Assembly: GCA_016200045.1 (NCBI GenBank)
Contig: JACQFN010000002.1
Span: 124,001-188,000, forward strand
Direction of reading: 5' to 3'
Length of the DNA stretch: 64,000 nt
Source of the DNA: Nitrososphaerota archaeon
GTDB taxonomy: Archaea > Thermoproteota > Nitrososphaeria > Nitrososphaerales > Gagatemarchaeaceae
This document shows, piece after piece, positions 1 to 64,000 of the stretch; the first letter of the stretch is position 1; the number at the start of each line of letters is the position of its first letter. The translations under genes and the position numbers were made by a program. The notes under the pieces were generated by a model. That model was not told the origin of the DNA. It saw only the letters and a list, made by a program, of their open reading frames with translations, and ran no database searches.

Positions 1-230
1 TCTTTGAGGGGAATTATGCACCCAGGGGCTTGCGATGCGTCCATGTCCTCGATGTACGGGTAGATGTCCTTCCCATACCGGCTGAAGATGAAGTTCCTGC
101 CGGAGAGGTGCCTCTCCGCGCTCTGGGCCAGTTCGGCGAAGGACCGCCTGAGCTCGTTCACCAGAGGGTCCAGAAGGCCGGGTCCGTCTTCGTCGGGAAG
201 GCTTAAAATACTGTTGGACATCTTGGCCAC
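1..230 (-). CDS. Hypothetical protein, 5' part only (runs off the window start)
   Basis: The first 230 bases read open on the minus strand and continue past the window edge, so only the N-terminal part (about 76 residues) is visible. The protein begins near MSNSILSLPDEDGPG and includes FIFSRYGKDIYPYIEDMD. I do not recognise the family. The start is either GTG at 230 or ATG at 221. GTG 230 lies about 25 nt from the centre of a TATA-like TTATTAAT (minus) at 251-258, which fits leaderless transcription. The composition is ordinary for a soluble protein. It is divergent from the winged-helix gene at 302 and may share its promoter box. Confidence 0.6.
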   Translation of the reverse strand, partial: MAKMSNSILSLPDEDGPGLLDPLVNELRRSFAELAQSAERHLSGRNFIFSRYGKDIYPYIEDMDASQAPGCIIPLK

Positions 231-249
231 CAACAGTAGGGCGCGGTGG

Positions 250-259
250 ATTAATAAGA
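250..259. promoter_or_regulatory. TATA box, probably shared by two divergent genes
   Basis: The sequence ATTAATAAG is the only AT-rich element between the minus-strand gene starting near 230 and the plus-strand gene starting near 302. Read on the minus strand it sits about 25 nt before the GTG at 230. On the plus strand it predicts a transcription start near 282, giving a leader of about 20 nt. Assignment rests on position and composition only. Confidence 0.45.
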
Positions 260-301
260 GTTGCGCAAGTTGGCCAATAGCAATAGCCACGGGGGCGGCA
301 T

Positions 302-709
302 CTGACGAGCGACGCCGAAAAGCCCAAAGTCACTGTCAAGCTGAAGAGGGGTTCCTGGGAGATAGAGATCACTTCGCCCGAGGAAAGGGTGCAGCAGGCT
401 GTGGAGAGCGTGCTTGCGGGGATGTCCTCGAAGGAGCCCGCGCTGGTCGACCAGCCCCTGTCGGAGGAGGACCCGCGGAGGTTCGAGACTTGCAGGGGGC
501 TCCTCCAGACGATGTGGAGGGAGGGCTGGTTCGGTACCCCGCGGGCCCTGTCTGAGGTGCACGACGAGATGAGCAGGAGGGGGTTCCACTACGACCGGAC
601 AGCGGTCGCCCACACCCTCGTCGACCTCGTGAGGGAGGGGACCCTCTTCAGGGACGGGAGCATGCGGAACTATCGCTACGTCCAGAAGCATCCGTTCAAG
701 GGACAGTAG
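302..709 (+). CDS. Small winged-helix protein, probable CTG start
   Basis: About 135 residues. The N-terminal part (KVTVKLKRGSWEIEITSPEE) forms two beta strands and a helix. The C-terminal part (about residues 60-130) looks like a winged-helix DNA-binding domain. The nearest canonical start is GTG at 389, which would cut off the N-terminal module shared with the two neighbouring proteins at 725-1234 and 1272-1766. The reading frame is open back to a TAG at 284-286 and the only start-like codon in that stretch is CTG at 302, preceded by a G-rich run. A transcription-related role is inferred from the fold; no target is known. Confidence 0.65.
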   Translation: MTSDAEKPKVTVKLKRGSWEIEITSPEERVQQAVESVLAGMSSKEPALVDQPLSEEDPRRFETCRGLLQTMWREGWFGTPRALSEVHDEMSRRGFHYDRTAVAHTLVDLVREGTLFRDGSMRNYRYVQKHPFKGQ

Positions 710-724
710 GCCATGTCGGCTGGC

Positions 725-1234
725 TCAGGCCGGCTTCAGCTTCTTGGTGAGGAGCTCGCTGAGACGGCTCACACCGAGGGTCGACACCCTGTACCTCCCC
801 CCTCCCTCTCCGGCGACACGCTCCACCTGAGCCGATTTCGTGAGTTCGCTGAGGCGCGAGCTTATCGTCTTGGGGTTGAGGCCGGTCGTCGCTTCGACTT
901 CGGAGACGCTGAGCGCGTCCGAGGAGGCCTTCGCGCTGAGCAGGGATATTCTAGCGGCGACAAGCTGCAGGACGATGACGTCCCTGTCGCTGAGCTTCTT
1001 GTCCTGGGTCCACACCCGCGGGCCCTCGGGGGTCACCCTGACGTAGTCCCTGAACATCTGAACGAGGTCGTTGAGGGAGAAGTTTACGCTGATGGCCCGC
1101 GCCAGGTCCATGTTCGGGACCACCTTGGAGACGAATTCGTGCAGCGAACGCATCACCACTTCCGGGGGCCCGGAGAACTCGACCCTGCTGTCTCCGTAGC
1201 TGACGGAAACCGAAAGGTTCTGGTCTGATGACAT
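725..1234 (-). CDS. Winged-helix protein with N-terminal beta-beta-alpha module
   Basis: A 169-residue protein. Residues 5-40 (NLSVSVSYGDSRVEFSGPPE and following helix) resemble the N-termini of the proteins at 302-709 and 1272-1766. Residues about 95-165 form a helix-turn-helix/winged helix (ATTGLNPKTISSRLSELTK, then a GGGRYRVS wing). A DNA-binding or transcription role is likely; the ligand or partner of the N-terminal module is unknown. The start is ATG at 1234, with a TATA-like AATAAAGG (minus) centred near 1258. It is convergent with the gene ending at 709 and lies just downstream of the 1272-1766 gene. Confidence 0.75.
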   Translation of the reverse strand: MSSDQNLSVSVSYGDSRVEFSGPPEVVMRSLHEFVSKVVPNMDLARAISVNFSLNDLVQMFRDYVRVTPEGPRVWTQDKKLSDRDVIVLQLVAARISLLSAKASSDALSVSEVEATTGLNPKTISSRLSELTKSAQVERVAGEGGGRYRVSTLGVSRLSELLTKKLKPA

Positions 1235-1271
1235 GATATCGACGCCGCGACTGGCCTTTATTGGCGACTAA

Positions 1272-1766
1272 TTAGCTTGGCTCGGCCAAGGACGTCCAGG
1301 CCTCCTCGTCGCCGGGGCGGGGCGGGACGGCCATTACCCCTCCCGAAGTGTAGACGAACTCTCCGTCTTCCGCCTTGAACCTCCTCAGCCTAGCCGTCTT
1401 GGCGAGCCTCAGGAGGGCAACGGCGACCGACTGCTTCGGATAGTTGAGGCCGTAGGACTGGAGGGCGTCCCTCACGTCCGATAGCTTGCGCCTCTCCCTC
1501 CCCCAAGGCTCCGCGAAGAACTTCCCGATTACATCTGCGAGCGAATCGCCCTTGTCCAGATGGACGGATGGCACAGAAGAACCTCCGCCTTCGTATGAGA
1601 CCGCCCTCTCGGCATGCAGGGGTCCGGCCCCGTCGGGCGCCTTCCCGTTTGCTCCCGGGAGCTTCGAAGCGAGCTCAGGCACGAGGTCAATCGCCTCCCT
1701 GATGTGCTCTGGGTCCGACTCCACCTCTGCCTCGGCCTGCCCGAGCCTGACCCTGATCTTTGTCAT
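1272..1766 (-). CDS. Winged-helix-like protein, third member of the local family
   Basis: A 164-residue protein. The N-terminus (KIRVRLGQAEAEVESDPEHI) is a beta-beta-alpha module like those of its two neighbours. A polar linker (about residues 40-75) leads to a helical, winged-helix-like C-terminal domain (KLSDVRDALQSYGLNYPKQS, then a hydrophobic recognition-type helix and the wing EDGEFVYTS). The function is unknown; nucleic-acid binding is inferred from the domain. The start is ATG at 1766. A TATA-like CTTATAAC (minus) lies near 1796-1804, predicting a leader of only a few bases. The gene lies between the 725-1234 gene and the Lrp regulator, all on the minus strand. Confidence 0.75.
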   Translation of the reverse strand: MTKIRVRLGQAEAEVESDPEHIREAIDLVPELASKLPGANGKAPDGAGPLHAERAVSYEGGGSSVPSVHLDKGDSLADVIGKFFAEPWGRERRKLSDVRDALQSYGLNYPKQSVAVALLRLAKTARLRRFKAEDGEFVYTSGGVMAVPPRPGDEEAWTSLAEPS

Positions 1767-1805
1767 GAAAGAGGACGACAGCGAAACGGTGTCCGCGTTA
1801 TAAGC

Positions 1806-2324
1806 CTAGAGGGGGAGCCTGAAGTCTTCCCTTACCGTCGTGAGGACTACGTGCGTGTTCGCCCTGTCTACGAAAGGCATGGCCATCAGCCCCTTGGTGA
1901 ACCGGCTCAGCTCTTCTCTGTCCCTGAACTTCGCTACCACGATCCCGTCGATCTCTCCCGTCACGTCGTAGACAGCGCAGACCCCCGGGAGCCTGGCAAT
2001 CTCCCTCTCCATCTCGAGGAGCTTCCCCTTGGACACGAGTATCTCGGTGACCGCGGTGATCTCGTATCCGACCTTCTGGAAGTCGATGTCGGCGGAGAAG
2101 CCGCGGACCACTTTCCTCCCCATCAAGTTGGACACGCGAGCCGAAACCGTAGTCGTCGAAACCCCGAGCCTCCCCGCCACGCGTCTGTAGGGGACGCGCC
2201 CCTCCCTCTGGATTTCGCGGAGTATCTTGGCGTCCAGGCGGTCGATGCCCGTCCGTCCAGTCTCTTCCGTCCGTTTCGCACCGCTCCCTTGTGCTTTGTC
2301 CAGATTCCTGTTCCCTGACTGCAT
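1806..2324 (-). CDS. Lrp/AsnC-family transcriptional regulator
   Basis: About 172 residues. An N-terminal helix-turn-helix (IDRLDAKILREIQREGRVPY, then GRLGVSTTTVSARV) is followed by an RAM/AsnC ligand-binding domain (residues about 85-170, with VSKGKLLEMEREIARLPGVC and AVYDVTGEIDGIVVAKFRD). Such proteins bind amino acids and regulate nitrogen or amino-acid metabolism. An upstream GTG at 2348 is possible, but ATG 2324 lies about 30 nt from the TATA box at 2351-2358, which favours a leaderless start there. The divergent position next to glnA makes glutamine synthetase a likely regulatory target. That is inference. Confidence 0.9.
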   Translation of the reverse strand: MQSGNRNLDKAQGSGAKRTEETGRTGIDRLDAKILREIQREGRVPYRRVAGRLGVSTTTVSARVSNLMGRKVVRGFSADIDFQKVGYEITAVTEILVSKGKLLEMEREIARLPGVCAVYDVTGEIDGIVVAKFRDREELSRFTKGLMAMPFVDRANTHVVLTTVREDFRLPL

Positions 2325-2350
2325 TCCCGTCCAGCTTTCCGACTCCACGG

Positions 2351-2359
2351 TTTATATCG
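2351..2359. promoter_or_regulatory. TATA box between the Lrp regulator and glnA, readable in both directions
   Basis: The element TTTATATC is flanked by GC-rich sequence. On the plus strand its centre is about 28 nt upstream of the TTG start of glnA (2382). On the minus strand (GATATAAA) it is about 30 nt upstream of the ATG of the Lrp gene (2324). Both spacings fit leaderless archaeal promoters, so one box may serve both genes, with competition between the two directions. Confidence 0.65.
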
Positions 2360-2381
2360 CTTCCGCCTCAAAGCTGTAGAA

Positions 2382-3842
2382 TTGACTTTCAACATCACCG
2401 ATGACGGGAAGATTGTGAAGCGGACGTTCGCTCCTCAGCAGGTCCTGGAAAGCCTGGACAGCGAAAAAGTGAGGTTCGTCGACCTCCAGTTCACGGACGT
2501 CCCCGGAAGGCTCAGGCACGTGACCGTCCCGACCGAGATGATGAACGAGGAGATGTTCAGGGAGGGGGTGGCCAAACTGGACGGCTCGTCAGTCAAGGGG
2601 TTCGTGGAGATTCACGAATCCGACATGCTTCTCGTCCCCGACGCCTCGACATACGGGGTGGTCCCGTGGATCGACGACCACGTCAAGACGGCCAGGCTGA
2701 TCTGCGACGTCAGGTCCGGGTACGGTGCCGGGAGGTTCAGCAGGGACCCGAGGTTCGTCGCCCAGACGGCCGAGGCGAAGATCAGGGAGGCAGGGTTCAC
2801 GGACTCGCTCTGGGGTCCCGAGGTCGAGTTCTTCGTCTTTGACAGCGCGACGTGGACCGCGAACGACCCCTTCGGGTCTGGCTTCAGGATCACTTCCAGG
2901 GAGTCCGCGAACGAAGCCCGCGGGACGAACTTCCCGATCAGGTTCAAGGACGGATACTATCCAGCGCAGCCTGTCGACACGCTCAGCGACTACAGGGGGA
3001 TGTGCGTGAACTACATGAGGGACGGGTTCGGGATCCTGTCGAACGCCCACCATCACGAAGTCGCCACGGCGGGGCAGTGCGAGATCGACGTCTACAGGGA
3101 CGAGCTGGTCACCATGGCGGACAGCACGATGACGTACAAGTTCGTAACGAAGAACGTGGCGACAAAGATGGGGCTCATCGCGTCGACCATGCCCAAGCCT
3201 ATCTTCGGAGACAACGCGGTCGGGATGCACATCCACTCGAGCATGTGGAGAGACGGGAGAAACGCCTTCTTCGACCCCAGCGACGCCTACGCCGATGTCA
3301 GCCAGACGGCCAGGTACTACATCGGAGGGATCATGGCGCACAGCAGGTCTCTCTGCGCGATCGTCGACCCCACGACGAATTCTTACCACAGGCTGGTCCC
3401 AGGTTACGAGGCCCCGGTCTACATCGCGTGGAGCAAGTCGAACAGGTCGGCGAACGTCAGGATCCCCGCGTACGAGAAGGGCTCCGAGGGGAGCAAGAGG
3501 GTGGAGTTCAGGACCCCCGACCCGTCGTGCAACCCGTACCTCGCTTTCGCCGCCATCACGGCAGCAGGTCTCGACGGGATCAGCAGGAAGATGGACCCCG
3601 GAGACCCGGTAGACGAAGACATCTACAAACTCACTGCGGCGAGAAGGAAGGAAGAGGGGGTGGGCGAGCTCCCGGGGAGCCTGAAGGAGGCCGTGGAGAG
3701 CCTGCAGAGCGACTCTGGCTACCTCGACGGGATATTCCCGAAGGACCTAGTGCAGGTGATGATGGAGCTGGAGATGGAAGCGTACAGGTCGGTCGCAGCG
3801 AGGCCGCACCCGTATGAATTCTACCTCTACTTCGACCTGTAA
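2382..3842 (+). CDS. glnA: Glutamine synthetase
   Basis: A 486-residue GlnA-type glutamine synthetase that makes glutamine from glutamate, ammonia and ATP in the cytoplasm. Recognisable features are the N-terminal beta-grasp segment (RFVDLQFTDVPGRLRHVTVP, KLDGSSVKGFVEIHESD), the metal/substrate segment WGPEVEFFVFD, the block NAHHHEVATAGQCEID, the ATP-site region (NAVGMHIHSSMW) and the C-terminal VEFRTPDPSCNPYLAFAAI. No adenylylation-type tyrosine loop was identified. The start is TTG at 2382, chosen because a TATA box lies about 28 nt upstream, implying a leaderless mRNA. The gene is divergent from an Lrp regulator that probably controls it. Confidence 0.97.
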   Translation: MTFNITDDGKIVKRTFAPQQVLESLDSEKVRFVDLQFTDVPGRLRHVTVPTEMMNEEMFREGVAKLDGSSVKGFVEIHESDMLLVPDASTYGVVPWIDDHVKTARLICDVRSGYGAGRFSRDPRFVAQTAEAKIREAGFTDSLWGPEVEFFVFDSATWTANDPFGSGFRITSRESANEARGTNFPIRFKDGYYPAQPVDTLSDYRGMCVNYMRDGFGILSNAHHHEVATAGQCEIDVYRDELVTMADSTMTYKFVTKNVATKMGLIASTMPKPIFGDNAVGMHIHSSMWRDGRNAFFDPSDAYADVSQTARYYIGGIMAHSRSLCAIVDPTTNSYHRLVPGYEAPVYIAWSKSNRSANVRIPAYEKGSEGSKRVEFRTPDPSCNPYLAFAAITAAGLDGISRKMDPGDPVDEDIYKLTAARRKEEGVGELPGSLKEAVESLQSDSGYLDGIFPKDLVQVMMELEMEAYRSVAARPHPYEFYLYFDL

Positions 3843-3997
3843 CAAAAGGGAATGGACTTTGTCAGCACTCGCGGTTCGAGAGGCTCTATGCCTAATCCGA
3901 ACAGCGCAAAGCCTATTTGTCCGATGGGCATCATCTAGCCCCTCGCTTGGCCAAGCCAAAAAAAGGGCTTACCGGTAGCTTCCCGATGTCGAGGCCC

Positions 3998-4017
3998 TCC
4001 AGCCCGTCCGGGCTGGA
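3998..4017 (+). other. Short perfect hairpin just before the zinc-protein start
   Basis: The arms TCCAGCCC and GGGCTGGA are perfectly complementary around a GTCC loop and end 7 bases before ATG 4025. No T-tract follows, so it is not a typical terminator. It may shape the 5' end of the mRNA of the next gene, or be coincidental. Confidence 0.4.
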
Positions 4018-4024
4018 AAGCTCG

Positions 4025-4264
4025 ATGCTGAACATAAGGTTCGAAAACGCAGCGTATCTCGGGCTGACGTTCCCAAGTCGGACGGTGAGGCTGGTCGAGA
4101 ACGCCAAGAACCGATCCCCAAGGCTGCCGACTTCATGCGATGCATGCAACAAGACCATCGGTGAATACCCGTTCATCGCGAAGCACCACCGGAGTTACAG
4201 AAAGTACCACGTCTCTTGCGCCTTGCGCATAGCTTTGGTGCTCCCCGTCTCCAGAAAGGGGTAG
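4025..4264 (+). CDS. Small zinc-binding protein (treble-clef-like)
   Basis: About 79 residues when started at ATG 4025; the frame stays open to 3917, so a longer form is possible. The C-terminal half contains SCDACNKTIGEYPFIAKHHR followed by KYHVSCAL, a Cys-x2-Cys ... His-x2-Cys arrangement like the small zinc domains found in many archaeal hypothetical proteins. Zinc binding is inferred from this spacing. A weak GGAAAG ribosome-binding-like sequence precedes ATG 4025, right after a hairpin. The function is unknown. It stands alone between glnA and the helical protein at 4430. Confidence 0.55.
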   Translation: MLNIRFENAAYLGLTFPSRTVRLVENAKNRSPRLPTSCDACNKTIGEYPFIAKHHRSYRKYHVSCALRIALVLPVSRKG

Positions 4265-4429
4265 GGTCCACCTTCCTAGACGGTGGTCGCTCCCAAGGGG
4301 TCGTGCTACATCATATGCCCGCCGGCTCCCCGAGGGCGTTTCAAATCATAGGTTCATATCTCAAGGGCACCATGGACCCCTCATGCTTCAAACAACTTGT
4401 CGGGGACCTCCTCATGGAGTCCGGTCAAC

Positions 4430-4720
4430 ATGACCTCTGAAGGTAGCCTTGCGAGCGACACTTGGAAGTCGGTCAAAGAACTCTTGGCAAGAGCGGAGGA
4501 TGCGGTACAGAAGGAGCTGAACAAGGCAGGCCCGGTAGTGCAGCGCTCCCTCGACAGCTCTGTCGAAGCTGGAACCAAGGGCCTCAACAACGCATTCAAG
4601 ACGCTCGACTCCAAGACGGCGAAAGAGAGGGCAGACCTTCTCAGGACCTACAGGAAATTCCTCGCGGGGCAGTTGGAATACGTGGATGCCCGTCTCAAGG
4701 AGCTTGAAGGGAAGGCCTAG
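4430..4720 (+). CDS. Small helical protein of unknown function
   Basis: About 96 residues from ATG 4430; an in-frame TTG at 4397 would add 11. The sequence is almost entirely amphipathic helix (SVKELLARAEDAVQKELNKA, ERADLLRTYRKFLAGQLEYV), rich in Lys, Glu, Ala and Leu, with no membrane segment or signal peptide. It resembles coiled-coil bundle proteins in general but I do not recognise a family. It precedes a surface protein on the same strand. Confidence 0.6.
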   Translation: MTSEGSLASDTWKSVKELLARAEDAVQKELNKAGPVVQRSLDSSVEAGTKGLNNAFKTLDSKTAKERADLLRTYRKFLAGQLEYVDARLKELEGKA

Positions 4721-4838
4721 GCAATGGAGGAGAGGACAGTCACTTCAAGCCAGGGCCCACTCAGCGTTGTTCTGAACCGTCGAACGAGCGTTCCTAGGGC
4801 TAGCCATAACTCCCCCGCCAAGGATGCCTAGTGCGAAC

Positions 4839-6020
4839 ATGATGAAAACCGGAGGAAGAAATTCTCGCATCACAAGGGCTACGGTAGCCCTCGGCCTCTC
4901 ATTGTCGATGACTGCTCTGGCGTTTGCCGGCTCGGGGACGGTCATTTCCGCCCCCGCGTTCAACAACATCCAGGTCTTCGTGACAACAGGGGCTGACTTC
5001 CCATACACATTTGCCTTCTCAGCTTACAACCTGACAGGAAGCCTTGTCGGCTCCTACCAGAGCCCATATCCGGCGGCAGCCTTCGAGCTTCCGAGCGGAG
5101 ACTATCTCATCACCGTAGGCGCGAACTACCAAAACTTCGGCTGTCGGCTCTGTCTGAGCGGGGGAGCTTCCCCGCCCTCGGGCGGCAACGGGACTGTGAC
5201 TGAGCCCTCCTACCCGATCTACTATCAACCGAAGGCGGAATACGGGTACCAGCTCGTCCACGTCGCTGGCCCTGCTACCATAAACATCAACACTCAGAAC
5301 ATCTCAGCCATACCCACCACCTCTGTGACGGTCAAGGTTCACTTCGTCAACGGCACAGCCGCCGCGAACGCCTCAGTCTCCGCATCGATCGTCGGGGAAT
5401 GGTACTACTGGTGGGGCTCGGGAACAAAGACATCGATGTGGGGTCAGACAGACCAGAACGGAGTGGCCATCCTGACCATCCCCGTCGCACCCGCGGTCGT
5501 GACAGCGTGGGACTGGGTCAAGGTTCCGGTCCCTTCGAACGCCAGCACCGTTTCCACCGATGTCGGCGGTCAAACGGTGAACGTGACTGTCTACTGGCAG
5601 CCGACCTACATCGGACTCACCGCGTCGGGGATGATACTCCCACCCCAGGACTCCCTCAACCTGACCCTCCATTATGAGGAGATCAGCAACTGGGTGTTCC
5701 CAGCGGGCGTAGAATACAGTCAGGCCCAGGGGAAGGACTCGGCGAACGCAACTCTGTCAGACCAGCCTACCGGAGTTCCTTCAGGAGCCAGTCCGGGGTC
5801 CGGCCAGTCCGGCAATTCACAAGGCTACTACACGCCCTCACAGATCCCGGCCATACAGGCCGGTGGTGAGCTCCAGTCCGTGGGTCAGCAGGGGCCGCTC
5901 GGAGGAGTGCTTCTCTGGGCGATGGTGGGTGGGACGGTCGTGGCAGTCACGGGAGCCGCGATAGCCCTGTCTCTAGCGAGAAGGCGAAGAGCGAACGGGT
6001 CGTCCGCCCCTGCAGGGTAG
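4839..6020 (+). CDS. Secreted or membrane-anchored surface protein
   Basis: About 393 residues. A signal peptide with basic start (MMKTGGRNSRITR) and hydrophobic core (ALGLSLSMTALAFAG) is followed by beta-rich extracellular sequence with many Asn-x-Ser/Thr sites. Possible Ig-like or carboxypeptidase-regulatory-type modules occur around residues 40-110 and 155-250. Near the C-terminus a single membrane segment (VLLWAMVGGTVVAVTGAAIA) is followed by ARRRR, so the protein is probably anchored with its bulk outside. ATG 4824 is an alternative start five codons upstream. It is convergent with gatE. No enzyme motif was seen. Confidence 0.8.
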   Translation: MMKTGGRNSRITRATVALGLSLSMTALAFAGSGTVISAPAFNNIQVFVTTGADFPYTFAFSAYNLTGSLVGSYQSPYPAAAFELPSGDYLITVGANYQNFGCRLCLSGGASPPSGGNGTVTEPSYPIYYQPKAEYGYQLVHVAGPATININTQNISAIPTTSVTVKVHFVNGTAAANASVSASIVGEWYYWWGSGTKTSMWGQTDQNGVAILTIPVAPAVVTAWDWVKVPVPSNASTVSTDVGGQTVNVTVYWQPTYIGLTASGMILPPQDSLNLTLHYEEISNWVFPAGVEYSQAQGKDSANATLSDQPTGVPSGASPGSGQSGNSQGYYTPSQIPAIQAGGELQSVGQQGPLGGVLLWAMVGGTVVAVTGAAIALSLARRRRANGSSAPAG

Positions 6021-6038
6021 ACGACCTTCCCGAATTTT

Positions 6039-7955
6039 TCAGCGTAGAGCTTTCGACGACTGTCGTCCGCGAGGTGCCTTCAGGGCCCTCTCGAGCCTCT
6101 CCTTCAGCAGCCTGCTTACAAGGGCACCGTCGGCTCGCCCCCGGACTTCGGACATCAGTTCGCCCATCAGGGGGGAGAGGGCTGACTCCCGGCGCTCCGA
6201 AATCAGCTTGCTGGAACTCCTGACGAGCCTGTCCACGAGAGACGAGACTTCAGACTCTCCCATCCTGGACAGCTCGAGCGAGCCCACAGCCTCTGCTACC
6301 GTCTTGGCCTTGCCAGCGCCGAGTGCCCTCAGGATGTCGGGCGCGGCCTCCTTCGCCACCGCGCCCGAGTCTATCGCCCTGAGGAGCTCGACCAGGCGAG
6401 CCTCGTTCATTGCATCCTCAGGGACTCCTTCCCTCAAGAGCCTCGGTGGCATTTCCACGAGAATCGACGCAATCACCGACGGCTCCACCATGAGCTCGCG
6501 CGCCAAGGCTTCGAAGACCGGAGCCGAGTCCGAATCGTAGAGGCGCAGCGCGAGGTCGCGGCTCAGGCGAAAGGAGTTGGTGTACCTCTTGACCGTGTCT
6601 TCCCATGGTTCGCCGACCGAATCCGCGGCCGCGGAAAGCAGTTCCTTCGGCAACGTGATCAGGGGGACGTCTGTTTCAGGATACATCCTCTGGGCCCCCG
6701 GCCTCGGCCGCATGTAGACGGTCTCTCCATCCCGGGTCGCTCCCCTCGTTTCCGCCGGCACCCCGTCAGGGGCGAGCTCCAGACGCGAAGCCACAGCGGC
6801 GGCCCCTCTCTCTGCGCGGTCAGGTTCCCCGGCGACGAGGACCAAGGCCGTGTCCTCTGCCGCGCCGCAGTACTCCCTCAGCGCGCGTTCTTCCCCTTCG
6901 GAGATCCCCCGTTTCCTAAACTCGTCTGAATGGACTATCCCTCCCAGAGAATGGGCTCTCGCTACCTCCGCTGCCTCCCGACCCAGCCTGAACCCGGGAG
7001 CCGGCTCCCACCCGAGAAGCCCGGACAGCCCAGTGGCCGTGACGCAGTCGACCTTTCCCCCCTCCCCGACAGCCTTCGAGAGGACTTCCGACCCTCCCCA
7101 GGGGACTATCCGTGTCACCTCCTTGACCGCGCACTTCACCTTCGCCCCACGCCCCACGAGTTTCTTTGCGACCTCCATGAGGGCACGTTGTCTTGAGGCT
7201 TCGTAAGCTACCACCTTGGCGACCAGGTTGAGCTTCTGGACCCCCTTGACCTCGACGACTGCCCCGCCGTCGAGAGATATGTTGAGGTCTTGACGAATGG
7301 TCCCGAGTCCGCGGGCGACCCTCCCGGTCGACCTGAGCACCCTGCCGAGGTTGAGTGCGACATGCCCGACGAATTCTGGGGTCCCAGACACAGGGTCGAG
7401 CGCGACCTCGATCAGCGGGACCCCCAGCCTGTCGAGGCCGAAAATCCTGGACCGCTCGTCCTCCCCCATGATTCTTGCAGCGTCTTCTTCCAGGGTTATC
7501 GACTGGACTCCGACCTTCGTCCCGTCGACCATTAGCGAGCCCCCGAACCCGAGGACCGCGGTCCGCTGAAACCCAGTCGTGTTTGAGCCGTCGATCACGA
7601 TCTTCCTCATCACGTGAGCCTCGTCGACCACGCCTGACCCGAGCGCCGCGGCCACCATCAGCCCGGTCTCCACCACTTCCCTGCTGACCTGCCTCGGAGG
7701 CTCCTCGTCCGCGTCGACCAGGCAGGAAGACTCCGGGCTCCAGAGGTAGAGGTTCGGCTTGTCTCTCGAGAACTCGAAGACGGCAGCGGGGTCGAGCCGG
7801 CCGGTCTCGCTCTGCGCTGGCCTCAGCCTCCTTTCGAAAGAGAAGGGAAATTCCTCCGTCTTCGTTATCGGACAGTTGCAGAACAGCTTCGTCGGGGCCG
7901 AAAGCTGCTGGTGGACTTCGAGCCCCACCAAAAGTCCCGGTCGGTCGCCCGGCAT
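6039..7955 (-). CDS. gatE: Glutamyl-tRNA(Gln) amidotransferase subunit E
   Basis: About 638 residues, the usual GatE length. GatE binds Glu-tRNA(Gln) and, with GatD, amidates it to Gln-tRNA(Gln). The start of the catalytic domain is seen in LLVGLEVHQQLSAPTKLFCN; the GatB/E core motifs RKIVIDGSNTTGFQRT and LGTIRQDLNISL follow. The insert and the C-terminal YqeY-like helical tail (about residues 490-635) are present. The frame is open further upstream, but ATG 7955 is chosen because it lies just after the gatD stop (7961-7963) and gives the conserved N-terminus. It is co-transcribed downstream of gatD. Confidence 0.96.
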   Translation of the reverse strand: MPGDRPGLLVGLEVHQQLSAPTKLFCNCPITKTEEFPFSFERRLRPAQSETGRLDPAAVFEFSRDKPNLYLWSPESSCLVDADEEPPRQVSREVVETGLMVAAALGSGVVDEAHVMRKIVIDGSNTTGFQRTAVLGFGGSLMVDGTKVGVQSITLEEDAARIMGEDERSRIFGLDRLGVPLIEVALDPVSGTPEFVGHVALNLGRVLRSTGRVARGLGTIRQDLNISLDGGAVVEVKGVQKLNLVAKVVAYEASRQRALMEVAKKLVGRGAKVKCAVKEVTRIVPWGGSEVLSKAVGEGGKVDCVTATGLSGLLGWEPAPGFRLGREAAEVARAHSLGGIVHSDEFRKRGISEGEERALREYCGAAEDTALVLVAGEPDRAERGAAAVASRLELAPDGVPAETRGATRDGETVYMRPRPGAQRMYPETDVPLITLPKELLSAAADSVGEPWEDTVKRYTNSFRLSRDLALRLYDSDSAPVFEALARELMVEPSVIASILVEMPPRLLREGVPEDAMNEARLVELLRAIDSGAVAKEAAPDILRALGAGKAKTVAEAVGSLELSRMGESEVSSLVDRLVRSSSKLISERRESALSPLMGELMSEVRGRADGALVSRLLKERLERALKAPRGRQSSKALR

Positions 7956-7960
7956 CAACG

Positions 7961-9277
7961 CTACCCCGGAAGCCGCCTTGAAGTCATTTCTCCCGCCAGA
8001 TTGGTCAGCATCATCCTGCGGGCCTCCTCCGCCGAGCGCGTGTTGGCGAGCACCCACGAGGCCTTCACTACTGCAGTCTCCGACAGCATGTCTTCTAGCG
8101 GTATCGCCCCCGCATTGAGCAGGTCCCTCCCTGTGTCGTACACGTCGAGGTCAACCTTGCCGTTGATGCACTGGGATGTCATGCACGCCATCCCCCCGGA
8201 CCTCACGAACCGACCAATCTCTATGATTACGTCTGAGCTGACGTGTCCCAGCCCGGTCCCTTCAATCACGAGGCACTTCGTCCCCGAGCGGCGGAGCGAC
8301 GGCAGCAGAGATGGTGGCATCGACGGATAGAACTTCAGCAGCGAGGCTCCGTTGCTGAACTTCGGTTTCGGTCGGAAGAGCGCCTTTCTCACCTCGGACG
8401 GAGGTCCGTCGTCAATGAGTCGTACCTTGCCGTCCTCCCAGACCGCCGCCAGGGGGACTCCGACGGACAGAAAGGCGTCCCTCCTGCTCGTGTGGTTCTT
8501 CCTCACCCTGGTCCCGGCGTGCAGGGCGACCCCCCTGTCGCTTTCGTCGAGGTGAGCCCCGACGTAGACTCCGGAAATGTCAGCGCTTGCCGCGATGGAA
8601 ACGCTCCCGATCAGGTTGAGGGTCGCGTCCGATGACGGCCTGTCCGAAGACCTCTGCGCGGCCGTCAGTATGACGGGAATCGGGATTCCCTGGAGTGCGA
8701 AGCTCAACGCGGCCGCAGTATACCCGAGGGTATCGGTCCCGTGCGTAACCACAACGCCTTCGTATCCCTGGGCGACCGCCTTCGCGATCCTCGATGCAAG
8801 CTTGGCCCAGTGAAGAGGCTTCACATTCTCGCTGAGGATGTTGAATAGGATTTCCGAATCCACCATGGCGATTTCCGAAAGCTCCGGGACCAGGGCGTGC
8901 AGGTCTGAAGAGTCGACCGCCGGGTGCACCGCTCCCGTCCTGTAGTCGACCCGGCTGGCGATCGTCCCTCCTGTGCCCAGAAGCAGTATCTTTGGAAGGC
9001 CCGGGCGAGCCTTCGGGGCGGGGGAAGGGGAGAAGGAGGGCTTCTCACCAGCGGCCACGACCTTCGCACCCCGAAGTCTGGAGACATCGAGACCGACGTT
9101 GTATCCAGTCTTTAGTTTCAGGACTACGTGCGAATCATCCGCCGAAGCGTATCTGGGAACGACTGTCCCTGTGACCGTCCCCCAGTCAGTCTTCACTTCC
9201 AGGACGTCGCCCACGCCGGCGCTTGCCCTCCGGAGGAATTCGAGGGTCCTGCCCCTGTAGCCGGCCAGGTCCTTCAT
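7961..9277 (-). CDS. gatD: Glutamyl-tRNA(Gln) amidotransferase subunit D
   Basis: A 438-residue L-asparaginase-like subunit that releases ammonia from glutamine or asparagine for GatE. An N-terminal small beta domain (about residues 1-80) precedes the asparaginase domain with LLLGTGGTIASRVDYRTGAV (first catalytic Thr) and VVTHGTDTLGYTAAAL (second Thr-Asp motif). The C-terminal domain contains CMTSQCINGKVDLDVYDTGR. The start is ATG at 9277, with a TATA-like CTTTAAG (minus) near 9304-9310. It is directly followed by gatE with 5 bases between stop and ATG. Confidence 0.97.
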   Translation of the reverse strand: MKDLAGYRGRTLEFLRRASAGVGDVLEVKTDWGTVTGTVVPRYASADDSHVVLKLKTGYNVGLDVSRLRGAKVVAAGEKPSFSPSPAPKARPGLPKILLLGTGGTIASRVDYRTGAVHPAVDSSDLHALVPELSEIAMVDSEILFNILSENVKPLHWAKLASRIAKAVAQGYEGVVVTHGTDTLGYTAAALSFALQGIPIPVILTAAQRSSDRPSSDATLNLIGSVSIAASADISGVYVGAHLDESDRGVALHAGTRVRKNHTSRRDAFLSVGVPLAAVWEDGKVRLIDDGPPSEVRKALFRPKPKFSNGASLLKFYPSMPPSLLPSLRRSGTKCLVIEGTGLGHVSSDVIIEIGRFVRSGGMACMTSQCINGKVDLDVYDTGRDLLNAGAIPLEDMLSETAVVKASWVLANTRSAEEARRMMLTNLAGEMTSRRLPG

Positions 9278-9373
9278 GCGAACGAACTCGGACGCTTTGC
9301 GGTCTTAAAGCATTGGGTCTCCAAAGTGTTTCACTTGTTGCGCAGACCGTTTTCCTTTTGGGCTTCCCCAGAA

Positions 9374-9715
9374 TCAGAGGCTTGGCCTCGGGAGCGGCCC
9401 CCCACAGCTCGAGCACGCCTTCTGGAACTTCTGGACTGTCCCGCAGTAGGGACACTTGACCAGCACTGTGTCCGGGGGAGGTGGGGGTTGGAAGGCCGTG
9501 GCTTCCGTCACGGGCCGCTGGACGCCGGGAAAACGGGAGAGGTTCCGCGCGACCCCGACCACGATGATGATCAGCACAAACACCGCGAAGAACGAGAAGG
9601 CCACGGACATTCCCGTCGCGTCACCCGGGATGGGCTGCAGAGCGGCTCCTTTTCCCGCGGTCGGTACCATGTTGCTCATCAAAGGAAGCGCAATCTGGAA
9701 CGACGAATGTGCCAT
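9374..9715 (-). CDS. Membrane protein with C-terminal zinc ribbon
   Basis: About 113 residues from ATG 9715. It has one strong membrane segment (VAFSFFAVFVLIIIVVGVA) and a short cytoplasmic tail with a Cys4 zinc ribbon, CPYCGTVQKFQKACSSCGG, which closes the protein. The frame continues upstream to 9769, but a TATA-like ATTATACG (minus) near 9743-9750 lies about 32 nt before ATG 9715 and supports the shorter form. Function unknown. It sits downstream of the unknown gene at 9774-10625 on the same strand. Confidence 0.7.
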   Translation of the reverse strand: MAHSSFQIALPLMSNMVPTAGKGAALQPIPGDATGMSVAFSFFAVFVLIIIVVGVARNLSRFPGVQRPVTEATAFQPPPPPDTVLVKCPYCGTVQKFQKACSSCGGPLPRPSL

Positions 9716-9773
9716 CCCCGCAGGACTTCGCCGAACCCCGGCCGTATAATCGTATCGAGGGTCTGGCAAACGG

Positions 9774-10625
9774 CTACCAGGAGATGCTCGCCGAAGTCTG
9801 GTCCGAGACGTCGGGGAGAAGGCCGAGGGCGCCTCGCAGAGAAAGGCCGTACTCTAGGCCCGGTCCGTCGCAGAGTATGAAGTCTCCAGGGACGCTGGCC
9901 CCGAAGATCCCGGAGGAGACCGATGCTCCGAGGCCCCTGGCGACCTCCACGAGCTGGGACATCCGCATTGAACCATGGGTAGCGAGGCACAGGTCGAAGC
10001 TCCGCAGGATGGGCTTCCACGTCATACTCTGTGACCCCGCAAGCGCTCCCCCGATCAGCTCGTCCGACTTGAACGGGCCGACCCTCCTAGTAATGAAAAG
10101 AGATGCCCGCTTGAAACTACCTCCTGTCAGTGAAAGGGACGCGGAAAGTTCCCCGGCGGTCGGGGCGAGCAGGGCAGTCGCCCTGTCGGACCCGTGAGTG
10201 ACCAAGAGGGTCGACTTCGCAGGTGAGACTCTCAGCGGGAACCAGGGGGAGCGCATTATGAACACCCAGAGGTCCTCCCCGAACGGGACGTCGACGTGAA
10301 CGGCGGGGGCGACGAGGAGGCCGACCATCCTTTCCCTGAGGAGCCCGGTCGCGGGGAGCAACCCGCCGACGGTGACGCTGAGCACGTTCCCCTCGGGCCC
10401 GCCCGTCGATTCTTCGAATGCGGCCATGGTCGGGTTTCGAATCGACGGGTTGAACATCCACCTCGACGTCTTGCCGTTGCTCACCCAATGAAACAAGAGC
10501 TCCGCGGTCCCAGTCTGAATGCTTCGGTGATTGAGTCGACCGGTGCTGTTGATCCTGACGACCGCCTTCCCCTCCAGGACCTCGTATTCTGGCCTGACTC
10601 CTCCGACGAAGGAAAGCGAGGGCAA
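9774..10625 (-). CDS. Conserved-looking protein of unknown function
   Basis: About 283 residues. The open frame extends to 11039, but its first third is only the antisense of the ABC ATPase gene. The gene most likely starts at TTG 10625, 29 nt from a TATA-like CGATAAAT (minus) at 10651-10658, again leaderless. The resulting protein begins LPSLSFVGGVRPEYEVLEGK and is a mixed alpha/beta, mostly soluble protein without signal peptide or clear membrane segment. I recognise no family motif. It is divergent from the ABC export operon that starts near 10738. Confidence 0.6.
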   Translation of the reverse strand: MPSLSFVGGVRPEYEVLEGKAVVRINSTGRLNHRSIQTGTAELLFHWVSNGKTSRWMFNPSIRNPTMAAFEESTGGPEGNVLSVTVGGLLPATGLLRERMVGLLVAPAVHVDVPFGEDLWVFIMRSPWFPLRVSPAKSTLLVTHGSDRATALLAPTAGELSASLSLTGGSFKRASLFITRRVGPFKSDELIGGALAGSQSMTWKPILRSFDLCLATHGSMRMSQLVEVARGLGASVSSGIFGASVPGDFILCDGPGLEYGLSLRGALGLLPDVSDQTSASISW

Positions 10626-10650
10626 CCGGTCATCGAAGGGGAGTCCCAGA

Positions 10651-10658
10651 TTTATCGG
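10651..10658 (-). promoter_or_regulatory. TATA box of the unknown gene ending at 9774
   Basis: CGATAAAT on the minus strand is centred about 29 nt before the TTG at 10625. It decides the start of that gene, because the upstream part of the frame is antisense to the ABC ATPase. Confidence 0.5.
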
Positions 10659-10737
10659 TTGGTCGGGGGGTTCCGCACCGAAAGGGTTAATCCCATCACC
10701 GAAATGGTTCGTGCGTGAAACCCAGAGGGAACTCTGC

Positions 10738-11736
10738 TTGATTTCGGCCGACCACGTTTCAGTGGAGGTTGAAGGACTCCGGAGGCAGTTCAAGACGAAG
10801 TCCGCGCCTGTGGTGGCGCTCGACGGAGTCAGCCTCAAAGTCGGAGAGGGGGAGATCTTCGGGGTCCTGGGACCGAACGGGGCCGGCAAGACGACGATGA
10901 TCAGGATACTCTCCACGCTCTTGATGCCTTCGGGCGGTTCAGCCAAGGTCATGGGGTTCGACGTCGAGCACGAGGCCGAGAAGGTCCGCCGCGTCATCAA
11001 CATGGCGAGCGGGGCCGAGAAGGCCGGGTACGACTTCATCAGCGCGAAGAGGAACCTGTGGTTCTTCTCCCAGCTCTACGGGATCCCGGGGGAGGTGGCG
11101 GAGAAGAGGATCGGGGACCTGTCAGAAAGGCTGGGGCTCACGAAGTACCTCGACAGGAAGTTCTACGCCCTGTCGACGGGATACAGGCAGCGGGCGACGA
11201 TAGCCCGGGCCTTTGTGAACGACCCGAGGGTGGTCTTCCTCGACGAGCCTACCATCGGCCTCGACGTCATGACCGCGCGGAGCATCAGGGAGTTCCTGCA
11301 GACCGAGGCGAAGACCCACGGGAGGACGATAATGCTGGCGACCCACAACATGGCGGAGGTCGAGGCCATCTGCGACAGGGTCGCGATAATCGACAAGGGG
11401 AAGATCATCGCCGAAGGGACCCCGGAGGACCTCAAGCGATCCCTGGGAGCGCCAGCCCTGGTCATGGAGGTATCCCCTCCGCCGAAGGACCTGGAGATGC
11501 TCAGACAGGTGGCGGGGGTGAAGGGATTCACGAGCTCCGCGGACGAAGAAAGGGGCCTCTCGACCGTGCAGGTGGTCGTGGAGAACGACTCGGCGGCCAA
11601 CGGCGCGTCCGCGGCCATGGCCACTGCGGGCTACAGGGTGGTCGCTTCGTGGAGGAAGGAAGCGACCCTGGAGGAGGTCTTCGTGGCCCTCGTGGGGAGC
11701 GGGTTCAAGGAGAGGGAGGAAGAAGGTGGACCCTAA
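10738..11736 (+). CDS. ABC-2 type export system ATP-binding protein
   Basis: About 332 residues. Walker A is GPNGAGKTTMIR, the signature is LSTGYRQRATIARAF and Walker B is VVFLDEPTIGLD, followed by the switch histidine in MLATHNMAEVEAICD. A C-terminal domain of about 80 residues follows, as in drug or polysaccharide exporters of the CcmA/NatA type. The start is taken as TTG 10738 because a GAGGGA ribosome-binding sequence lies 8 nt upstream; GTG 10711 is an alternative. The gene overlaps the next permease gene by 11 bases, so the three genes 10738-13371 form an operon. The substrate is unknown. Confidence 0.93.
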   Translation: MISADHVSVEVEGLRRQFKTKSAPVVALDGVSLKVGEGEIFGVLGPNGAGKTTMIRILSTLLMPSGGSAKVMGFDVEHEAEKVRRVINMASGAEKAGYDFISAKRNLWFFSQLYGIPGEVAEKRIGDLSERLGLTKYLDRKFYALSTGYRQRATIARAFVNDPRVVFLDEPTIGLDVMTARSIREFLQTEAKTHGRTIMLATHNMAEVEAICDRVAIIDKGKIIAEGTPEDLKRSLGAPALVMEVSPPPKDLEMLRQVAGVKGFTSSADEERGLSTVQVVVENDSAANGASAAMATAGYRVVASWRKEATLEEVFVALVGSGFKEREEEGGP

Positions 11737-12535
11737 GCCCTGGGTGAGGACGATGAGGGCCAGGGCCCTAGTCAGGCTCTGGAGCATCTTCGGGGAGCCG
11801 ATGTGGATCATAGTCAGCATGGGGTTCCCTGTCCTGTCCTCGTTGGCCCTCTCCCTGTTGTACTACAGCATCGGAGCGACGAACTACGTCGGGTTCGCAG
11901 TCCTCGGGGGAGTCATGGTGGCGTTTTGGGGGAACGTGCTCTGGTCGATGGCGAGCCAGTTCAACTGGGACAAGCAGGAGGGGCTCTTCGAGATCTACCT
12001 GACGTCCCCCGCATCCATAACGGCCATCCTGATCGGCATGTCGGTAGGCGGGATTGTGGGGACGGTCCCAACGGCGGTGATCGTTTCGATAATCGGGTGG
12101 GTCCTCTTCCATCCGGTCGTGGCGGCCTCCTGGGGGGCCGTGGCCCTCACCTTCGCGCTCACCCTGGCTTCGCTGTACGCGCTGGGGATGGCGCTCTCCT
12201 CGCTCTACCTGGTCTACGGCAGGGAAGCAGAGTCCATGAACGAGGTGCTCCAGGAGCCCGTCTCGATGCTCTCGGGGATCTACTTCCCATCGATAGGGAG
12301 CTTCTCCCCGTTCCCGTTCGCCGTGCAGATAGCCGCCTCGCTGATCCCCCTGACGCTGGGGATGGACGCGCTCAGGAAGAGCCTGTTCTACGGGGAGGGC
12401 TTCGGGGCTGTCTCGTTCGACCTGTTCGCCCTGGCCATACTCGCGGTAGTGTTCCTTGCGGGATCGGCCTATTCGCTGAAGGCGCTCGAACGCAAGGGGA
12501 GGAGGGACGGGACGATATCGGTGAGGATCAGATGA
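11726..12535 (+). CDS. ABC-2 type transporter permease
   Basis: A 269-residue integral membrane protein with about six membrane segments, including FPVLSSLALSLLYYSIGATN and VFLAGSAYSLKALERKGRR at the end. The ABC-2 signature-like region EVLQEPVSMLSGIYFPS is visible. The start is GTG 11726, overlapping the ATPase gene, and the stop overlaps the next ATG (ATGA). It pairs with the second permease to form the membrane channel of the exporter. Confidence 0.9.
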   Translation: MDPKPWVRTMRARALVRLWSIFGEPMWIIVSMGFPVLSSLALSLLYYSIGATNYVGFAVLGGVMVAFWGNVLWSMASQFNWDKQEGLFEIYLTSPASITAILIGMSVGGIVGTVPTAVIVSIIGWVLFHPVVAASWGAVALTFALTLASLYALGMALSSLYLVYGREAESMNEVLQEPVSMLSGIYFPSIGSFSPFPFAVQIAASLIPLTLGMDALRKSLFYGEGFGAVSFDLFALAILAVVFLAGSAYSLKALERKGRRDGTISVRIR

Positions 12536-13371
12536 TAAGCTTCAGGTCTCTCTTCGCCTCGACCTGGATGGGGATACAGCACGACCTGGCCTGGACAACT
12601 CCGTCCCTCGCCATCGCGCTTCGGACCGTCGCCCCGTTCGCTTCTGCGATGACCGTGTCGATAATCTACTGGTTCGGGGTCACACAGAGCGGGATGGCGC
12701 TGGACCCTACCCGCCTCGCATACATACTGGTGGGGTCGACTCTGTACGCCCACGTGGCGTCGTACGCATGGGTGCCGACGATAGCAATCGCGGAGGGGAA
12801 GAACCTGTCTGTCTTCCCCCACATCTACCTGACCGCGAGGAGCACCGCGTTGTACGTGGCCGGGAGGGCGCTTTCCGCTTTCGCGATATCGACGACCACA
12901 TCTCTGGCCGCCCTCGCCGCGGCCTACTTCGCCCTGGGAAGCTTCCTACACACGAGCATCGTACTGATAGTCACCCCTGCCTCGCTCTTCATGCTCGCCG
13001 TCGCCCTCCTTGTCAACATTCCTGCCGCCCTCGGCCTGGGTTACTTCCTGGGAGCGTATTCGTTGTACGCGAGCAAGTTCGAATGGTCCCTGCCGGGGTA
13101 CATTGCCGGGCTCCTCATGGTCTTTTCGGGCGCCCTCTTCCCTACGTCGATCCTCCCCTGGCCGGTCTCAGTGGGTGCGAGCTACCTGCCGTTCACCCAG
13201 TTCATCGCCGCGTCGAGGGACGCACTAATCTACGGCAGGGTCGGCGACTACCTCTGGTCGATCGGGCTGAGCGCCCTGGGAGGAGTCGTCCTCCTTTCGG
13301 TGAGCGTCTGGGTGTACTTTGCCGCTGAGAAGGCGAGGAAGGACGGGGTCATCGACCGCAGGCTTGCATAG
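12532..13371 (+). CDS. ABC-2 type transporter permease, second subunit
   Basis: About 279 residues with six predicted membrane segments, including FAISTTTSLAALAAAYFALG and GVVLLSVSVWVYFAAEKARK. It resembles the preceding permease in topology but not closely in sequence, so the exporter is probably heterodimeric. The start ATG 12532 overlaps the previous stop as ATGA, a sign of translational coupling. The open frame upstream of this ATG is an antisense-like shadow of the first permease gene. The operon ends here, facing elp3. Confidence 0.9.
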   Translation: MISFRSLFASTWMGIQHDLAWTTPSLAIALRTVAPFASAMTVSIIYWFGVTQSGMALDPTRLAYILVGSTLYAHVASYAWVPTIAIAEGKNLSVFPHIYLTARSTALYVAGRALSAFAISTTTSLAALAAAYFALGSFLHTSIVLIVTPASLFMLAVALLVNIPAALGLGYFLGAYSLYASKFEWSLPGYIAGLLMVFSGALFPTSILPWPVSVGASYLPFTQFIAASRDALIYGRVGDYLWSIGLSALGGVVLLSVSVWVYFAAEKARKDGVIDRRLA

Positions 13372-13435
13372 AGATTCTCGGCATCGAGCATCTCTGCACA
13401 GGCAAAGAGGCTGCGCGTTCTGCGGCATGCCCCAT

Positions 13436-13450
13436 GCCCCACTGTGGGGC
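13436..13450. terminator. Hairpin in the convergent gap between ABC-2 operon and elp3
   Basis: GCCCCACTGTGGGGC forms a perfect 6-bp stem with a 3-base loop in the 81-base gap between two converging genes. No long T-run is adjacent, so termination function is suggested by position only. Confidence 0.35.
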
Positions 13451-13452
13451 GT

Positions 13453-15045
13453 TCAGTGGAGATGTTTTGCCATGAACGGCCCGAGCCTGTAGAAGCCCAG
13501 CTTCCTGTAGTACTCCCGCGTCCCGACTGCGCTCGTCACGAGGAGCGTTGAGACCCCCATCTCTTCCCTTGCGACCGTCTCCATCGAGGCCATCAGAGCC
13601 GCGCCTATCCCCCTGTGCTGCCACGCGGTTCCGCTTCTCGACCCCACCGGGACGGTCTTTCCGTAGACCCTGAGCTCCCTGACGACCGCTGCGTCCTGCA
13701 TCTCCGGCCGATGCGCCTGTTGGGACGGGAGCCTCAGCCTTGCGAACCCCGCGATGCGCCCTCCCTCTTCAGACTCGTACGACCCGAAGACCTCGTCCCC
13801 GCCGGACGCCCTGTAGCGGGTTTCCCTGTAGGCGAACCCACCTTCCTCGATCGCCGCCGGGTCGGTCAGTGCGACCTCCCTGCACCTGATGCACCCGCAT
13901 CGGAACCCCTTCTCGGAGACCCTGGAGAGGACGAGCTCCCTGAGGTTCCCGTTCTTCACCCCCCCGGCGATCTCGTGAGCCGGGATCTCCCTCTGGATCC
14001 GCATTATCCTGTGCCAGCTTGGAACGAACCGTTTCATCTCGCTGAGGAGTTCGATGACAGTCTCGGTATCGTACGGAAGGTAATCCCCGGACGCGAACTG
14101 CTTCTCGAGGGATGTCCCTGGGACGACCAGGGTCGGGTAGATTTTCGACATGTCCGGCCTGTACGCCTCGTCGTCGAAGAGCGTCATCATCTCCCTCAGG
14201 TCTTCATCGGGGGTGGCTCCGGGAAGGCCCGGCATCATGTGTGCCGTGACCTTGAGGCCGGCGTCCCGTGCGACCTGAAAGGCATTCCTTGCGTCGGAGA
14301 CAAGGTGACCCCTGTTGCTCCTCTTGAGGGTCTCGTCGTCGAGGCTCTGGACCCCTATCTCGAGCCTCGTAATACCGTACGAAAGCATCAGGTCTACGTC
14401 CCTGGGCCTGCACCAATCGGGCTTCGACTCCAGGGTGAGGCCGACGCATCGGCTCTCGGCCGTTTCGTTGAGCACCTGCGCCTCCGACAACGACGGAGAA
14501 CTCCTCCCGTTCAGCCCGTCGTACACCCCCTTGACGAAGGACCTTTGATATTCCTCGGGGACGGCGATGAACGTCCCCCCCTCGATTATCGTCTCGACCT
14601 TCCCGGTCTCGTGTCCGTTCGCCCTGTACTTTCCGAGTGAACGGCGGACCTGCAGGTACGGGTCGAAGCCCACGGCGAGGGCTCCTCGCATCCCCGGGCT
14701 GTCGGGAAGGTAGCTCTGCGGGGTCCCGAACCGGACCCCACCCGGGCAGAATACGCAGGTCCCGTGCGGGCATGAGAAGGGGGCGGAGAAGGCGGTCACC
14801 ACAATGATGCCGGACGCGCTCCTCCTGGGGTGAACCCTGAGCATTTCCTCGAACGAATGTCTTGAGCTCGGGCTCAGCGCGGCGATTATCTCCGGGTTCG
14901 AAACGTAGCGGTCGAGGGAGAACTGTTTTGCGACGCGCTTTTTCAGCTTCTCCAGGGACTCCCTTGAGCTGACGGAACCCAGGGTGACCTCTGCAGCTAT
15001 GAACGAAGCCGCGTCCTGGGTCCTGTCCTGGGTCTGGACGGTCAC
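13453..15045 (-). CDS. elp3: Elp3-family tRNA uridine modification enzyme (radical SAM plus acetyltransferase)
   Basis: A 530-residue Elp3. The radical SAM centre is CPHGTCVFCPGG; the following TIM-barrel includes GGTFIAVPEEYQRSFVKGVY and IGVQSLDDETL. A zinc-type cysteine group (GCIRC) follows, and the C-terminal GNAT domain has QHRGIGAALM. Elp3 makes carboxymethyl-type modifications at wobble uridine of tRNA. The start is GTG 15045, whose bases overlap the stop of rps30e (GTGA), so the two are translationally coupled. It is convergent with the ABC-2 operon. Confidence 0.96.
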   Translation of the reverse strand: MTVQTQDRTQDAASFIAAEVTLGSVSSRESLEKLKKRVAKQFSLDRYVSNPEIIAALSPSSRHSFEEMLRVHPRRSASGIIVVTAFSAPFSCPHGTCVFCPGGVRFGTPQSYLPDSPGMRGALAVGFDPYLQVRRSLGKYRANGHETGKVETIIEGGTFIAVPEEYQRSFVKGVYDGLNGRSSPSLSEAQVLNETAESRCVGLTLESKPDWCRPRDVDLMLSYGITRLEIGVQSLDDETLKRSNRGHLVSDARNAFQVARDAGLKVTAHMMPGLPGATPDEDLREMMTLFDDEAYRPDMSKIYPTLVVPGTSLEKQFASGDYLPYDTETVIELLSEMKRFVPSWHRIMRIQREIPAHEIAGGVKNGNLRELVLSRVSEKGFRCGCIRCREVALTDPAAIEEGGFAYRETRYRASGGDEVFGSYESEEGGRIAGFARLRLPSQQAHRPEMQDAAVVRELRVYGKTVPVGSRSGTAWQHRGIGAALMASMETVAREEMGVSTLLVTSAVGTREYYRKLGFYRLGPFMAKHLH

Positions 15046-15240
15046 CGGCGCATCCAGTTCTGGCCCGGCTTGCGCTTCAATGTAAAGCGTTTCTCGTAAG
15101 TGCGCCTGTTCCTTACTTTCGGGATCGCAGCCTTCTTGGGCTTGCCTTCGAGTTTCGGAGTCTGGGATCTAACTTTTCCGGCCTTAGTGACTGGAGGCGG
15201 CGAGCGCTAGGCTGAGCCGCTGACTCCCGTGGGTCGGCAT
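15042..15240 (-). CDS. rps30e: Ribosomal protein S30e, interrupted by a 31-nt probable intron
   Basis: Exon 1 is 15240-15222 and exon 2 is 15190-15042. Joined, they encode a 55-residue protein starting MPTHGSLTKAGKVRSQTPK and ending KRKPGQNWMRR, a full-length archaeal S30e of the small ribosomal subunit. Unspliced, translation from the ATG stops after 18 codons, and exon 2 has no start codon of its own. Removal of 15221-15191 restores both the frame and the conserved family sequence (HGSLTKAGKVR). A GGAGG lies 15 nt upstream of the ATG. The stop overlaps the elp3 GTG. Co-transcription with the nuclease gene upstream is possible. Confidence 0.88.
15191..15221 (-). other. Probable bulge-helix-bulge intron in rps30e pre-mRNA
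   Basis: The 31-nt segment can fold so that exon GGAG (15227-15224) pairs with CTCC (15196-15193) and GCGGC (15220-15216) pairs with GCCGC (15201-15197). A 3-nt bulge TCA (15223-15221) lies on the 5' side and AGT (15192-15190) on the 3' side. Cutting after the second base of each bulge, the usual position for archaeal splicing endonuclease, joins ...GGGAGTC to TCACTAAG and yields Gly-Ser-Leu-Thr-Lys. The outer exon helix is weak, as in relaxed motifs. Confidence 0.82.
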
Positions 15241-15287
15241 TTTTTGCTTATCAAACCTCCTTACGGTTCCTCGAGCCCCACGGTAGA

Positions 15288-15893
15288 TTAATCTTTTGAA
15301 AGGAGCGTTCGAATCGAGCTTGAGGCAGCCTCGTCCAAGCTCGACCCTGAAACGAAAGCGACCTTTGTCTCGTCGAAGAACCCGGATTTCAGGTTCAAAT
15401 TTGAAAGTCGTTCGATCATTGTCCGATGCGACGGCTTGTATCTCTTCTCTTGTTCGATTTCCACCGCTACGAGCCTGACCCCGTCAAACAATATTGCGTC
15501 GGGAGTGCGTGCGTCCTTCACATATTCTGACGTGATGTAGGCCCTAACGCCTCTTTTCCTTGCCTCCTCGGCGACCCTGAGCACTACATCGTCATGGAAC
15601 CTGCGAGACCGGCGTCGTCTTTCTAGGTAACTCTTGTCGGCGTTGAGCGACCTCAGGAAGTCGCCCTTCTTCCTTGAATTGTCAGACATCTTCTTTCGGA
15701 TCGCCGCAGCCCTCTCCGCTCCGACCCACGACTCGAGGGTCCGTCCTTTATTGAGCAAGGGATGGCCCGCCTTGAACCAACCGGCGTTGGCGACGAGTCC
15801 GCGTTTGCAGCCTTCGAAGTAGCAGGGTCTCCCGCAGAATTTTTTCTGGTGGACGGCAAGCTCCTTGCCGCAATTCGCGCAGCCCTGAGACAC
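15288..15893 (-). CDS. Putative nuclease with zinc motif, NUMOD-like segment and PD-(D/E)xK-like core
   Basis: A 201-residue protein. Residues 5-29 hold five cysteines (C5, C8, C20, C24, C29). Residues 43-75 (KGRTLESWVGAERAAAIRKK, then SDNSRKKG) resemble the NUMOD3-type DNA-binding motif seen in homing and related endonucleases. Residues 115-150 contain TPDAILFDG followed by VAVEIEQEK, an Asp ... Glu-x-Glu-x-Glu-Lys pattern like a PD-(D/E)xK active site. The start is GTG 15893, 24 nt from a TATA-like GTAAATAC. It lies between nop5 (divergent) and rps30e. A mobile origin is possible but unproven. Confidence 0.7.
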   Translation of the reverse strand: MSQGCANCGKELAVHQKKFCGRPCYFEGCKRGLVANAGWFKAGHPLLNKGRTLESWVGAERAAAIRKKMSDNSRKKGDFLRSLNADKSYLERRRRSRRFHDDVVLRVAEEARKRGVRAYITSEYVKDARTPDAILFDGVRLVAVEIEQEKRYKPSHRTMIERLSNLNLKSGFFDETKVAFVSGSSLDEAASSSIRTLLSKD

Positions 15894-15983
15894 GTCTTAG
15901 CAGCCGGCGCAGGTATTTACGCCGCAAGGGGTTGCGCGACTAAAACGCTTTAACCATCGATAGCTCGGCACGCCCGAACTCCA

Positions 15984-16892
15984 ATGTCAGAACCCGCGGG
16001 CAACGACGCGTCCATGGAGAAGATCAGGCAGGAGTCCATAGCCGCGGCTGAGGAGGCAATCCGAAAGGCAAGCTCCCGCCCCGACCTCCACCTCGTGCAG
16101 GCAATCCAGGCCCTGGACGACACCGACAAGTTCCTCAACGTCACCGCGACGAGGGCGGTCGAGTGGTACGGGCTCCACTTCCCGGAGCTGTTTCCGATAG
16201 TCCAGGACAACACGGCGATGTGCAGGCTGATCTCCGACCTCGGGAGGAGGGACTCCTACGAGGCAGAAGGGCTTCAGGGGAGGGGAATGACCGACAAGAA
16301 GGTCGAGGCCGTCCTCATCGCGAAGGCCCGCTCGAAGGGGGGCGAGATTTCGGACCCCGACCTTTCCAGGGTGAAGGCGTTGGCCAGCCTGGGGCTCGAG
16401 CTCAGCGGCCAGAGGGACAGGCTGAACGAGTACGTCGAGAGCATGATGAAGAAGGTAGCGCCTAACGTTTCACAGATCGCAGGGGCGACCATCGGGGCGA
16501 GGCTGATGGCGAAGGTGGGCGGGCTCGACAGGCTCGCGGTCCTCCCCGCCAGCACGATTCAGATCCTCGGAGCCGAGAAGGCGCTCTTCCGGGCTCTGCG
16601 GACCGGGTCCCGCCCACCGAAGCACGGGATCCTCTTCCAGCACCAGGAGGTCCACATGGCGCCGAAGTGGCAGAGGGGAAAGATCGCACGCACTCTGGCA
16701 AACAAGATCGCGATAGCGGCGAGGATCGACTACTACCGGGGGTCCGAAGAGCCGTCGGTGAAGGCAGGCCTGATGAAGCGGATCGAGGGGATCAAGGAGA
16801 AGTACAAGGAGCCCCCGAAGAGGCAGGAACGCCCCGAGCGGTCCCAGAGGAGGGGACGTTTCCAGCGAAGAGACAAGCCGCGCCGCCGTTGA
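15984..16892 (+). CDS. nop5: Nop5 (Nop56/58), box C/D sRNP core protein, lacking the N-terminal domain
   Basis: A 302-residue protein; archaeal Nop5 is usually near 370-410. The coiled-coil (about residues 10-150, with LVQAIQALDDTDKFLN and EWYGLHFPELFPIVQDN) and the RNA-binding Nop domain (GAEKALFRAL, PKHGILFQHQEV, RGKIARTLANKIAIAARID) are intact, and a basic tail follows. The usual fibrillarin-binding N-terminal domain of about 100 residues is missing and is not encoded directly upstream. The start is ATG 15984, with a TATA-like CTTTAACC about 33 nt upstream. Its stop overlaps the fibrillarin start. Confidence 0.93.
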   Translation: MSEPAGNDASMEKIRQESIAAAEEAIRKASSRPDLHLVQAIQALDDTDKFLNVTATRAVEWYGLHFPELFPIVQDNTAMCRLISDLGRRDSYEAEGLQGRGMTDKKVEAVLIAKARSKGGEISDPDLSRVKALASLGLELSGQRDRLNEYVESMMKKVAPNVSQIAGATIGARLMAKVGGLDRLAVLPASTIQILGAEKALFRALRTGSRPPKHGILFQHQEVHMAPKWQRGKIARTLANKIAIAARIDYYRGSEEPSVKAGLMKRIEGIKEKYKEPPKRQERPERSQRRGRFQRRDKPRRR

Positions 16893-17542
16893 GCGCAATA
16901 AGAAGGGAGGAGAGGGGAGGGAGGACAGTCCTCCTCACTAAGAGCCTCCTCAGGGGGGACAGGGTCTACAACGAGGAGCTGGTAGAGATCGAAGGCGAGG
17001 AATACCGCACCTGGGACCCGTTCAGAAGCAAGCTCGCCGCTGCGATACTCAGGGGCCTCCCCGACGACGTTGTCCGGCCCGGGGACAGGGTCCTGTACCT
17101 CGGGACGTCGACCGGGACCACCCCATCCCACGTGTCGGACATAGTGGGGGGGTCGGGACTTGTGGTCGGGGTCGAGCTCTCCGCGAGGGTCGCGAGGGAG
17201 TTCGTGGAGAACGTGGCGCGGAAGAGGAAGAACGTCATACCTTTCGTGGCCGATGCCCGCGACCCTACGAAGTACTCGATTACGAAAGTGGATGTCGTGT
17301 ACTGCGACATCGCCCAGCAGGACCAGACAGAGATAGCCCTGGAGAACTGCAGGCAGCTCCTCCGCGACGGCGGAACGCTGCTTCTGGTCGTGAAGGCGAG
17401 GAGCATCGACGTCCTGAAGGAGCCGGAGGACGTCTTCAGGGAAGAGAAACGCAAGTTGGAGGTGGCCGGGTTTAGGGTAGCGAAGGTCGTAGACCTGGCC
17501 CCCTTCGACAAGGACCACGCGATGATCTTGGCCGCTTCCTAG
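16889..17542 (+). CDS. flpA: Fibrillarin-like rRNA/tRNA 2'-O-methyltransferase
   Basis: About 217 residues. Fibrillarin is the methyltransferase of box C/D sRNPs and methylates ribose 2'-OH guided by sRNA, using S-adenosylmethionine. Motifs are VLYLGTSTGTTPSHVSDIVG (SAM site), VVGVELSARVAREFV, VDVVYCDIAQQDQTEI and LLLVVKARSIDV with the catalytic lysine. The start is TTG 16889, overlapping the nop5 stop (TTGA); no better start gives the conserved N-terminus. It is co-transcribed with nop5 and convergent with rnhB by 4 bases. Confidence 0.96.
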   Translation: MSAIRREERGGRTVLLTKSLLRGDRVYNEELVEIEGEEYRTWDPFRSKLAAAILRGLPDDVVRPGDRVLYLGTSTGTTPSHVSDIVGGSGLVVGVELSARVAREFVENVARKRKNVIPFVADARDPTKYSITKVDVVYCDIAQQDQTEIALENCRQLLRDGGTLLLVVKARSIDVLKEPEDVFREEKRKLEVAGFRVAKVVDLAPFDKDHAMILAAS

Positions 17543-18195
17543 AACGAGGCCAGCAGCGCCTGCTCGAAACGCCCCCACGACTTCCAGCTTCGCCGGGCAT
17601 AGTCAGGTGGGCTGTAGCCTCCGCGCATCTTCTCCATGAAGAAGACCCTTGTGCGGGGGTCGGACGGATAGCCTGACCCGAAGTTGCCGTACTTCTTGCG
17701 GAGCCCGTCGACCGCCTGGTCCCGCTCGACCTTGGCTATGATCGAAGCGGCCGAGACGACCGGGAAGTCCCTGTCGGCCTTGTGCACCGCCTTGACCCTG
17801 CAGGGGACATTCAGGTTCTCCGCTATGTTGTCGCGGAACCTGGCAGGGCTCGAGTCAGACGCGTCGACCGTGACCTCGGCCGCCTCCAGCCTGTCGATGA
17901 CCTTCGCGAAGTACACCGCCTCCAGGTAGTTCAGCTTCCGGTACTTCTTCCCTGTCCTCACGACGTGGTCTATCTCTGACGGCTCGATCCCGACCGACTG
18001 GACGCTGGCGCAGACCCTCAGTATCTCCGGGTAGAGCGACTCCCTTCGCCGGGGCGACAGCTTCTTCGAGTCGCGGACCCCGAGCGACTTCAGCTCCTCG
18101 AGGCCCTCCTTGTCGACCGCGACGCCTGCCACCACGAGCGGCCCGAGAAGGCAGCCACGCCCCGCCTCGTCGATGCCACCGAGGAGCGGACCCAT
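17539..18195 (-). CDS. rnhB: Ribonuclease HII
   Basis: A 218-residue RNase HII that cuts the RNA strand of RNA-DNA hybrids and removes single ribonucleotides from DNA. The active-site start GGIDEAGRGCLLGPLVVAG supplies Asp and Glu; VRDSKKLSPRRRE and VVSAASIIAKVERD are further family motifs, the latter bearing the last catalytic Asp. The start is ATG 18195. The 3' end overlaps the fibrillarin stop by 4 bases in convergent orientation. Confidence 0.96.
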   Translation of the reverse strand: MGPLLGGIDEAGRGCLLGPLVVAGVAVDKEGLEELKSLGVRDSKKLSPRRRESLYPEILRVCASVQSVGIEPSEIDHVVRTGKKYRKLNYLEAVYFAKVIDRLEAAEVTVDASDSSPARFRDNIAENLNVPCRVKAVHKADRDFPVVSAASIIAKVERDQAVDGLRKKYGNFGSGYPSDPRTRVFFMEKMRGGYSPPDYARRSWKSWGRFEQALLASF

Positions 18196-18220
18196 GGCAC
18201 ATCGCGGGTGCTTCGTCGGG

Positions 18221-18772
18221 TTAACTAGCTTTCGGACCCCCGGCCGCTGCCAGGAGGGCGGACGAAAGCTGGTCAGTCACGTCGTCCCGGTTCATGGTGG
18301 TGAGCTCGAAGGACTCGGTCGCGGACGCCCTCACCCCGTTCAGGAGTTCGTCGTCGAGCCTCTCGTGGACCACCACGAGGACCGGCTTCCCCGAGTCGAG
18401 GCTCGCCTTGACCCCCCTCCTGAACTCAGGGCTCGTCAGCTCCATGGGGCCCAGCTCGTCGATCACGATCACCTCGGCGCGGGCCGCGGCGTCTGAGAGC
18501 CCCCTTGCCCCGATGGACGCAAGGTCCTTCAGGTTGACGCGGTATCGTCCGACCTTCGGCCCGAACGGAGCGTCCAGAGAGGCGAGCTCCCCCTGGGTCC
18601 CGTTGGTGAGGTCCCTGAGCTCGAACCCGATGCGCGCTCCTTTCTTGCGCCTCTCAGAAGTGACGCAACCCCCGACGATCACCCCGGCGCTCTTCAGCCT
18701 CAGTACGACCTTCGAAACGAGGGTCGACTTCCCCACCCCGGGGGGACCCGTCACAACCCAGACCCCTTTCAA
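18221..18772 (-). CDS. THEP1-type nucleoside-triphosphatase
   Basis: About 183 residues. Walker A is VTGPPGVGKSTLVSKV, followed by GGCVTSERRKKGARIGFEL and Walker B VIVIDELGPMEL. This matches the THEP1/NTPase family, which hydrolyses NTPs in vitro; the cellular role is unclear. The frame continues upstream as antisense of trm1; TTG 18772 gives the family N-terminus (KGVWVVTGPPG) and lies about 28 nt from a TATA-like ACTTATC (minus) near 18799-18805. It is divergent from trm1 and upstream of rnhB. Confidence 0.9.
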   Translation of the reverse strand: MKGVWVVTGPPGVGKSTLVSKVVLRLKSAGVIVGGCVTSERRKKGARIGFELRDLTNGTQGELASLDAPFGPKVGRYRVNLKDLASIGARGLSDAAARAEVIVIDELGPMELTSPEFRRGVKASLDSGKPVLVVVHERLDDELLNGVRASATESFELTTMNRDDVTDQLSSALLAAAGGPKAS

Positions 18773-18834
18773 TCCGCGACGGGGCGCGGCGCGGGGCGAG
18801 ATAAGTTCAGCCCTGACGGGGGTGAGCCTCGAAT

Positions 18835-18843
18835 CGTTTAACA
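18835..18843 (+). promoter_or_regulatory. TATA-like box of trm1
   Basis: CGTTTAACA is centred about 28 nt upstream of GTG 18867. It selects this GTG over the earlier in-frame GTG at 18822 and implies a leaderless mRNA. A separate minus-strand box at 18799-18805 serves the THEP1 gene. Confidence 0.5.
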
Positions 18844-18866
18844 GCAGTCCGCCTCGGAATTCACCC

Positions 18867-20009
18867 GTGCAGGTCGTCCGGACGGTGGAAGGGAGGACCA
18901 CTCTCGCGGTCCCCAGGGCGAGCCTTGAACGGAAGGTCCCTCCCACCGCCCCTGTCTTCTTCAACCCCGCGGCATCCACCAACAGAGACGTCACCGTTGC
19001 CCTGACGCAGGCTTCAGAGGGGAAGTCGTTCTGCGATGCAATGGCCGGAGTGGGGGCCCGGGGGGTCCGGGTGGCGAACGAGGTCACCAGGGGGATGAGC
19101 GTGACCATGGTCGACCTGAACGGGGGGTCGTTGCGGCTCGCGAGAAGCAGCGCGAGGATCAACGGAGTGGGCGGGAGGTGCAGTTTCAGCAAGGGGGACG
19201 CGAGCGTCTTCCTTCATTCGGTCGGGGGAAAGGACGCCCGTTTTGATTTCGTCGACGTCGACCCTTTCGGGTCCCCCGCACGCTTCATCCAGCCACTGCT
19301 CAACGCGGTCGCCGACGGGGGGATCGCCTCCGTGACTGCGACGGACACGGCGGTCTTGTGCGGGGTGCACCCCGAGACGTCGAGACGCAGGTACGGCTCC
19401 GTTCCGCTGAACAACGAGTTTCACCACGAAACCGGGGTCCGAATCCTGATGGACGCTTGCAGGAGGCAGGCGGCCGTCCTCGACCTGGGGATATCCCCGG
19501 TGGCGGCCCACAGCACGAGGCACTACATCCGGGCCTATTTTCGGGTGCTTGTGGGGGCGTCAAGTGCGGAGGCGTCGTCCAGGAACGAGGGGTTCGTCGT
19601 GGCGTGCGGCGAGTGCGGTGAGAGAAGCGTCAGGAGGGAGAGGGTTGCGACCTGCCCTTCGTGCGGGAAAAAAGCGAAGTGCGCCGGACCCCTCTGGACG
19701 GGGCGGCTGACCGAGAAGAAGACCGTCGAGAAGGCAGCGCGCGTCGCGTTGAAGCTCGGGTTCTCGGAGGCTGAGAAAGTGCTGAGTGCGCTCCCTCCCG
19801 CAGACCCGATGCCTCCGTGGAGCTTCAGCCTCGAGCGGGTCTGTTCCGGCCTCGGAGTTCCGAGCGTCCAGTTCTCAGAGGTTGAAGATAGGCTGCGTGC
19901 AAATGGCTTCGGGGCTGCACGGCAGCCTTTCGAGCTCCTGGGATTGAAGACCGACGCGGGGTACGCGGAGGTAGTCGCAGCGGTCAGGGATGCGGCTAGG
20001 AATCGATAG
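18867..20009 (+). CDS. trm1: tRNA (guanine26-N2)-dimethyltransferase Trm1
   Basis: About 380 residues. Trm1 dimethylates G26 of tRNA using S-adenosylmethionine. Family motifs are PVFFNPAASTNRDVTVALTQ, FCDAMAGVGARGVRVANEV and FDFVDVDPFGSPARFIQPLL (catalytic Asp-Pro-Phe-Gly), and a zinc-ribbon-like CGECGERSVRRERVATCPSC in the C-terminal domain. The open frame reaches far upstream, but that part is antisense to the THEP1 gene. GTG 18867 fits the family N-terminus and the TATA box. The 3' end overlaps rlmE by 14 bases, convergent. Confidence 0.96.
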   Translation: MQVVRTVEGRTTLAVPRASLERKVPPTAPVFFNPAASTNRDVTVALTQASEGKSFCDAMAGVGARGVRVANEVTRGMSVTMVDLNGGSLRLARSSARINGVGGRCSFSKGDASVFLHSVGGKDARFDFVDVDPFGSPARFIQPLLNAVADGGIASVTATDTAVLCGVHPETSRRRYGSVPLNNEFHHETGVRILMDACRRQAAVLDLGISPVAAHSTRHYIRAYFRVLVGASSAEASSRNEGFVVACGECGERSVRRERVATCPSCGKKAKCAGPLWTGRLTEKKTVEKAARVALKLGFSEAEKVLSALPPADPMPPWSFSLERVCSGLGVPSVQFSEVEDRLRANGFGAARQPFELLGLKTDAGYAEVVAAVRDAARNR

Positions 20010-20619
20010 CCGGCCTGGTCGAGACTCCCTTCCACCCTTCGCAGTAGTAGTACAGCTCAGAGCTCGCGCTCCTGCTCGCGGCAGGCTTCAGGACCCTGAC
20101 CACGGCGAACCTCGACCTGAACTCCTCCCTCACTTCCGCGGAGCGCTCTCCCTCGAAGAGCTTGAAGAACCCCTTGCCGTTCCTCCTGAGGAGGGTCTCG
20201 GAGAGCCCCAGGACCCGCAGCGTGAGGTCTACCTGCCTGATCTGGTCGAGCTCCCAGACCCCTGACACAGAGGGGGCGATGTCCGAAAGGACGACGTCGG
20301 CCCTGCCTCCGAGGAGCCCCTCGACCTCTTCTGCCACCTTCGGGTCGTTGACGTCGATGGCGAGCGTCGCGACGTTCTCGTCTTTTAGCCGGACTTCGTT
20401 CAGGTCCACCCCCACCACCCGGCCATCAGGGCCCACGAAGCCGGCCGCCGCCTGCACCCACCCGCCAGGAGCGGCCCCGAAGTCGACGACCCTGTCCCCT
20501 TCGCGGATGAACCTGTACTTCTCGTTGGCCTCTATCAGCTTGAACGCGGCCCTGCTCTTGAACCCCTGTTCCTTCGCTAGCCTCCGGTAGAGGTCTTTCT
20601 TCGCCTCGTGGAGCCTCAT
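19996..20619 (-). CDS. rlmE: FtsJ/RlmE-family 23S rRNA ribose 2'-O-methyltransferase
   Basis: A 207-residue RrmJ-fold methyltransferase. The first catalytic lysine lies in KSRAAFKLIEANEKYRFI. The SAM site is VVDFGAAPGGWVQAAAGFVG, the Asp is in DVVLSDIAPSVSG, and the second Lys is in KGFFKLFEGE. It methylates 2'-OH of a uridine in large-subunit rRNA in the bacterial case; the archaeal target is inferred. The start is ATG 20619. It lies downstream of the TFE-beta-like gene on the same strand, separated by 119 bases. Confidence 0.94.
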   Translation of the reverse strand: MRLHEAKKDLYRRLAKEQGFKSRAAFKLIEANEKYRFIREGDRVVDFGAAPGGWVQAAAGFVGPDGRVVGVDLNEVRLKDENVATLAIDVNDPKVAEEVEGLLGGRADVVLSDIAPSVSGVWELDQIRQVDLTLRVLGLSETLLRRNGKGFFKLFEGERSAEVREEFRSRFAVVRVLKPAASRSASSELYYYCEGWKGVSTRPAIDS

Positions 20620-20738
20620 TTCTCGAGCGCCTCATTTGCGGCAGGGCAGGAAGGAGGGGCCTGAGAGGCCGAAGTCCTCTTCTTGGCTGCGGTGGCGAAG
20701 GCTTCTACGATCTGGCCTGCGGACACGACTGGGTGTCT

Positions 20739-21269
20739 CTATCTAGCCGCTAAAGCGTTTTCCTCTGCGACCGGGGCGCGCGCGGCCCGCGCTTCCTGGA
20801 TCACCCACGGGCCTATCCATGGGCAGATGTACGGGCTGATCTCCCCGTCGACCGAGCACTTGGACTCGAACTGGCAGACGATGCAGGGCGCCTTCTCGAT
20901 CGATGTCATGTCAGTCGGGAAGCGGAGAGGGGTGAGCTTGTAGGTCCATCTCCCCTCCTCGAGGACTTTCACTCTCCCGATGAGGCCCCTGCGTTCGAGC
21001 CTGATCGCGAGCCTGGACCCGTCTCTGCTTGTGAGCCGAAGCTCCTTCCATATCTCGCTCTGAAGGACGCCGTCGCGGCCGCGTTCGACCACGAGCTTGT
21101 AGACGCGGGAAGTGAGGTCGACCAGCTCCTCCTCTGTCCGCTCGACCGGTTCCTCGGGCTCCTCCCTCCGGGGTGGCTTCGCCTTCGGGGCTCCCTTCAC
21201 GGCTGGCCTTTGTGCCTTCTTGTGCTGAGGCTTCTGCTTGTGCCTCGCCGCCTTCTTCTTGGGGGTCAC
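20739..21269 (-). CDS. TFE-beta / RPC34-like transcription factor with Fe-S type cysteine cluster
   Basis: About 176 residues. A basic, disordered N-terminus (residues 1-40) leads to a winged helix (residues about 50-115, VYKLVVERGRDGVLQSEIW) and a C-terminal cysteine cluster CIVCQFESKCSVDGEISPYI-C. This combination is known from archaeal TFE-beta, the homologue of Pol III subunit RPC34/RPC39, which binds a 4Fe-4S cluster and acts with TFE-alpha in promoter opening. The start is GTG 21269, overlapping the tfb stop as GTGA, so it is coupled to tfb. Identification rests on architecture and context. Confidence 0.85.
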   Translation of the reverse strand: MTPKKKAARHKQKPQHKKAQRPAVKGAPKAKPPRREEPEEPVERTEEELVDLTSRVYKLVVERGRDGVLQSEIWKELRLTSRDGSRLAIRLERRGLIGRVKVLEEGRWTYKLTPLRFPTDMTSIEKAPCIVCQFESKCSVDGEISPYICPWIGPWVIQEARAARAPVAEENALAAR

Positions 21270-22222
21270 TTGGCCGGACCGAACTCCTGCCTTATCACGA
21301 AGTTGTCCAGGATCTCGCGGCACCTGTTGCGGACGGTCACTTCGGTCACTTCCGCCGCCTCCGCGACCTCCCGCTGCGGGATGTGCTGGCCGATCATCAC
21401 GGAGGAAAGGTAGACGTATGCGGCCGCGAGCCCGGCAGGGGCCTTCCCGCTCGAGATCTTCGAGTCGGCGGTGCTCCCCGACAGCTTGAGGGCGAGGTGC
21501 TCGACCCTCGCGTCGATCTTCGCCGTGTTGATCAGCTTGGAGATGTACTTCTCCACCGACGGCGGCGGGACGTATTCCTTCTCGACCTCTTTGAGAACGA
21601 GCCGGAAGTATCGCGCGACGCTACCCTTCTCCATCCCCGAGGCCCTGGCGACCTCCTTCAGCGTCCTTGAAACCCCGCACTTCCTGCACGCCAGGTAGAC
21701 CGTCGCTGCGGTCATCCCTATGATCGACTTGCTCTTCGCGACCTTCATCTTTGCGGAAGTCCTGTAGATCTGGGCAGCCGTCTCCGCGACGTTGTCCGGA
21801 AGGTTCAGCGACTCGCAGAGCTCGTTTATCTTCGACAGAACGTTGGAGAGCCCCCTCTCCTCGCTGTTGATAGTCCTGGTCCGGCTCTGCCACTTCCGCA
21901 TCTTCTCGACGGTCGCCCTCATCGCAGGGTCGAGGTATCTTCCGTGCGAGTCCCGCATCGTCCTGCTGATCTCCGTCGTAAGGCCGAAGTCGTGGAGCGA
22001 AAGGGTGGTCGGCGCCCCGACCCTCACCCTCTTGTTCTTCTCTTCTAGGTCCATCGCCTTCCACTCGGGTCCTTCGTCTGCCGGCGCGAAGGTGACGTAG
22101 CCGCACGACGGGCAGACCTGCTCTCCCTTCTCCAGGTCCCCGATCAGCTTGTTCCCGCACACAGGGCAGGAGGTCTTGAACCCGTCGTCGCTTCTGGTGT
22201 GCCAAAGGCTCAAGACATTCAC
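21266..22222 (-). CDS. tfb: Transcription initiation factor TFB (TFIIB homologue)
   Basis: About 318 residues. The N-terminal zinc ribbon (CPVCGNKLIGDLEKGEQVCP-SC) is followed by a B-reader/linker segment (residues about 50-100) and two cyclin repeats (around 115-205 and 215-310). The last repeat ends with a helix-turn-helix (QREVAEAAEVTEVTVRNRCR) that contacts the BRE. TFB bridges TBP-DNA and RNA polymerase. GTG 22222 overlaps the gar1 stop (GTGA), so this start is preferred. Order gar1-tfb-TFE-beta on one transcript links initiation factors together. Confidence 0.96.
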   Translation of the reverse strand: MNVLSLWHTRSDDGFKTSCPVCGNKLIGDLEKGEQVCPSCGYVTFAPADEGPEWKAMDLEEKNKRVRVGAPTTLSLHDFGLTTEISRTMRDSHGRYLDPAMRATVEKMRKWQSRTRTINSEERGLSNVLSKINELCESLNLPDNVAETAAQIYRTSAKMKVAKSKSIIGMTAATVYLACRKCGVSRTLKEVARASGMEKGSVARYFRLVLKEVEKEYVPPPSVEKYISKLINTAKIDARVEHLALKLSGSTADSKISSGKAPAGLAAAYVYLSSVMIGQHIPQREVAEAAEVTEVTVRNRCREILDNFVIRQEFGPAK

Positions 22223-22467
22223 CCGGTAGAATACACAGGGTCCCCGGGCTTTCCGAGCCTGCCGGTGGAGACCGCGACCGACGCGTACGGAGAACGGACA
22301 GGACCGATAAGCTCTACCACCCGGCCGAGCTTCTTCCCTCTGTCGTCGAGGACGAAGGAACCGGGCTTTACTTCCTTTGAAAGGCGGACGATGAGTCGAC
22401 CGCTCTTGGCTTGATGGAGCAGGACGCCGACTTGCAACAAGAGAAGTCGCGGAACTACTTCCGACAT
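22219..22467 (-). CDS. gar1: Gar1, H/ACA sRNP component
   Basis: An 82-residue protein. The six-stranded barrel core includes KPGSFVLDDRGKKLGRVVEL followed by IGPVRSPYASVAVS, typical of Gar1. Gar1 joins Cbf5, Nop10 and L7Ae in the pseudouridylation RNP. The start is ATG 22467, immediately after the srp19 stop. The gene is coupled to tfb downstream by a 4-base overlap, an arrangement common in archaea. Confidence 0.93.
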   Translation of the reverse strand: MSEVVPRLLLLQVGVLLHQAKSGRLIVRLSKEVKPGSFVLDDRGKKLGRVVELIGPVRSPYASVAVSTGRLGKPGDPVYSTG

Positions 22468-22806
22468 TTAAGGCTTCGCAGTTTTTTCGTGTCTTTTCTG
22501 GCCGGGCTGTTGAGCCTTCACTCCGCGTCCTCGGACAGACGACAGCTCCTTTGCGACCCTCATCAGCAGAGCCTGCTTCGGCTTCGACTTGCGGACAGAA
22601 ACGTAGCCTGAATCCTTTGCCGGCGACCCGGGATACCGGGCTCCCTGGGCCAGGGGCTGGAGGTTGAGCTTCCTGCACGCCTCCTCCAGCTCAAGTACTG
22701 TGGGTGCCTTCGTCGCAGAGCTGAGAGGAACCCGCCTCCCCTCGCTCCGCTTGAGCTCTGAGTTGAAGTATTCCAGCCAGAAGACGTATCGCTCGTATTC
22801 CTTCAT
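22468..22806 (-). CDS. srp19: Signal recognition particle 19 kDa protein
   Basis: A 112-residue SRP19 homologue that binds helices 6 and 8 of 7S RNA and helps SRP54 assemble. Sequence landmarks are YFNSELKRSEGRRVPLSSAT, TVLELEEACRKLNLQPL and a basic C-terminal half (KDSGYVSVRKSKPKQALLMR). The start is ATG 22806, overlapping the rps8e stop as ATGA. The C-terminal tail is Lys/Arg/Gln rich. Confidence 0.9.
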   Translation of the reverse strand: MKEYERYVFWLEYFNSELKRSEGRRVPLSSATKAPTVLELEEACRKLNLQPLAQGARYPGSPAKDSGYVSVRKSKPKQALLMRVAKELSSVRGRGVKAQQPGQKRHEKTAKP

Positions 22807-23186
22807 TTCTTGGTGAGGACCGCGTTGACCACGCCGTCGTCTGTCGGACGCGAGGTCACCATAGCCTCACCTGCCTCTGTTTCGATGACCGCGCCTCTCG
22901 TGATCACCCCCCTGCGCTCGTAGTCCCTGTTCGCCGGGCTCTTCTTGACCCTGAGAATCTTGGAGCGGACTCCCTTTCCGGTTCCATCCGAAACGTTGGC
23001 CATGTCTGCGCTGACGAGCCCGGTGGAGACGCTCCCCCCCCTCCTCCTCGAAGCGCGCATGCTGGTCTCCCCGACGACCGGTTCGATCGCGTATCCGTCC
23101 CTCTCGAACGCTCTCCTCCCTCTTTGCGGCCTCGACCTCCCTCCAGTCGCCTTCCGCTTCGTCAGGTTTTCGATCGCTCTTGTCAA
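22803..23186 (-). CDS. rps8e: Ribosomal protein S8e
   Basis: A 127-residue small-subunit protein. The conserved start region is RKATGGRSRPQRGRRAFER; the middle has GKGVRSKILRVKKSPANRDY and the end is EAMVTSRPTDDGVVNAVLTK. The start is TTG 23186; homologues begin at this point. A TATA-like GCTTAAC (minus) lies near 23225-23231, giving a short leader. It is the first gene of the S8e-SRP19-Gar1-TFB-TFE-beta transcript, linking ribosome, SRP, RNA modification and transcription. Confidence 0.96.
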   Translation of the reverse strand: MTRAIENLTKRKATGGRSRPQRGRRAFERDGYAIEPVVGETSMRASRRRGGSVSTGLVSADMANVSDGTGKGVRSKILRVKKSPANRDYERRGVITRGAVIETEAGEAMVTSRPTDDGVVNAVLTKK

Positions 23187-23224
23187 TCTGAAGGACTGTT
23201 TTGCTCGCCCTCGTCCGGCGGGTG

Positions 23225-23773
23225 TTAAGCGTTTCTGGGGAGCGTTAGGGTCCGGCCCTCCAGCTGCCGCTTCATCGAGGGGATGTCCATGCTCAGGCCG
23301 AAATACTCGGAGAACCTCCCCGTAGTCCTGTACGCCCTCCCCCTTCCCTGCCGCTCGGCCGCGATGAAACCGACCTCCTCGAGTTCCCTGATGTGCTGGT
23401 ATACCGTTGAGGACCTCCGGAGTACGAGCTCGCTCGTCGGGATGGGTTGGAAGTATGCTATGTAGGACAGGGTCTTCAGCGACGCCCTCGAGAGAAGGGG
23501 CCTCGTCGCGAACTTGCGCGCGACCTGGGTGTACTGCGCCTTGAGCTGCATCGCGAACCTGGGGCCGCCGTACTCGACCACCTCGACGGACTTCATCGAT
23601 GAGTTGACCGCCTTCGCAATGTCCCGGGCGATGGCGACCGCCTTTCGTTCAGACGTCGTGCCGGCGACCTTCGCGAGCTGGCCCGGGTCCAGAGGTCTCC
23701 CCGATGCGTAGAGGGCGGCCTCGACCCGCGCGACCATCTCCCGCTGGGTCGGCTCCTTGTCCTGCTCACTCAA
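23225..23773 (-). CDS. scpB: Segregation and condensation protein ScpB
   Basis: About 182 residues with two winged-helix domains, the first at residues about 8-75 (EMVARVEAALYASGRPLDPG) and the second at about 95-160 (TLSYIAYFQPIPTSELVLRR). ScpB bridges ScpA in the SMC complex that organises chromosomes. TTG 23773 overlaps the end of scpA and gives the usual N-terminus; the upstream part of the frame is shadow. It is the last gene of smc-scpA-scpB. Confidence 0.92.
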   Translation of the reverse strand: MSEQDKEPTQREMVARVEAALYASGRPLDPGQLAKVAGTTSERKAVAIARDIAKAVNSSMKSVEVVEYGGPRFAMQLKAQYTQVARKFATRPLLSRASLKTLSYIAYFQPIPTSELVLRRSSTVYQHIRELEEVGFIAAERQGRGRAYRTTGRFSEYFGLSMDIPSMKRQLEGRTLTLPRNA

Positions 23774-24431
23774 GCTCTCCCACCGACACCACAAGCGCGT
23801 CGTCGTCTGTCTCCTCCTGGTTGATCACGACCTCTCCGCTGTTCGCCGCGAAGAGGAGGAGGATGAAGACGCGCGCGGCGTCGATGGGACTGAGCCCCTT
23901 GATCAGTTCTGACAGCCTCGTCTTCCCCGTGGCCCTGAGCCTTTCGACGAGGATCCCCCTGAATTCGGAGAGGAGGGACTGCAGAGAGATGACGTAGTCC
24001 TCGAGGTTGGGCGGAGGAAGCTCAGGGACCAGCATCTGAGCGGGGCCTGGGCCTCCCTGATCCTCGGTTACAATCTCCTGGAGGATCCTTCCGAGCTCGT
24101 CGAATAGCTCCTCGATGTTGGTCGAGTAGACCTCGTACCGGAACGGCATTACTATGAGCTGCGGGGGCTCGGAAGAGTCGAACGGCCTTTTCTGCGCGCG
24201 GAGCCTCTCGAACAGGAAGAGCGTTTCAACCTTGAGCCTGTAGATGGTCGCGGAGGAGAGGACGGCTGTCCCGGCTGCCCTCATGTCGACTATGTCGGTC
24301 TTCGTTATCGCCTCGAGGAACATCTTCAGCAGCTCGGAGAGGTTAATCTCCCACGGGCTCTTTTTCCGCGCAAGCGTCGGGTCGATCAGGACGTTGAGCG
24401 GCGGCCTGGAGAGGAGGGACGCGTCAGCCAC
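23766..24431 (-). CDS. scpA: Segregation and condensation protein ScpA (kleisin)
   Basis: A 221-residue kleisin. The N-terminal helical part has SPWEINLSELLKMFLEAI, the usual start of ScpA, and binds the SMC neck. An acidic/proline-rich linker (about residues 120-145) leads to a C-terminal winged-helix domain (TRLSELIKGLSPIDAARVFI) that closes the ring on the SMC head. GTG 24431 overlaps the smc stop by 8 bases, indicating coupling. Confidence 0.93.
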   Translation of the reverse strand: MADASLLSRPPLNVLIDPTLARKKSPWEINLSELLKMFLEAITKTDIVDMRAAGTAVLSSATIYRLKVETLFLFERLRAQKRPFDSSEPPQLIVMPFRYEVYSTNIEELFDELGRILQEIVTEDQGGPGPAQMLVPELPPPNLEDYVISLQSLLSEFRGILVERLRATGKTRLSELIKGLSPIDAARVFILLLFAANSGEVVINQEETDDDALVVSVGELE

Positions 24432-27400
24432 GGGCCGGGACCTCCGCGGGCCTGTAGTGGACGACCCGTGAAATCCCCCCCGCCGCGTACACCCCGTAGG
24501 TCGTGCTGCTCTCCGCCACGAAGACGTCCCTCAGGGTTATCGCTATGATCTGAGCCTCGGCGGCCTTGTCCTTGAAGAAGCGCGCAAGGCTGGCCGAGTT
24601 GACCGCGTCGAGCGCGGCGTCTATCTCGTCGAAGAGGTAGAAGGGATGGGACTGCACCGCCTGCATCGCGAGGATCATCGAGACCCCTGTGACCGCCCGC
24701 TGGCCACCGCTGTGCTGCGAGGATTCCCTGAGCCCGTTCCCGAAGTCTGCTCGGAGGACCAACCCTCCGGAAAACACCGAGTCCGTGTTTTCCAGCTCCA
24801 GCATCGCCTCGCCCCCGGTGAGCCTGGTAAAGATGGAGCTGAACTGAGAGTTGACCTTGTCGAACGCGGTCATGAACACCGACCGCTTCTCCGACTCTAC
24901 GCTTTCAATGAAGCCGATGATGGAGTTGCGCTCCTTTTCGAGCTCGTTGTGCCTTACGGAGAGGCTCTTGTAGTTGACGTACATCTCCGTGTACTGCCTG
25001 TCAGCGCTCCTGTTGACCGAGGCCTTCGCCTGCTCGTACTCCTGCTCCAGCTGTTCCAGCATCGAATCGCTCGTATCGAACACCTCGGGCTCATCGGTGT
25101 ACCCGAGCATGCGGAGGCTCCCGAGTGCCTCTTCCATCCTGTCGGCCGTGGCGGAGACCTGCCCGGTCAGCGCCAGCAGGTCCTTCTGGCCCGCATTGAT
25201 CGTCCTCGAGACCGAGTCCCGTTCCTCCTTTAGCCGCTTCACCTTGGCGTCGAACTCGTCGATCACGGGCTGGCTCCTCTTGGACGAATCCACCAGCTTC
25301 TGGATCTGAGTTTCGAGGGACTGCTTCTGCTCGGCGAGCTCCCTGATCCTCCTCGGGGCTTCGCGGACGAACTCCTTGTTGGTCCTGAGGTCCTCCAGTG
25401 CCCCGTTCAGGTCCTGCTGGTTGTCCTCCAGCGCCCTCATGAGCACGCTTTCGAGGTTCGCCTTCTGCCCCGACAGGCTGAGGTTCAGGTCTGAAATGCG
25501 GTTCCTGACCCCGTCGATCTCCCCAGACAGCGACTGCTTCTCCGCGTCCAGCTCTGCCAGGATCTGCTCGAGCCCCAGGCCCTGGGCGTCAGCGATCACC
25601 TGCTGGAGCGCGGCGATCCCCCGCGCCATGGATTCCTTCTTGGCGGCGTTCGTCTGCAGCTTCGCCTGAAGCCTTTCGACCACGCTGGCCTGTCTCTGGT
25701 ACTCTGTCGTCAGGTTCCTGAAGATGCTCTTGTACCGGTTGGCCAGCCTGGAGATCGTCGTCGCTTCTGCCTTCAGCGAGGTGACTGATACTATCTTCTT
25801 GACCCTGTCCTTCATCAGGTTCCTCGAAGAGTTTTCTATCGAACCGAGCTCCGACCTCCTGCGCTCAATCGCCCCCCTGAGTGCCCCGACCGCGTCTTCG
25901 ATTTCGCTCAGCCCTTCGAGGTTTTCGAGCCCCTCCATCAGGTTCACCATTATCTCCTGATAGCCGAAGGTGAAGGCCTTTCCGCCCGGTTCGAAGATCT
26001 CCCCCGTGACAGTGACGGCCCTGACCCCTTCGGAGGCGAGGATGTACGCGATCGCCTCGGAGTCGACGAGGACCGAGTCCCCGGCCAGGAAGTTGACCAG
26101 CCCTGAGAACTCCGGCTCGCATTTCATTATGCCTGAAAGCGGTCCGATCACCCCGGCCGAATTCCCAACCTCCGCGGCCCTGCTCCCTTCGACCTCGCTC
26201 AGCGGGACTACGGAGAATGCCTTCGCCTTAAGCGACTTCGCCGCCTTGATCAGCTGGGTCATCGACTTGAGGTCCTGGACTACGAAGGCGCCCAGCCACC
26301 TCCCCATGATGGCGTTGACTGCCCTTGTGTACTGTTGGGGATACTTGACGAGCTGCGAGAGGCGTCCCACGTACCCAGGTACCCCTCCGCTGTCGCAGAA
26401 CTCCTGGAGCTTCTTCTGGCCGCTCCTCTCCCCTGCGAGGCTCTCCGACATGTGCCTGAAAGTCTCTTCGCGGGACACCTCGACCGAGGCCTTCTCCATA
26501 ATCTTGGACGCGGTCTCTATCGAGGACACAAGCCTGTCCCTCGTCTTCTGGGCGAACGAGAGGTCGGACTCTATCTCGTCGAGCTCCTTTGTCGAGCCTT
26601 CCGCAAGCTCCCCGAGGAGCTTCGTGTCCCTCTCGATCTTCCCGAGGACCTCCGAATAGCTGTCGACCTTCAGCTTCAGTTCCCCCTGCCTCCTCCTTTC
26701 CAGGCTGAGGCTTGCGTTCGACGCAGTGATCGCGAGCTCGACCTGCGTGAGCTTCTGCCCGAGGTCCACGAGCTTCACCTGGACCTTTGCCGACTGCCTT
26801 CCCTTCTTTTCGATCGTTGACCTCAGTTCTTCCCCCGCCCGGAAGAATTCCTTCAGACGTCCCGCGAGCTCAGCGTGGCGCGCGTTGTACTTCTCGACGT
26901 CGGCGCTCAGGCCCCTGACCGTCGAGTTGGCCGCGTTCACCTCCTTCTGTTTGAACGAGACGGTCTGCTTCAGCTGCGGGACTATCTCCCCTTCGAGCTG
27001 GGCCAGGTAGTCCTGAGACGACTTCGCCTCTCCTTCGAGGGACTCCAGCTCGTTTCGGAGCTGGCTGAGCTGTATCTGAAGCTCGAGGGGGCCCGAGGCC
27101 CCTCCCTGCACCACGTCCACAATGAACCTGTACTTCTCGTTCTCGACCTGGCCTATCCTGTTCTCGAGCTCTACGAGGCGTCCGCTCAGGTCCCCTATCC
27201 TGGCGTTGGATTCCGCTTCCTGGGCCTTCAGCTCGGCGAGCCTCTCCCGGAGCCCGGCGATGCTCCTCGAGGTTCCGACCGCCCTGAGCCAGTTGATCTG
27301 GTCCTCGAGGATGTTGACCCTGACGAGCTCGGTCCGCTGGCTGTCGAAGGACTCGAGCGTGCTCTTCATTTCTCCGATGCGCGCGAGCGCCACCTCCAGC

Positions 27401-27984
27401 CTCTGGTCGGCCTGGCCGAGCTGCCTCTGAGCCTCGGCCTTCCTTTCGTCGAACTTCGAGATCCCAACAACCCCCTCCACCATCTTCCGCTTCTCGTCCG
27501 GAGTGAGGTCTGAGACCTTGGTCGCGGCGCCCTGCGCAACCATGTTGAAGCCCCCGGGCGCGAGCCCTGCGAGGTCGAGGACCTCTGCGAGCGCACCCCT
27601 GGTCGACTTCCTCCCGTTCACATAGTAAGAGTTCTCTCCGTCGTCCTTCAGCTCGCGCGTTACCGTTACGAGGTCGGAGTCGACTGGGATCGCGCGGTCC
27701 GCGTTGTCGAACTGCAGCGTCACCCTGCACGACCCTGTCCCGCCCGCGCGCGGAGACTCCCCCTCCTTTGGAGTGTAGATCAGGCCCGAAAGCTTCCCGT
27801 TCGCAGCCCTCAACGACCGCGGAGAATTTTCGCCGAGCGCGAAGGAGACCGCGTCTGCTAGGTTCGATTTTCCGCTCCCGTTCGGCCCCGTGACCACGGT
27901 GAAGCCGCGCTCGAAGTTGACGACGACCGACCGAGGGCCGGAGGACTTGAACCCTCTCATCTCTAGCCTCCGTATATACGTCAC
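24424..27984 (-). CDS. smc: Chromosome segregation ATPase SMC
   Basis: About 1186 residues. An N-terminal ATPase half with Walker A TGPNGSGKSNLADAVSFALG, long coiled coils, a hinge around residues 500-670 (GGVPGYVGRLSQLVKYPQ, FEPGGKAFTFGYQE) and a C-terminal half with the signature SSQHSGGQRAVTGVSMILAM and Walker B FYLFDEIDAALDAVN. SMC dimers compact and segregate the chromosome. GTG 27984 gives the family N-terminus (VTYIRRLEMRGFKS), with a TATA box near 28022-28029. scpA and scpB follow with overlaps, so the whole condensin is one operon. Confidence 0.96.
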   Translation of the reverse strand: MTYIRRLEMRGFKSSGPRSVVVNFERGFTVVTGPNGSGKSNLADAVSFALGENSPRSLRAANGKLSGLIYTPKEGESPRAGGTGSCRVTLQFDNADRAIPVDSDLVTVTRELKDDGENSYYVNGRKSTRGALAEVLDLAGLAPGGFNMVAQGAATKVSDLTPDEKRKMVEGVVGISKFDERKAEAQRQLGQADQRLEVALARIGEMKSTLESFDSQRTELVRVNILEDQINWLRAVGTSRSIAGLRERLAELKAQEAESNARIGDLSGRLVELENRIGQVENEKYRFIVDVVQGGASGPLELQIQLSQLRNELESLEGEAKSSQDYLAQLEGEIVPQLKQTVSFKQKEVNAANSTVRGLSADVEKYNARHAELAGRLKEFFRAGEELRSTIEKKGRQSAKVQVKLVDLGQKLTQVELAITASNASLSLERRRQGELKLKVDSYSEVLGKIERDTKLLGELAEGSTKELDEIESDLSFAQKTRDRLVSSIETASKIMEKASVEVSREETFRHMSESLAGERSGQKKLQEFCDSGGVPGYVGRLSQLVKYPQQYTRAVNAIMGRWLGAFVVQDLKSMTQLIKAAKSLKAKAFSVVPLSEVEGSRAAEVGNSAGVIGPLSGIMKCEPEFSGLVNFLAGDSVLVDSEAIAYILASEGVRAVTVTGEIFEPGGKAFTFGYQEIMVNLMEGLENLEGLSEIEDAVGALRGAIERRRSELGSIENSSRNLMKDRVKKIVSVTSLKAEATTISRLANRYKSIFRNLTTEYQRQASVVERLQAKLQTNAAKKESMARGIAALQQVIADAQGLGLEQILAELDAEKQSLSGEIDGVRNRISDLNLSLSGQKANLESVLMRALEDNQQDLNGALEDLRTNKEFVREAPRRIRELAEQKQSLETQIQKLVDSSKRSQPVIDEFDAKVKRLKEERDSVSRTINAGQKDLLALTGQVSATADRMEEALGSLRMLGYTDEPEVFDTSDSMLEQLEQEYEQAKASVNRSADRQYTEMYVNYKSLSVRHNELEKERNSIIGFIESVESEKRSVFMTAFDKVNSQFSSIFTRLTGGEAMLELENTDSVFSGGLVLRADFGNGLRESSQHSGGQRAVTGVSMILAMQAVQSHPFYLFDEIDAALDAVNSASLARFFKDKAAEAQIIAITLRDVFVAESSTTYGVYAAGGISRVVHYRPAEVPARG

Positions 27985-28020
27985 TGCGTCGATTGCCCCG
28001 TCTACGGGAGATTTCGTCAA

Positions 28021-28030
28021 GGAATATAAG
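28021..28030. promoter_or_regulatory. TATA box probably shared by smc (minus) and the M24 gene (plus)
   Basis: AATATAAG is TATA-like on both strands (CTTATATT). On the plus strand its centre lies about 29 nt before ATG 28055. On the minus strand it predicts a transcription start near 28000, about 15 nt before the smc GTG at 27984. It is the only such element in the 70-base gap. Confidence 0.55.
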
Positions 28031-28054
28031 CGCTGCGTATTTGGCGGCAAGAAG

Positions 28055-28941
28055 ATGACCGTTTACGCCCAACGGCGCAAGAAGGTCCTCGCGCTGGCGA
28101 AAGGGAAGCAGGCGGTCGCAATGACAGGGGCCAACCTGTTCTACCTGACCGATTTCTTGGGAGGGGGAGCGACTCCGACGAGGGCCTGAGAGGGAAGCGC
28201 GGGTTCGAAGCGAAACCGGACCTGTTCCTCAGAGCCAGGAGGGTCAAGGATGATGTCGAGCTCGAGAGGATACTCAAGGCGTCAAAGGGTCTGGACAAAG
28301 TCTTCCAGGCGCTCCCCGGCGTGTTATCTCCGGGGCGGACCGAATGGGAGGTGGCCGCGGAGGTCATGAAGATCGCAACCCTCAACGGGTTGACCCCGTC
28401 GGGGTCGGACTCCGCCCTCAGCCCGACGATCGTCGCTTCGGGCCCGAACGGCGCGCTCCCGCACTCCGAGCTGACCGCCAGGAAGATCAGGCGAGGAGAT
28501 TTCGTCGTCGCGGACATGTTCTTCAGGTTCCACGGGTACAACTCCGACGAGACGAGGACCTTCGCCGTCGGACAGGCCACGAAGGAAATGCGCGACAGAT
28601 ACTCGATCGTCCTTGAGGCGCAGGAAGAGGCCCTGGGTCTGATAAGGGGCGGGACCCCTTGCAGGGATGTGCACAACAGGGCGGTCAGCGTCCTCCGGAG
28701 GCACAAGGTGGAGAAGTATCTGAATCACAGCGTGGGACACGGGGTGGGGATTGACATTCACGAGCTCCCGAGCATCAGCAAGCTGAGCAAGGACAGGCTG
28801 CTGGTCGACGACGTGGTCACGGACGAGCCAGGAATCTACTTTCCGGGGAAGTACGGGATCAGGATCGAAGACACGGTGAAAACGGAGCGAAAACCCGTGG
28901 TCCTTACGAATTACACAAAGGAACTAGTCATCTGCGGCTGA
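28055..28941 (+). pseudogene. M24-family metallopeptidase (Xaa-Pro dipeptidase-like), frameshifted and shortened
   Basis: The frame from ATG 28055 encodes the creatinase-type N-terminus (MTGANLFYLTDFLGGG) and stops at 28189. The catalytic domain continues in another frame from about 28180 to 28941. It keeps all metal ligands of the pita-bread fold: ADMFFRFHGYNSDETRTF (two Asp), HSVGHGVGIDIHEL (His), DEPGIYFPGKYGIRIEDT (two Glu). About 60 residues of the N-terminal domain expected from family length are also missing, so both a frameshift and a deletion are implied. A shorter product from GTG 28321 is possible but would cut the catalytic domain. A sequencing or assembly error cannot be excluded. 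Confidence 0.75.
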
Positions 28942-29863
28942 CCTTCATCAGGCCGGCCCTCTTGGAACCTACCCTGTAGACCCCTATGCGCGCCGGGGCC
29001 CCCAGCTCTGACAGAGCCGCCGAGACCTTCAACCAGCTGTCCTCGTCCGCCACGGCGTGTACGGAATGGCCTATCATGTTCTGGGACGCGTGGTCGGCCC
29101 CTGCCTTCTTGGCTATCGCCTCCAGCTTCTTGACCTCGGAGCTCTCGAGCCCCAGCCCTTCGGAGAACCTCTCCCCCTCGGAGGCGAGGGAGTCGAGGGA
29201 CGGGTCATCGAGGAACCTCCGCAGGGACTGGCTCCCGAGCCTGTTGATCCTCCTGCAGATCTTCTCCGAAGACAGCGCGTCCCTCTTGTCGTACGGCGCG
29301 AGGTATGCGGTGACTATCCTGGAGCCTTCGGGGAACGGGACGTTGACGAACTCCGCCACTCCGGGCTCCCCTCCTTTCGTGATCGCCCCCGCGCCCGTCG
29401 CGTCGTACGTCACCGATACGGTGCCGAGGCCCGTCTGCTCGATGATCTCTGCCTTGTGAGCGAACAGGGCGAGGGCTCGCTTGGACTTACGGATCCCAAC
29501 CACCTCCGCGACTGCGAATACAGCCGAGATTGCCGAGGCGGCGCTTGCTCCGAATCCTGAGCCGATGGGGACGTCGACGTCCTGCTCCAGGGTCAGGAGG
29601 CCGAATTCAGCTCTCGCCGCGTCTGTGAGGAGGCCGACCGCCCTTCGGGTGGTCCTTGCCTTGTAATTGGGGTCCCCGTTTACTACCGTTGCGACCTGCC
29701 CGCCTCCGTTCGACTGAACCGTGGCCCTCGTGGTCACTCCGCGGGAAAGGACGTAACCTCCCCCGGTCGCCCCCTTGGGCTTCCCGCTCTTGGCGTCGTA
29801 CTGTATCGCGAAGAAGTTCGAGATCCCCGCTGGCGCGAAGGCTACAGCCGTACTAGCCGGCAG
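28928..29863 (-). CDS. Archaeal pantoate kinase (GHMP family), probable CTG start
   Basis: About 311 residues. The GHMP ATP-binding motif is DVPIGSGFGASAASAISAV, and the N-terminus reads VAFAPAGISNFFAIQYDAKS, as in archaeal pantoate kinase, which phosphorylates pantoate in CoA synthesis. The first canonical start (GTG 29737) would remove the first 42 residues, including part of the substrate region. The frame is open up to a TAA and contains no ATG, GTG or TTG before it; CTG 29863, which overlaps the preceding gene's end, gives a natural N-terminus. It is downstream of a membrane transporter-like gene; the two are likely co-transcribed. Confidence 0.85.
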   Translation of the reverse strand: MPASTAVAFAPAGISNFFAIQYDAKSGKPKGATGGGYVLSRGVTTRATVQSNGGGQVATVVNGDPNYKARTTRRAVGLLTDAARAEFGLLTLEQDVDVPIGSGFGASAASAISAVFAVAEVVGIRKSKRALALFAHKAEIIEQTGLGTVSVTYDATGAGAITKGGEPGVAEFVNVPFPEGSRIVTAYLAPYDKRDALSSEKICRRINRLGSQSLRRFLDDPSLDSLASEGERFSEGLGLESSEVKKLEAIAKKAGADHASQNMIGHSVHAVADEDSWLKVSAALSELGAPARIGVYRVGSKRAGLMKVSRR

Positions 29864-30620
29864 GTTGTTTCGCCTGCAGTTTGCCCCCTGCGATTACCCC
29901 GGTGATGGGGGCGACGATTAGGACTATCGCGGCAGCGAGTTCGAAGTAGACCGCGTCGAACCCAGTTATCGGGTTGGGCAGCGTAGAAAGGAAGAGAGCC
30001 GCTCCGATGACGACGAAGAGGGCCCCGAAGGCCAGGGCCACGGTCGTCTGCCTGAATGTCACATTGCTCAGCCAGTCAGGCTCGTATGAAAGCAGACTCG
30101 TGCGACCGTACAACGGCCTCACCGCCCTGACAAGAATCGGCACGGCGACCAGTATTGCGGGGATTGACGTAGTGTTCCAGAACACCACGAAGCCAAGAAT
30201 CAACGTCGTGGGAAGGGGAATGAAGAGGACCACCGCGACCGCAGCTATCAGGTTCCCCAAGGTAACGAACGAGATTGTCGAAGCCACGAACCCGGACCAG
30301 GACCTCAGCCTCTTCACGAACCACCCGAACAGTAGTATCCCCACGAAATTCGCCGGGACCCCCGCGACGAGACTGAGCACCGGTGTCGTCGCCCCGAGCG
30401 GGACGAGGAAGACAACGTCGCCGATGAAGGTGCCGATCCCGGCTCCAACGGCGGCGGGGACTGTGTCAGAAACTATGACGAAGAACGCTGGGAGGAACAC
30501 CCCGATCAGAAGCTGGCCGACGTGCCAGGGTGTGGGTATCGGCGCCGTTATTGCCTTCCCGAGAACGTAGGTGACCGCGGACGCGACAATGACGGCAATC
30601 TTCGTTGATACTGAGGTCAC
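29853..30620 (-). CDS. Integral membrane protein, ECF S-component-like
   Basis: A 255-residue protein with six or seven membrane segments, among them TTLILGFVVFWNTTSIPAIL and VYFELAAAIVLIVAPITGVI. The length and glycine-rich helices (IGTFIGDVVFLVPLGATTPV) resemble substrate-binding S components of ECF vitamin transporters. The overlap with the pantoate kinase gene suggests a link to pantothenate or CoA precursor uptake, but this is inference. The start is GTG 30620, with a TATA-like TTATTATA (minus) near 30684-30693 and a GGGGAG upstream. Confidence 0.6.
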   Translation of the reverse strand: MTSVSTKIAVIVASAVTYVLGKAITAPIPTPWHVGQLLIGVFLPAFFVIVSDTVPAAVGAGIGTFIGDVVFLVPLGATTPVLSLVAGVPANFVGILLFGWFVKRLRSWSGFVASTISFVTLGNLIAAVAVVLFIPLPTTLILGFVVFWNTTSIPAILVAVPILVRAVRPLYGRTSLLSYEPDWLSNVTFRQTTVALAFGALFVVIGAALFLSTLPNPITGFDAVYFELAAAIVLIVAPITGVIAGGKLQAKQPAG

Positions 30621-30796
30621 GGAGTAATCGCTCCCCTGTCCATCCTGGAATGTTGCACGCGGGGTCAGTATTTCAAAATGGCCTATAATAACTCTAGAGA
30701 AGTATAGAGACGCTCTCGCGGGGACCGCCTATTACTGCGCTTTCCACCCATTGATGACTGGCAGGGTTACCGCCCTTTCGGAAAGCTGAGAGCTCT

Positions 30797-30979
30797 TCAG
30801 TAGAATGCGGCCGTCACCATGAGGACCATGGCCAACACGATCAGGGTGGTCGATATCGTCGCACTTATCCCCACGGACTTGATCTCCTTCCCGAACTCAG
30901 GGGTCAGCTCGTTCCCCAATGCCTGGAGTATTTTCAGCGCCTTGGTGAAATGGCGTGATACGACCAGCGCGTCGCTCAT
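30797..30979 (-). CDS. Small single-pass membrane protein
   Basis: A 60-residue protein with an amphipathic N-terminal half (RHFTKALKILQALGNELTPE) and one C-terminal membrane segment (ISATISTTLIVLAMVLMVTA). The start is ATG 30979, 25 bases after the cupin stop, so it is probably in the same transcript. It has no recognised family; it could be a small regulator or subunit of a membrane complex. Confidence 0.55.
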   Translation of the reverse strand: MSDALVVSRHFTKALKILQALGNELTPEFGKEIKSVGISATISTTLIVLAMVLMVTAAFY

Positions 30980-31004
30980 TGCGACCTCCTCGCCAAGACG
31001 ATGC

Positions 31005-31400
31005 TTAACCGTCAGAAGGGCCGTTCACGTTGACGACGGCCGGGCCAGAGCCGACGAGCAGGCTCACGACCACGGCTTCGTTGGCTGAACTGTTCACGTC
31101 TCTGTGGACCAGGCCCACCGGGATTCGAAAGAAATCTCCCGGCGAGATGACGGACACCTTCGAGCCTCCCTTTCCGAACTCAAGACGGAGCTCCCCCGAT
31201 AGGAGGTACCCATAGAGTTCGCGCGACCCGTGGTGATGCCAGACCGACACGTTTCCCGAGGCTATGTTGGACTGCGAAAAGATGGCCTGTTGAGTCTCGA
31301 AGGCAATGTGCCTTTGGATACCGGGGGAAGCAGCCCCCGCCCTTAGGCCGTTGCCTCTTACGACCTCTATCTCCAGGTGCCGGTCGTTCCCAGGCTTCAT
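31005..31400 (-). CDS. Cupin-domain protein
   Basis: A 131-residue single-domain cupin. The metal motif region is VSVWHHHGSRELYGYLLSGE and the second motif is SPGDFFRIPVGLVHRDVNSS, with His and Glu ligands typical of the family. The reaction or ligand is unknown. ATG 31400 overlaps the stop of the 45-codon gene upstream (ATGA). It sits in the minus-strand block with the archaeosortase. Confidence 0.8.
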   Translation of the reverse strand: MKPGNDRHLEIEVVRGNGLRAGAASPGIQRHIAFETQQAIFSQSNIASGNVSVWHHHGSRELYGYLLSGELRLEFGKGGSKVSVISPGDFFRIPVGLVHRDVNSSANEAVVVSLLVGSGPAVVNVNGPSDG

Positions 31401-31534
31401 GTGCCCACCTCGCTTACGCCCTCGGCGACAACGAATCCGGACCCCACGGCCGACTCAAACATCCCTGTTAAGACAGTCATCGTCTCCATGCACAGCTCAA
31501 GAAGGGGCGTGTCCGACGCGGGCGGCAATGTCAT
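31397..31534 (-). CDS. Small protein (45 residues) in a chain of ATGA overlaps
   Basis: ATG 31534 overlaps the stop of the 31531-32445 gene and its own stop overlaps the cupin ATG, both as ATGA. This perfect two-sided coupling is the main argument that it is real. The protein (LPPASDTPLLELCMETMTVL and on) is mildly hydrophobic and has no recognised family. Upstream extension of the frame overlaps the preceding gene and is not needed. Confidence 0.45.
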   Translation of the reverse strand: MTLPPASDTPLLELCMETMTVLTGMFESAVGSGFVVAEGVSEVGT

Positions 31535-32445
31535 CTCTCGTCTATCCCCACCACTGCGTGGAGGGCGTTGACGGGGCTCCTGCAATAGCATACCACCTTT
31601 CCAAGGCCATAGATGTGGGTGTAGTAGGCCAGAGTCGCGTTCCCTGAGATTCGCCACACCCTGACTATCGAGGTACCCGTGAAATTGAGCAAGGCATTGA
31701 ACTCTGCCCCGCTGTCTCTGAACGTCTCATTCCCGGCTGAAAGGGGGTAGTAGGAGCTCCCCACCCAGTTCTCGTTTTGGGTTTCAAAGGGCCTTGCTTG
31801 GCTCTTGTAGGCGGCCGTTCCATTGAAGGCCCACCCGTGCCCCGCCACAAAGGTCTCTACCCCCGAAGAGTAGTTAACGAGTACCTCAAGTTCATCGCCG
31901 TACATCAGGTAGAGTTCTCCGCCGCTGGCGACGAACTGCTTGAACTGGGTGTACTCTCTTGCGGTGACGTACTCCTCGTGCAGGACGAAGACCTTCTCGA
32001 AGCGCCTGGTTCCGCTGGCGAACAGGGCTCCGCCGTCTACCTGCGGGTCGGTGACCACTACAGCGTTCGAATAGTTGGCCAAGACTTGGGCGTAAAGGTT
32101 AAAGTCGGTTCCCCAGCCTGCGACCGAGCCGTCGGCGAATGGGATTCTCAGCTCCAGCCAGGTCAGGTCTTGAAGAATTATCGCACTGGAACTCGCGTAC
32201 TTTGCGTAGAAGGTGTAGAACCCACCATTCGCGCTGATGGACTCTCGGTACGCGGTCGAAGTGAAGGTGGGCTGGACCACGGCGACCGCACCCCTGACTT
32301 CTTCGCTTCCAGTCGATACCGCGGAAGTTACCGCGTTACCCAGCTGATTCGTCGATCCATAGGCTGCGAAGGTGGCTATTATGAGGACCACCCCGATGAC
32401 CACGGCTGAGAACAGTCCGTCGACTGTCTGGGAGCCCGGTTTCAT
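31531..32445 (-). CDS. Membrane-anchored extracytoplasmic protein
   Basis: A 304-residue protein with one N-terminal membrane anchor (LFSAVVIGVVLIIATFAAYG) and a large outer part with many Asn-x-Ser/Thr sites. The outer part alternates beta strands and helices (NAVVVTDPQVDGGALFASGT, FKQFVASGGELYLMYGDELE), reminiscent of a flavodoxin- or GATase-like fold as in some surface or archaellum-linked proteins, but no family is certain. It lies directly downstream of the archaeosortase gene and upstream of two coupled small genes. Confidence 0.7.
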   Translation of the reverse strand: MKPGSQTVDGLFSAVVIGVVLIIATFAAYGSTNQLGNAVTSAVSTGSEEVRGAVAVVQPTFTSTAYRESISANGGFYTFYAKYASSSAIILQDLTWLELRIPFADGSVAGWGTDFNLYAQVLANYSNAVVVTDPQVDGGALFASGTRRFEKVFVLHEEYVTAREYTQFKQFVASGGELYLMYGDELEVLVNYSSGVETFVAGHGWAFNGTAAYKSQARPFETQNENWVGSSYYPLSAGNETFRDSGAEFNALLNFTGTSIVRVWRISGNATLAYYTHIYGLGKVVCYCRSPVNALHAVVGIDER

Positions 32446-32487
32446 TTGATCGTGTTCTCCATCGTCGGCGCGTTGAAGAAGGGCATG

Positions 32488-33399
32488 CTAGATCGGGGTA
32501 TTGCCACCGAATTTCGTGGACTTTCGCCCATTTGGAACCCGCCCTCCCATGTTCGAGTAGACGACCAGCGCTGCCATGTAGAACCCCAGGAATAGAGCAT
32601 ACCCGACCCAGTTGTGGATCCCCCAGAACGCCTCGACTCCGCTGGAATAACCGACCCAGATGAGGATCGCAATCCTCGCCGAGTTCAAGAGAGTGAGCAC
32701 GGCGGTGCCGGCGACGGCGAGCATGAGTGTGGATTTGATTTCCTTCCTCGTGTCGAAGTGCATCAGAGCGAGGAGGCCCAGAAACGTGGTGACCGAGATG
32801 ACGCTCGAACACCCCGGGGTCACTGTGGCCGCAACCGTCTCACCGGTCTTCGAAACGAGGGCGAATTCCGTCCCTTGCCACACTACGGGGACGCCCGTGA
32901 GAGAGACGAACTGGGCCGAAAGGTAGGCCGAGAGGGAAGCCAGGGGCTCCCCGAAGGCCCACTGGATGGCCGCAGGTGCGGCGACTCCGGCAGAGTAGAT
33001 CAACCCGTACGGCAAGATGAAGCGCTTCGCCTGGGGGATAAGGACCAGAGAAGACGAGTAGAACGTCAGAACGATCGCCACCCCGGACAGGACCAGAGAC
33101 TGGCCCGCGGGCTCCCTCAGGGCGAGCAGCCCCGCGAGAGTGAGGGCCCCTAGGAGCCTGACCTTCGCCTCGGCAGAGAGGGGAACATCCTCGGCGAGGA
33201 TGTCGCGGAGGTCATCCCAGCGAAGGAGGAAGAGCACGGTAAGCAGGGCTGCGAATGGTACCGCGGGGAAGATGCTCCCGAATGCGTCGTCGAGCGACTC
33301 GCTCAGGAGGGCTGGGAAGTTGTAGGCCGTGAAGAGCGAGAGGGTCGTCGCGGCCGCGACCCAAGATACAAACCTGATCCGCGCCCCGTGCTCGACCAA
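32488..33399 (-). CDS. Archaeosortase/exosortase-family transpeptidase
   Basis: A 303-residue multi-pass membrane protein with about eight segments. The three family catalytic positions are visible: Cys in VTPGCSSVISVTTFLG, Arg in LLNSARIAILIWVGY and His in WGIHNWVGYALFLG. Such enzymes cut C-terminal PEF-CTERM-type sorting signals and attach the protein to lipid in the archaeal membrane. The gene for a protein with a PEF-type C-terminus lies at 34299-35525 on the same strand, a natural substrate. The start near 33399 is approximate. Confidence 0.88.
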   Translation of the reverse strand: MVEHGARIRFVSWVAAATTLSLFTAYNFPALLSESLDDAFGSIFPAVPFAALLTVLFLLRWDDLRDILAEDVPLSAEAKVRLLGALTLAGLLALREPAGQSLVLSGVAIVLTFYSSSLVLIPQAKRFILPYGLIYSAGVAAPAAIQWAFGEPLASLSAYLSAQFVSLTGVPVVWQGTEFALVSKTGETVAATVTPGCSSVISVTTFLGLLALMHFDTRKEIKSTLMLAVAGTAVLTLLNSARIAILIWVGYSSGVEAFWGIHNWVGYALFLGFYMAALVVYSNMGGRVPNGRKSTKFGGNTPI

Positions 33400-33437
33400 T
33401 CTCTCGGCCTCCCGCCGGGCCTGGATGGATTAGAGCT

Positions 33438-34196
33438 TTACCCGAATACGACGAGCCTGTGGTGCTCAGCCGCCGAGTAGTTCCTGACACCCGGACCGTA
33501 GTGAGGGGGGAGCGGGGTCTGCCACTCTGAATACGTCTTGGCGTAGTAAAGGAGCATCACTGCCTTCGCGTCGATGTACGCTGTCGCGTTTGCCGCCGTC
33601 GCATACCACTGCGCCTCAGTCAGCGTGTAGGCCGTCCGCCGAGGGTTGGGGAAGCAGGCATCGGTATCGCAGCCCCCGGCATAGGTCAGCGCGAAGTACG
33701 TGGCTCCCGCCAAGGGTTGAATGACGAGCAGGACGCAGGGCGCGCCCTTGGACAGAGGGGGCTGGTCCTGGTATGCGTAGAGGACGGGGCAGACAGGCCC
33801 GTCAAACCGGGAGATTGATTCAGCCATCAAAGCCTGGACCGACGCGTTGTTCAGACCGTAGTCGTCCAGGAAGACCCCCGTTACGCCCTGCGCCGAGAGG
33901 ATCCAAGATGCCTGCGCAGAGAGGTTTCCTCCCTCGGTCGGGGGAATCATTATGGCCCACCTCTCTGCGCAGCCCTCCGGAGCGGACCGACCACCCAGCA
34001 CTCCCTGAACGGAGAACGCGACTGTGCCGTTGGTCTGGGTACACTGTCTGCCCCAGGCGATGTCGGGCCCCCGAAGCGTTACCCCAGAGCCCGGGTTCCC
34101 TGGGTGGGTCAGCAAAGCCAATGAGGCTATCGACACCAGAGCGATGACTCCGACTGCCGCCAGCGCGAACCTGAATTCGTTCGTCAGGGCCCTCAC
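33438..34196 (-). CDS. Secreted protein of unknown function next to archaeosortase
   Basis: A 252-residue protein. An N-terminal hydrophobic segment (FALAAVGVIALVSIASLALL) acts as signal or anchor; the rest is outside, with several cysteines (two near residues 52 and 76, more around 136-185) likely in disulfides. The stretch QGVTGVFLDDYGLNNASVQA looks like the end of a beta strand with two acidic residues, as in TIM-barrel glycosidases, but that is only a hint. A TATA-like CATAAGAG lies near 34230-34238. It is immediately upstream of the archaeosortase gene. Confidence 0.65.
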   Translation of the reverse strand: MRALTNEFRFALAAVGVIALVSIASLALLTHPGNPGSGVTLRGPDIAWGRQCTQTNGTVAFSVQGVLGGRSAPEGCAERWAIMIPPTEGGNLSAQASWILSAQGVTGVFLDDYGLNNASVQALMAESISRFDGPVCPVLYAYQDQPPLSKGAPCVLLVIQPLAGATYFALTYAGGCDTDACFPNPRRTAYTLTEAQWYATAANATAYIDAKAVMLLYYAKTYSEWQTPLPPHYGPGVRNYSAAEHHRLVVFG

Positions 34197-34298
34197 TGAG
34201 TATCGGTTCCGCGATGCACTCTCCTGCTCTTATGTCCTATGACGAGCAGAACAGGTCCTGCCAAATCAGAATGAAGCTGCCAGGCCCCGAATAGCTGG

Positions 34299-35525
34299 CT
34301 ATGTGGGAGTGGGAATGGAAGGACCTTGCGCGCCCTGCCGACGACGGACGACCAAGTAGGACATGACCACGACTATCGTCAACCCAGCGATCGCCACTGC
34401 CTGCAGGGGGAATTCGGGGATGCCGCCACCTCCCCCACTTGAGGTGGGAGTCGAGCTGCTCGAACTTGATCCTCCTGACGTGCTCGCCCCTGACGAAGAA
34501 CTACTTGAGGGAGACGATGACGAGGTCGTGGAAGTAGAAGAGCCCTGGATTATGGACACGGTGTTATCTATCCTGTTCGAGACGTACACATCTCCGTTGA
34601 GGGGGTCGTACATTATCGCGTTGGGGCTCGTCCCGACAGTGATGTTGTCAATCACTTGGTTGTTCGAGCCGTCGATCACTGAGACCGTGCCTGAAGCGCT
34701 ATTTGCCACGTAGACAAACCCGTTTGTCGGGTTCACGGCAACTGCCACGGGGGAGAAGCCTACGTTTGTAATGTTCACCGCTGCGAGCAGGTTGCTTCCC
34801 AACACCGAGACGGTGTTGTCAATTGAGTTTGCCACGTAGAACTTGCCAGTTACCGGGTTGAAGTCCATTCCCAACGGGCCGTTACCGACGGTGATTTCTC
34901 GCGACAGCATCAACGAACTGTTGATGACAGAAATGGAATTCCCGACGGAGTTCACAACGTACGCGGTACTCGTAGCGTTGTTGACCAGAACCGCGACCGG
35001 AGCTATTCCAACCGTCACATTCCCTACCACAGAGTGGTTTGGCGCCAAAATCGTAACGGTGTTGTCGCCGTTATTCGCGACGTAGACGTTGCCAGTGGTA
35101 GCATCAACCCCTACCGCGTACGGGGAAACCCCGACCGTGACGTTCTCGGTCACATGATTGGAGCTGTCAACGACCGAAACGGTGTTTTCTCCGCTGTTCG
35201 CAACGTAGACGTTTCCGTCGACCGGGCTGTACGCCGCGCCTAGGGGAAGGTATCCCACCGAGAAGTTTCCGGCCAATTGATTGTTCGACCCGTTGATCAT
35301 CGTGACTTCGTTTCCTCCGTTATCAATCACATAGATGATTCCGGTCGTCGGATTAAGGGCGAAACTCGACGGGGTGAAGCCCACCTGAAGGGTGTTGACT
35401 ACGACGGAGGAAGCTGACGCCGACCCCGAGAAGGCTACAGCGATGGCCACTGCCATTACTCCCAGGACCAAGACAACCGAGGCCGTCCGCCCAATCCCAC
35501 GGCCGACTCGGGCATTTGTCTGCAT
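34299..35525 (-). CDS. YVTN beta-propeller surface protein with PEF-CTERM-like sorting signal
   Basis: A 408-residue secreted protein. A signal peptide (VLVLGVMAVAIAVAFSGSAS) precedes eight or so YVTN-type repeats of about 42 residues (NVYVANNGDNTVTILAPN, FYVANSIDNTVSVLGSN), giving a beta-propeller. A Ser/Thr-rich stalk follows, and the C-terminus has GIPEFPLQAVAIAGLTIV, a hydrophobic segment and RRRQG. That is the layout of archaeosortase substrates (PEF motif, membrane helix, basic end). ATG 35525 lies 27 nt from a TATA box. The archaeosortase gene is about 0.9 kb downstream. Confidence 0.87.
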   Translation of the reverse strand: MQTNARVGRGIGRTASVVLVLGVMAVAIAVAFSGSASASSVVVNTLQVGFTPSSFALNPTTGIIYVIDNGGNEVTMINGSNNQLAGNFSVGYLPLGAAYSPVDGNVYVANSGENTVSVVDSSNHVTENVTVGVSPYAVGVDATTGNVYVANNGDNTVTILAPNHSVVGNVTVGIAPVAVLVNNATSTAYVVNSVGNSISVINSSLMLSREITVGNGPLGMDFNPVTGKFYVANSIDNTVSVLGSNLLAAVNITNVGFSPVAVAVNPTNGFVYVANSASGTVSVIDGSNNQVIDNITVGTSPNAIMYDPLNGDVYVSNRIDNTVSIIQGSSTSTTSSSSPSSSSSSGASTSGGSSSSSSTPTSSGGGGGIPEFPLQAVAIAGLTIVVVMSYLVVRRRQGAQGPSIPTPT

Positions 35526-35547
35526 TCATCGGGGCGCTGGTTGCTCA

Positions 35548-35556
35548 GTATAAAAA
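35548..35556 (-). promoter_or_regulatory. TATA box of the YVTN/PEF protein gene
   Basis: TTTTTATAC on the minus strand is centred 27 nt upstream of ATG 35525, giving a leaderless mRNA. Confidence 0.6.
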
Positions 35557-35658
35557 TTCTTGGAATTCGGCTGCCTTCAGACTGAAACACGTCCTGACCT
35601 CCACCAGTTTGGACTTCCAGGCGCTTGTAGAAACCGTCCTTGGAAACTGGTAACAAAG

Positions 35659-35666
35659 CATAATAG
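35659..35666 (+). promoter_or_regulatory. TATA box of the peptide transporter operon
   Basis: CATAATAG is centred about 29 nt upstream of ATG 35692, fitting a leaderless first gene of the transporter operon. Confidence 0.5.
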
Positions 35667-35691
35667 CGTTCCATCTCTCGCGGAGTAACGT

Positions 35692-36723
35692 ATGGGCCTG
35701 AGGAGATACATAGCAAGAAGGACCGTTTACACGATGATTCTCCTCTTCATCATAGTCGTATTCAACTACTTTCTTTTTCAGGTGCTGCCGTTCACTACGG
35801 TATGTCCCACCGGGACTTCCTACGAGACTTGTGCGGAGAACCTTTACCTTCCTGAGCAGGTTGCTAGAGGAGACAACGCCTACCAGGTTATCCAGCACAT
35901 TAGGCTACAGATATTCCACGACTTCGGGTTTGACAAGCCATTCCCCGTCAGGGTGGGCTTGTATGTAGTCAACATGTTTACCCTCAATTTCGGATACCAT
36001 GTCGGTTCGCTGAAGGGGCCGGTATTGGAAACTATATCTGAAAGAGCGCCATACACGATTCTGCTCCTCGGCTCTTCTATTATAGCCTCATTCATCATAG
36101 GCATAGGTCTCGGGGTCATCGCTGCCGCGAAACGCGGAAAGATACTAGACGTTTCCTTCCTAGGGAGCCTCCTTTTTCTGAACTCGCTCCCGGTCTTCTT
36201 CCTTGGAGCGGTACTGGAGTTGCTGCAGCTGTATTTCACGGGAGACTCCTATGCACCGGTCGCGTCGACTACGCAGCTGAAGGACGGACTGGACTTCTAC
36301 TATGGGGTCCTGCAATCCTTGTTCCTTCCCTTCCTTACGTTGACGTTCGCTGGAATCGGGAGTGTATTCCTCACTCAGAGGGCCGTCATGATCGACGCTG
36401 TCTCAGAGGACTATATCCTGATGGCGAGGGCGAAGGGTTTAGGCGAAAGGACAGTCCTTTTCAAGCACGCCTTCAGAAATGCAGTTCTTCCGATTGTCAC
36501 GGCTTTCGCCCTATCAATTGGGTTCATACTCTCCGGCGCGGTAATAACGGAAACAGTCTTCAAGTTCCCCGGCCTGGGTTTTCAACTCTACAATGCTGTC
36601 CTTGACAACGACTTTCCCTTTGAACAGGCGATCTTCTTCGTGATTTCTTTGATGGTGCTGATTTGCGTATTCATTGCAGACATACTTTACGGTCTCCTAG
36701 ACCCCAGGGTGAGAACTGGCTAG
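35692..36723 (+). CDS. Peptide ABC transporter permease, DppB/OppB-like
   Basis: A 343-residue permease with six membrane segments. The family loop reads MARAKGLGERTVLFKHAFRN (EAA-type contact with the ATPase), followed by AVLPIVTAFALSIGFILSGA and the conserved ETVFKFPGLG. A fairly long periplasm-side segment with Cys residues (CPTGTSYETC) lies after the first membrane segment. It is the first gene of a five-gene unit 35692-41562; the next gene starts one base after its stop. Confidence 0.93.
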   Translation: MGLRRYIARRTVYTMILLFIIVVFNYFLFQVLPFTTVCPTGTSYETCAENLYLPEQVARGDNAYQVIQHIRLQIFHDFGFDKPFPVRVGLYVVNMFTLNFGYHVGSLKGPVLETISERAPYTILLLGSSIIASFIIGIGLGVIAAAKRGKILDVSFLGSLLFLNSLPVFFLGAVLELLQLYFTGDSYAPVASTTQLKDGLDFYYGVLQSLFLPFLTLTFAGIGSVFLTQRAVMIDAVSEDYILMARAKGLGERTVLFKHAFRNAVLPIVTAFALSIGFILSGAVITETVFKFPGLGFQLYNAVLDNDFPFEQAIFFVISLMVLICVFIADILYGLLDPRVRTG

Positions 36724-36724
36724 G

Positions 36725-38314
36725 ATGGAGTTCAGGAACTCAGGTCAAAAGCTTGCGAAGTCGGGGAGGGTCTTCAGGCTTTACGCGAAATCCAAGATCG
36801 GCGTCATCGGCCTAGTCATCATAGTCTTCTTCGTCTTGCTTGCGGTGTTTTCTCCGACTTTTGCGCCCAACCACCCAGTGAATTACCAGGTCGCGCAGCC
36901 TTTCGACATACCTTCCTGGGCAGTGATCTTTCCCCAGTACTCGGCTACCTCCGTAGATCGCTACCCGGTCATAGTCAACGGATTCTCGTCACAGTCAGAC
37001 CTCTCTCAGTGGGCGATAAGCGGGTCCAATCTGAGCCTCAAGGTCGTCCCTGGCCTGACTCCCGACACTCTGACTGTTCCCGGAAGTCTGTCCTTCAATG
37101 CAAGCATCAGCGGCCCGTTGACTCCTGAGGAACGGAATGAGACCCAAGACCCGTTGCTGCCAGGAGGGATAACTTTCATATCGCTTAGCAAGCAGTTCCA
37201 GTTCGATGGCGTCGTCCCGCATAACTTCGACGCCACCGTGGTCGTCGAGCTCGCCAACTCGACCAACCTGGATTCAGTCTATGTCAACATGGTCGTCTCG
37301 ACTCCGAAGGGGAATTTCTCGATGTCGTCCATCGGGTCTTCGAGCATTTCCGATTCAGTCCTGATCTACTTGGGCGATCAAGGGACATGGAAGACCTCGA
37401 TTGTCCTCAGCGCCCAGCTGCCGACGTCTGGAATCCCAGCCTACGCCAACGTTGCCGACCCGTCCCCACTCGTTTTCAACGCGTCGGGGACCTACAAGTT
37501 CACGGTGGAGCTCAGAGGCCATCCCTCCGAGGGGTCCACGTCAAGTTCGATGTCGGCCAACATCGCGGCAATCAACCTGCACCTCGCGGGTGGAGCCTAC
37601 GGACTGCTGGGCACGGACAATTTTGGGAATGACGTGTGGGCGCAGCTCGTCTGGGGGTCAAGGATATCATTGTTAATCGGGCTTCTCTCGGGCGTCGGTG
37701 CCGTGGGCCTGGGTGCCCTAGCAGGGATAGCCGCTGGGTATTCGGGGGGAATCTGGGATGAGGCTCTAGGAAGGCTTACCGATTTCATCCTCGTCCTCCC
37801 ATTCCTGCCAGTGCTGATTATCGCTGTTCAAGTGATTACATCCAGCGAGGCCCTTCTTGCAGGGATTTACTTCTGGATAGTCGCAATTTTTGTAGGGATA
37901 TCATGGCCCTTCATTGCAAAGCTTATCCGGGCCCAGGTCCTTTCTGTGAAAGAAAGACAGTACGTCGAAGCATCGGTGGCTGTCGGCGGAGGGACCGGGC
38001 ACATCCTCAGAAGACACATCCTTCCAAACGTGATGGGGCTGGTTTACTCGCAGGTGGCGTTGAATGTCGCAGGCTTCATATTGCTCGAAGCGGCACTGGA
38101 CTTTCTGTCGCTTTCCGTGAACGGCATCGGGACAATATCATGGGGCCTCATGCTCACCTACGCCCTTTCCGACGCCGTATCCAACTCAGCCGCGTCCTAT
38201 GTCTGGTGGTGGTTCCTGCCTCCGGGAGTGGCTATTGCAACCCTTTCCCTGGCGTTCGTACTCGTAGGTTACGCGCTTGACCAAATCTTCAACCCGAGGC
38301 TGAGGGCGAGATAA
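36725..38314 (+). CDS. Peptide ABC transporter permease, DppC-like, with a large extracytoplasmic insertion
   Basis: A 529-residue protein; DppC is usually near 300. After the first membrane segment (IGVIGLVIIVFFVLLAVFSP) an insertion of about 230 residues, beta-rich with Asn-x-Ser/Thr sites, precedes the conserved LLGTDNFGNDVWAQLVWGSR. The remaining segments and the EAA loop (YVEASVAVGGGTGHILRRHI) are normal. The insertion should lie outside the cell and could contact the substrate or the binding protein. It overlaps the next gene by one base (TAATG). Confidence 0.92.
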   Translation: MEFRNSGQKLAKSGRVFRLYAKSKIGVIGLVIIVFFVLLAVFSPTFAPNHPVNYQVAQPFDIPSWAVIFPQYSATSVDRYPVIVNGFSSQSDLSQWAISGSNLSLKVVPGLTPDTLTVPGSLSFNASISGPLTPEERNETQDPLLPGGITFISLSKQFQFDGVVPHNFDATVVVELANSTNLDSVYVNMVVSTPKGNFSMSSIGSSSISDSVLIYLGDQGTWKTSIVLSAQLPTSGIPAYANVADPSPLVFNASGTYKFTVELRGHPSEGSTSSSMSANIAAINLHLAGGAYGLLGTDNFGNDVWAQLVWGSRISLLIGLLSGVGAVGLGALAGIAAGYSGGIWDEALGRLTDFILVLPFLPVLIIAVQVITSSEALLAGIYFWIVAIFVGISWPFIAKLIRAQVLSVKERQYVEASVAVGGGTGHILRRHILPNVMGLVYSQVALNVAGFILLEAALDFLSLSVNGIGTISWGLMLTYALSDAVSNSAASYVWWWFLPPGVAIATLSLAFVLVGYALDQIFNPRLRAR

Positions 38315-39297
38315 TGAGCACTCCTTTGCTGAAGGTCGAAGGCCTCAGAATGCACTATCAGACGGCGAGCGGATACGTCAAGGCGGTCGATGGGGTGAAT
38401 TTTGAGCTGAACAAGGGCGAGGTGCTGGGGGTTGTGGGAGAAAGCGGTTGCGGGAAGTCGAGCCTCGCCGGCTCGCTGCTGAAGCTTCTCCCAAAGAATG
38501 CGAAGATTATGGAAGGAAAAATCCTGCTCGAAGGGGAGGACCTCGTCCCCATGGGGGACTCTGAAATGAGGAGCAAGGTACGGTGGACGAAGATTTCACT
38601 CGTGCCACAAGGGGCGATGAATGCGCTGAATCCCATATTCAGGGTGGGAGATCAGATAGCAGAATCGATGACAATCCACACAGGGGTCAGGAAGGCCGAG
38701 GCCAGGGCCAGGACGGACAAGCTGCTCGAACTGGTCGGAGTCGACCCTTCCAGGGGTAGGCACTATCCCCACGAATTCAGCGGGGGGATGAAGCAGAGGG
38801 CTATGATAGCGATGGCTCTTTCGCTTTCTCCCAAGATACTCATCGCCGACGAGCCTACCACGGCACTCGACGTGATTGTCCAAGCAGGCATCATAGAGCT
38901 GATGCTCAGCGTGAGGCGGGAACTGGGGACTTCGATCATTCTGATCAGTCACGACCTCGCCCTCGTGGCACAGATGAGCGACAAGGTGATAATCATGTAC
39001 GCGGGGAAGATAGTAGAGTACGGCCAGAGCAAGGACGTCTACATCAACTCTCTTCATCCCTACACGCTTGGGCTGCAGCACGCGTTCGCGGACATCAGGA
39101 AGCCAAAGGAGCGCCTGATCTCGATCCCCGGCTCCCCTCCCGACTTGGTGGAACCCCCGACTGGGTGCAGGTTCAACCCCAGATGCCCGTACGCGAAAGA
39201 CCTTTGCAGGGCAAAGGAGCCCGAACTACTCGAGGTGGAGCCAGGACACATGGTCGCCTGCCATTTCTGGGAAGAAGTCAGGCAGAACGGTAAGTGA
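38314..39297 (+). CDS. Peptide ABC transporter ATP-binding protein, DppD-like
   Basis: A 327-residue ATPase. Walker A is VVGESGCGKSSLAGSLLKLL, the signature is HEFSGGMKQRAMIAMALS and Walker B is LIADEPTTALDVIVQ. The C-terminal oligopeptide-transporter extension is present, with cysteines in GCRFNPRCPYAKDLCRAKEP that may hold an Fe-S cluster, as in other DppD/DppF proteins. It energises uptake together with the following DppF-like ATPase. Confidence 0.95.
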   Translation: MSTPLLKVEGLRMHYQTASGYVKAVDGVNFELNKGEVLGVVGESGCGKSSLAGSLLKLLPKNAKIMEGKILLEGEDLVPMGDSEMRSKVRWTKISLVPQGAMNALNPIFRVGDQIAESMTIHTGVRKAEARARTDKLLELVGVDPSRGRHYPHEFSGGMKQRAMIAMALSLSPKILIADEPTTALDVIVQAGIIELMLSVRRELGTSIILISHDLALVAQMSDKVIIMYAGKIVEYGQSKDVYINSLHPYTLGLQHAFADIRKPKERLISIPGSPPDLVEPPTGCRFNPRCPYAKDLCRAKEPELLEVEPGHMVACHFWEEVRQNGK

Positions 39298-40754
39298 AAG
39301 ACCTGATCGCGACCCATGAAGAGTTGCCCCCCCGCGGGTACAGGATGGCCGGCGTTTACATCACTCTTGCGATGATCCTGGCTCTCGTCACGACGATAGT
39401 GTGGCTGGCAATCCCACTCTTCGTGCTCTCTTTCCCCGTTCTCGCGGGTACCTTCTTCGAGTGGGTTTACCTCAAACTTGGAGTCTATACCCTCGTTTTG
39501 GCTCTTATCTCTGCCATTGTTTTGAGGAGGACCTTTCTGATGCGACGCGCGCTCAACAGACGCGAGATATTTTCTCTGAAAGAGCTCAACTCGGCCTTCT
39601 GGGGGGCCTTCGCCCTGGTCCTTGCCAACCCCATAACTGGCTTCCTGATGCTTTTGGCGAGAGATTCCATTTCGAGAATTAGCCCTCCCCCGCTCAGGGC
39701 GGGGTCCGAGGGGAAGATCCTCATCGTCGACCACCTTACGAAGCTTTTTCCGGTGAGGAGAACTTTCGCTCAGTCGTTTAGAGGGGAAGCGGATACCAAC
39801 GTCCACGCTGTGGACGACGTGTCGTTCGAAGTCGGAAAGGCGCAGATCTACGGGCTCGCAGGTGAGAGCGGTTCGGGGAAGACGACGGTCCTTAGAACGG
39901 TGCTCAGACTGACCCCCCCGACCTCGGGCTCGATCTACTTCGAAGGAAAGGAGATTTCGACCGCCACGAGGAGAGAAATGAAGAAGATAAGGCCAAGGAT
40001 TCAGGTGGTCTTCCAAGATCCTTATGAATCGATGAATCCCAGGATGACCACTTACGAAATCGTATCGGAGGGTCTTTCAGTCAATAACCTTGCCACTTCG
40101 ACGAAGGACTCCCACGAAAAGGTTCTGAAAGCCCTGCGGGACGTCCAGCTCACACCTCCGGAAGAGTACATCGACCGGTACCCCCACGAGCTGTCCGGCG
40201 GGCAGCGACAAAGGGTCGCGATAGCGAGAGCACTGGTCCTCGAGCCCGACCTGATTCTCGCAGACGAACCCGTTTCGATGCTGGACGTGTCGGTTCGGGC
40301 CGAGGTGATATCTGTCCTTCTTTCGATACGGGAGAAGCGAGGAATAGCCGTGTTGATGGTCACCCACGACCTTGCCCTTTCGAAGGACGTGGTCGACCAG
40401 CTCGGGATAATGTATCTAGGAAAGATAGTAGAGGTTGGAGCGGCCGAAAAGGTCGTCGGGAACCCGTTCCATCCTTACACGCAGGCTTTGATAGCCGCTG
40501 TCCCAGTCCCGGACCCTACCGCACCTAAGATTCGCGTCCTCGCCAGGGGCGAAATACCGACGAATATTTCTCCGCCCTCGGGATGCCGGTTCCATCCGAG
40601 GTGTTCCTTCGCGAAGGCCATCTGCTCCGAGGTCGAACCCCCGCTTGCCGAAGTCCGGCCAGGGCGCAAGGTCGCGTGCCACTTCTGGGAGGAGGCAGAA
40701 AATGCGTTCTTGAAGGATGTAAAGTCCCGGGGCGTGATGGAACCTGCGAATTGA
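39294..40754 (+). CDS. Peptide ABC transporter ATP-binding protein, DppF-like, with N-terminal membrane segments
   Basis: A 486-residue protein; DppF is usually about 330. Residues 20-125 contain about four hydrophobic segments (VYITLAMILALVTTIVWLAI, YTLVLALISAIVLRRTFLMR, FWGAFALVLANPITGFLMLL), absent from normal DppF. The ATPase follows from about residue 140, with Walker A GLAGESGSGKTTVLRTVLRL, signature HELSGGQRQRVAIARAL and Walker B LILADEPVSMLDVS. The C-terminal cysteine motif GCRFHPRCSFAKAICSEVEP is present. GTG 39294 overlaps the previous stop (GTGA). The fusion would tether the ATPase to the membrane. Confidence 0.92.
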   Translation: MKDLIATHEELPPRGYRMAGVYITLAMILALVTTIVWLAIPLFVLSFPVLAGTFFEWVYLKLGVYTLVLALISAIVLRRTFLMRRALNRREIFSLKELNSAFWGAFALVLANPITGFLMLLARDSISRISPPPLRAGSEGKILIVDHLTKLFPVRRTFAQSFRGEADTNVHAVDDVSFEVGKAQIYGLAGESGSGKTTVLRTVLRLTPPTSGSIYFEGKEISTATRREMKKIRPRIQVVFQDPYESMNPRMTTYEIVSEGLSVNNLATSTKDSHEKVLKALRDVQLTPPEEYIDRYPHELSGGQRQRVAIARALVLEPDLILADEPVSMLDVSVRAEVISVLLSIREKRGIAVLMVTHDLALSKDVVDQLGIMYLGKIVEVGAAEKVVGNPFHPYTQALIAAVPVPDPTAPKIRVLARGEIPTNISPPSGCRFHPRCSFAKAICSEVEPPLAEVRPGRKVACHFWEEAENAFLKDVKSRGVMEPAN

Positions 40755-41562
40755 GTTTATTGCCGTCTGCCTGTTAACGCTACTCGTGCTTCCGCAGGTC
40801 GAACTGGTTTCTGCCTCCTCCAGGCCGATAGGAGTAAATGCTGGTGACCAAGCCGTTTACAGGTACGAAATCAGGACCTCCTTCGAGACGGAGACCGACA
40901 ACAGGAGTTCCACCGCGATGTTCAACGTTACAGTTGGAGTGCTGGCGGTCAACACGACCGGGGCCTTGGCAGCCATCCATTTCATCAACAGGCAGGAACC
41001 AATCATAGGGGGCGTTGTCAACACCTCTGCAAGCACGGTCGCTAGCAACCTCACATACGTCTACGACCCGTTCAACAACGAAACCTATCTTGGCAAGCTC
41101 GGATTTCCCGCCTTTGCATACACGGACTTGCAGAACGGGACACGAAGCTTCCAGCTGACCGTGCCCGTCGAGTCGCCTCCGGACTTCGTTGAAGCCAACG
41201 CCAGCACGCCGCATCAGACCATCGCTGTCTCGGTGACGAGGACGACCAGCCTGATTACCGTGAGCTTGAACGACACCCTTGCGGAGGGTGCGTCTCCCGC
41301 CGTGACCGCGGTCCAGAAATATGACCCAGCGACGGGCGTCTTGCAGTCCATGAGACTGCACTTCAGGCTCTTGGATGTCAGCAGATGGTTCCTTTACACT
41401 CTGCTTAGCTTCAGTCCTGGTCCCCCGGCATCACCCCTATGGTGGATTCCCTACGCCATTGTCGCAACCGCCGGGGGGGCGATCGCGATCTGGGTGGCCC
41501 TTCCCTACCGGAAGGGTAAGAAGGCCGACAGAATGAGAGAGAGATTCGGACGCAAGAAGTAG
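40744..41562 (+). CDS. Membrane-anchored extracytoplasmic protein of the peptide transporter operon, non-canonical start
   Basis: About 272 residues. The frame from GTG 40786 lacks a complete signal peptide, but bases upstream encode RIEFIAVCLLTLLVLPQVEL followed by VSA, a classical signal sequence. In that stretch there is no ATG, GTG or TTG; CTG 40744 or ATT 40750 must be used if it is translated. The mature part has many Asn-x-Ser/Thr sites, and a C-terminal membrane segment (IPYAIVATAGGAIAIWVALP) precedes a Lys/Arg tail. It overlaps the dppF-like gene by 11 bases. Function unknown; a transporter partner is possible. Confidence 0.65.
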   Translation: MRIEFIAVCLLTLLVLPQVELVSASSRPIGVNAGDQAVYRYEIRTSFETETDNRSSTAMFNVTVGVLAVNTTGALAAIHFINRQEPIIGGVVNTSASTVASNLTYVYDPFNNETYLGKLGFPAFAYTDLQNGTRSFQLTVPVESPPDFVEANASTPHQTIAVSVTRTTSLITVSLNDTLAEGASPAVTAVQKYDPATGVLQSMRLHFRLLDVSRWFLYTLLSFSPGPPASPLWWIPYAIVATAGGAIAIWVALPYRKGKKADRMRERFGRKK

Positions 41563-41576
41563 AGGGCTCACACCCT

Positions 41577-42089
41577 ATGTATCTTTCCAACATGCCGAAG
41601 AGGGCTCGGCCGTCAAGGAAGAGCATCGTCTGGTCAACTATCCTAGTGGTCACGGCCATCCTCCTCTCCCAACCGGTCTTCCTCTACGAGGCCTACGTCC
41701 CCGAGATTGCGATGGCTGTGACCGCGGGGACCGTATCAGCCTACAGGCTGAGGGCGCTTTTGAGGGGAATGCCAGAGCCACACGGCAGGGGGAAGGTGAC
41801 GGTAATAGATGAAGGGGCGGCTGCGAAGACAGGGGGGCTCCTTGTGGTTGGGGGAATCCTTTCCATCGTGGTCCTACTCGGGAGCATCTTCCTTGTTGGG
41901 TCATACTACGTACTTGCGATCATGCTGGGGCTCGCCGGCGGACTCCCGCTTTCCCAACTCTCTTACTTCGCGATCGTCCTGTGGATTGAGAAGAGGACCA
42001 AGAGCAACATCATGGTGATTGCTGAAGAGAGCACCCAGGACGGCAGGTCCGTCCTGATCAAGACGGTAGAAATGATACCCGAGTCCTAG
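41577..42089 (+). CDS. Three-pass membrane protein of unknown function
   Basis: A 170-residue protein with an N-terminal hydrophobic pair (STILVVTAILLSQPVFLYEA, PEIAMAVTAGTVSAYRLRAL) and two more segments around residues 90-135. A hydrophilic end (NIMVIAEESTQDGRSVLIKT) follows. ATG 41592 is an alternative start five codons downstream (MPKRARPSRKS). It lies 14 bases after the preceding gene and probably belongs to the transporter operon. Confidence 0.65.
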   Translation: MYLSNMPKRARPSRKSIVWSTILVVTAILLSQPVFLYEAYVPEIAMAVTAGTVSAYRLRALLRGMPEPHGRGKVTVIDEGAAAKTGGLLVVGGILSIVVLLGSIFLVGSYYVLAIMLGLAGGLPLSQLSYFAIVLWIEKRTKSNIMVIAEESTQDGRSVLIKTVEMIPES

Positions 42090-42135
42090 TCCCCGGATTC
42101 GGAAGCATGTCCACGGCAAGCGGTGTCATCGGACT

Positions 42136-42516
42136 TCACAGTTCGACGAGCCTCTCCAGGTTTGCCTTCTCCTTTGAATTGACGGTTCTGCCTTCAGAAT
42201 TGGTTTCTGACAGCTGGCCTAGCAGCGCATCTACGAACTTGGCCAAGGCCTCCTTCAGTTCGCTCTCGGCCCCCTTTGCCCCCACGACAGGCATCGTTTC
42301 TATCGCAGATTCAACCCTGAAAGGGCTCCGAATGAGGAAACTGAGCCGAGGCCTTGTCTGGTCTTCTACCGTGACCCGGAACTGACAAGGTCTCAAGACC
42401 TCGAACTCGGTCACGAACCCGCCCTGGTTCTTTCGGTAAGAGAAGCCGAGGTTGTCGAAGGCGGCCTGTGCTTTGCCGGAGAGTGTCAAGCTGTCAATCC
42501 GCGTGACTACTCGCAA
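42136..42516 (-). CDS. Hypothetical protein with a leaderless TTG start
   Basis: A 126-residue, soluble, alpha/beta protein (DNLGFSYRKNQGGFVTEFEV, then KEALAKFVDALLGQLSETNS). I do not recognise a family. The TTG at 42516 lies 27 nt from a TATA-like GCTAAAATC (minus) at 42540-42547, which supports the start. It faces the membrane protein gene ending at 42089 and is separate from the solute-binding protein gene. Confidence 0.55.
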   Translation of the reverse strand: MRVVTRIDSLTLSGKAQAAFDNLGFSYRKNQGGFVTEFEVLRPCQFRVTVEDQTRPRLSFLIRSPFRVESAIETMPVVGAKGAESELKEALAKFVDALLGQLSETNSEGRTVNSKEKANLERLVEL

Positions 42517-42650
42517 TGGCTGAAGCCCCCTATGATGTCGATTTTAGCCTTGTTTCCTTGGCTGAAAGGAAGGACGGCACATGCGGGACATCCGCTGGGT
42601 TGAGTCTTAGAAAACGGGAGAGGCAGTCGAGAGTATTGGCTCTCGAGTGC

Positions 42651-45491
42651 CTACTTTAATTTGAATCCGAGGTCCTGTACCCAGGTTCTTGCTAGCCCGT
42701 TGTATGTGTAGTGGACGGTAACGATCACGTGGGCAAGATATGGAGCCGCAGGTAGTGCGGCCGTGCTAAAGGAAGACGACTGGCAGAGGCCGTTGGCAAG
42801 ACCGCACGTCAGGGTTCCGCTGAACCCTGGTATGGTGGTACCAGAGGCATCTACGATCTTCCATGTGCAGCCAAGGGTACACAGAGAGCTCAGCGTAGCC
42901 CCCGCGACGTTGGCACCCCCGTTGGCACCTCCAGTAACCCCGAGGTTACTGAGGGTCATCGGTATCTTGCACTTGTGGTCGGTGAGCGGACATCTCGTCG
43001 TGTTGTATGTCCACTCGTATACGTTTGTCTTGATGGTGAATGATGCGCCATGAATGACTTGGTTGGCCGGTGCGTATGTGTAGTACTGCCAGAACGCCCT
43101 GTAGAAGTTCGGGTTGTTCACAAGCAACGCAGAACCCAGAGTTTCGTCAGTGGTCCTCAGAATGAACGGACCAGTGCCGATCTCAAGGTTGGGTAGTGCC
43201 TTCAACCAGCCGGGGAGCACGGCGCATGAGCCGGTCCTCGTGAAGGTGCATTGCGCCAGCGGCTGTTTCGCCGTGTCGAGCATTGTGACGTCCGTTGCGA
43301 ACTTGTCCTGGTTGTAGTACTTGAAGATGTGCCATGGCAGAACTGGAACCCCCAGGTTGAGGAGGTTCCAGACTGCGTGGTTATTGATCCATGCCTTTAG
43401 GGTCAGACCGTCCGGGCTGATCTGAGAAAGGATCAGGCCCGAGCCGCCCGCAAGGAGGCCGAGGAATGGCGTGGAGAGGTCTGGGAGCAACCCTACGGTG
43501 AGGAAGGGATTTGTAACTCCCGACTGCCAGAGTGAGTAGTTGAAGTCGTACGCGTCAGCGCGGACGTGGTCGCTGAAGTATACGTTATTCCTGAAGACGA
43601 ACGTGTAGATGTTCCCGTTGAACGCCTGTGAGATTTGGCCTTGGGCGCATGTCTGATGGCTTGCCTTCTGGAAGTAGAAGTTCTTGAACGTGGCACAACC
43701 CGTAGGAGTCGAGCCCGTGAATGAAGTTGTCGAGAAGCTAGTGGTCATCCAGCTCATGAACTGCAGCGGCGCCTGGAATCCGGCCACCGGAGTGTTCAGA
43801 GGCGAGTCATAGATGTTGCCCCAGACATCGTTGTCGTAAACGGTGGTCGCTGGCCACAATGGGTTCAGGCCGCCGTTCGGGTCTGGGATCTGGTCAAGAC
43901 CTACGTTCAGAGTCGTAGAGTACGGTGGGTTGGACAGGGTTGGCGCGGATATCTGGGATGGTGCGCATGTCGAGGTAGTTGAGGTCCAGCACGTCCTATA
44001 GAGGTTCAAGCCAGTGTAGAACAGTCCGGGACCGCCGCTTGTGCCGTAGTTCGGGATGAATGCCCATCCGGCCCAGCCCGTGATGTAGTTGGCAAAGAGA
44101 GTCTTTGTGTAGTAGATGACCATCATTGCGAGCCCCCTCAGCTGCGCCTTAGCCACGTTAACTGTCGCGGCTGAAGCTGCAGAGCCGGTTGACGCAAAGA
44201 TGGAGGGGTTTGAGTATTTGTCCATGGTAGCGTTGTGCAGGTTGGTTGGGTTGATTGTTGACGCCCCAAACGCGCTGTTCTGTGCGTCGACGAAGAACAC
44301 ATAGTTGACACTAGCCGAATACCCGAAGCTGTACATGTCCCAGTCGTCGATACCGGCACCGTACACAGTGTGCGAGTAGTTGTAGACCGGCTTTGTGTTC
44401 CAGCCGGGGCATGCCCCAGCGCCCGAAGTCGTCGTGCTGAAGACCAGTCCTGGCTTTGGATAGCTCGCCGCGCAGGTAGCTGATGTTCCAGTTGGGGTGT
44501 ATATGCCGTCGCTAATTACGGCTGCAGCCGACGGGCCGAACACGTGGGCCCTAGCATAGACGATGCCACCGGTGCCCTTCAAGTTGGCCGCCGTCAACAG
44601 GCCGATGCGTGCAGAGTTGGGGACAATCCAGTCGCTGAAGTAGTGCCTTCCAAGGCTGTTCCTGTATACCCACAATGGTACGAAGTAGTTGCCGGGTGAG
44701 AAGCCCTTCGTGCTGGCGGTCGTGCAACTTGTTGCCTTTACACACCACCAGGCGCTAGAGACTCCTGTGCCATAGTTGAGCGCTGCCTTCAGACTGTTGG
44801 TCAGCGTGGTACAGGCCGCGGGCGCCGCGCCCGTGGAGATGTCCCCGGTCAGCTGACTGCAACCGGCTGTCGAGTAGGCTGTTGGGATGCCCGCTACCAG
44901 GTGGTATGGAACTATGTATTCCCCACCACCCAAAGATGCAGGGGCCTTGATGCTTACCAATTGCTGGACCGCTTTGACCAAGTTCCTGGCGCTTCCGTAG
45001 CTCCAGGTCGACCCATATGTCGTATCGCACGATGTGGCGAAAGACGAACACGGGAAGAGTGCCGGAGTGACGGTACCTGCGATACCTCCGAGGTACGTCC
45101 CGAGGAACTGTGTTGCGTTCCAGAGGTACTCTATGGCTCTATGGAACTTCGAGTCGTTCACAATTGGTCTGAGCTGGTTGAAGTATATTCCCTGGAGCCC
45201 GAAACTGCCCGTAGTGCCTTTCTGGGCCGAGGAGAAGCCAGCCCACTCAGCGGCGGAGAAGGATAGGTCGTAGGCCATGATGCTACCTGATCCCAGTATT
45301 CCAGCCTTCGAGGTGGTACTGTCCGCGTTGACATACTTTATCGCGTCAATGCGTGGACCGTAGGTAATACAGACCGGCGATGTTGTTGGGTAACAGAATG
45401 CAGTTGCGAAAACTGGCGCTGAAAATAGTGTTGTAGTTGGTGCGAGTAGCAAGAGAGAGAGTAAAGCAAATATTCGATATTTGCTGTTCAT
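42651..45491 (-). CDS. Very large extracellular solute-binding protein (SBP_bac_5 / oligopeptide-binding type)
   Basis: About 946 residues, against 500-650 for usual DppA/OppA. A signal peptide (RIFALLSLLLLAPTTTLFSA, cleavage near FATA) is followed by the SBP_bac_5-type layout: FHRAIEYLWNATQFLGTYLG early, and later YTFVFRNNVYFSDHVRADAY, the latter typical of the 'F-x-L-R-x-x-v-x-F-x-d-G-x-x-x-t-A-x-D' block. It is rich in Ser, Thr, Asn and Cys. ATG 45491 is chosen; the frame goes up to 45539, but a TATA-like CATAAAAG (minus) lies at 45522-45529. It is convergent with the DppBCDF operon side and likely feeds it. Confidence 0.87.
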   Translation of the reverse strand: MNSKYRIFALLSLLLLAPTTTLFSAPVFATAFCYPTTSPVCITYGPRIDAIKYVNADSTTSKAGILGSGSIMAYDLSFSAAEWAGFSSAQKGTTGSFGLQGIYFNQLRPIVNDSKFHRAIEYLWNATQFLGTYLGGIAGTVTPALFPCSSFATSCDTTYGSTWSYGSARNLVKAVQQLVSIKAPASLGGGEYIVPYHLVAGIPTAYSTAGCSQLTGDISTGAAPAACTTLTNSLKAALNYGTGVSSAWWCVKATSCTTASTKGFSPGNYFVPLWVYRNSLGRHYFSDWIVPNSARIGLLTAANLKGTGGIVYARAHVFGPSAAAVISDGIYTPTGTSATCAASYPKPGLVFSTTTSGAGACPGWNTKPVYNYSHTVYGAGIDDWDMYSFGYSASVNYVFFVDAQNSAFGASTINPTNLHNATMDKYSNPSIFASTGSAASAATVNVAKAQLRGLAMMVIYYTKTLFANYITGWAGWAFIPNYGTSGGPGLFYTGLNLYRTCWTSTTSTCAPSQISAPTLSNPPYSTTLNVGLDQIPDPNGGLNPLWPATTVYDNDVWGNIYDSPLNTPVAGFQAPLQFMSWMTTSFSTTSFTGSTPTGCATFKNFYFQKASHQTCAQGQISQAFNGNIYTFVFRNNVYFSDHVRADAYDFNYSLWQSGVTNPFLTVGLLPDLSTPFLGLLAGGSGLILSQISPDGLTLKAWINNHAVWNLLNLGVPVLPWHIFKYYNQDKFATDVTMLDTAKQPLAQCTFTRTGSCAVLPGWLKALPNLEIGTGPFILRTTDETLGSALLVNNPNFYRAFWQYYTYAPANQVIHGASFTIKTNVYEWTYNTTRCPLTDHKCKIPMTLSNLGVTGGANGGANVAGATLSSLCTLGCTWKIVDASGTTIPGFSGTLTCGLANGLCQSSSFSTAALPAAPYLAHVIVTVHYTYNGLARTWVQDLGFKLK

Positions 45492-45658
45492 GTTTTCGGC
45501 GTGTAGGGCCTTCGTGAGGCTTTTATGCATTATTACCATTAATGGACGCTATAGAGACCCTGAGGGACTGTTCGGCGAATCTTGGAAGACGCATCAATGG
45601 AATGGCCTAATAGAGCGGATCTAGCCTACCAGCAGGTCGATACAGCAGAAAGTCGTCG

Positions 45659-47023
45659 CTACGCCGTTGTGGGTGCAGGTCCCGACTTCGGCCCACTTCT
45701 GCGAATCAGAACGGCTACCGCGATTATTGCAATGACCAATACAACCACGGCCGTAATGTAGACGCACGTATAGTTCGGACCCGAACTCGACGTTGAATTC
45801 GCCGCAGAGGAGTTGGTGTTCCCGCACAAGACTGAGAAGAAGTCTGCAGTCGCATTGACCGTGGTCGAGTTTGTCTCCGTTGCGGTCGAGTTGGTCGTCT
45901 GGGTTGTAGTTGAATTGGTGGATTCCTTCGTGGTTGAGTTGGTGAACCCTGTCGTTGTCGTGTTCATGACGGTCGAGGTCGTGTTGGTGGAGGTCGTGGA
46001 GTTCGTGACCGCTGTTGTCGTCGTCGTAGTGGTCGAGACTGAACCCGCGCCTATGACGGAAACGGTATTGTCGCCAGAATTCGCAACGTACGCAAACCCG
46101 TTGACCGGGTCGAATGCGACCGCGACGGGGTTCAGGCCAACGGTCACATTGGCAATGGCGGCATGAGTTGCATCTATCACCGTGACGGTGTTGTCGACGG
46201 AGTTCGCGACGAAGACTGTTCCGGAAGACGGGTCCACAGCGACCCCGGAAGGCGTGTTCCCTGTGGGGACCGTGGCAAGGATATTGTTGGAACTGTCGAG
46301 AATCGTGATTGAATTGTCCAAGGCGTTCACCACGATGACATTCCCGTTCGAAGAGTCCACTGCAATCGCGGCCGGGTCAGTCCCGACCGGTACGTTTGCG
46401 ACTGGGGTGTCGGATGAATTGATTATCGTCACGTTGTTGTCTAGCGAGTCAGTTACGTACACGTTCCCGGTGGAGGGGTTCACGGCGACCGCGCTGGGGC
46501 CGTTGCCGACGGGGACGGTGGCGACAAGTACGTTCGTTGAGGCGTTGATAACAGAAACCGTGTTGTTGGCGTTGTTCACGACGTAGACCTTGTCGTTGAA
46601 CGGGTTGTACGCGATCGCGACCGGGCTTGGCCCGACGGATATGTTCTTCACCTGGGCATTCGAAGAATCGAGGACAGTTACATTGTTGTCCAGGGAGTCG
46701 GCCACATATACCATCCCTGTAGTCGGGTTTACGGCTACACCCAGCGGCTGGTTCCCGACGTGCGCCTTTCCAGTCACCGTGTTTGTCGAGCCGTCTATGA
46801 TGGTTAAGTTGTTGTCGGACGCCGCTACGTAGATTGTATTGGTGCTTGTGTTAATCGCTAATCCCACCGGCGTCGTGCCCAAGTCGATCGTGCTCACCGG
46901 GAATGACACGCTAGCCCTCAGGCTTCCCACTACGCTGAAGCCGACCAGGATTACGACGAGAGCGGAGGCGATAAGCTGCGTCAAGCGCCTGCGCGGTCCG
47001 ATGCCAAGAACCAAGTGCGACAA
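45659..47023 (-). CDS. YVTN beta-propeller surface protein with Thr-rich stalk
   Basis: About 454 residues from TTG 47023. A signal or anchor segment (LIASALVVILVGFSVVGSLR) precedes eight or nine YVTN repeats (VYVADSLDNNVTVLDSSN, VFVANSVDNTVTVIDATH). A stalk built of Asn-Ser-Thr-Thr repeats (around residues 340-405) leads to a C-terminal membrane segment (VYITAVVVLVIAIIAVAVLI) and basic tail. It is a relative of the 34299-35525 protein but has no PEF motif. A TATA-like TTTTATAC lies at 47050-47057. Upstream frame extension to 47077 is possible. Confidence 0.83.
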   Translation of the reverse strand: MSHLVLGIGPRRRLTQLIASALVVILVGFSVVGSLRASVSFPVSTIDLGTTPVGLAINTSTNTIYVAASDNNLTIIDGSTNTVTGKAHVGNQPLGVAVNPTTGMVYVADSLDNNVTVLDSSNAQVKNISVGPSPVAIAYNPFNDKVYVVNNANNTVSVINASTNVLVATVPVGNGPSAVAVNPSTGNVYVTDSLDNNVTIINSSDTPVANVPVGTDPAAIAVDSSNGNVIVVNALDNSITILDSSNNILATVPTGNTPSGVAVDPSSGTVFVANSVDNTVTVIDATHAAIANVTVGLNPVAVAFDPVNGFAYVANSGDNTVSVIGAGSVSTTTTTTTAVTNSTTSTNTTSTVMNTTTTGFTNSTTKESTNSTTTQTTNSTATETNSTTVNATADFFSVLCGNTNSSAANSTSSSGPNYTCVYITAVVVLVIAIIAVAVLIRRSGPKSGPAPTTA

Positions 47024-47093
47024 ATCCTCGGCCCCGAACTGAAATTCGGTATAAAAGGGTTGAAGGGCCAATGCCACTCCTTGTTTGGTTTGG

Positions 47094-47110
47094 TCGTCTG
47101 GACCAGACGA
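47094..47110. promoter_or_regulatory. Inverted repeat upstream of the YVTN gene, candidate operator
   Basis: TCGTCTGG and CCAGACGA form a perfect 8+8 inverted repeat with one base between. It lies about 40 bases upstream of the TATA box of the YVTN gene. A dimeric regulator site is possible; no regulator is assigned. Confidence 0.35.
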
Positions 47111-47231
47111 CAGCAGAGCAGGTGGCCCTTCCCGACCTAGGGCTTCGGGAGCTCAGCGAATGGTTGACTGCCAAACTTGAATCTGGGCAAGTAGGAAGCT
47201 AGCAGGCTGTCGGAGTCGCTTTGACTGCCCC

Positions 47232-47247
47232 CTGCCTTATAAGGCAG
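47232..47247. promoter_or_regulatory. Perfect 16-base palindrome with a TATA core
   Basis: CTGCCTTATAAGGCAG is fully self-complementary and lies in the gap between the divergent genes starting at 47023 and 47298. Its centre contains TTATAA. It could be an operator over a promoter element of the plus gene. Confidence 0.45.
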
Positions 47248-47297
47248 AATTTCGTTCCCAAAACGAATAAGTAGTCGCCGAAGGCCTCTACGGACAC

Positions 47298-47987
47298 TTG
47301 AAAACAACTCAAGCTTCAAGAAAACTCCTCTACTTGAGCTCACTGTTGCTGGGTACAGTTCTCGCTATCACGCCTAGTTTGGCGGTAGCTGGGACTACGA
47401 CCTACGACAACAAGAGCGGAGAGAACGCCACAGTCAACGTCACCGACAATCAAGATGCTGCAAGCTTCACTGTAACAGCAGCGGGAGCCTGCACCGGCGA
47501 CACCCTTTCAACTTGCAATACCATCCCATTCCTTACTGAAACTCAAATCGCGCTGATTACTGAGTATCAGTATCATGTTGGTGGATTCAAGATATCCTCT
47601 CCCAACACTCAGACACCCGACTTCCCATGCATAGGGCTGGCATACGGCTGCTCTCCGACGCAAGAATACGGCATACCAGGCTCAACTGTTCTCCAATACG
47701 GAACCAGCGGGCCTGAGACCCTGATGCAGTTTCTCCAGTCTCTGCACTCCTACTACATGTTCACCGGAATCGGTGACACCGACACAGTGACCCTGCACGG
47801 AGGTATGACCAACGACATCTTCTCGATCACAACGCCCGGGTCCAGCAGCGCGATTACAGTCACTGCGGGTCTTGGCAACAGCACCTACAACCTGATCCTC
47901 GGTGACACCGGGACACTCACAATAGACGCGAGCCACAGCAACGCAGCATTCAACTACTACAACGTAATCTACGAATATCCTCACTAG
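47298..47987 (+). CDS. Small secreted protein, beta-rich
   Basis: A 229-residue protein. The signal peptide is KLLYLSSLLLGTVLAITPSL followed by AVAG. The mature protein contains four cysteines and, near its end, a repeated Gly-Asp-Thr pattern (GDTDTVTLHGG, GDTGTLTIDASHS) as in beta-solenoid or hemolysin-type repeats. The start is TTG 47298, with a weak CGAATAAG about 28-30 nt upstream. It has no C-terminal anchor, so it is probably released or held by other surface proteins. A hairpin with a T-run follows its stop. Confidence 0.7.
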   Translation: MKTTQASRKLLYLSSLLLGTVLAITPSLAVAGTTTYDNKSGENATVNVTDNQDAASFTVTAAGACTGDTLSTCNTIPFLTETQIALITEYQYHVGGFKISSPNTQTPDFPCIGLAYGCSPTQEYGIPGSTVLQYGTSGPETLMQFLQSLHSYYMFTGIGDTDTVTLHGGMTNDIFSITTPGSSSAITVTAGLGNSTYNLILGDTGTLTIDASHSNAAFNYYNVIYEYPH

Positions 47988-48020
47988 CGTTGCCGTAGGG
48001 GCAACGCTGCCTTCCTTTTT
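47986..48020 (+). terminator. Intrinsic terminator-like hairpin
   Basis: AGCGTTGCC and GGCAACGCT form a perfect 9-bp stem around a GTAGG loop right after the stop of the secreted protein gene. A pyrimidine/T-rich run (CTTCCTTTTT) follows. Confidence 0.7.
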
Positions 48021-48122
48021 CTTCTGAAAGAAAAGACAGCGACGGTTCTGGACGCGACTCCGAGAATCAGATTTTTTCGCGACTCACTTTAAGTAGTTCC
48101 GCTGCAGCCCACTCCGACCAAT

Positions 48123-49241
48123 TTGCCCTCCGCTCCGACTAGACGACAGAAGAAGAGCAGGAGCAGGCTCGCGGGCGCCATCGTCATCGTCCTGATAGTT
48201 GTAGCCGCCCTCCTCTTTCTGCTCCTACAGGGAGGGGCAGGAATCATCTTTCCTCCCACCACGCCAGGGAGAACCTCCACCGCACCACAGGGTCCCCCTA
48301 TCAACGTCCAGTTCACTACTCCTCAGCAGGAGTGGTTTGACTATATCGGGAATACCCCCGTTGCGCTCAGCCTCAGCGCCGCGCCGGGAAGGCTCTCCCC
48401 AGCGTACGTCAGCTACCTCTGGGACTTTGGCGACGGCACGAACAGCACGCTCCCTGCGGTCATTCATGTGTTCCCACAGAATTGCATCTACGATATCAGA
48501 CTGACGACGAGGGACGCCAAAGGGGGGACCGAGGTAGGGACTCTGCTCTTCGCCATACTTCCCCCGCCGAGGAGTTCCAACATGCTGGTTGTATGCCCGC
48601 GGGAGGGGACGGCGGGCATTACGCCCGTGGTACTTGGAGGATGGTCCTACACATCCAGCCAGGCCGTGCGGATACTGAGCGGCGGGAAGATGATAGAGAC
48701 GACCACTTCTGATTCTAGAGGAAGCTGGGACGTGAACATCACCGGGGACCTCCCGCCGAGGGTCAACGGGACGCGGTATGTCATCTCAACTTCTCCCCCA
48801 GGGGCTACTCAGAGCTTCCTGACCCTCGAGGGCATCAGGGCCAGCCCCACGTCGGGGGAGCCTGGAGACCCTTTCACGCTCGAGGGTAGGTCGTACCCGG
48901 CGAACACCACGGTCTCGCTATTCCTCGGAGGGGTCGCATTGGGACAGGCGCTGACGGACGAGAACGGGACGTTTGTGGCCGGCCTCCAAGTCCCGACCGC
49001 ACTTCACTATGCAGGGACCTACCAGTTCACGACCAACCCCCCTGTCCTAGGAGCGAGCGCTTCTTTCAGGATCCCCGTGACTGCGGCCACTCCCCTCCCG
49101 CCTCCGTTCAACCTTTGGTGGCTGGTGGTCCTCATCGTCCTGGCGCTTCTGGTGGCGCTCATAGTCATCTACTGGAGAAGAAGGAAGAAACGAATGGAGT
49201 CCGCGGGTCCCCAATCCGAGGCCCTTGAGAGCCAGGCCTGA
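48123..49241 (+). CDS. PKD-domain surface protein, anchored at both ends
   Basis: A 372-residue protein. A basic start and a strong membrane segment (IVIVLIVVAALLFLLLQGGA) precede a PKD-like domain (AYVSYLWDFGDGTNST, then DIRLTTRDAKGGTEVGTLLF) and a further Ig-like domain (residues about 235-310). A second membrane segment (LWWLVVLIVLALLVALIVIY) and RRRKKR close it. TTG 48123 lies about 30 nt from a TATA-like CTTTAAGT (48087-48094). It is a cell-surface or adhesion protein by inference. Confidence 0.78.
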   Translation: MPSAPTRRQKKSRSRLAGAIVIVLIVVAALLFLLLQGGAGIIFPPTTPGRTSTAPQGPPINVQFTTPQQEWFDYIGNTPVALSLSAAPGRLSPAYVSYLWDFGDGTNSTLPAVIHVFPQNCIYDIRLTTRDAKGGTEVGTLLFAILPPPRSSNMLVVCPREGTAGITPVVLGGWSYTSSQAVRILSGGKMIETTTSDSRGSWDVNITGDLPPRVNGTRYVISTSPPGATQSFLTLEGIRASPTSGEPGDPFTLEGRSYPANTTVSLFLGGVALGQALTDENGTFVAGLQVPTALHYAGTYQFTTNPPVLGASASFRIPVTAATPLPPPFNLWWLVVLIVLALLVALIVIYWRRRKKRMESAGPQSEALESQA

Positions 49242-49296
49242 CCCGACATACTAACGAGAATTCATAAATACAAACCGACTCGCCGTGAGACAGCCC

Positions 49297-50226
49297 ATGT
49301 CAGCTGCCATTGAGAGCCCTAGGAGGGGAAGGCTTCTGAAGATCGCGGCGCTCGGGATAGTCATCGCAATAGAAATCGGTGCATTCGTCTACCTGTATCC
49401 CTCCCTGGGAAAGGCTCCGCCGGCGGTTACGTTCACTTTCCCCCATTCGACCACCACCTCCCATACCGGGGCGGCGACGACCTCAACGAAATCAGCCTCG
49501 AACTCGGTAGTTGTCAAGGCTGCAATAATCCGCGAAAACTCTCTGGCCATGGACGTCATGAATACGGGGAAGGTCTGGACCAAGCGACTTATGGTGACTG
49601 GATTATGCACGTCGGACTTCAAGGATTGCTACAGCTACGAGTTTTCTGCAGGAAAGCCCCTCAACCTGACGTTCGCTCTTGGTCCGTCCATGGAATATGT
49701 GTTCAGCATCCCGAAGGTCTGCGTAGTCCCGATTCTCTCATGTCATGAGTACCACCCGGTCATCAACAACAGCTACTACTTCGCCATCACAGTCGTATAC
49801 ACAAGCGGTCCGCCTTCAATCATACCGGTGAAAGCGAAGGCAGTCAACACCTACCCGCACACCGCCGCACTTCAGGCCATGACGGCCCAGATTCAGACCT
49901 TCTCGAAGAACGGCAGCGGCAGGTTGACTGTCAACATCGGGCTTCGGACCTCGGTTACGTCGGCAAGCTTCGTCGTGAGGCTGCTCTCGCAGTCTGGCAG
50001 CAGCGGGTTCACGATAAGGCTCCCGTACGAAGTAATCAGCTGCGGGGGTTCATCGTCCGTGAGCTGTTCCTCCGGGGCCTTGACGCTAGTGCAGACTTTT
50101 TCCACGGTCGTGAGGGGGGTCGGCACTCCCGTCTATCCTCCACCTTACCTCCTGACAGTCCGTGACATGACGCAGACCGGGAAGGTGTACTTCGCCATCT
50201 GGATTTCGTCCGTCGCGAAGGCCTAG
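49297..50226 (+). CDS. Membrane-anchored extracytoplasmic protein
   Basis: About 309 residues from ATG 49297; GTG 49285 is an alternative. A basic start is followed by a membrane anchor (IAALGIVIAIEIGAFVYLYP), a Ser/Thr-rich linker and a beta-rich outer domain with paired cysteines (GLCTSDFKDC, CVVPILSC, SCGGSSSVSC). A TATA-like CATAAATA lies at 49264-49271. No family was recognised. It follows the PKD protein by about 55 bases and is convergent with the following glycosyltransferase-like gene. Confidence 0.68.
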   Translation: MSAAIESPRRGRLLKIAALGIVIAIEIGAFVYLYPSLGKAPPAVTFTFPHSTTTSHTGAATTSTKSASNSVVVKAAIIRENSLAMDVMNTGKVWTKRLMVTGLCTSDFKDCYSYEFSAGKPLNLTFALGPSMEYVFSIPKVCVVPILSCHEYHPVINNSYYFAITVVYTSGPPSIIPVKAKAVNTYPHTAALQAMTAQIQTFSKNGSGRLTVNIGLRTSVTSASFVVRLLSQSGSSGFTIRLPYEVISCGGSSSVSCSSGALTLVQTFSTVVRGVGTPVYPPPYLLTVRDMTQTGKVYFAIWISSVAKA

Positions 50227-50252
50227 GGTCTCGCAAACAGTCCCGTGAAAAT

Positions 50253-52223
50253 CTACGCACATATGGGGAATGGCTGTGCGATCCCGGTGTAGACGAACCC
50301 CACGTTCTCCAGGGAGTATCCGACGAACGCTCCCGTGACCGCGACGCAGACCAGGACGAAGACCAGCTGCTCAGTCCGGTGGTTCTCGTAACCGCCGAGT
50401 CTCATCGATTGAATGAAGTAGTGCATGAGCGCAATGAGGCCGACTGCCGCAAGAATCTGGAGAGGTGCTATGATGATGACCCTTGCCTGGAGGTAGCTGA
50501 ATGAGAACTTGTAGAGGAGGAGGGGACCCGAGGCTATCGCCATCCAAGAGACGAGCAGCCGCGTCATGCGGCTGTGCAGGCCGGGTAGGGCGAGGAGCCC
50601 GACGATCGAGAGCACGATGATGAGAGGGTTGTCGAGGGCTCCCCCTAAGAAGAGCCGCAACGAGGAGCTGAGGGAGCTCAGGGCGGACGGGATGCTGGAG
50701 AGGGACAGGGTATGCGCGGAGCTGTTCAGGACATCTTGCACCCCACTGGGAGTCCCGAGGAGTCTCTTCGAGAGGTCGGCGGTACCGCTTATCGCGAAGA
50801 CCATCGCCAAAGAGGTCAATTCGTGCCGAAGACCGGTCATATCCTTGGACCATGTTGCCAGCCCTGCAGTGAGCACAGAATAGAGTCCCAGCAGGCCCAG
50901 CATGACGAGCCAGGTCCACGGATGCGTGAACAACACGAGTACCAGCACGCCGGACGAGAGGACAACGTATCTCCTGTCAGGCCTGTTGAGGCCTACTAGC
51001 AACAGGGAGAGAAACACAAGCGCCTCTGACATTGCCAACCAGTCCGCGTCTAGCCCGGCGTTGATGCCCGAAACCACTTCGAACGAGAAGGCGGCGAACA
51101 GCGCGGCTGTGGAGGCGAGGAGCCTGTTTCCCGAGCCCGCCTTGACGAAGATGTACGTAGTGACAGCCAAGAGTACTGCCAGGAGGACCGGGATGATTCT
51201 CACCGCCACGGCTGGACCCCGTGGCAGGAGCGACACGGCGTACTGGAGAATCAGGAATCCTGCTCTGTCGTTTGACAAGGCAGCGCCAACCGCTTCGCCT
51301 GGGCTCTGGGCTTGCATGCTCTGGAGCGTCGGGAAGTAGAAGATGTTGACGTCATACCCGACGAGGGTCGAACCTGGGTTGATTGAAGGCAGGTAAGGGT
51401 AGATCCCGACGAAGGCCGAGAAGATCATAGCAATCGCAAACATCGCCAGAGGCAGTCGTCCCTCCGAGAACTGGCGGAGGCTCTCGCTCATGCGAGACTC
51501 ACTGGTGAGGGGCGGGACCCGACTGAAGCGACTTCTGATTCGCTCCCATAGGTAGGGCAGTACAAGTTTGACAGGCCAAATCAGGAACAGGATGAGAACC
51601 AGCTGTGGAAAGACCCAGTAGATCAGGTTCACAAGCCTTAGCGCCTCGATGCTTGCCAACCAGGTCCACCCGACGAGCGGCTTCGCCCCGTCTGAGGCGT
51701 TCAGGATCCAGCGGGCCCCGGAGACGAAGAACAACGCAGCCGCCGAACCGACTACAAGAAACAGGATCGACGCAGACAGCCTGCCCGGAGGCGATCCGAC
51801 CAGTTCGTCACTGTGGAGGACCAAGTAGACCAGTCCTGCCGCAGTTCCCAGCCCTCCGATGATGAGCAGGACGAGAGGAGATACGACAAACGAAGCTATG
51901 GACAGCGCGGGGACCATCAGGGTCGCCCTCCAGGCGTAGGAGAGACTCTGAGCCCTAAGCCCCACCACGGCAAGAATCGCAATGGAGCAAATCAGCAGGA
52001 CGAATCGGTCTGCAGTGGGGGTCAGGATGGAGAAGGAGGACCCATGGGAGCCTATGTTCGTGCAGCGAATGAGCCCAGGGAAAATGGCAGGGAAGACCTG
52101 TGAGACGACTGAGACGAAGGTCCAGAGAAAGATGGTGCTTGTCGTTGCAGTGCCCCAGAGGAACAGCTCTTCGGACCCTGTTTTCTGCGTAACCCGCCCT
52201 CCGATCGGTTTGGAGCCCGCCAA
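50253..52223 (-). CDS. Large polytopic membrane protein, probably GT-C type glycosyltransferase
   Basis: A 656-residue protein with about 13 membrane segments. The loop after the segment around residue 280 has PYLPSINPGSTLVGYDVNIF and a following hydrophilic stretch (SMQAQSPGEAVGAALSNDRA), as in the first outer loop of GT-C/PMT enzymes. Such enzymes transfer sugars from lipid carriers outside the membrane. The acceptor is unknown. The start is TTG 52223. It lies downstream of three genes for glycan metabolism on the minus strand. Confidence 0.7.
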   Translation of the reverse strand: MAGSKPIGGRVTQKTGSEELFLWGTATTSTIFLWTFVSVVSQVFPAIFPGLIRCTNIGSHGSSFSILTPTADRFVLLICSIAILAVVGLRAQSLSYAWRATLMVPALSIASFVVSPLVLLIIGGLGTAAGLVYLVLHSDELVGSPPGRLSASILFLVVGSAAALFFVSGARWILNASDGAKPLVGWTWLASIEALRLVNLIYWVFPQLVLILFLIWPVKLVLPYLWERIRSRFSRVPPLTSESRMSESLRQFSEGRLPLAMFAIAMIFSAFVGIYPYLPSINPGSTLVGYDVNIFYFPTLQSMQAQSPGEAVGAALSNDRAGFLILQYAVSLLPRGPAVAVRIIPVLLAVLLAVTTYIFVKAGSGNRLLASTAALFAAFSFEVVSGINAGLDADWLAMSEALVFLSLLLVGLNRPDRRYVVLSSGVLVLVLFTHPWTWLVMLGLLGLYSVLTAGLATWSKDMTGLRHELTSLAMVFAISGTADLSKRLLGTPSGVQDVLNSSAHTLSLSSIPSALSSLSSSLRLFLGGALDNPLIIVLSIVGLLALPGLHSRMTRLLVSWMAIASGPLLLYKFSFSYLQARVIIIAPLQILAAVGLIALMHYFIQSMRLGGYENHRTEQLVFVLVCVAVTGAFVGYSLENVGFVYTGIAQPFPICA

Positions 52224-52296
52224 CGGTCAGAGCCCTTCAGTTTCGAGCATGAACTGCGTGAACGAAGGCGAAGTCCGCAAGACCCTGCATGGCTCC

Positions 52297-53253
52297 CTAG
52301 TACTTCCGCCTTCTCAGCCTTCTGATCATGTCAGCGACGAGCCCCAGGGTGATGAACTGGAACGACCCGATCAGCATTAGAGCGGCCAATATTGCCGAAG
52401 GAATCTTGGTAACAGTTCCAGACCTCGAATACTCCAGGATGACGTCCAAGCCGAAGTAGAGGCCCAGGAGTCCCATCACAAGTCCGAGAAAGCCGAAGAA
52501 GAAGAGCGGGCGGGTGTCTCGCACCAGCCTGACTATGGTCCCGAAGATGTTCAAGCCATCTCGCAATGGACTCAGCTTCGTTCGCCCGGTCCGCACGCCG
52601 TAGGAGATTGGTATCTCAGTTATCCTTGCCCCGGCAAACTGAGCTTCCGCCAGGAGCTCCGTGGCGAAGGGCATCCCTTCGGTCCCGAGATCCAATGCGT
52701 CGATGAGGTCAGCCCTCAGCGCCCTCATGCCACACTGTGAGTCGTGCACTTCGGTCCCTAGGGTCCCCCTGACTATCCAGGAGAGGAACCTGTTTCCCAT
52801 CCTGTTGGTCGTGGACATCGCCCCCTTCTGCATCTTCAGGAACCTGTTGCCGATCACCATGTCGCTCTCGTCGTCGATGATCGGCCTGAGCAGTGATGGA
52901 ATGTCTCTTGGGTCATAGGTCAGGTCCCCGTCCATCATCACGAGGAGGTCGGCCCCGAGCGCTTTTCTCGCGTGGAGGAACCCACTCCTGAGGGCGTCGC
53001 CGTACCCCTTTCTCTTTTGGCGGATTACGAAGGAGGCTTTCCTTTTCGCGACTTCATAGGTACCGTCGGTCGAACGCCCGTCGACTACGAGAGTGAATGT
53101 TTCATAGGGTTGGTCCCGTAAGGCACTTGTGACGCCGTCAAGCACGGTTTCAATGCTGCTTGCCTCGTTGAGAGTGGGGATTACGATAACGCATCTTCCC
53201 CTTCGACTCGCAGTCCGCTCCATCATGGCGCCTGCCTCCTCTCCAGGGGTCAT
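52297..53253 (-). CDS. Glycosyltransferase family 2, dolichyl-phosphate sugar synthase-like
   Basis: A 318-residue protein. The GT-A fold is seen in VIVIPTLNEASSIETVLDGV, FTLVVDGRSTDGTYEVAKRK and LLVMMDGDLTYDPRDIPSLL (DGD metal site). The conserved SQCGMRALRADLIDALDL follows. Two C-terminal membrane segments (FFFGFLGLVMGLLGLYFGLD and ILAALMLIGSFQFITLGLVA) place it with the DPM1/GtrB-type enzymes that load sugar on dolichyl phosphate. ATG 53253 overlaps the epimerase stop. Confidence 0.9.
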   Translation of the reverse strand: MTPGEEAGAMMERTASRRGRCVIVIPTLNEASSIETVLDGVTSALRDQPYETFTLVVDGRSTDGTYEVAKRKASFVIRQKRKGYGDALRSGFLHARKALGADLLVMMDGDLTYDPRDIPSLLRPIIDDESDMVIGNRFLKMQKGAMSTTNRMGNRFLSWIVRGTLGTEVHDSQCGMRALRADLIDALDLGTEGMPFATELLAEAQFAGARITEIPISYGVRTGRTKLSPLRDGLNIFGTIVRLVRDTRPLFFFGFLGLVMGLLGLYFGLDVILEYSRSGTVTKIPSAILAALMLIGSFQFITLGLVADMIRRLRRRKY

Positions 53254-54239
53254 TTGACCTCTTCCCGGCCGCCTCTGCCAGATTGGCGGCCAAGCCTGGC
53301 CCTGACGGTCTGTCGCACGGCGGCTGCGCTCCGGTGCCGAGGCTTCCAGCCAAGGGCCTTGAGCTTCCTCACGTCGAGGAGCATGGTCTTCACGTCGCCT
53401 ACCCAGCCACCTCCTCCAGATGCGGGCCTGCCGGTCAGAATCTCAACATCCTTGAGACCCATCTCCTTGAAGGTGATACCAGCTATCTCGAGCACGCTGA
53501 TGCGATCGTCTGACCCGACGTTGAAGGCTTCAAACTCCCCCCTCGACTTCTCAAGGAGCCGGACCAGTGCATTGATGCAGTCATCAACGTGAAGGTATGA
53601 CTTCGACTGCGTGCCGTCGCCCAATATCTGCAGGGAGTTAGGCTTCGTAGCCAGCCTCTCCATGAAGTCTGGGATAATTCCATGCCGGCTTCTCGGTCCA
53701 ACGATGTTTGCCATCCTCGCAGAAGCGCTCTCGAAACCGAAGCTATGCGAAAAGCCCGAGACAAGCGATTCGCAAGCGAGCTTTGAAGCCCCATAGAGCG
53801 AGATTGGCTTCAACGGACCGTAGTCTTCGGGGGTGGGGAGTGCGGTGGCAGCTCCGTATACTGTCGAAGTAGAAGCAAAGACCAGCCTCCTAACGCCTGA
53901 TTTCCTCATTCCCTCCAGGAGGTTGAACGTCGAGTGAACGTTCTGTTCGTAGTCCAGCTTGGTGTCCGTAATGCCTGACCTGACATCAGGGTTCGCGGCA
54001 AGATGCATGACTGCATCGACGCCTGCAAGGTGAAGACCGAGGCCCTTACTTGTGAGGAGGTCAGCTCGAACGAATTCAAAGGACTCGGATATGGCGAGCG
54101 CGGACATGTTCGCCAGTGAGCCGCTCCTAAGATTATCCAGCCCGATTACCTTGTAACCGCGGGAAATCAGGGCCTCGGCAGTCTGGCTTCCAATGAAGCC
54201 GGCGACCCCGGTAACGAGGACCTTTCTTCCCTGTCTCAC
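53250..54239 (-). CDS. NAD-dependent sugar epimerase/dehydratase
   Basis: A 329-residue extended SDR. The NAD site is VTGVAGFIGSQTAEALISRG and the catalytic pair lies in SLYGASKLACESLVSG (Tyr-x3-Lys) with the Ser/Thr in VFASTSTVYG. It resembles UDP-glucose 4-epimerase-type enzymes that make sugar nucleotides. The start is ATG 54239. Its stop overlaps the following GT2 gene by 4 bases, so the pair forms an operon. Confidence 0.92.
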   Translation of the reverse strand: MRQGRKVLVTGVAGFIGSQTAEALISRGYKVIGLDNLRSGSLANMSALAISESFEFVRADLLTSKGLGLHLAGVDAVMHLAANPDVRSGITDTKLDYEQNVHSTFNLLEGMRKSGVRRLVFASTSTVYGAATALPTPEDYGPLKPISLYGASKLACESLVSGFSHSFGFESASARMANIVGPRSRHGIIPDFMERLATKPNSLQILGDGTQSKSYLHVDDCINALVRLLEKSRGEFEAFNVGSDDRISVLEIAGITFKEMGLKDVEILTGRPASGGGGWVGDVKTMLLDVRKLKALGWKPRHRSAAAVRQTVRARLGRQSGRGGREEVK

Positions 54240-54281
54240 ATCAGGACTTTGCTCGTGATATTATATATCGATGCGAATCGT

Positions 54282-55331
54282 TTACGTCTTGAAAAGCAGG
54301 GTCGCGGAGTAAAGGGCCTCGATGACCATCCCGAAGCCGTAGCTCGACAGTTGCACAACGTACATTGTCGGCATCACTACCACCAGGGTCGTCACTCCTT
54401 CCCTGAACACGGCGGCAAGCGAGAATGCAAGGACCAAGGTCAGATAGAGTACCACGGATACTGCCAGGACGCCGAGCAGAGTAGTGGCGACTGCAAGGGA
54501 GAGAAGGAGTGCCGAGAGATACAGGAAAGCTATCATCGGGATCAAGTAGAGCGGATTCCCGATTCGACGGCTCTTCACCATTATCCGGGCCCGCGCCCGG
54601 CCGTATCGGAACATCTGTACTGCGAACTTCCTGACGGAACTCCGCGGAGATAGAGAGATGTACGTGTCTCCCGTGAGTATCAACTTGTATCCTTTGCGCC
54701 TGATTCTGCTACTGAGGTCGGCGTCGTCTCCGTATGGGTTGGTCGAATCGTAGAGGCCTACCTCAACGAGTACAGACCGCCGATACGCAGTGCATGGGAT
54801 GTGCTCGGCGAGACCATCTGCCTTCACTGATTCGTAAGGCCTCATGACTCGGCCTCCGATAGCGCTCTTAGTGATCAGGTAGGAAGACAAGGCTACCAAC
54901 GAATCGTTTTCGTTCGGAAGCCTCTGACCGCATCCCACTCCGGCCACTTCCGGACCACTCACGACCAACCTGTTGATTAGAGTCGGCAGAAACTTCGGGC
55001 CTGCGACGGCATGCCCAGAGAAATTGATCACGACGTCGGATCTAGTGGACGATATGCCTATGTTCCTCGCCTCAGAAATATTCGACCCCCTCTTGACAAT
55101 GAGATTGATGCGCTTGACCCGACTAGCGATCTCCTTTACGGCCTCGATTGTGCCATCAGTGGAACCACCATCTACCACTACAAGCTCGACCGCCAATTCC
55201 GGGTATGAGTCTATCTCAAGCGAATCGATGGACCTCCTGATCGACCCTGCCTCGTTCAGGGTCGGAATCACGATTGCCACCGAGATGGTCTCGTCGTCCA
55301 CTTTTCCGTGCCGCACCTCTTCCGCAGTCAC
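54282..55331 (-). CDS. Glycosyltransferase family 2 with C-terminal membrane segments
   Basis: A 349-residue enzyme. The GT-A motifs are VAIVIPTLNEAGSIRRSIDS and LVVVDGGSTDGTIEAVKEIA, with a conserved DDADLSSRIRRKGYKLI later. Three or so C-terminal membrane segments (MIAFLYLSALLLSLAVATTL, LAVSVVLYLTLVLAFSLAAV) anchor it. It probably adds a sugar to a lipid-linked glycan or makes a polymer. It precedes the epimerase gene by 43 bases on the same strand. Confidence 0.9.
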   Translation of the reverse strand: MTAEEVRHGKVDDETISVAIVIPTLNEAGSIRRSIDSLEIDSYPELAVELVVVDGGSTDGTIEAVKEIASRVKRINLIVKRGSNISEARNIGISSTRSDVVINFSGHAVAGPKFLPTLINRLVVSGPEVAGVGCGQRLPNENDSLVALSSYLITKSAIGGRVMRPYESVKADGLAEHIPCTAYRRSVLVEVGLYDSTNPYGDDADLSSRIRRKGYKLILTGDTYISLSPRSSVRKFAVQMFRYGRARARIMVKSRRIGNPLYLIPMIAFLYLSALLLSLAVATTLLGVLAVSVVLYLTLVLAFSLAAVFREGVTTLVVVMPTMYVVQLSSYGFGMVIEALYSATLLFKT

Positions 55332-55584
55332 TGCAGTCAGGTAGTTGAACTCAGTTTTTAAGACAGAGGCCGTGGCTTCTGACGGCCGAAGCCGGAGACG
55401 GACGCTGACGACTCACATTCATCCATGGGTAGAGCGTTATAAGAGGCATGAACAGGCAGGCGCACATTGTCGGGCCGAAGCTCCCGCTCTGCTTCCATGT
55501 GGCTTTGGAGAATTTTTCTTCCCGGTCGACAGGCAAGGTTCATCCAATCGGTCGGCTGGAGCGACTACTGAGAGGTTGGCCTGA

Positions 55585-56652
55585 GTGAAACCTGTCGGAG
55601 TTGCGGTGATTGGTACAGGTTATTGGGGAACGAAACTCATTCGCGAGTACTCGGCCATTGCTGAGAGCACAGGGGAAGCTCGACTTGTCTGGGTGATCGA
55701 CTCTTCTGAGCCTGCCCTAGGCGCGATAAAGAAGGTCGTGCGACCTGGAACCAGCCTGGGGAAATCATACATGGATGCCTTGACTGATCCGGCTGTCGAG
55801 GCGATTCATATCGCGATCCCGAACGAACTCCACTTTGAAATCGCCCGCGCCGCACTTGAATCAAAGAAGCACGTACTGCTGGAGAAGCCTCTCGCGACAT
55901 CCTCTCGCGACGCCTTCAAACTGGCCGCGCTCGCAGAAGAAAGGGGGGTTGTGCTTCAGGTGGGTCACATCTTCCGTTTCAATAATGCAATACGGATGCT
56001 GAGAAAGATGATCAGGGCGAACCGAATTGGGAAGGTTCGTTATGCAAGGCTCTCTTGGGCCACCTTCATGACGCCGCCCAAGGGTAGAGACATCGTATCA
56101 GACCTTGGGCCTCATCCCGTGGACATCCTGAATTTCCTCATCGATGAATGGCCCGTATGGGTCGACGCCATCGGCCACTCGCATCAAGATTCCAATCCAG
56201 ATGCGGAAGACATGGCATTCGTTAACCTCGAATTTCCGGAGAAGGTGCTCGCGAACGTGTACCTGAGTTGGGTCCAGCACGGAATCAAAGAAAGGATCGT
56301 TCAGGTTGTAGGAGAGAAGGGAACGATTTCTTGTGACGCCCTGAACCAGACGGTTTCCCTCTACACCGACGATGTCAGGGAGGAAATCCCGCGGGAGAAG
56401 TTCCCCTCTTCGAGGGAGGGAGACGGGGAAGAGGAGAAGGAAAGCGGCAGCCCTGACCCCAACAACACCATCCAGGATATGGAGCGACACTTCCTCGACC
56501 GCATTCGCGGGAGGGGGCCGCAGGTTACGAGCGCCATGATTGGCGCAAAGAACGTGGCAGTGTTGGAAGCTATAACCGCCTCGATGAGAAAAGGAAAACC
56601 GGCTGTTCCCGCGTCGAGTGCCGAACGCGCCCGAACACCGCTCCAACCTTAG
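55585..56652 (+). CDS. Gfo/Idh/MocA-family oxidoreductase
   Basis: A 355-residue NAD(P)-dependent sugar oxidoreductase. The Rossmann motif is VAVIGTGYWGTKLIREYSAI and the substrate-side motif is HVLLEKPLATSSRDAFKLAA (the EKP block), followed by VGHIFRFNNAIRMLRKMIRA. GTG 55585 is preceded by GAGG. The next functional gene encodes a beta-helix acyltransferase, the same pair as WlbA/WlbB in bacterial 2,3-diacetamido-sugar synthesis, so a sugar-nucleotide 3-dehydrogenase role is plausible. An aminotransferase was not seen. Confidence 0.9.
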   Translation: MKPVGVAVIGTGYWGTKLIREYSAIAESTGEARLVWVIDSSEPALGAIKKVVRPGTSLGKSYMDALTDPAVEAIHIAIPNELHFEIARAALESKKHVLLEKPLATSSRDAFKLAALAEERGVVLQVGHIFRFNNAIRMLRKMIRANRIGKVRYARLSWATFMTPPKGRDIVSDLGPHPVDILNFLIDEWPVWVDAIGHSHQDSNPDAEDMAFVNLEFPEKVLANVYLSWVQHGIKERIVQVVGEKGTISCDALNQTVSLYTDDVREEIPREKFPSSREGDGEEEKESGSPDPNNTIQDMERHFLDRIRGRGPQVTSAMIGAKNVAVLEAITASMRKGKPAVPASSAERARTPLQP

Positions 56653-56873
56653 TGAAGGTAGACCGAACGATTGGCGGCCGGGTGGTGGAACGCGGGAAGA
56701 GAAGTCTGCCTGCAGCTCCTGACCCGCTTATGGCCTGGCATCATTGCGAGTGGTTCAGTTTGGACGAGCGTCTAAAGCACTTTGGTGACCCAGGGGGCAT
56801 CCTATTGATCGTTCGTCGGAGAATCAAGACCCTTTCAGGCTTATAATAAGGGCGTATGCCGGACTCCAGGGGC

Positions 56874-57489
56874 ATGGGGAAAGTCCCTTCTTGGGTGAAG
56901 CTTGGAAAAAACGTCACGGTTCATCCATCAGTTGTCTTCGTCCCGCATAAGGAGATGCCAACCACGATTGGCAACGGGGCGAAGCTTGACTCGGGCTCCG
57001 TAGTCTACGGCGATGTCTCCGTGGGGTCAGACTGCATAGTCGGGCACAACGCAGTAATTAGACAGGGGTTGCGGATAGGCGTGCATTCAATAATCTCCAA
57101 CCTCTGCATGCTGGAGGGCAATGCGCTTATTGGCGAGCACACGGTCATAACTTCACAGAACCACATAGCGCAGAAGACCAAGATTGGAGACTACGTTTTC
57201 TTCGCCCCTTCAAGTACCACCACAAACGACCCGAAGATGTACTACGCTCGGAAGGAGTATTCGCGCGACACGGGAGGGCACTGGAACCTCCTTGACGGAC
57301 CTACCATCGGAGACGGAGCAAGAATCGCTGCTGGCGTTAGTGGGTAGACATGCCGTAGTGGGGGCAGGGTCGGTCGTGACGAAGGACATCCCGCCATACG
57401 CAATTGCCTACGGGGTGCCTGCCGCGGTCCGGGGCAGAGTCGACCCGGGGGAAGATCGAATCGTGAAGTGCGAGCGGCGTCATGAATGA
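56874..57489 (+). pseudogene. Left-handed beta-helix acyltransferase (WlbB-like), frameshifted
   Basis: The first frame runs from ATG 56874 (27-30 nt after a TATA-like TTATAATA at 56841-56848) to a stop at 57345-57347. It reads hexapeptide repeats ([54 protein letters not shown]). The remaining family C-terminus ([29 protein letters not shown]) is in the next frame to 57489. About 8 residues of a beta-helix coil are also missing at the junction. It is probably inactivated or a sequence error. Intact homologues acetylate amino sugars on nucleotides. Confidence 0.75.
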
Positions 57490-57618
57490 GACCCTCGAAG
57501 GCGGCGGATTGGTTCAAGGGAGAGCCGTGTCCCAGGTCACTGTAGGAACGTGACGCATCCGAAGTAGTCGCAACGACCTGTCCATACGCTTAACTACTCT
57601 ACCCAGCGCGAGCCGAAT

Positions 57619-58419
57619 TTGGGCAACTTGAGGGAGTCAATGAATTCCCGCGGCTACCTCTCCGAGAAACTGTCTCTCGACGGCAAAGTTATCCTGGTTA
57701 CTGGGAGCAGCAGGGGAATCGGAGCCAGAACCGCCATGACATTGGCGAGGGCCGGGGCGGCGGTGATATTGAACTACGAGTCTCCGGAGAGCGAAGGACC
57801 GGTCGAAAGGGTTGAAGCAGGACTTAGGAAGTTCGGGGCAAGAACGGCGATTGTCAGGGCGGACATTTCGAAGAGTGCAGAGGTGAGGAGGCTGTTTAGA
57901 GAGGTCAAGAAGAGGTTCAACAGACTAGATGTCCTAGTGAATAACGCCGGAATCAACTCAGATCGTACGATAAGAAAGATGAGCGAGCAGACTTGGGACC
58001 GCGTCGTTGACGTCAATCTCAAAGGGACATGGCTATGTTCCAAATATGCACTGGAATTCTTCATGGAGAGCCAACACTCCGGTAAAATCATCAACGTTTC
58101 ATCTGTTGTCGGACTGGGTGGAAACTTCGGACAGACCAACTACTCTGCTTCAAAGGCAGGAGTCATAGGGTTGACCAGAACCCTTGCCAAGGAGTCCGCT
58201 CGTCACAACGTAACGGCAAATGCGATAGTGCCGGGGTTTGTCAACACCAGGATGTTCGCAGGAATCCCGAGCCAGGTCAAGCAGGGCATCCTGGGCAGGA
58301 TACTTCTGGGAAGACCTGCCGAACCAGACGAGATAGCCGACCTGATCTTATTCCTTGCCTCTGATATGGCATCGTACATCAATGGGGCGATAATCCCAAT
58401 CGACGGCGGATATTCTTGA
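57619..58419 (+). CDS. Short-chain dehydrogenase/reductase (FabG-like)
   Basis: A 266-residue SDR. The NAD(P) site is VILVTGSSRGIGARTAMTLA; DVLVNNAGINSDRT, the catalytic Ser in IINVSSVVGLGGNFGQTN and the Tyr-x3-Lys in YSASKAGVIGLT are all present. C-terminal DGGYS is typical. TTG 57619 lies about 27 nt from a TATA-like GCTTAACT (57588-57595); ATG 57640 is an alternative. Within the glycan region it may reduce a sugar or lipid precursor, but this is inference. Confidence 0.9.
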   Translation: MGNLRESMNSRGYLSEKLSLDGKVILVTGSSRGIGARTAMTLARAGAAVILNYESPESEGPVERVEAGLRKFGARTAIVRADISKSAEVRRLFREVKKRFNRLDVLVNNAGINSDRTIRKMSEQTWDRVVDVNLKGTWLCSKYALEFFMESQHSGKIINVSSVVGLGGNFGQTNYSASKAGVIGLTRTLAKESARHNVTANAIVPGFVNTRMFAGIPSQVKQGILGRILLGRPAEPDEIADLILFLASDMASYINGAIIPIDGGYS

Positions 58420-58429
58420 GTCACTGGCT

Positions 58430-58551
58430 CCCGCAAAAGCCGGGCCACTAGGCCAACGGCGGAGGTACCAGCGCTACACAGGATGGCAATGTTCACACCT
58501 CGACTGCGCTAAGGTCCTAAGAGCCACCACCCTCTCTTCCCGGCTTTGCGG
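58430..58551. other. Region bounded by inverted repeats, possibly structured RNA
   Basis: CCGCAAAAGCCGGG (58431-58444) and CCCGGCTTTGCGG (58539-58551) are complementary apart from one extra A. Inside, AGCGC (58470-58474) and GCGCT (58506-58510) pair as well. The segment fills the gap between the SDR and the beta-helix protein gene and has no credible ORF. Confidence 0.35.
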
Positions 58552-58565
58552 AACAACCTCAAGAA

Positions 58566-58573
58566 CTTAAAAG
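58566..58573 (+). promoter_or_regulatory. TATA box of the NosD-like gene
   Basis: CTTAAAAG is centred about 28 nt upstream of TTG 58598 and only 11 nt before GTG 58580, so it decides in favour of the TTG start. Confidence 0.55.
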
Positions 58574-58597
58574 CCCAAAGTGCGCGTCGGATTCAGT

Positions 58598-60391
58598 TTG
58601 AAACTGGTGGTGTGGAGAGGAGCGAAAGTAGCAGCTCTTATTCTGGTCTTGATTTCAGCAATCACGGTCGTTCAAGGTGTGGAACCTGATCTTCTCACCG
58701 TGGGATGTGGCTCGCTAGTCACTTCCTCGACGCAACTGCTTTCTGATTTGGGCTCGTGCCCAGGAGATGGTCTGGTCATTGGTGCAAGTGGGATTGTACT
58801 TGATTGCAAGGGGCACACGATTTCCGGCGACGGTTCAGGGATTGGGGTAGTCTTGGCCAACGTCACACGTGTTCAGGTGAAGAATTGTAACGTGACCGGA
58901 TTCTTCGAAGGGGTTGGTCTCTCGAGCTCGGAGAAGAACGTGCTTTCCAACAACACGTCGAAGGCCAATTACTACGGATACCACCTCCGAGACGCCGCCC
59001 GGAACACTATCAGTGGGAATACTGCTCGCCTCAACTGGCAAGGATTCTATCTCGTGAATTCCACTTCCAACGTGCTGTTGTGGAACTCCGCCACGAAGAG
59101 CAGCCATGATGGGTTCGTGGTTGCGAACTCCAGCCACAACACTCTGATCAGGAACGTGGCCACCGGCGCCGGTAACTATTTCGGATTTGGCATCTACGAT
59201 TCATCCGGCAACGCGCTAAACGGGAATGGCGCCGCAAACAATTGGGTAGGTTTTGTCCTCGACAATGCATCAGACAACTCTCTGACAGGAAACCTGGCAT
59301 CCGGGAACAGTTACGACGGTTTCGAGCTTGACCATTCATCGGGGAACAAGGTTTCTCAGAATAGTGCCTTCAGGAATGGTTACGGGTTCTACATCTATCG
59401 CTCCCCCGGAAACAACTTCACAGGGAACAAGGCAAACAGGAACACTAACGACGGCTACTTCGTTTCAAGCTCGTCTTCAAGCGTACTCATGGGCAACACC
59501 GTGAGCTCTAATATCCATGATGGGATCAACATCATAAACTCATCTGGCAACGAATTGACCGCGAACGTCGCAAGCGACAACGGCTTTGGCATTGTGTTGT
59601 CGGGTTCCTCAAGGAACACGCTTACTCGAAATGAGGCGAACAACAACACCCGGTACGGCTTCGACCTGGGAAGGTCTTCGGGGAACCATTTGACAGACAA
59701 CGTAGCCCTGAACAATTCGCAACATGGCTTCATCATTGAGAGTTCCTCTTTCAACCAACTGACAGGCAATACCGCGAGCAATAATACCTACGACGGGTTC
59801 TTGGTCACTAACGCGGCCAATCACAACACACTGAGTGAGAATAGGGCGGAAATGAACGGGGAGGGTTTTGTCGAGATAGGGTCATATGCCAACACCTTCT
59901 CGAGGAATCTCGCGAAAATGAACTACGACGGCTTCTTCATCATCGGATCCTTCCTCAACGTCTTGACTGACAACTCGGCAGTAGACGGCACAGGGTATGA
60001 TGGATTCCACCTGGTCGACTCTCTAAGCAACATCCTCAACGGAAACTCGGCACACAACAACAGGTTCGGATTCTCGGTAACGTCCTCCTCGGCTAACAAC
60101 AGGCTCACCGGAAACTTTGCAGACCAGAACAAGGTCGGCTTTTACATAGTTTCCTCCTCCAGGAATCTGATAGTCAACAACACGGTGAGCGCGAGCATGA
60201 GTCACGGGTTCCTTGTCGTGACCGGCGTCAGGAACGCGCTCACGATGAACTCGGCAATTGGGAACTCCGGCTACGGGTACTATGACTTGTCCAGAGGAGC
60301 CGGAACTTTGGGGACGGCGAACTCATATCTTGATGACACGTGCGCCGGGAACATCTCCGGGTGCGCTAATCCCGCTGGCCTGGGCGACTAG
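58598..60391 (+). CDS. Secreted right-handed parallel beta-helix protein (NosD/PbH1 repeats)
   Basis: About 597 residues. The signal peptide is VAALILVLISAITVVQG, and the mature protein is a long run of about 20-23-residue PbH1 repeats (SNNTSKANYYGYHLRDAARN, LTGNTASNNTYDGFLVTNAA) that stack into a beta helix. The start of the helix has VLDCKGHTISGDGSGIG, typical of NosD-like domains. No catalytic residues of pectate lyases were pinned down. No membrane anchor is seen at the C-terminus. It may bind or process polysaccharide; context of glycan genes supports that weakly. Confidence 0.85.
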   Translation: MKLVVWRGAKVAALILVLISAITVVQGVEPDLLTVGCGSLVTSSTQLLSDLGSCPGDGLVIGASGIVLDCKGHTISGDGSGIGVVLANVTRVQVKNCNVTGFFEGVGLSSSEKNVLSNNTSKANYYGYHLRDAARNTISGNTARLNWQGFYLVNSTSNVLLWNSATKSSHDGFVVANSSHNTLIRNVATGAGNYFGFGIYDSSGNALNGNGAANNWVGFVLDNASDNSLTGNLASGNSYDGFELDHSSGNKVSQNSAFRNGYGFYIYRSPGNNFTGNKANRNTNDGYFVSSSSSSVLMGNTVSSNIHDGINIINSSGNELTANVASDNGFGIVLSGSSRNTLTRNEANNNTRYGFDLGRSSGNHLTDNVALNNSQHGFIIESSSFNQLTGNTASNNTYDGFLVTNAANHNTLSENRAEMNGEGFVEIGSYANTFSRNLAKMNYDGFFIIGSFLNVLTDNSAVDGTGYDGFHLVDSLSNILNGNSAHNNRFGFSVTSSSANNRLTGNFADQNKVGFYIVSSSRNLIVNNTVSASMSHGFLVVTGVRNALTMNSAIGNSGYGYYDLSRGAGTLGTANSYLDDTCAGNISGCANPAGLGD

Positions 60392-60445
60392 TCCAGATGC
60401 AGATGCAGCAGTAAGCAAACCCCTGCTCCGAATGCCCATTTTGGT

Positions 60446-61567
60446 TCAGGCGCTGCTGAGCAGGCGTCGGTAGTTCTCTCGAACTCGGGATTCCACAGTC
60501 GACCAGTTGTACTTCTCTTCGAAGGCCACTTCTCCGGTTTTTCTGAGCTCCTCCTTGAGTCTGGCGTTGCTTTCGAGCCTCAAGATGGCCTCGGTTATGG
60601 ACGCGCCGCTCCCTGGCTCGACAATCAAGCCGAATCCTTCGGCTCTTGCCAACTTTGCCATTGCAGTTCCATCGTACACAATAGGGATTGCTCCGAACTT
60701 GAGAGACTCGAACAGCTTGTTTGGCATGGCGACCAAGTGAAGAAGGTGGTCTGGCCTGTAAAGAATTGCCACATAATCAGCCGTAGTCAAGACCTGTTCT
60801 ATCTTTGTTTGAGGGATCCATCCGAGATACTCTACCCTTGGATTCCTTTCTGAGGCCGATTCGACCTGGCGCTTGAGGGGCCCGTCGCCCGCAAAAATGA
60901 CCCTCGAAGAGGGGGCCTCTTCAACCACCTGTAACAGTTCTGGGACCCCTCTGTCACCTTCCAGTCCTCCGTAGTAGAAGACAGTGAAGTTCCCGTGCCT
61001 ATCGGGTCGGTTCGGAGTTCCCGCCCCTGACTTTAGCGGGAAGTTGGGCACGTCGATCACCCTGCCTCGGTGGAACAGAGACGGATAGGGGGTGAATACG
61101 GCGTCGGCCATGGTATACATCATTCGGTGGAGCGTTGCAATGGCAACCCTTACCGGCGCCGCGACCATGTCTCCTACCATGCTCGGATAGTATTCGTGGG
61201 CGTCGAAGACAACAGGGCATCGTTTGAACACCTTCATCAGCAGGCCGACAGGAAGAGTGTCGAAGTCATGACAGTGAATGACCCTGACACGCCTTCTGAG
61301 AATGATCCTGGCACAGGCCAGCCAAAACAACGGCAGGGACGTGATGAAATCGCTGACGCTGCCATATCGGCTCGCTACTCTGATTCGTCTTATCATGATA
61401 CCCTCAGAGACCTGGCTCTCCGGATAGCCTCTGCCTCGGTCCCAGGCGAGGACTTCGACTGGCATTCCTCCTTCAACCAACGCCAGCGCCTCTCGTCGCA
61501 CGCGAGGATCGGGTTTGTACGGGTTGGAAACTAGCATGACAATTTCAGGTCGGGGCGAGCTCTTCAT
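60446..61567 (-). CDS. Glycosyltransferase family 4 (GT-B)
   Basis: A 373-residue protein. The N-terminal half begins VMLVSNPYKPDPRVRREALA, a common start of GT4 enzymes. The C-terminal half has FYYGGLEGDRGVPELLQVVE, VIFAGDGPLKRQVESA and PNKLFESLKFGAIPIVYDGT (nucleotide-sugar E-x7-E region). It would transfer a sugar from a nucleotide donor at the cytoplasmic side. ATG 61567 is the start. It is 58 bases downstream of the large membrane protein gene on the same strand. Confidence 0.93.
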   Translation of the reverse strand: MKSSPRPEIVMLVSNPYKPDPRVRREALALVEGGMPVEVLAWDRGRGYPESQVSEGIMIRRIRVASRYGSVSDFITSLPLFWLACARIILRRRVRVIHCHDFDTLPVGLLMKVFKRCPVVFDAHEYYPSMVGDMVAAPVRVAIATLHRMMYTMADAVFTPYPSLFHRGRVIDVPNFPLKSGAGTPNRPDRHGNFTVFYYGGLEGDRGVPELLQVVEEAPSSRVIFAGDGPLKRQVESASERNPRVEYLGWIPQTKIEQVLTTADYVAILYRPDHLLHLVAMPNKLFESLKFGAIPIVYDGTAMAKLARAEGFGLIVEPGSGASITEAILRLESNARLKEELRKTGEVAFEEKYNWSTVESRVRENYRRLLSSA

Positions 61568-61624
61568 CTTTGGCCAACATCGCGCATGAGGCCCAGGTAA
61601 GTCGTCTGCTGGGCGCGTTTCGCT

Positions 61625-63808
61625 CTAATAGATCGGCCTATAGACATCTACCAACGGACTCCTCATTACGTAGACGGTTGCTTGGGCAAGGTAGCTGTAG
61701 TTCCCCGACGCATAAGAGTCGGTGAAGGTATACTGAGGGTTCTTGAAGATTACGAGGTACTTGTAGGACGAGCCGAGGCTCCATTGAATGAGTTCTGGCT
61801 GAGTTGGCGGGGCAAGTTCGACTTTGACTGAACCCTCGTGGATGAGACCGAGCAGGGAGTCGTTTGCCAACCTGATCACTGTCTGGTTCCCGTTTGTGGC
61901 TATGATGTCCCCATCTCTGATGCTCGAATTGAGCCAAGCCTGGAAAGGGCCAAACGAGCTCTCTGCGAACACGGGGCTTGTTGCCACCAGGGACGTCGTC
62001 TGTGAAAGAGCCAAGATAGCGATGAATCCTACGGCGACCAGCTCAGCACTTCGATAGGGGCGAGCTAGTCGGGGCCGTTCAATTATCATCTTTTGGATTC
62101 TGGTACTTTGAACGGTCTTCCAGAGAAGCAGCTCCAGTCCCACTGTGAGGCCGACGGTGTAGACAGACAGATGGGTGATGTTGGCGCCAGGCTGGGTCCC
62201 GACGGTAATCCCCCCGTGGCCAATCATCGTCTGCTCGATGAGATAGGCGGCGACTGGCACCAAAAGACATACTGAAAGCCAGATGGCGGTCCTGCGGCCC
62301 ATAATGGAGTACAGTCCGACGGCAGCCAAACAGACGACAAAGGGATAGATGAAGACCGCGTTTCTTGGAATGTATGGCACGTAGAGCAGAAGGGAGGATA
62401 ACAGGCTTCCCACGAGAATGATCAGAAGAGACATGACCAGGTTGAACTTCCCCGTCCCCTCACTTTTCCTGACAGTTGCTACGATGCCGGCGAGCAAGAG
62501 GAAGACGATAGGGTAGGTCAGAAGGTACGGCGAAATCAGCGCCACGTACAGGCCCTGGGCCACCCTAAGGGGTGTGAGGTCGTATATCGAAACTTGGGCG
62601 GTAAATGCAGAGCTGGGGTGGAAGAGCGTGAAGATCCTTTCGAAGAAGCTGACGGGCAATATCGGCTGAAGCAGGTTGTGGACCGCCCTGTCGGGGAGGA
62701 CGTAGGTTGAGAGGTTGTACATCAGGTCTATTCCCAGGTAGGCTAGGGGGAGGGAAACCACCAGCAAGAAGACTTGTTTCCGCCATCTCACCTCCGACCT
62801 CCATACGGCATAGCCGAACCCCAGGTAGGCGATCGCGAGGACTATCAGATTCCCTGGCTTGGTCAGGAAGGCCAGGAGAAAGCTGACAGCTGCCAGGGCC
62901 AGCCAGGGAGTCGCAATACGGACGGGTTCTTCCTTCCCGAAGCGCACTGATTTGACGAAGAATAGGTAGCCGAGAAAACAGAAAGTGGCAAAGGCGAAGT
63001 CAAGAAGAATCATGGTCCCCCAGACGAACAGAATTGGGACTGAGAAAGCCATTGCGGCCGCTGCGATGCCGGCGCCTTCCGATGTTAGCAGTGATGTGAG
63101 CTTGAACGCGGCAAGCATCATGATTGCGACGAAGAGGATTTCGATAACCCTGCTCGTAAGCATAGGAGCGGAGGATGCTGCCAAGAAAGACGCAATGGTG
63201 ACTGACCATACGGGCCTAGATACAACGAAGTTCAATACTCCCACTTTGCTTGTTGTAACGAAAGTGAAAGAAGAGAAGAGGTTCAGCGACCTAGCGTCCA
63301 GGAGATACTTCAGTTCGTCGGGGGTGGGGGTGTACGGGGAGTTGATCGCCACGAGGGCCACCCCACCGAATGCCAACACCGAAAGGGACGACACAACAGC
63401 CTCGGTTTTCGTGAATCTGATGGATGCGCCTTCCCAGCCAGACCTCCTACCCCTGAAGAGCGAAAGCAGGAGGAATCCAAGAATCCAGGCGGCAACGACC
63501 CAAACGAAGAGTTGCAAGGGTAGTCGGAGAATCCAGAATCCAGTCCTGAGACCGAACGTGAGCAAAACACTCAGAATGAAGGACTTCAGAAGGAATTCGA
63601 CTAGCCCATCAACGTCCTTCCTGACTCCGAGGAGGAGGGCGCCGCCAGGCAGGACGAGCAGGTACCACGGCGCTACCAGAACCTTGGTCTCAACGGGGCC
63701 CCCCCATAGGGAAGCGATAGAGGCGATCGCAACCGCGGAGAAGAGCACGACAAATCTCTCCTTGGCCACCAGCATTGAACGATAGGTCGGTGGAGTGGCC
63801 GAAGCCAT
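61625..63808 (-). CDS. Polytopic membrane glycosyltransferase, PMT/GT39-like
   Basis: A 727-residue protein with 12-14 membrane segments. The first large outer loop contains AINSPYTPTPDELKYLLDAR with acidic residues in the position where PMT/ArnT enzymes have their catalytic Asp/Glu. A C-terminal soluble domain of about 130 residues (SSFGPFQAWLNSSIRDGDII and on) faces outside. Such enzymes use dolichyl-phosphate sugars, as could be supplied by the 52297-53253 enzyme. ATG 63808 has a TATA-like CTTAAATG (minus) at 63839-63846. Confidence 0.8.
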   Translation of the reverse strand: MASATPPTYRSMLVAKERFVVLFSAVAIASIASLWGGPVETKVLVAPWYLLVLPGGALLLGVRKDVDGLVEFLLKSFILSVLLTFGLRTGFWILRLPLQLFVWVVAAWILGFLLLSLFRGRRSGWEGASIRFTKTEAVVSSLSVLAFGGVALVAINSPYTPTPDELKYLLDARSLNLFSSFTFVTTSKVGVLNFVVSRPVWSVTIASFLAASSAPMLTSRVIEILFVAIMMLAAFKLTSLLTSEGAGIAAAAMAFSVPILFVWGTMILLDFAFATFCFLGYLFFVKSVRFGKEEPVRIATPWLALAAVSFLLAFLTKPGNLIVLAIAYLGFGYAVWRSEVRWRKQVFLLVVSLPLAYLGIDLMYNLSTYVLPDRAVHNLLQPILPVSFFERIFTLFHPSSAFTAQVSIYDLTPLRVAQGLYVALISPYLLTYPIVFLLLAGIVATVRKSEGTGKFNLVMSLLIILVGSLLSSLLLYVPYIPRNAVFIYPFVVCLAAVGLYSIMGRRTAIWLSVCLLVPVAAYLIEQTMIGHGGITVGTQPGANITHLSVYTVGLTVGLELLLWKTVQSTRIQKMIIERPRLARPYRSAELVAVGFIAILALSQTTSLVATSPVFAESSFGPFQAWLNSSIRDGDIIATNGNQTVIRLANDSLLGLIHEGSVKVELAPPTQPELIQWSLGSSYKYLVIFKNPQYTFTDSYASGNYSYLAQATVYVMRSPLVDVYRPIY

Positions 63809-63915
63809 TGAAAGAACTTGGCGCGAGGATGAGACACGACATTTAAGAATTTTAGCCGGTTGAGACGAGCAGGCAAGCTCCTATTCCCAGAAACGACCCC
63901 GCCAGCGACCGCATC

Positions 63916-64000
63916 CTAGGATCTCAGAATTCCGTCTAGAATCATCCTGCTGGGCTTTTCTCGTCCCGGCCAAAACGGGTTCGGAGAGTGGGCAATGCTT
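63916..64000 (-). other. Window end: short open frame, possible C-terminus of a gene running off the edge
   Basis: A minus-strand frame encodes AHSPNPFWPGREKPSRMIL and stops at 63916-63918. With only about 28 codons visible it may or may not be a real gene end. I see no other feature between 63809 and the window end apart from the promoter of the membrane protein gene. Confidence 0.2.

Follow-up and report, generated by a model that had tools for sequence, protein, structure and literature searches.

A predicted archaeosortase and its probable PEF-type substrate nearby in a Gagatemarchaeaceae archaeon

We analyzed a window of 64,000 nucleotides from a Nitrososphaerota archaeon of the Gagatemarchaeaceae (GenBank: JACQFN010000002.1, positions 124,001 to 188,000). 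A locus in this window very probably encodes a lineage-specific archaeosortase together with one of its substrates, an exported beta-propeller whose C-terminal tail would be cut and which would then be tethered outside the cell, and a nearby cupin and a 45-aa ORF very probably do not belong to the system. The family of the enzyme, its invariant residues, the tail, the adjacency of the two genes in relatives and their co-occurrence across genomes support this reading.

Results

The sortase belongs to the exosortase/archaeosortase superfamily but to none of the named groups

The genes of the locus are transcribed from the minus strand in the order propeller, 252-aa protein, sortase, 304-aa protein, 45-aa ORF, cupin, and 60-aa membrane protein (30797-30979). 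Beyond the last lie genes for a 255-aa multi-pass protein, a pantoate kinase, an M24 peptidase (on the opposite strand), and then SMC.

The sortase ORF (32488..33399, minus strand, 303 aa) starts with TTG, has GGAGG upstream, and encodes a strongly hydrophobic protein. This protein matched the exosortase/archaeosortase superfamily model PF09721 with 68.3 bits (cut-off 25.7) and passed the generic model TIGR04178 with 47.9 bits (cut-off 23). Cys197, Arg242 and His262 are invariant across 21 aligned orthologs, and thus the expected catalytic Cys, Arg and His/Arg are all present. These results confirm the initial annotation of an archaeosortase with Cys, Arg and His motifs. None of the named archaeosortase models of NCBIfam passed, the best being ArtC (TIGR03762; 38 bits, cut-off 100); ArtE (21.6 against 95), ArtF (18.2 against 150) and ArtD (17 against 125) all stayed below their cut-offs. 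No other sortase turned up in the genome of 1.54 Mb, and no related solved structure was found.

Fragments aside, orthologs share 46-61% identity within the genus. They come from MAGs named Thaumarchaeota or Nitrososphaerales, including SubAcS15-57, which has been assigned to Ca. Subgagatemarchaeum in the Gagatemarchaeaceae, group I.1c of acid soils (PMC10640624). The word 'sortase' is absent from the main text of that paper, and our literature search found no published description of a sortase in the family. A second, divergent sortase (30-36% identity) was seen at loci L053 and L055-L061 (relatives G115, G103, G072, G066, G025, G124, G145 and G059). Beside it in four loci (L053, L057, L060 and L061) a neighbour carries a different tail, P[LE]FPxG followed by a helix and a basic end, and the two may represent a further enzyme/tail pair within this family.

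The propeller carries a predicted sorting tail that is shared by other exported proteins

The predicted substrate is an exported NHL/YVTN-type beta-propeller of 408 aa (34299..35525, minus strand; PF01436, TIGR02276), the C-terminal end of which reads ...SSGGGGGIPEFPLQAVAIAGLTIVVVMSYLVVRRRQ... Its 31-residue sorting tail (34335..34427, minus strand) consists of GGIPEFPLQ, a helix and SYLVVRRRQ, and the tail profile A5 finds it in its own genome with E = 5.5e-16. All the features first described for this protein, GIPEFPLQ, a membrane helix and RRR, are present, and the sortase and the propeller, said to lie on the same strand within 3 kb, do share the minus strand and together span 3.04 kb. A box (TTTTTATA; 35549..35556, minus strand) lies ~27 bases ahead of the propeller start; we take it to be TATA-like by the archaeal consensus, and its position suggests that the propeller transcript may be leaderless. 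Thirteen related propellers elsewhere have the same tail.

Genome-wide counts were based on DNA pattern searches and tail-profile searches. The [ILV]PEFP DNA pattern matched four times in the whole genome, and because all four matches are C-terminal tails of exported proteins, the tail goes beyond chance. Besides the window propeller, these proteins are an LCAT/PGAP1-like lipase on contig C7 and, on C10 and C19, two proteins without an assigned function. The four tails are near-identical and align without gaps over 31 residues: GG[IV]PEFP[FYL]Q, a membrane helix, Tyr, and RR. An alignment of 57 tails of this type read across relatives was also free of gaps. The P and the F of PxFP are present in 57/57 and Gly at -1 in 56/57; the Glu of the motif occurs in 54/57, with Ala or Val in the other three, Tyr at +21 in 52/57, and Arg or Lys at +25 in 55/57. 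The variants IPAFP, IPVFP and VPVFP were seen in substrates directly upstream of the sortase (L034, L035, L149 and L095). One genome, G085, has both IPAFP and IPEFP, and the Glu therefore seems not to be strictly required.

When five of the tails were compared with the CTERM sorting-domain models of NCBIfam, none reached a cut-off (the best was GVDTG_CTERM, 15.4 against 29 bits) and four of the five had no match to any CTERM model. A Pfam scan of 53 tailed substrates revealed about twelve propellers, five thermopsins and three cupredoxins, along with NosD/beta-helix proteins, solute-binding proteins and an enzyme of the beta-lactamase fold. An extracellular thermopsin has been reported for the Gagatemarchaeaceae (PMC10640624).

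The tailed gene and the sortase gene remain adjacent in relatives

Of 23 ortholog loci, 16 have the tail encoded at the end of the gene immediately upstream of the sortase, with a stop codon positioned from 43 bases ahead of the start of the sortase match to 2 bases past it. The upstream genes mostly encode either propellers or proteins of a separate 210-aa family. In G052 the sortase has a convergent neighbour with the tail, and two further named MAGs add two cases of a sortase beside a tailed gene. Flanking genes vary between groups of sortase loci; therefore the pair persists while its surroundings change. If ~1600 genes are assumed, of which 3 to 9 encode a tail, a tailed gene beside the sortase is not due to chance, although the paired loci are related by descent. 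At five loci (L031, L036, L037, L040 and L045) there is no tailed gene directly upstream of the sortase, and the Trm112-like gene of the paired loci is kept, suggesting that the adjacent substrate was lost.

In the window the pair is separated by a gene for a secreted or anchored 252-aa protein with a conserved DD motif (33438..34196, minus strand), which the initial annotation had omitted. It was found in 3 of 46 family genomes, its own included, and had no match in Pfam. A fold search with a low-confidence model from four sequences (pLDDT 65) gave no significant match. A TIM-barrel-like glycosidase is a possible but unsupported assignment for the protein, and its gene is probably a local insertion into the propeller/sortase pair.

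The tail occurs together with the orthologous sortase

We ran profile A5, which was built from the tails of the very genomes searched, on 151 genomes of Nitrososphaerales at E <= 1e-5, and found the tail in 29 of them. It was present in 26/26 genomes with an orthologous sortase (contig-end fragments included) and in 3/125 without; the E-value limit and the identity that defined 'orthologous' had both been chosen after the data were seen. Within the family, 24 sortase genomes had the tail and none lacked it, and of the genomes without the sortase three had the tail and six did not (p = 7.6e-5, or p = 0.0013 if the divergent enzyme of G115 is counted). The three tail-bearing family MAGs in which no orthologous sortase was found are incomplete (64-88%). 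Co-occurrence with the sortase within the family was significant for the tail profile but not for the plain DNA motif (p = 0.31). The concordance partly reflects shared descent.

Among sampled relatives outside the family, A5 matched only three genomes, all from one other family, and one of these matches was borderline. A near-threshold match (G064:C13:68045-68134, E = 1.1e-5) lies in a 2374-aa open frame in another family of the order. When 300 genomes of the phylum were sampled, the tail was absent from the other 299; this sample seemingly holds few or no other family members and informs on the wider distribution only. The conserved adjacency and the concordance of tail and enzyme support the initial proposal that archaeosortase and PEF-type protein form a functional pair.

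The cupin and the 45-aa ORF do not follow the sortase

The 45-aa ORF (31397..31534, minus strand) has an ATGA overlap on each side and a weak coding score, and the cupin (31005..31400, minus strand; PF07883) is a single-domain protein with both metal-binding motifs. The two 4-base overlaps that had been described as joining the 304-aa, 45-aa and cupin genes are present. No relatives of the 45-aa protein were found in 46 family genomes, and none of 37 sortase loci gave a tblastn match to the cupin or to the 45-aa, 60-aa or 252-aa protein. Six other family genomes have orthologs of the cupin (44-58%), none found near a sortase, and the presence of the cupin did not track that of the sortase (p = 1.0). 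In G010, a single contig, the cupin lies ~530 kb from the sortase and 1.2 kb from a multi-pass (8TM) protein, followed by pantoate kinase, M24 peptidase and SMC, a neighbourhood that matches the downstream side of the window. The cupin therefore looks like part of the pantoate-kinase/SMC block, and its ATGA overlap like a local arrangement. Thus the gene order proposed as a check is conserved for the tailed gene and the sortase and not for the cupin and the 45-aa gene, and the co-occurrence of these two with archaeosortases failed to appear. We judged both to lie outside the system and do not retain them as accessory factors.

The 304-aa protein (31531..32445, minus strand) is anchored at its N-terminus. 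Its AlphaFold model (pLDDT 77) has an amidotransferase-like fold that matches part of dimethylformamidase, of the C-terminal type, and an acylase, and a weak PF20254 match agrees with the dimethylformamidase-like fold. The family is widespread and secreted, occurring in 36/151 genomes regardless of the sortase (p = 0.8), and for this reason we set aside the idea that the protein is an accessory of the sortase, although two loose linkages exist. The only tblastn match of the protein among the 37 sortase loci was in G124, 2 kb from a paralogous sortase. In G010 a homolog lies 15 kb from the sortase, next to the dpp-type transporter genes that also adjoin the 304-aa gene in the window, and this weakly suggests an old neighbourhood shared with the sortase. 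Homologs at L106 (G118), L110 (G115) and L119 (G106) carry C-terminal anchors, either PPAFPY, a helix and RR, or an S/T linker, a helix and a basic end, and some members of the family may therefore be sortase substrates. Membership of the 304-aa protein in the sortase system is borderline. We also considered whether its ORF is frameshifted into the 45-aa ORF, and rejected this since, by eye, the 45-aa sequence is unlike the C-termini of the homologs.

Discussion

We propose the following steps, in which cleavage, an acyl-enzyme and lipid transfer are modelled on ArtA of Haloferax, and the membrane topology of the sortase and its acceptor are presumed. The exported proteins carry a Ser/Thr/Gly-rich linker, GG[IV]PEFP[FYL]Q, a predicted membrane helix of ~18 residues and an Arg-Arg stop. 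Once a protein is exported, its tail would halt in the membrane, where the sortase would recognise the PxFP motif, and Cys197, with Arg242 and His262, would attack the chain at or near it. The helix would be removed, and the C-terminus created by the cut would be transferred to an acceptor in the membrane, so that the protein stays attached on the outside of the cell. A single enzyme would handle four substrates in this genome: the propeller, the LCAT-like lipase and the two uncharacterised proteins. In Haloferax, cleavage by ArtA is coupled to lipid attachment and needs homologs of PssA and PssD, and archaetidylethanolamine is the proposed acceptor (PMC7157517). The archaetidylserine decarboxylase PssD (PF02666) was found in 0/46 family genomes by a search that was positive in H. 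volcanii and M. acetivorans, which led us to propose cleavage at PxFP with transfer to a different acceptor. The acceptor may thus differ from that of ArtA, and a PssD-type decarboxylase probably does not make it. Only tentatively, and at somewhat less than even likelihood, do we suggest that the lineage-specific archaeosortase anchors acid-active enzymes at the cell surface and that its acceptor is another amine lipid, a glycolipid or a component of the S-layer.

The main rival explanation is that the sortase merely cleaves its substrates and releases them into the medium without lipid transfer, as the same result for PssD and the secreted-type hydrolases such as thermopsin among the substrates might lead one to think. 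We consider this unlikely, because ArtA, the characterised relative, joins cleavage to the attachment of a lipid (PMC7157517), the acceptor could be some other amine lipid, and the solute-binding and cupredoxin substrates make most sense if they are retained. It is far less probable still that the tail stays in place as an ordinary stop-transfer anchor and the sortase acts on something else. A helix followed by RR is indeed a generic anchor, but such an anchor has no need of a fixed GG[IV]PEFP, an invariant spacing from the P to the RR, or the Tyr, and the tail both tracks one enzyme in 26/26 genomes and adjoins it.

The remaining alternative concerns the extent of the locus: the 252-aa, 304-aa, 45-aa and cupin genes might form one surface-attachment operon with the sortase, the small protein and the cupin being accessory. 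The genes do lie on the same strand, separated by 38 and 42 bases or joined by ATGA overlaps, 304-aa homologs lie near sortases in G124 and G010, and some of these homologs have C-terminal anchors. Nevertheless, the other 23 ortholog sortases have no such genes beside them, co-occurrence is lacking, the 45-aa ORF is an orphan and the cupin is found elsewhere, and we regard a common operon as very improbable. A sortase with its substrate is the strongly supported reading of the locus.

The pair resembles ArtA and the PGF-CTERM proteins of Haloferax volcanii (PMC7157517) in its Cys-based membrane enzyme, its tripartite tail of motif, helix and basic end, and its use of a single enzyme for many substrates; it differs in having GG[IV]PEFP[FYL]Q instead of PGF, and the PssD-type decarboxylase required in Haloferax was not found. 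Likewise, the PEP-CTERM/EpsH exosortase systems (PMC1569441) share the superfamily (PF09721) and the logic of phylogenetic profiles, but they are bacterial, are tied to exopolysaccharide loci, and use a different motif. The PEF of the motif is also found in the PEF-CTERM signal of methanogens, which is associated with archaeosortase C (TIGR03762), but the window sortase scored far below the cut-off of that model. PEFG-CTERM proteins occur in ammonia-oxidising Thaumarchaeota. They have the phylum and the PEF core in common with the tail described here, in which PEFP followed by [FYL]Q takes the place of PEFG; the name PEFG-CTERM is used in PMC6593220.

Our results define a sorting signal and an enzyme subfamily that current NCBIfam models miss, and the apparent absence of PssD makes the question of the archaeosortase acceptor open to comparative testing. 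The hosts are uncultured Thaumarchaeota of acid soils, the cell surface of which is little known. In these organisms the exported thermopsins, lipase, cupredoxins, solute-binding proteins and propellers are likely to be tethered to the cell.
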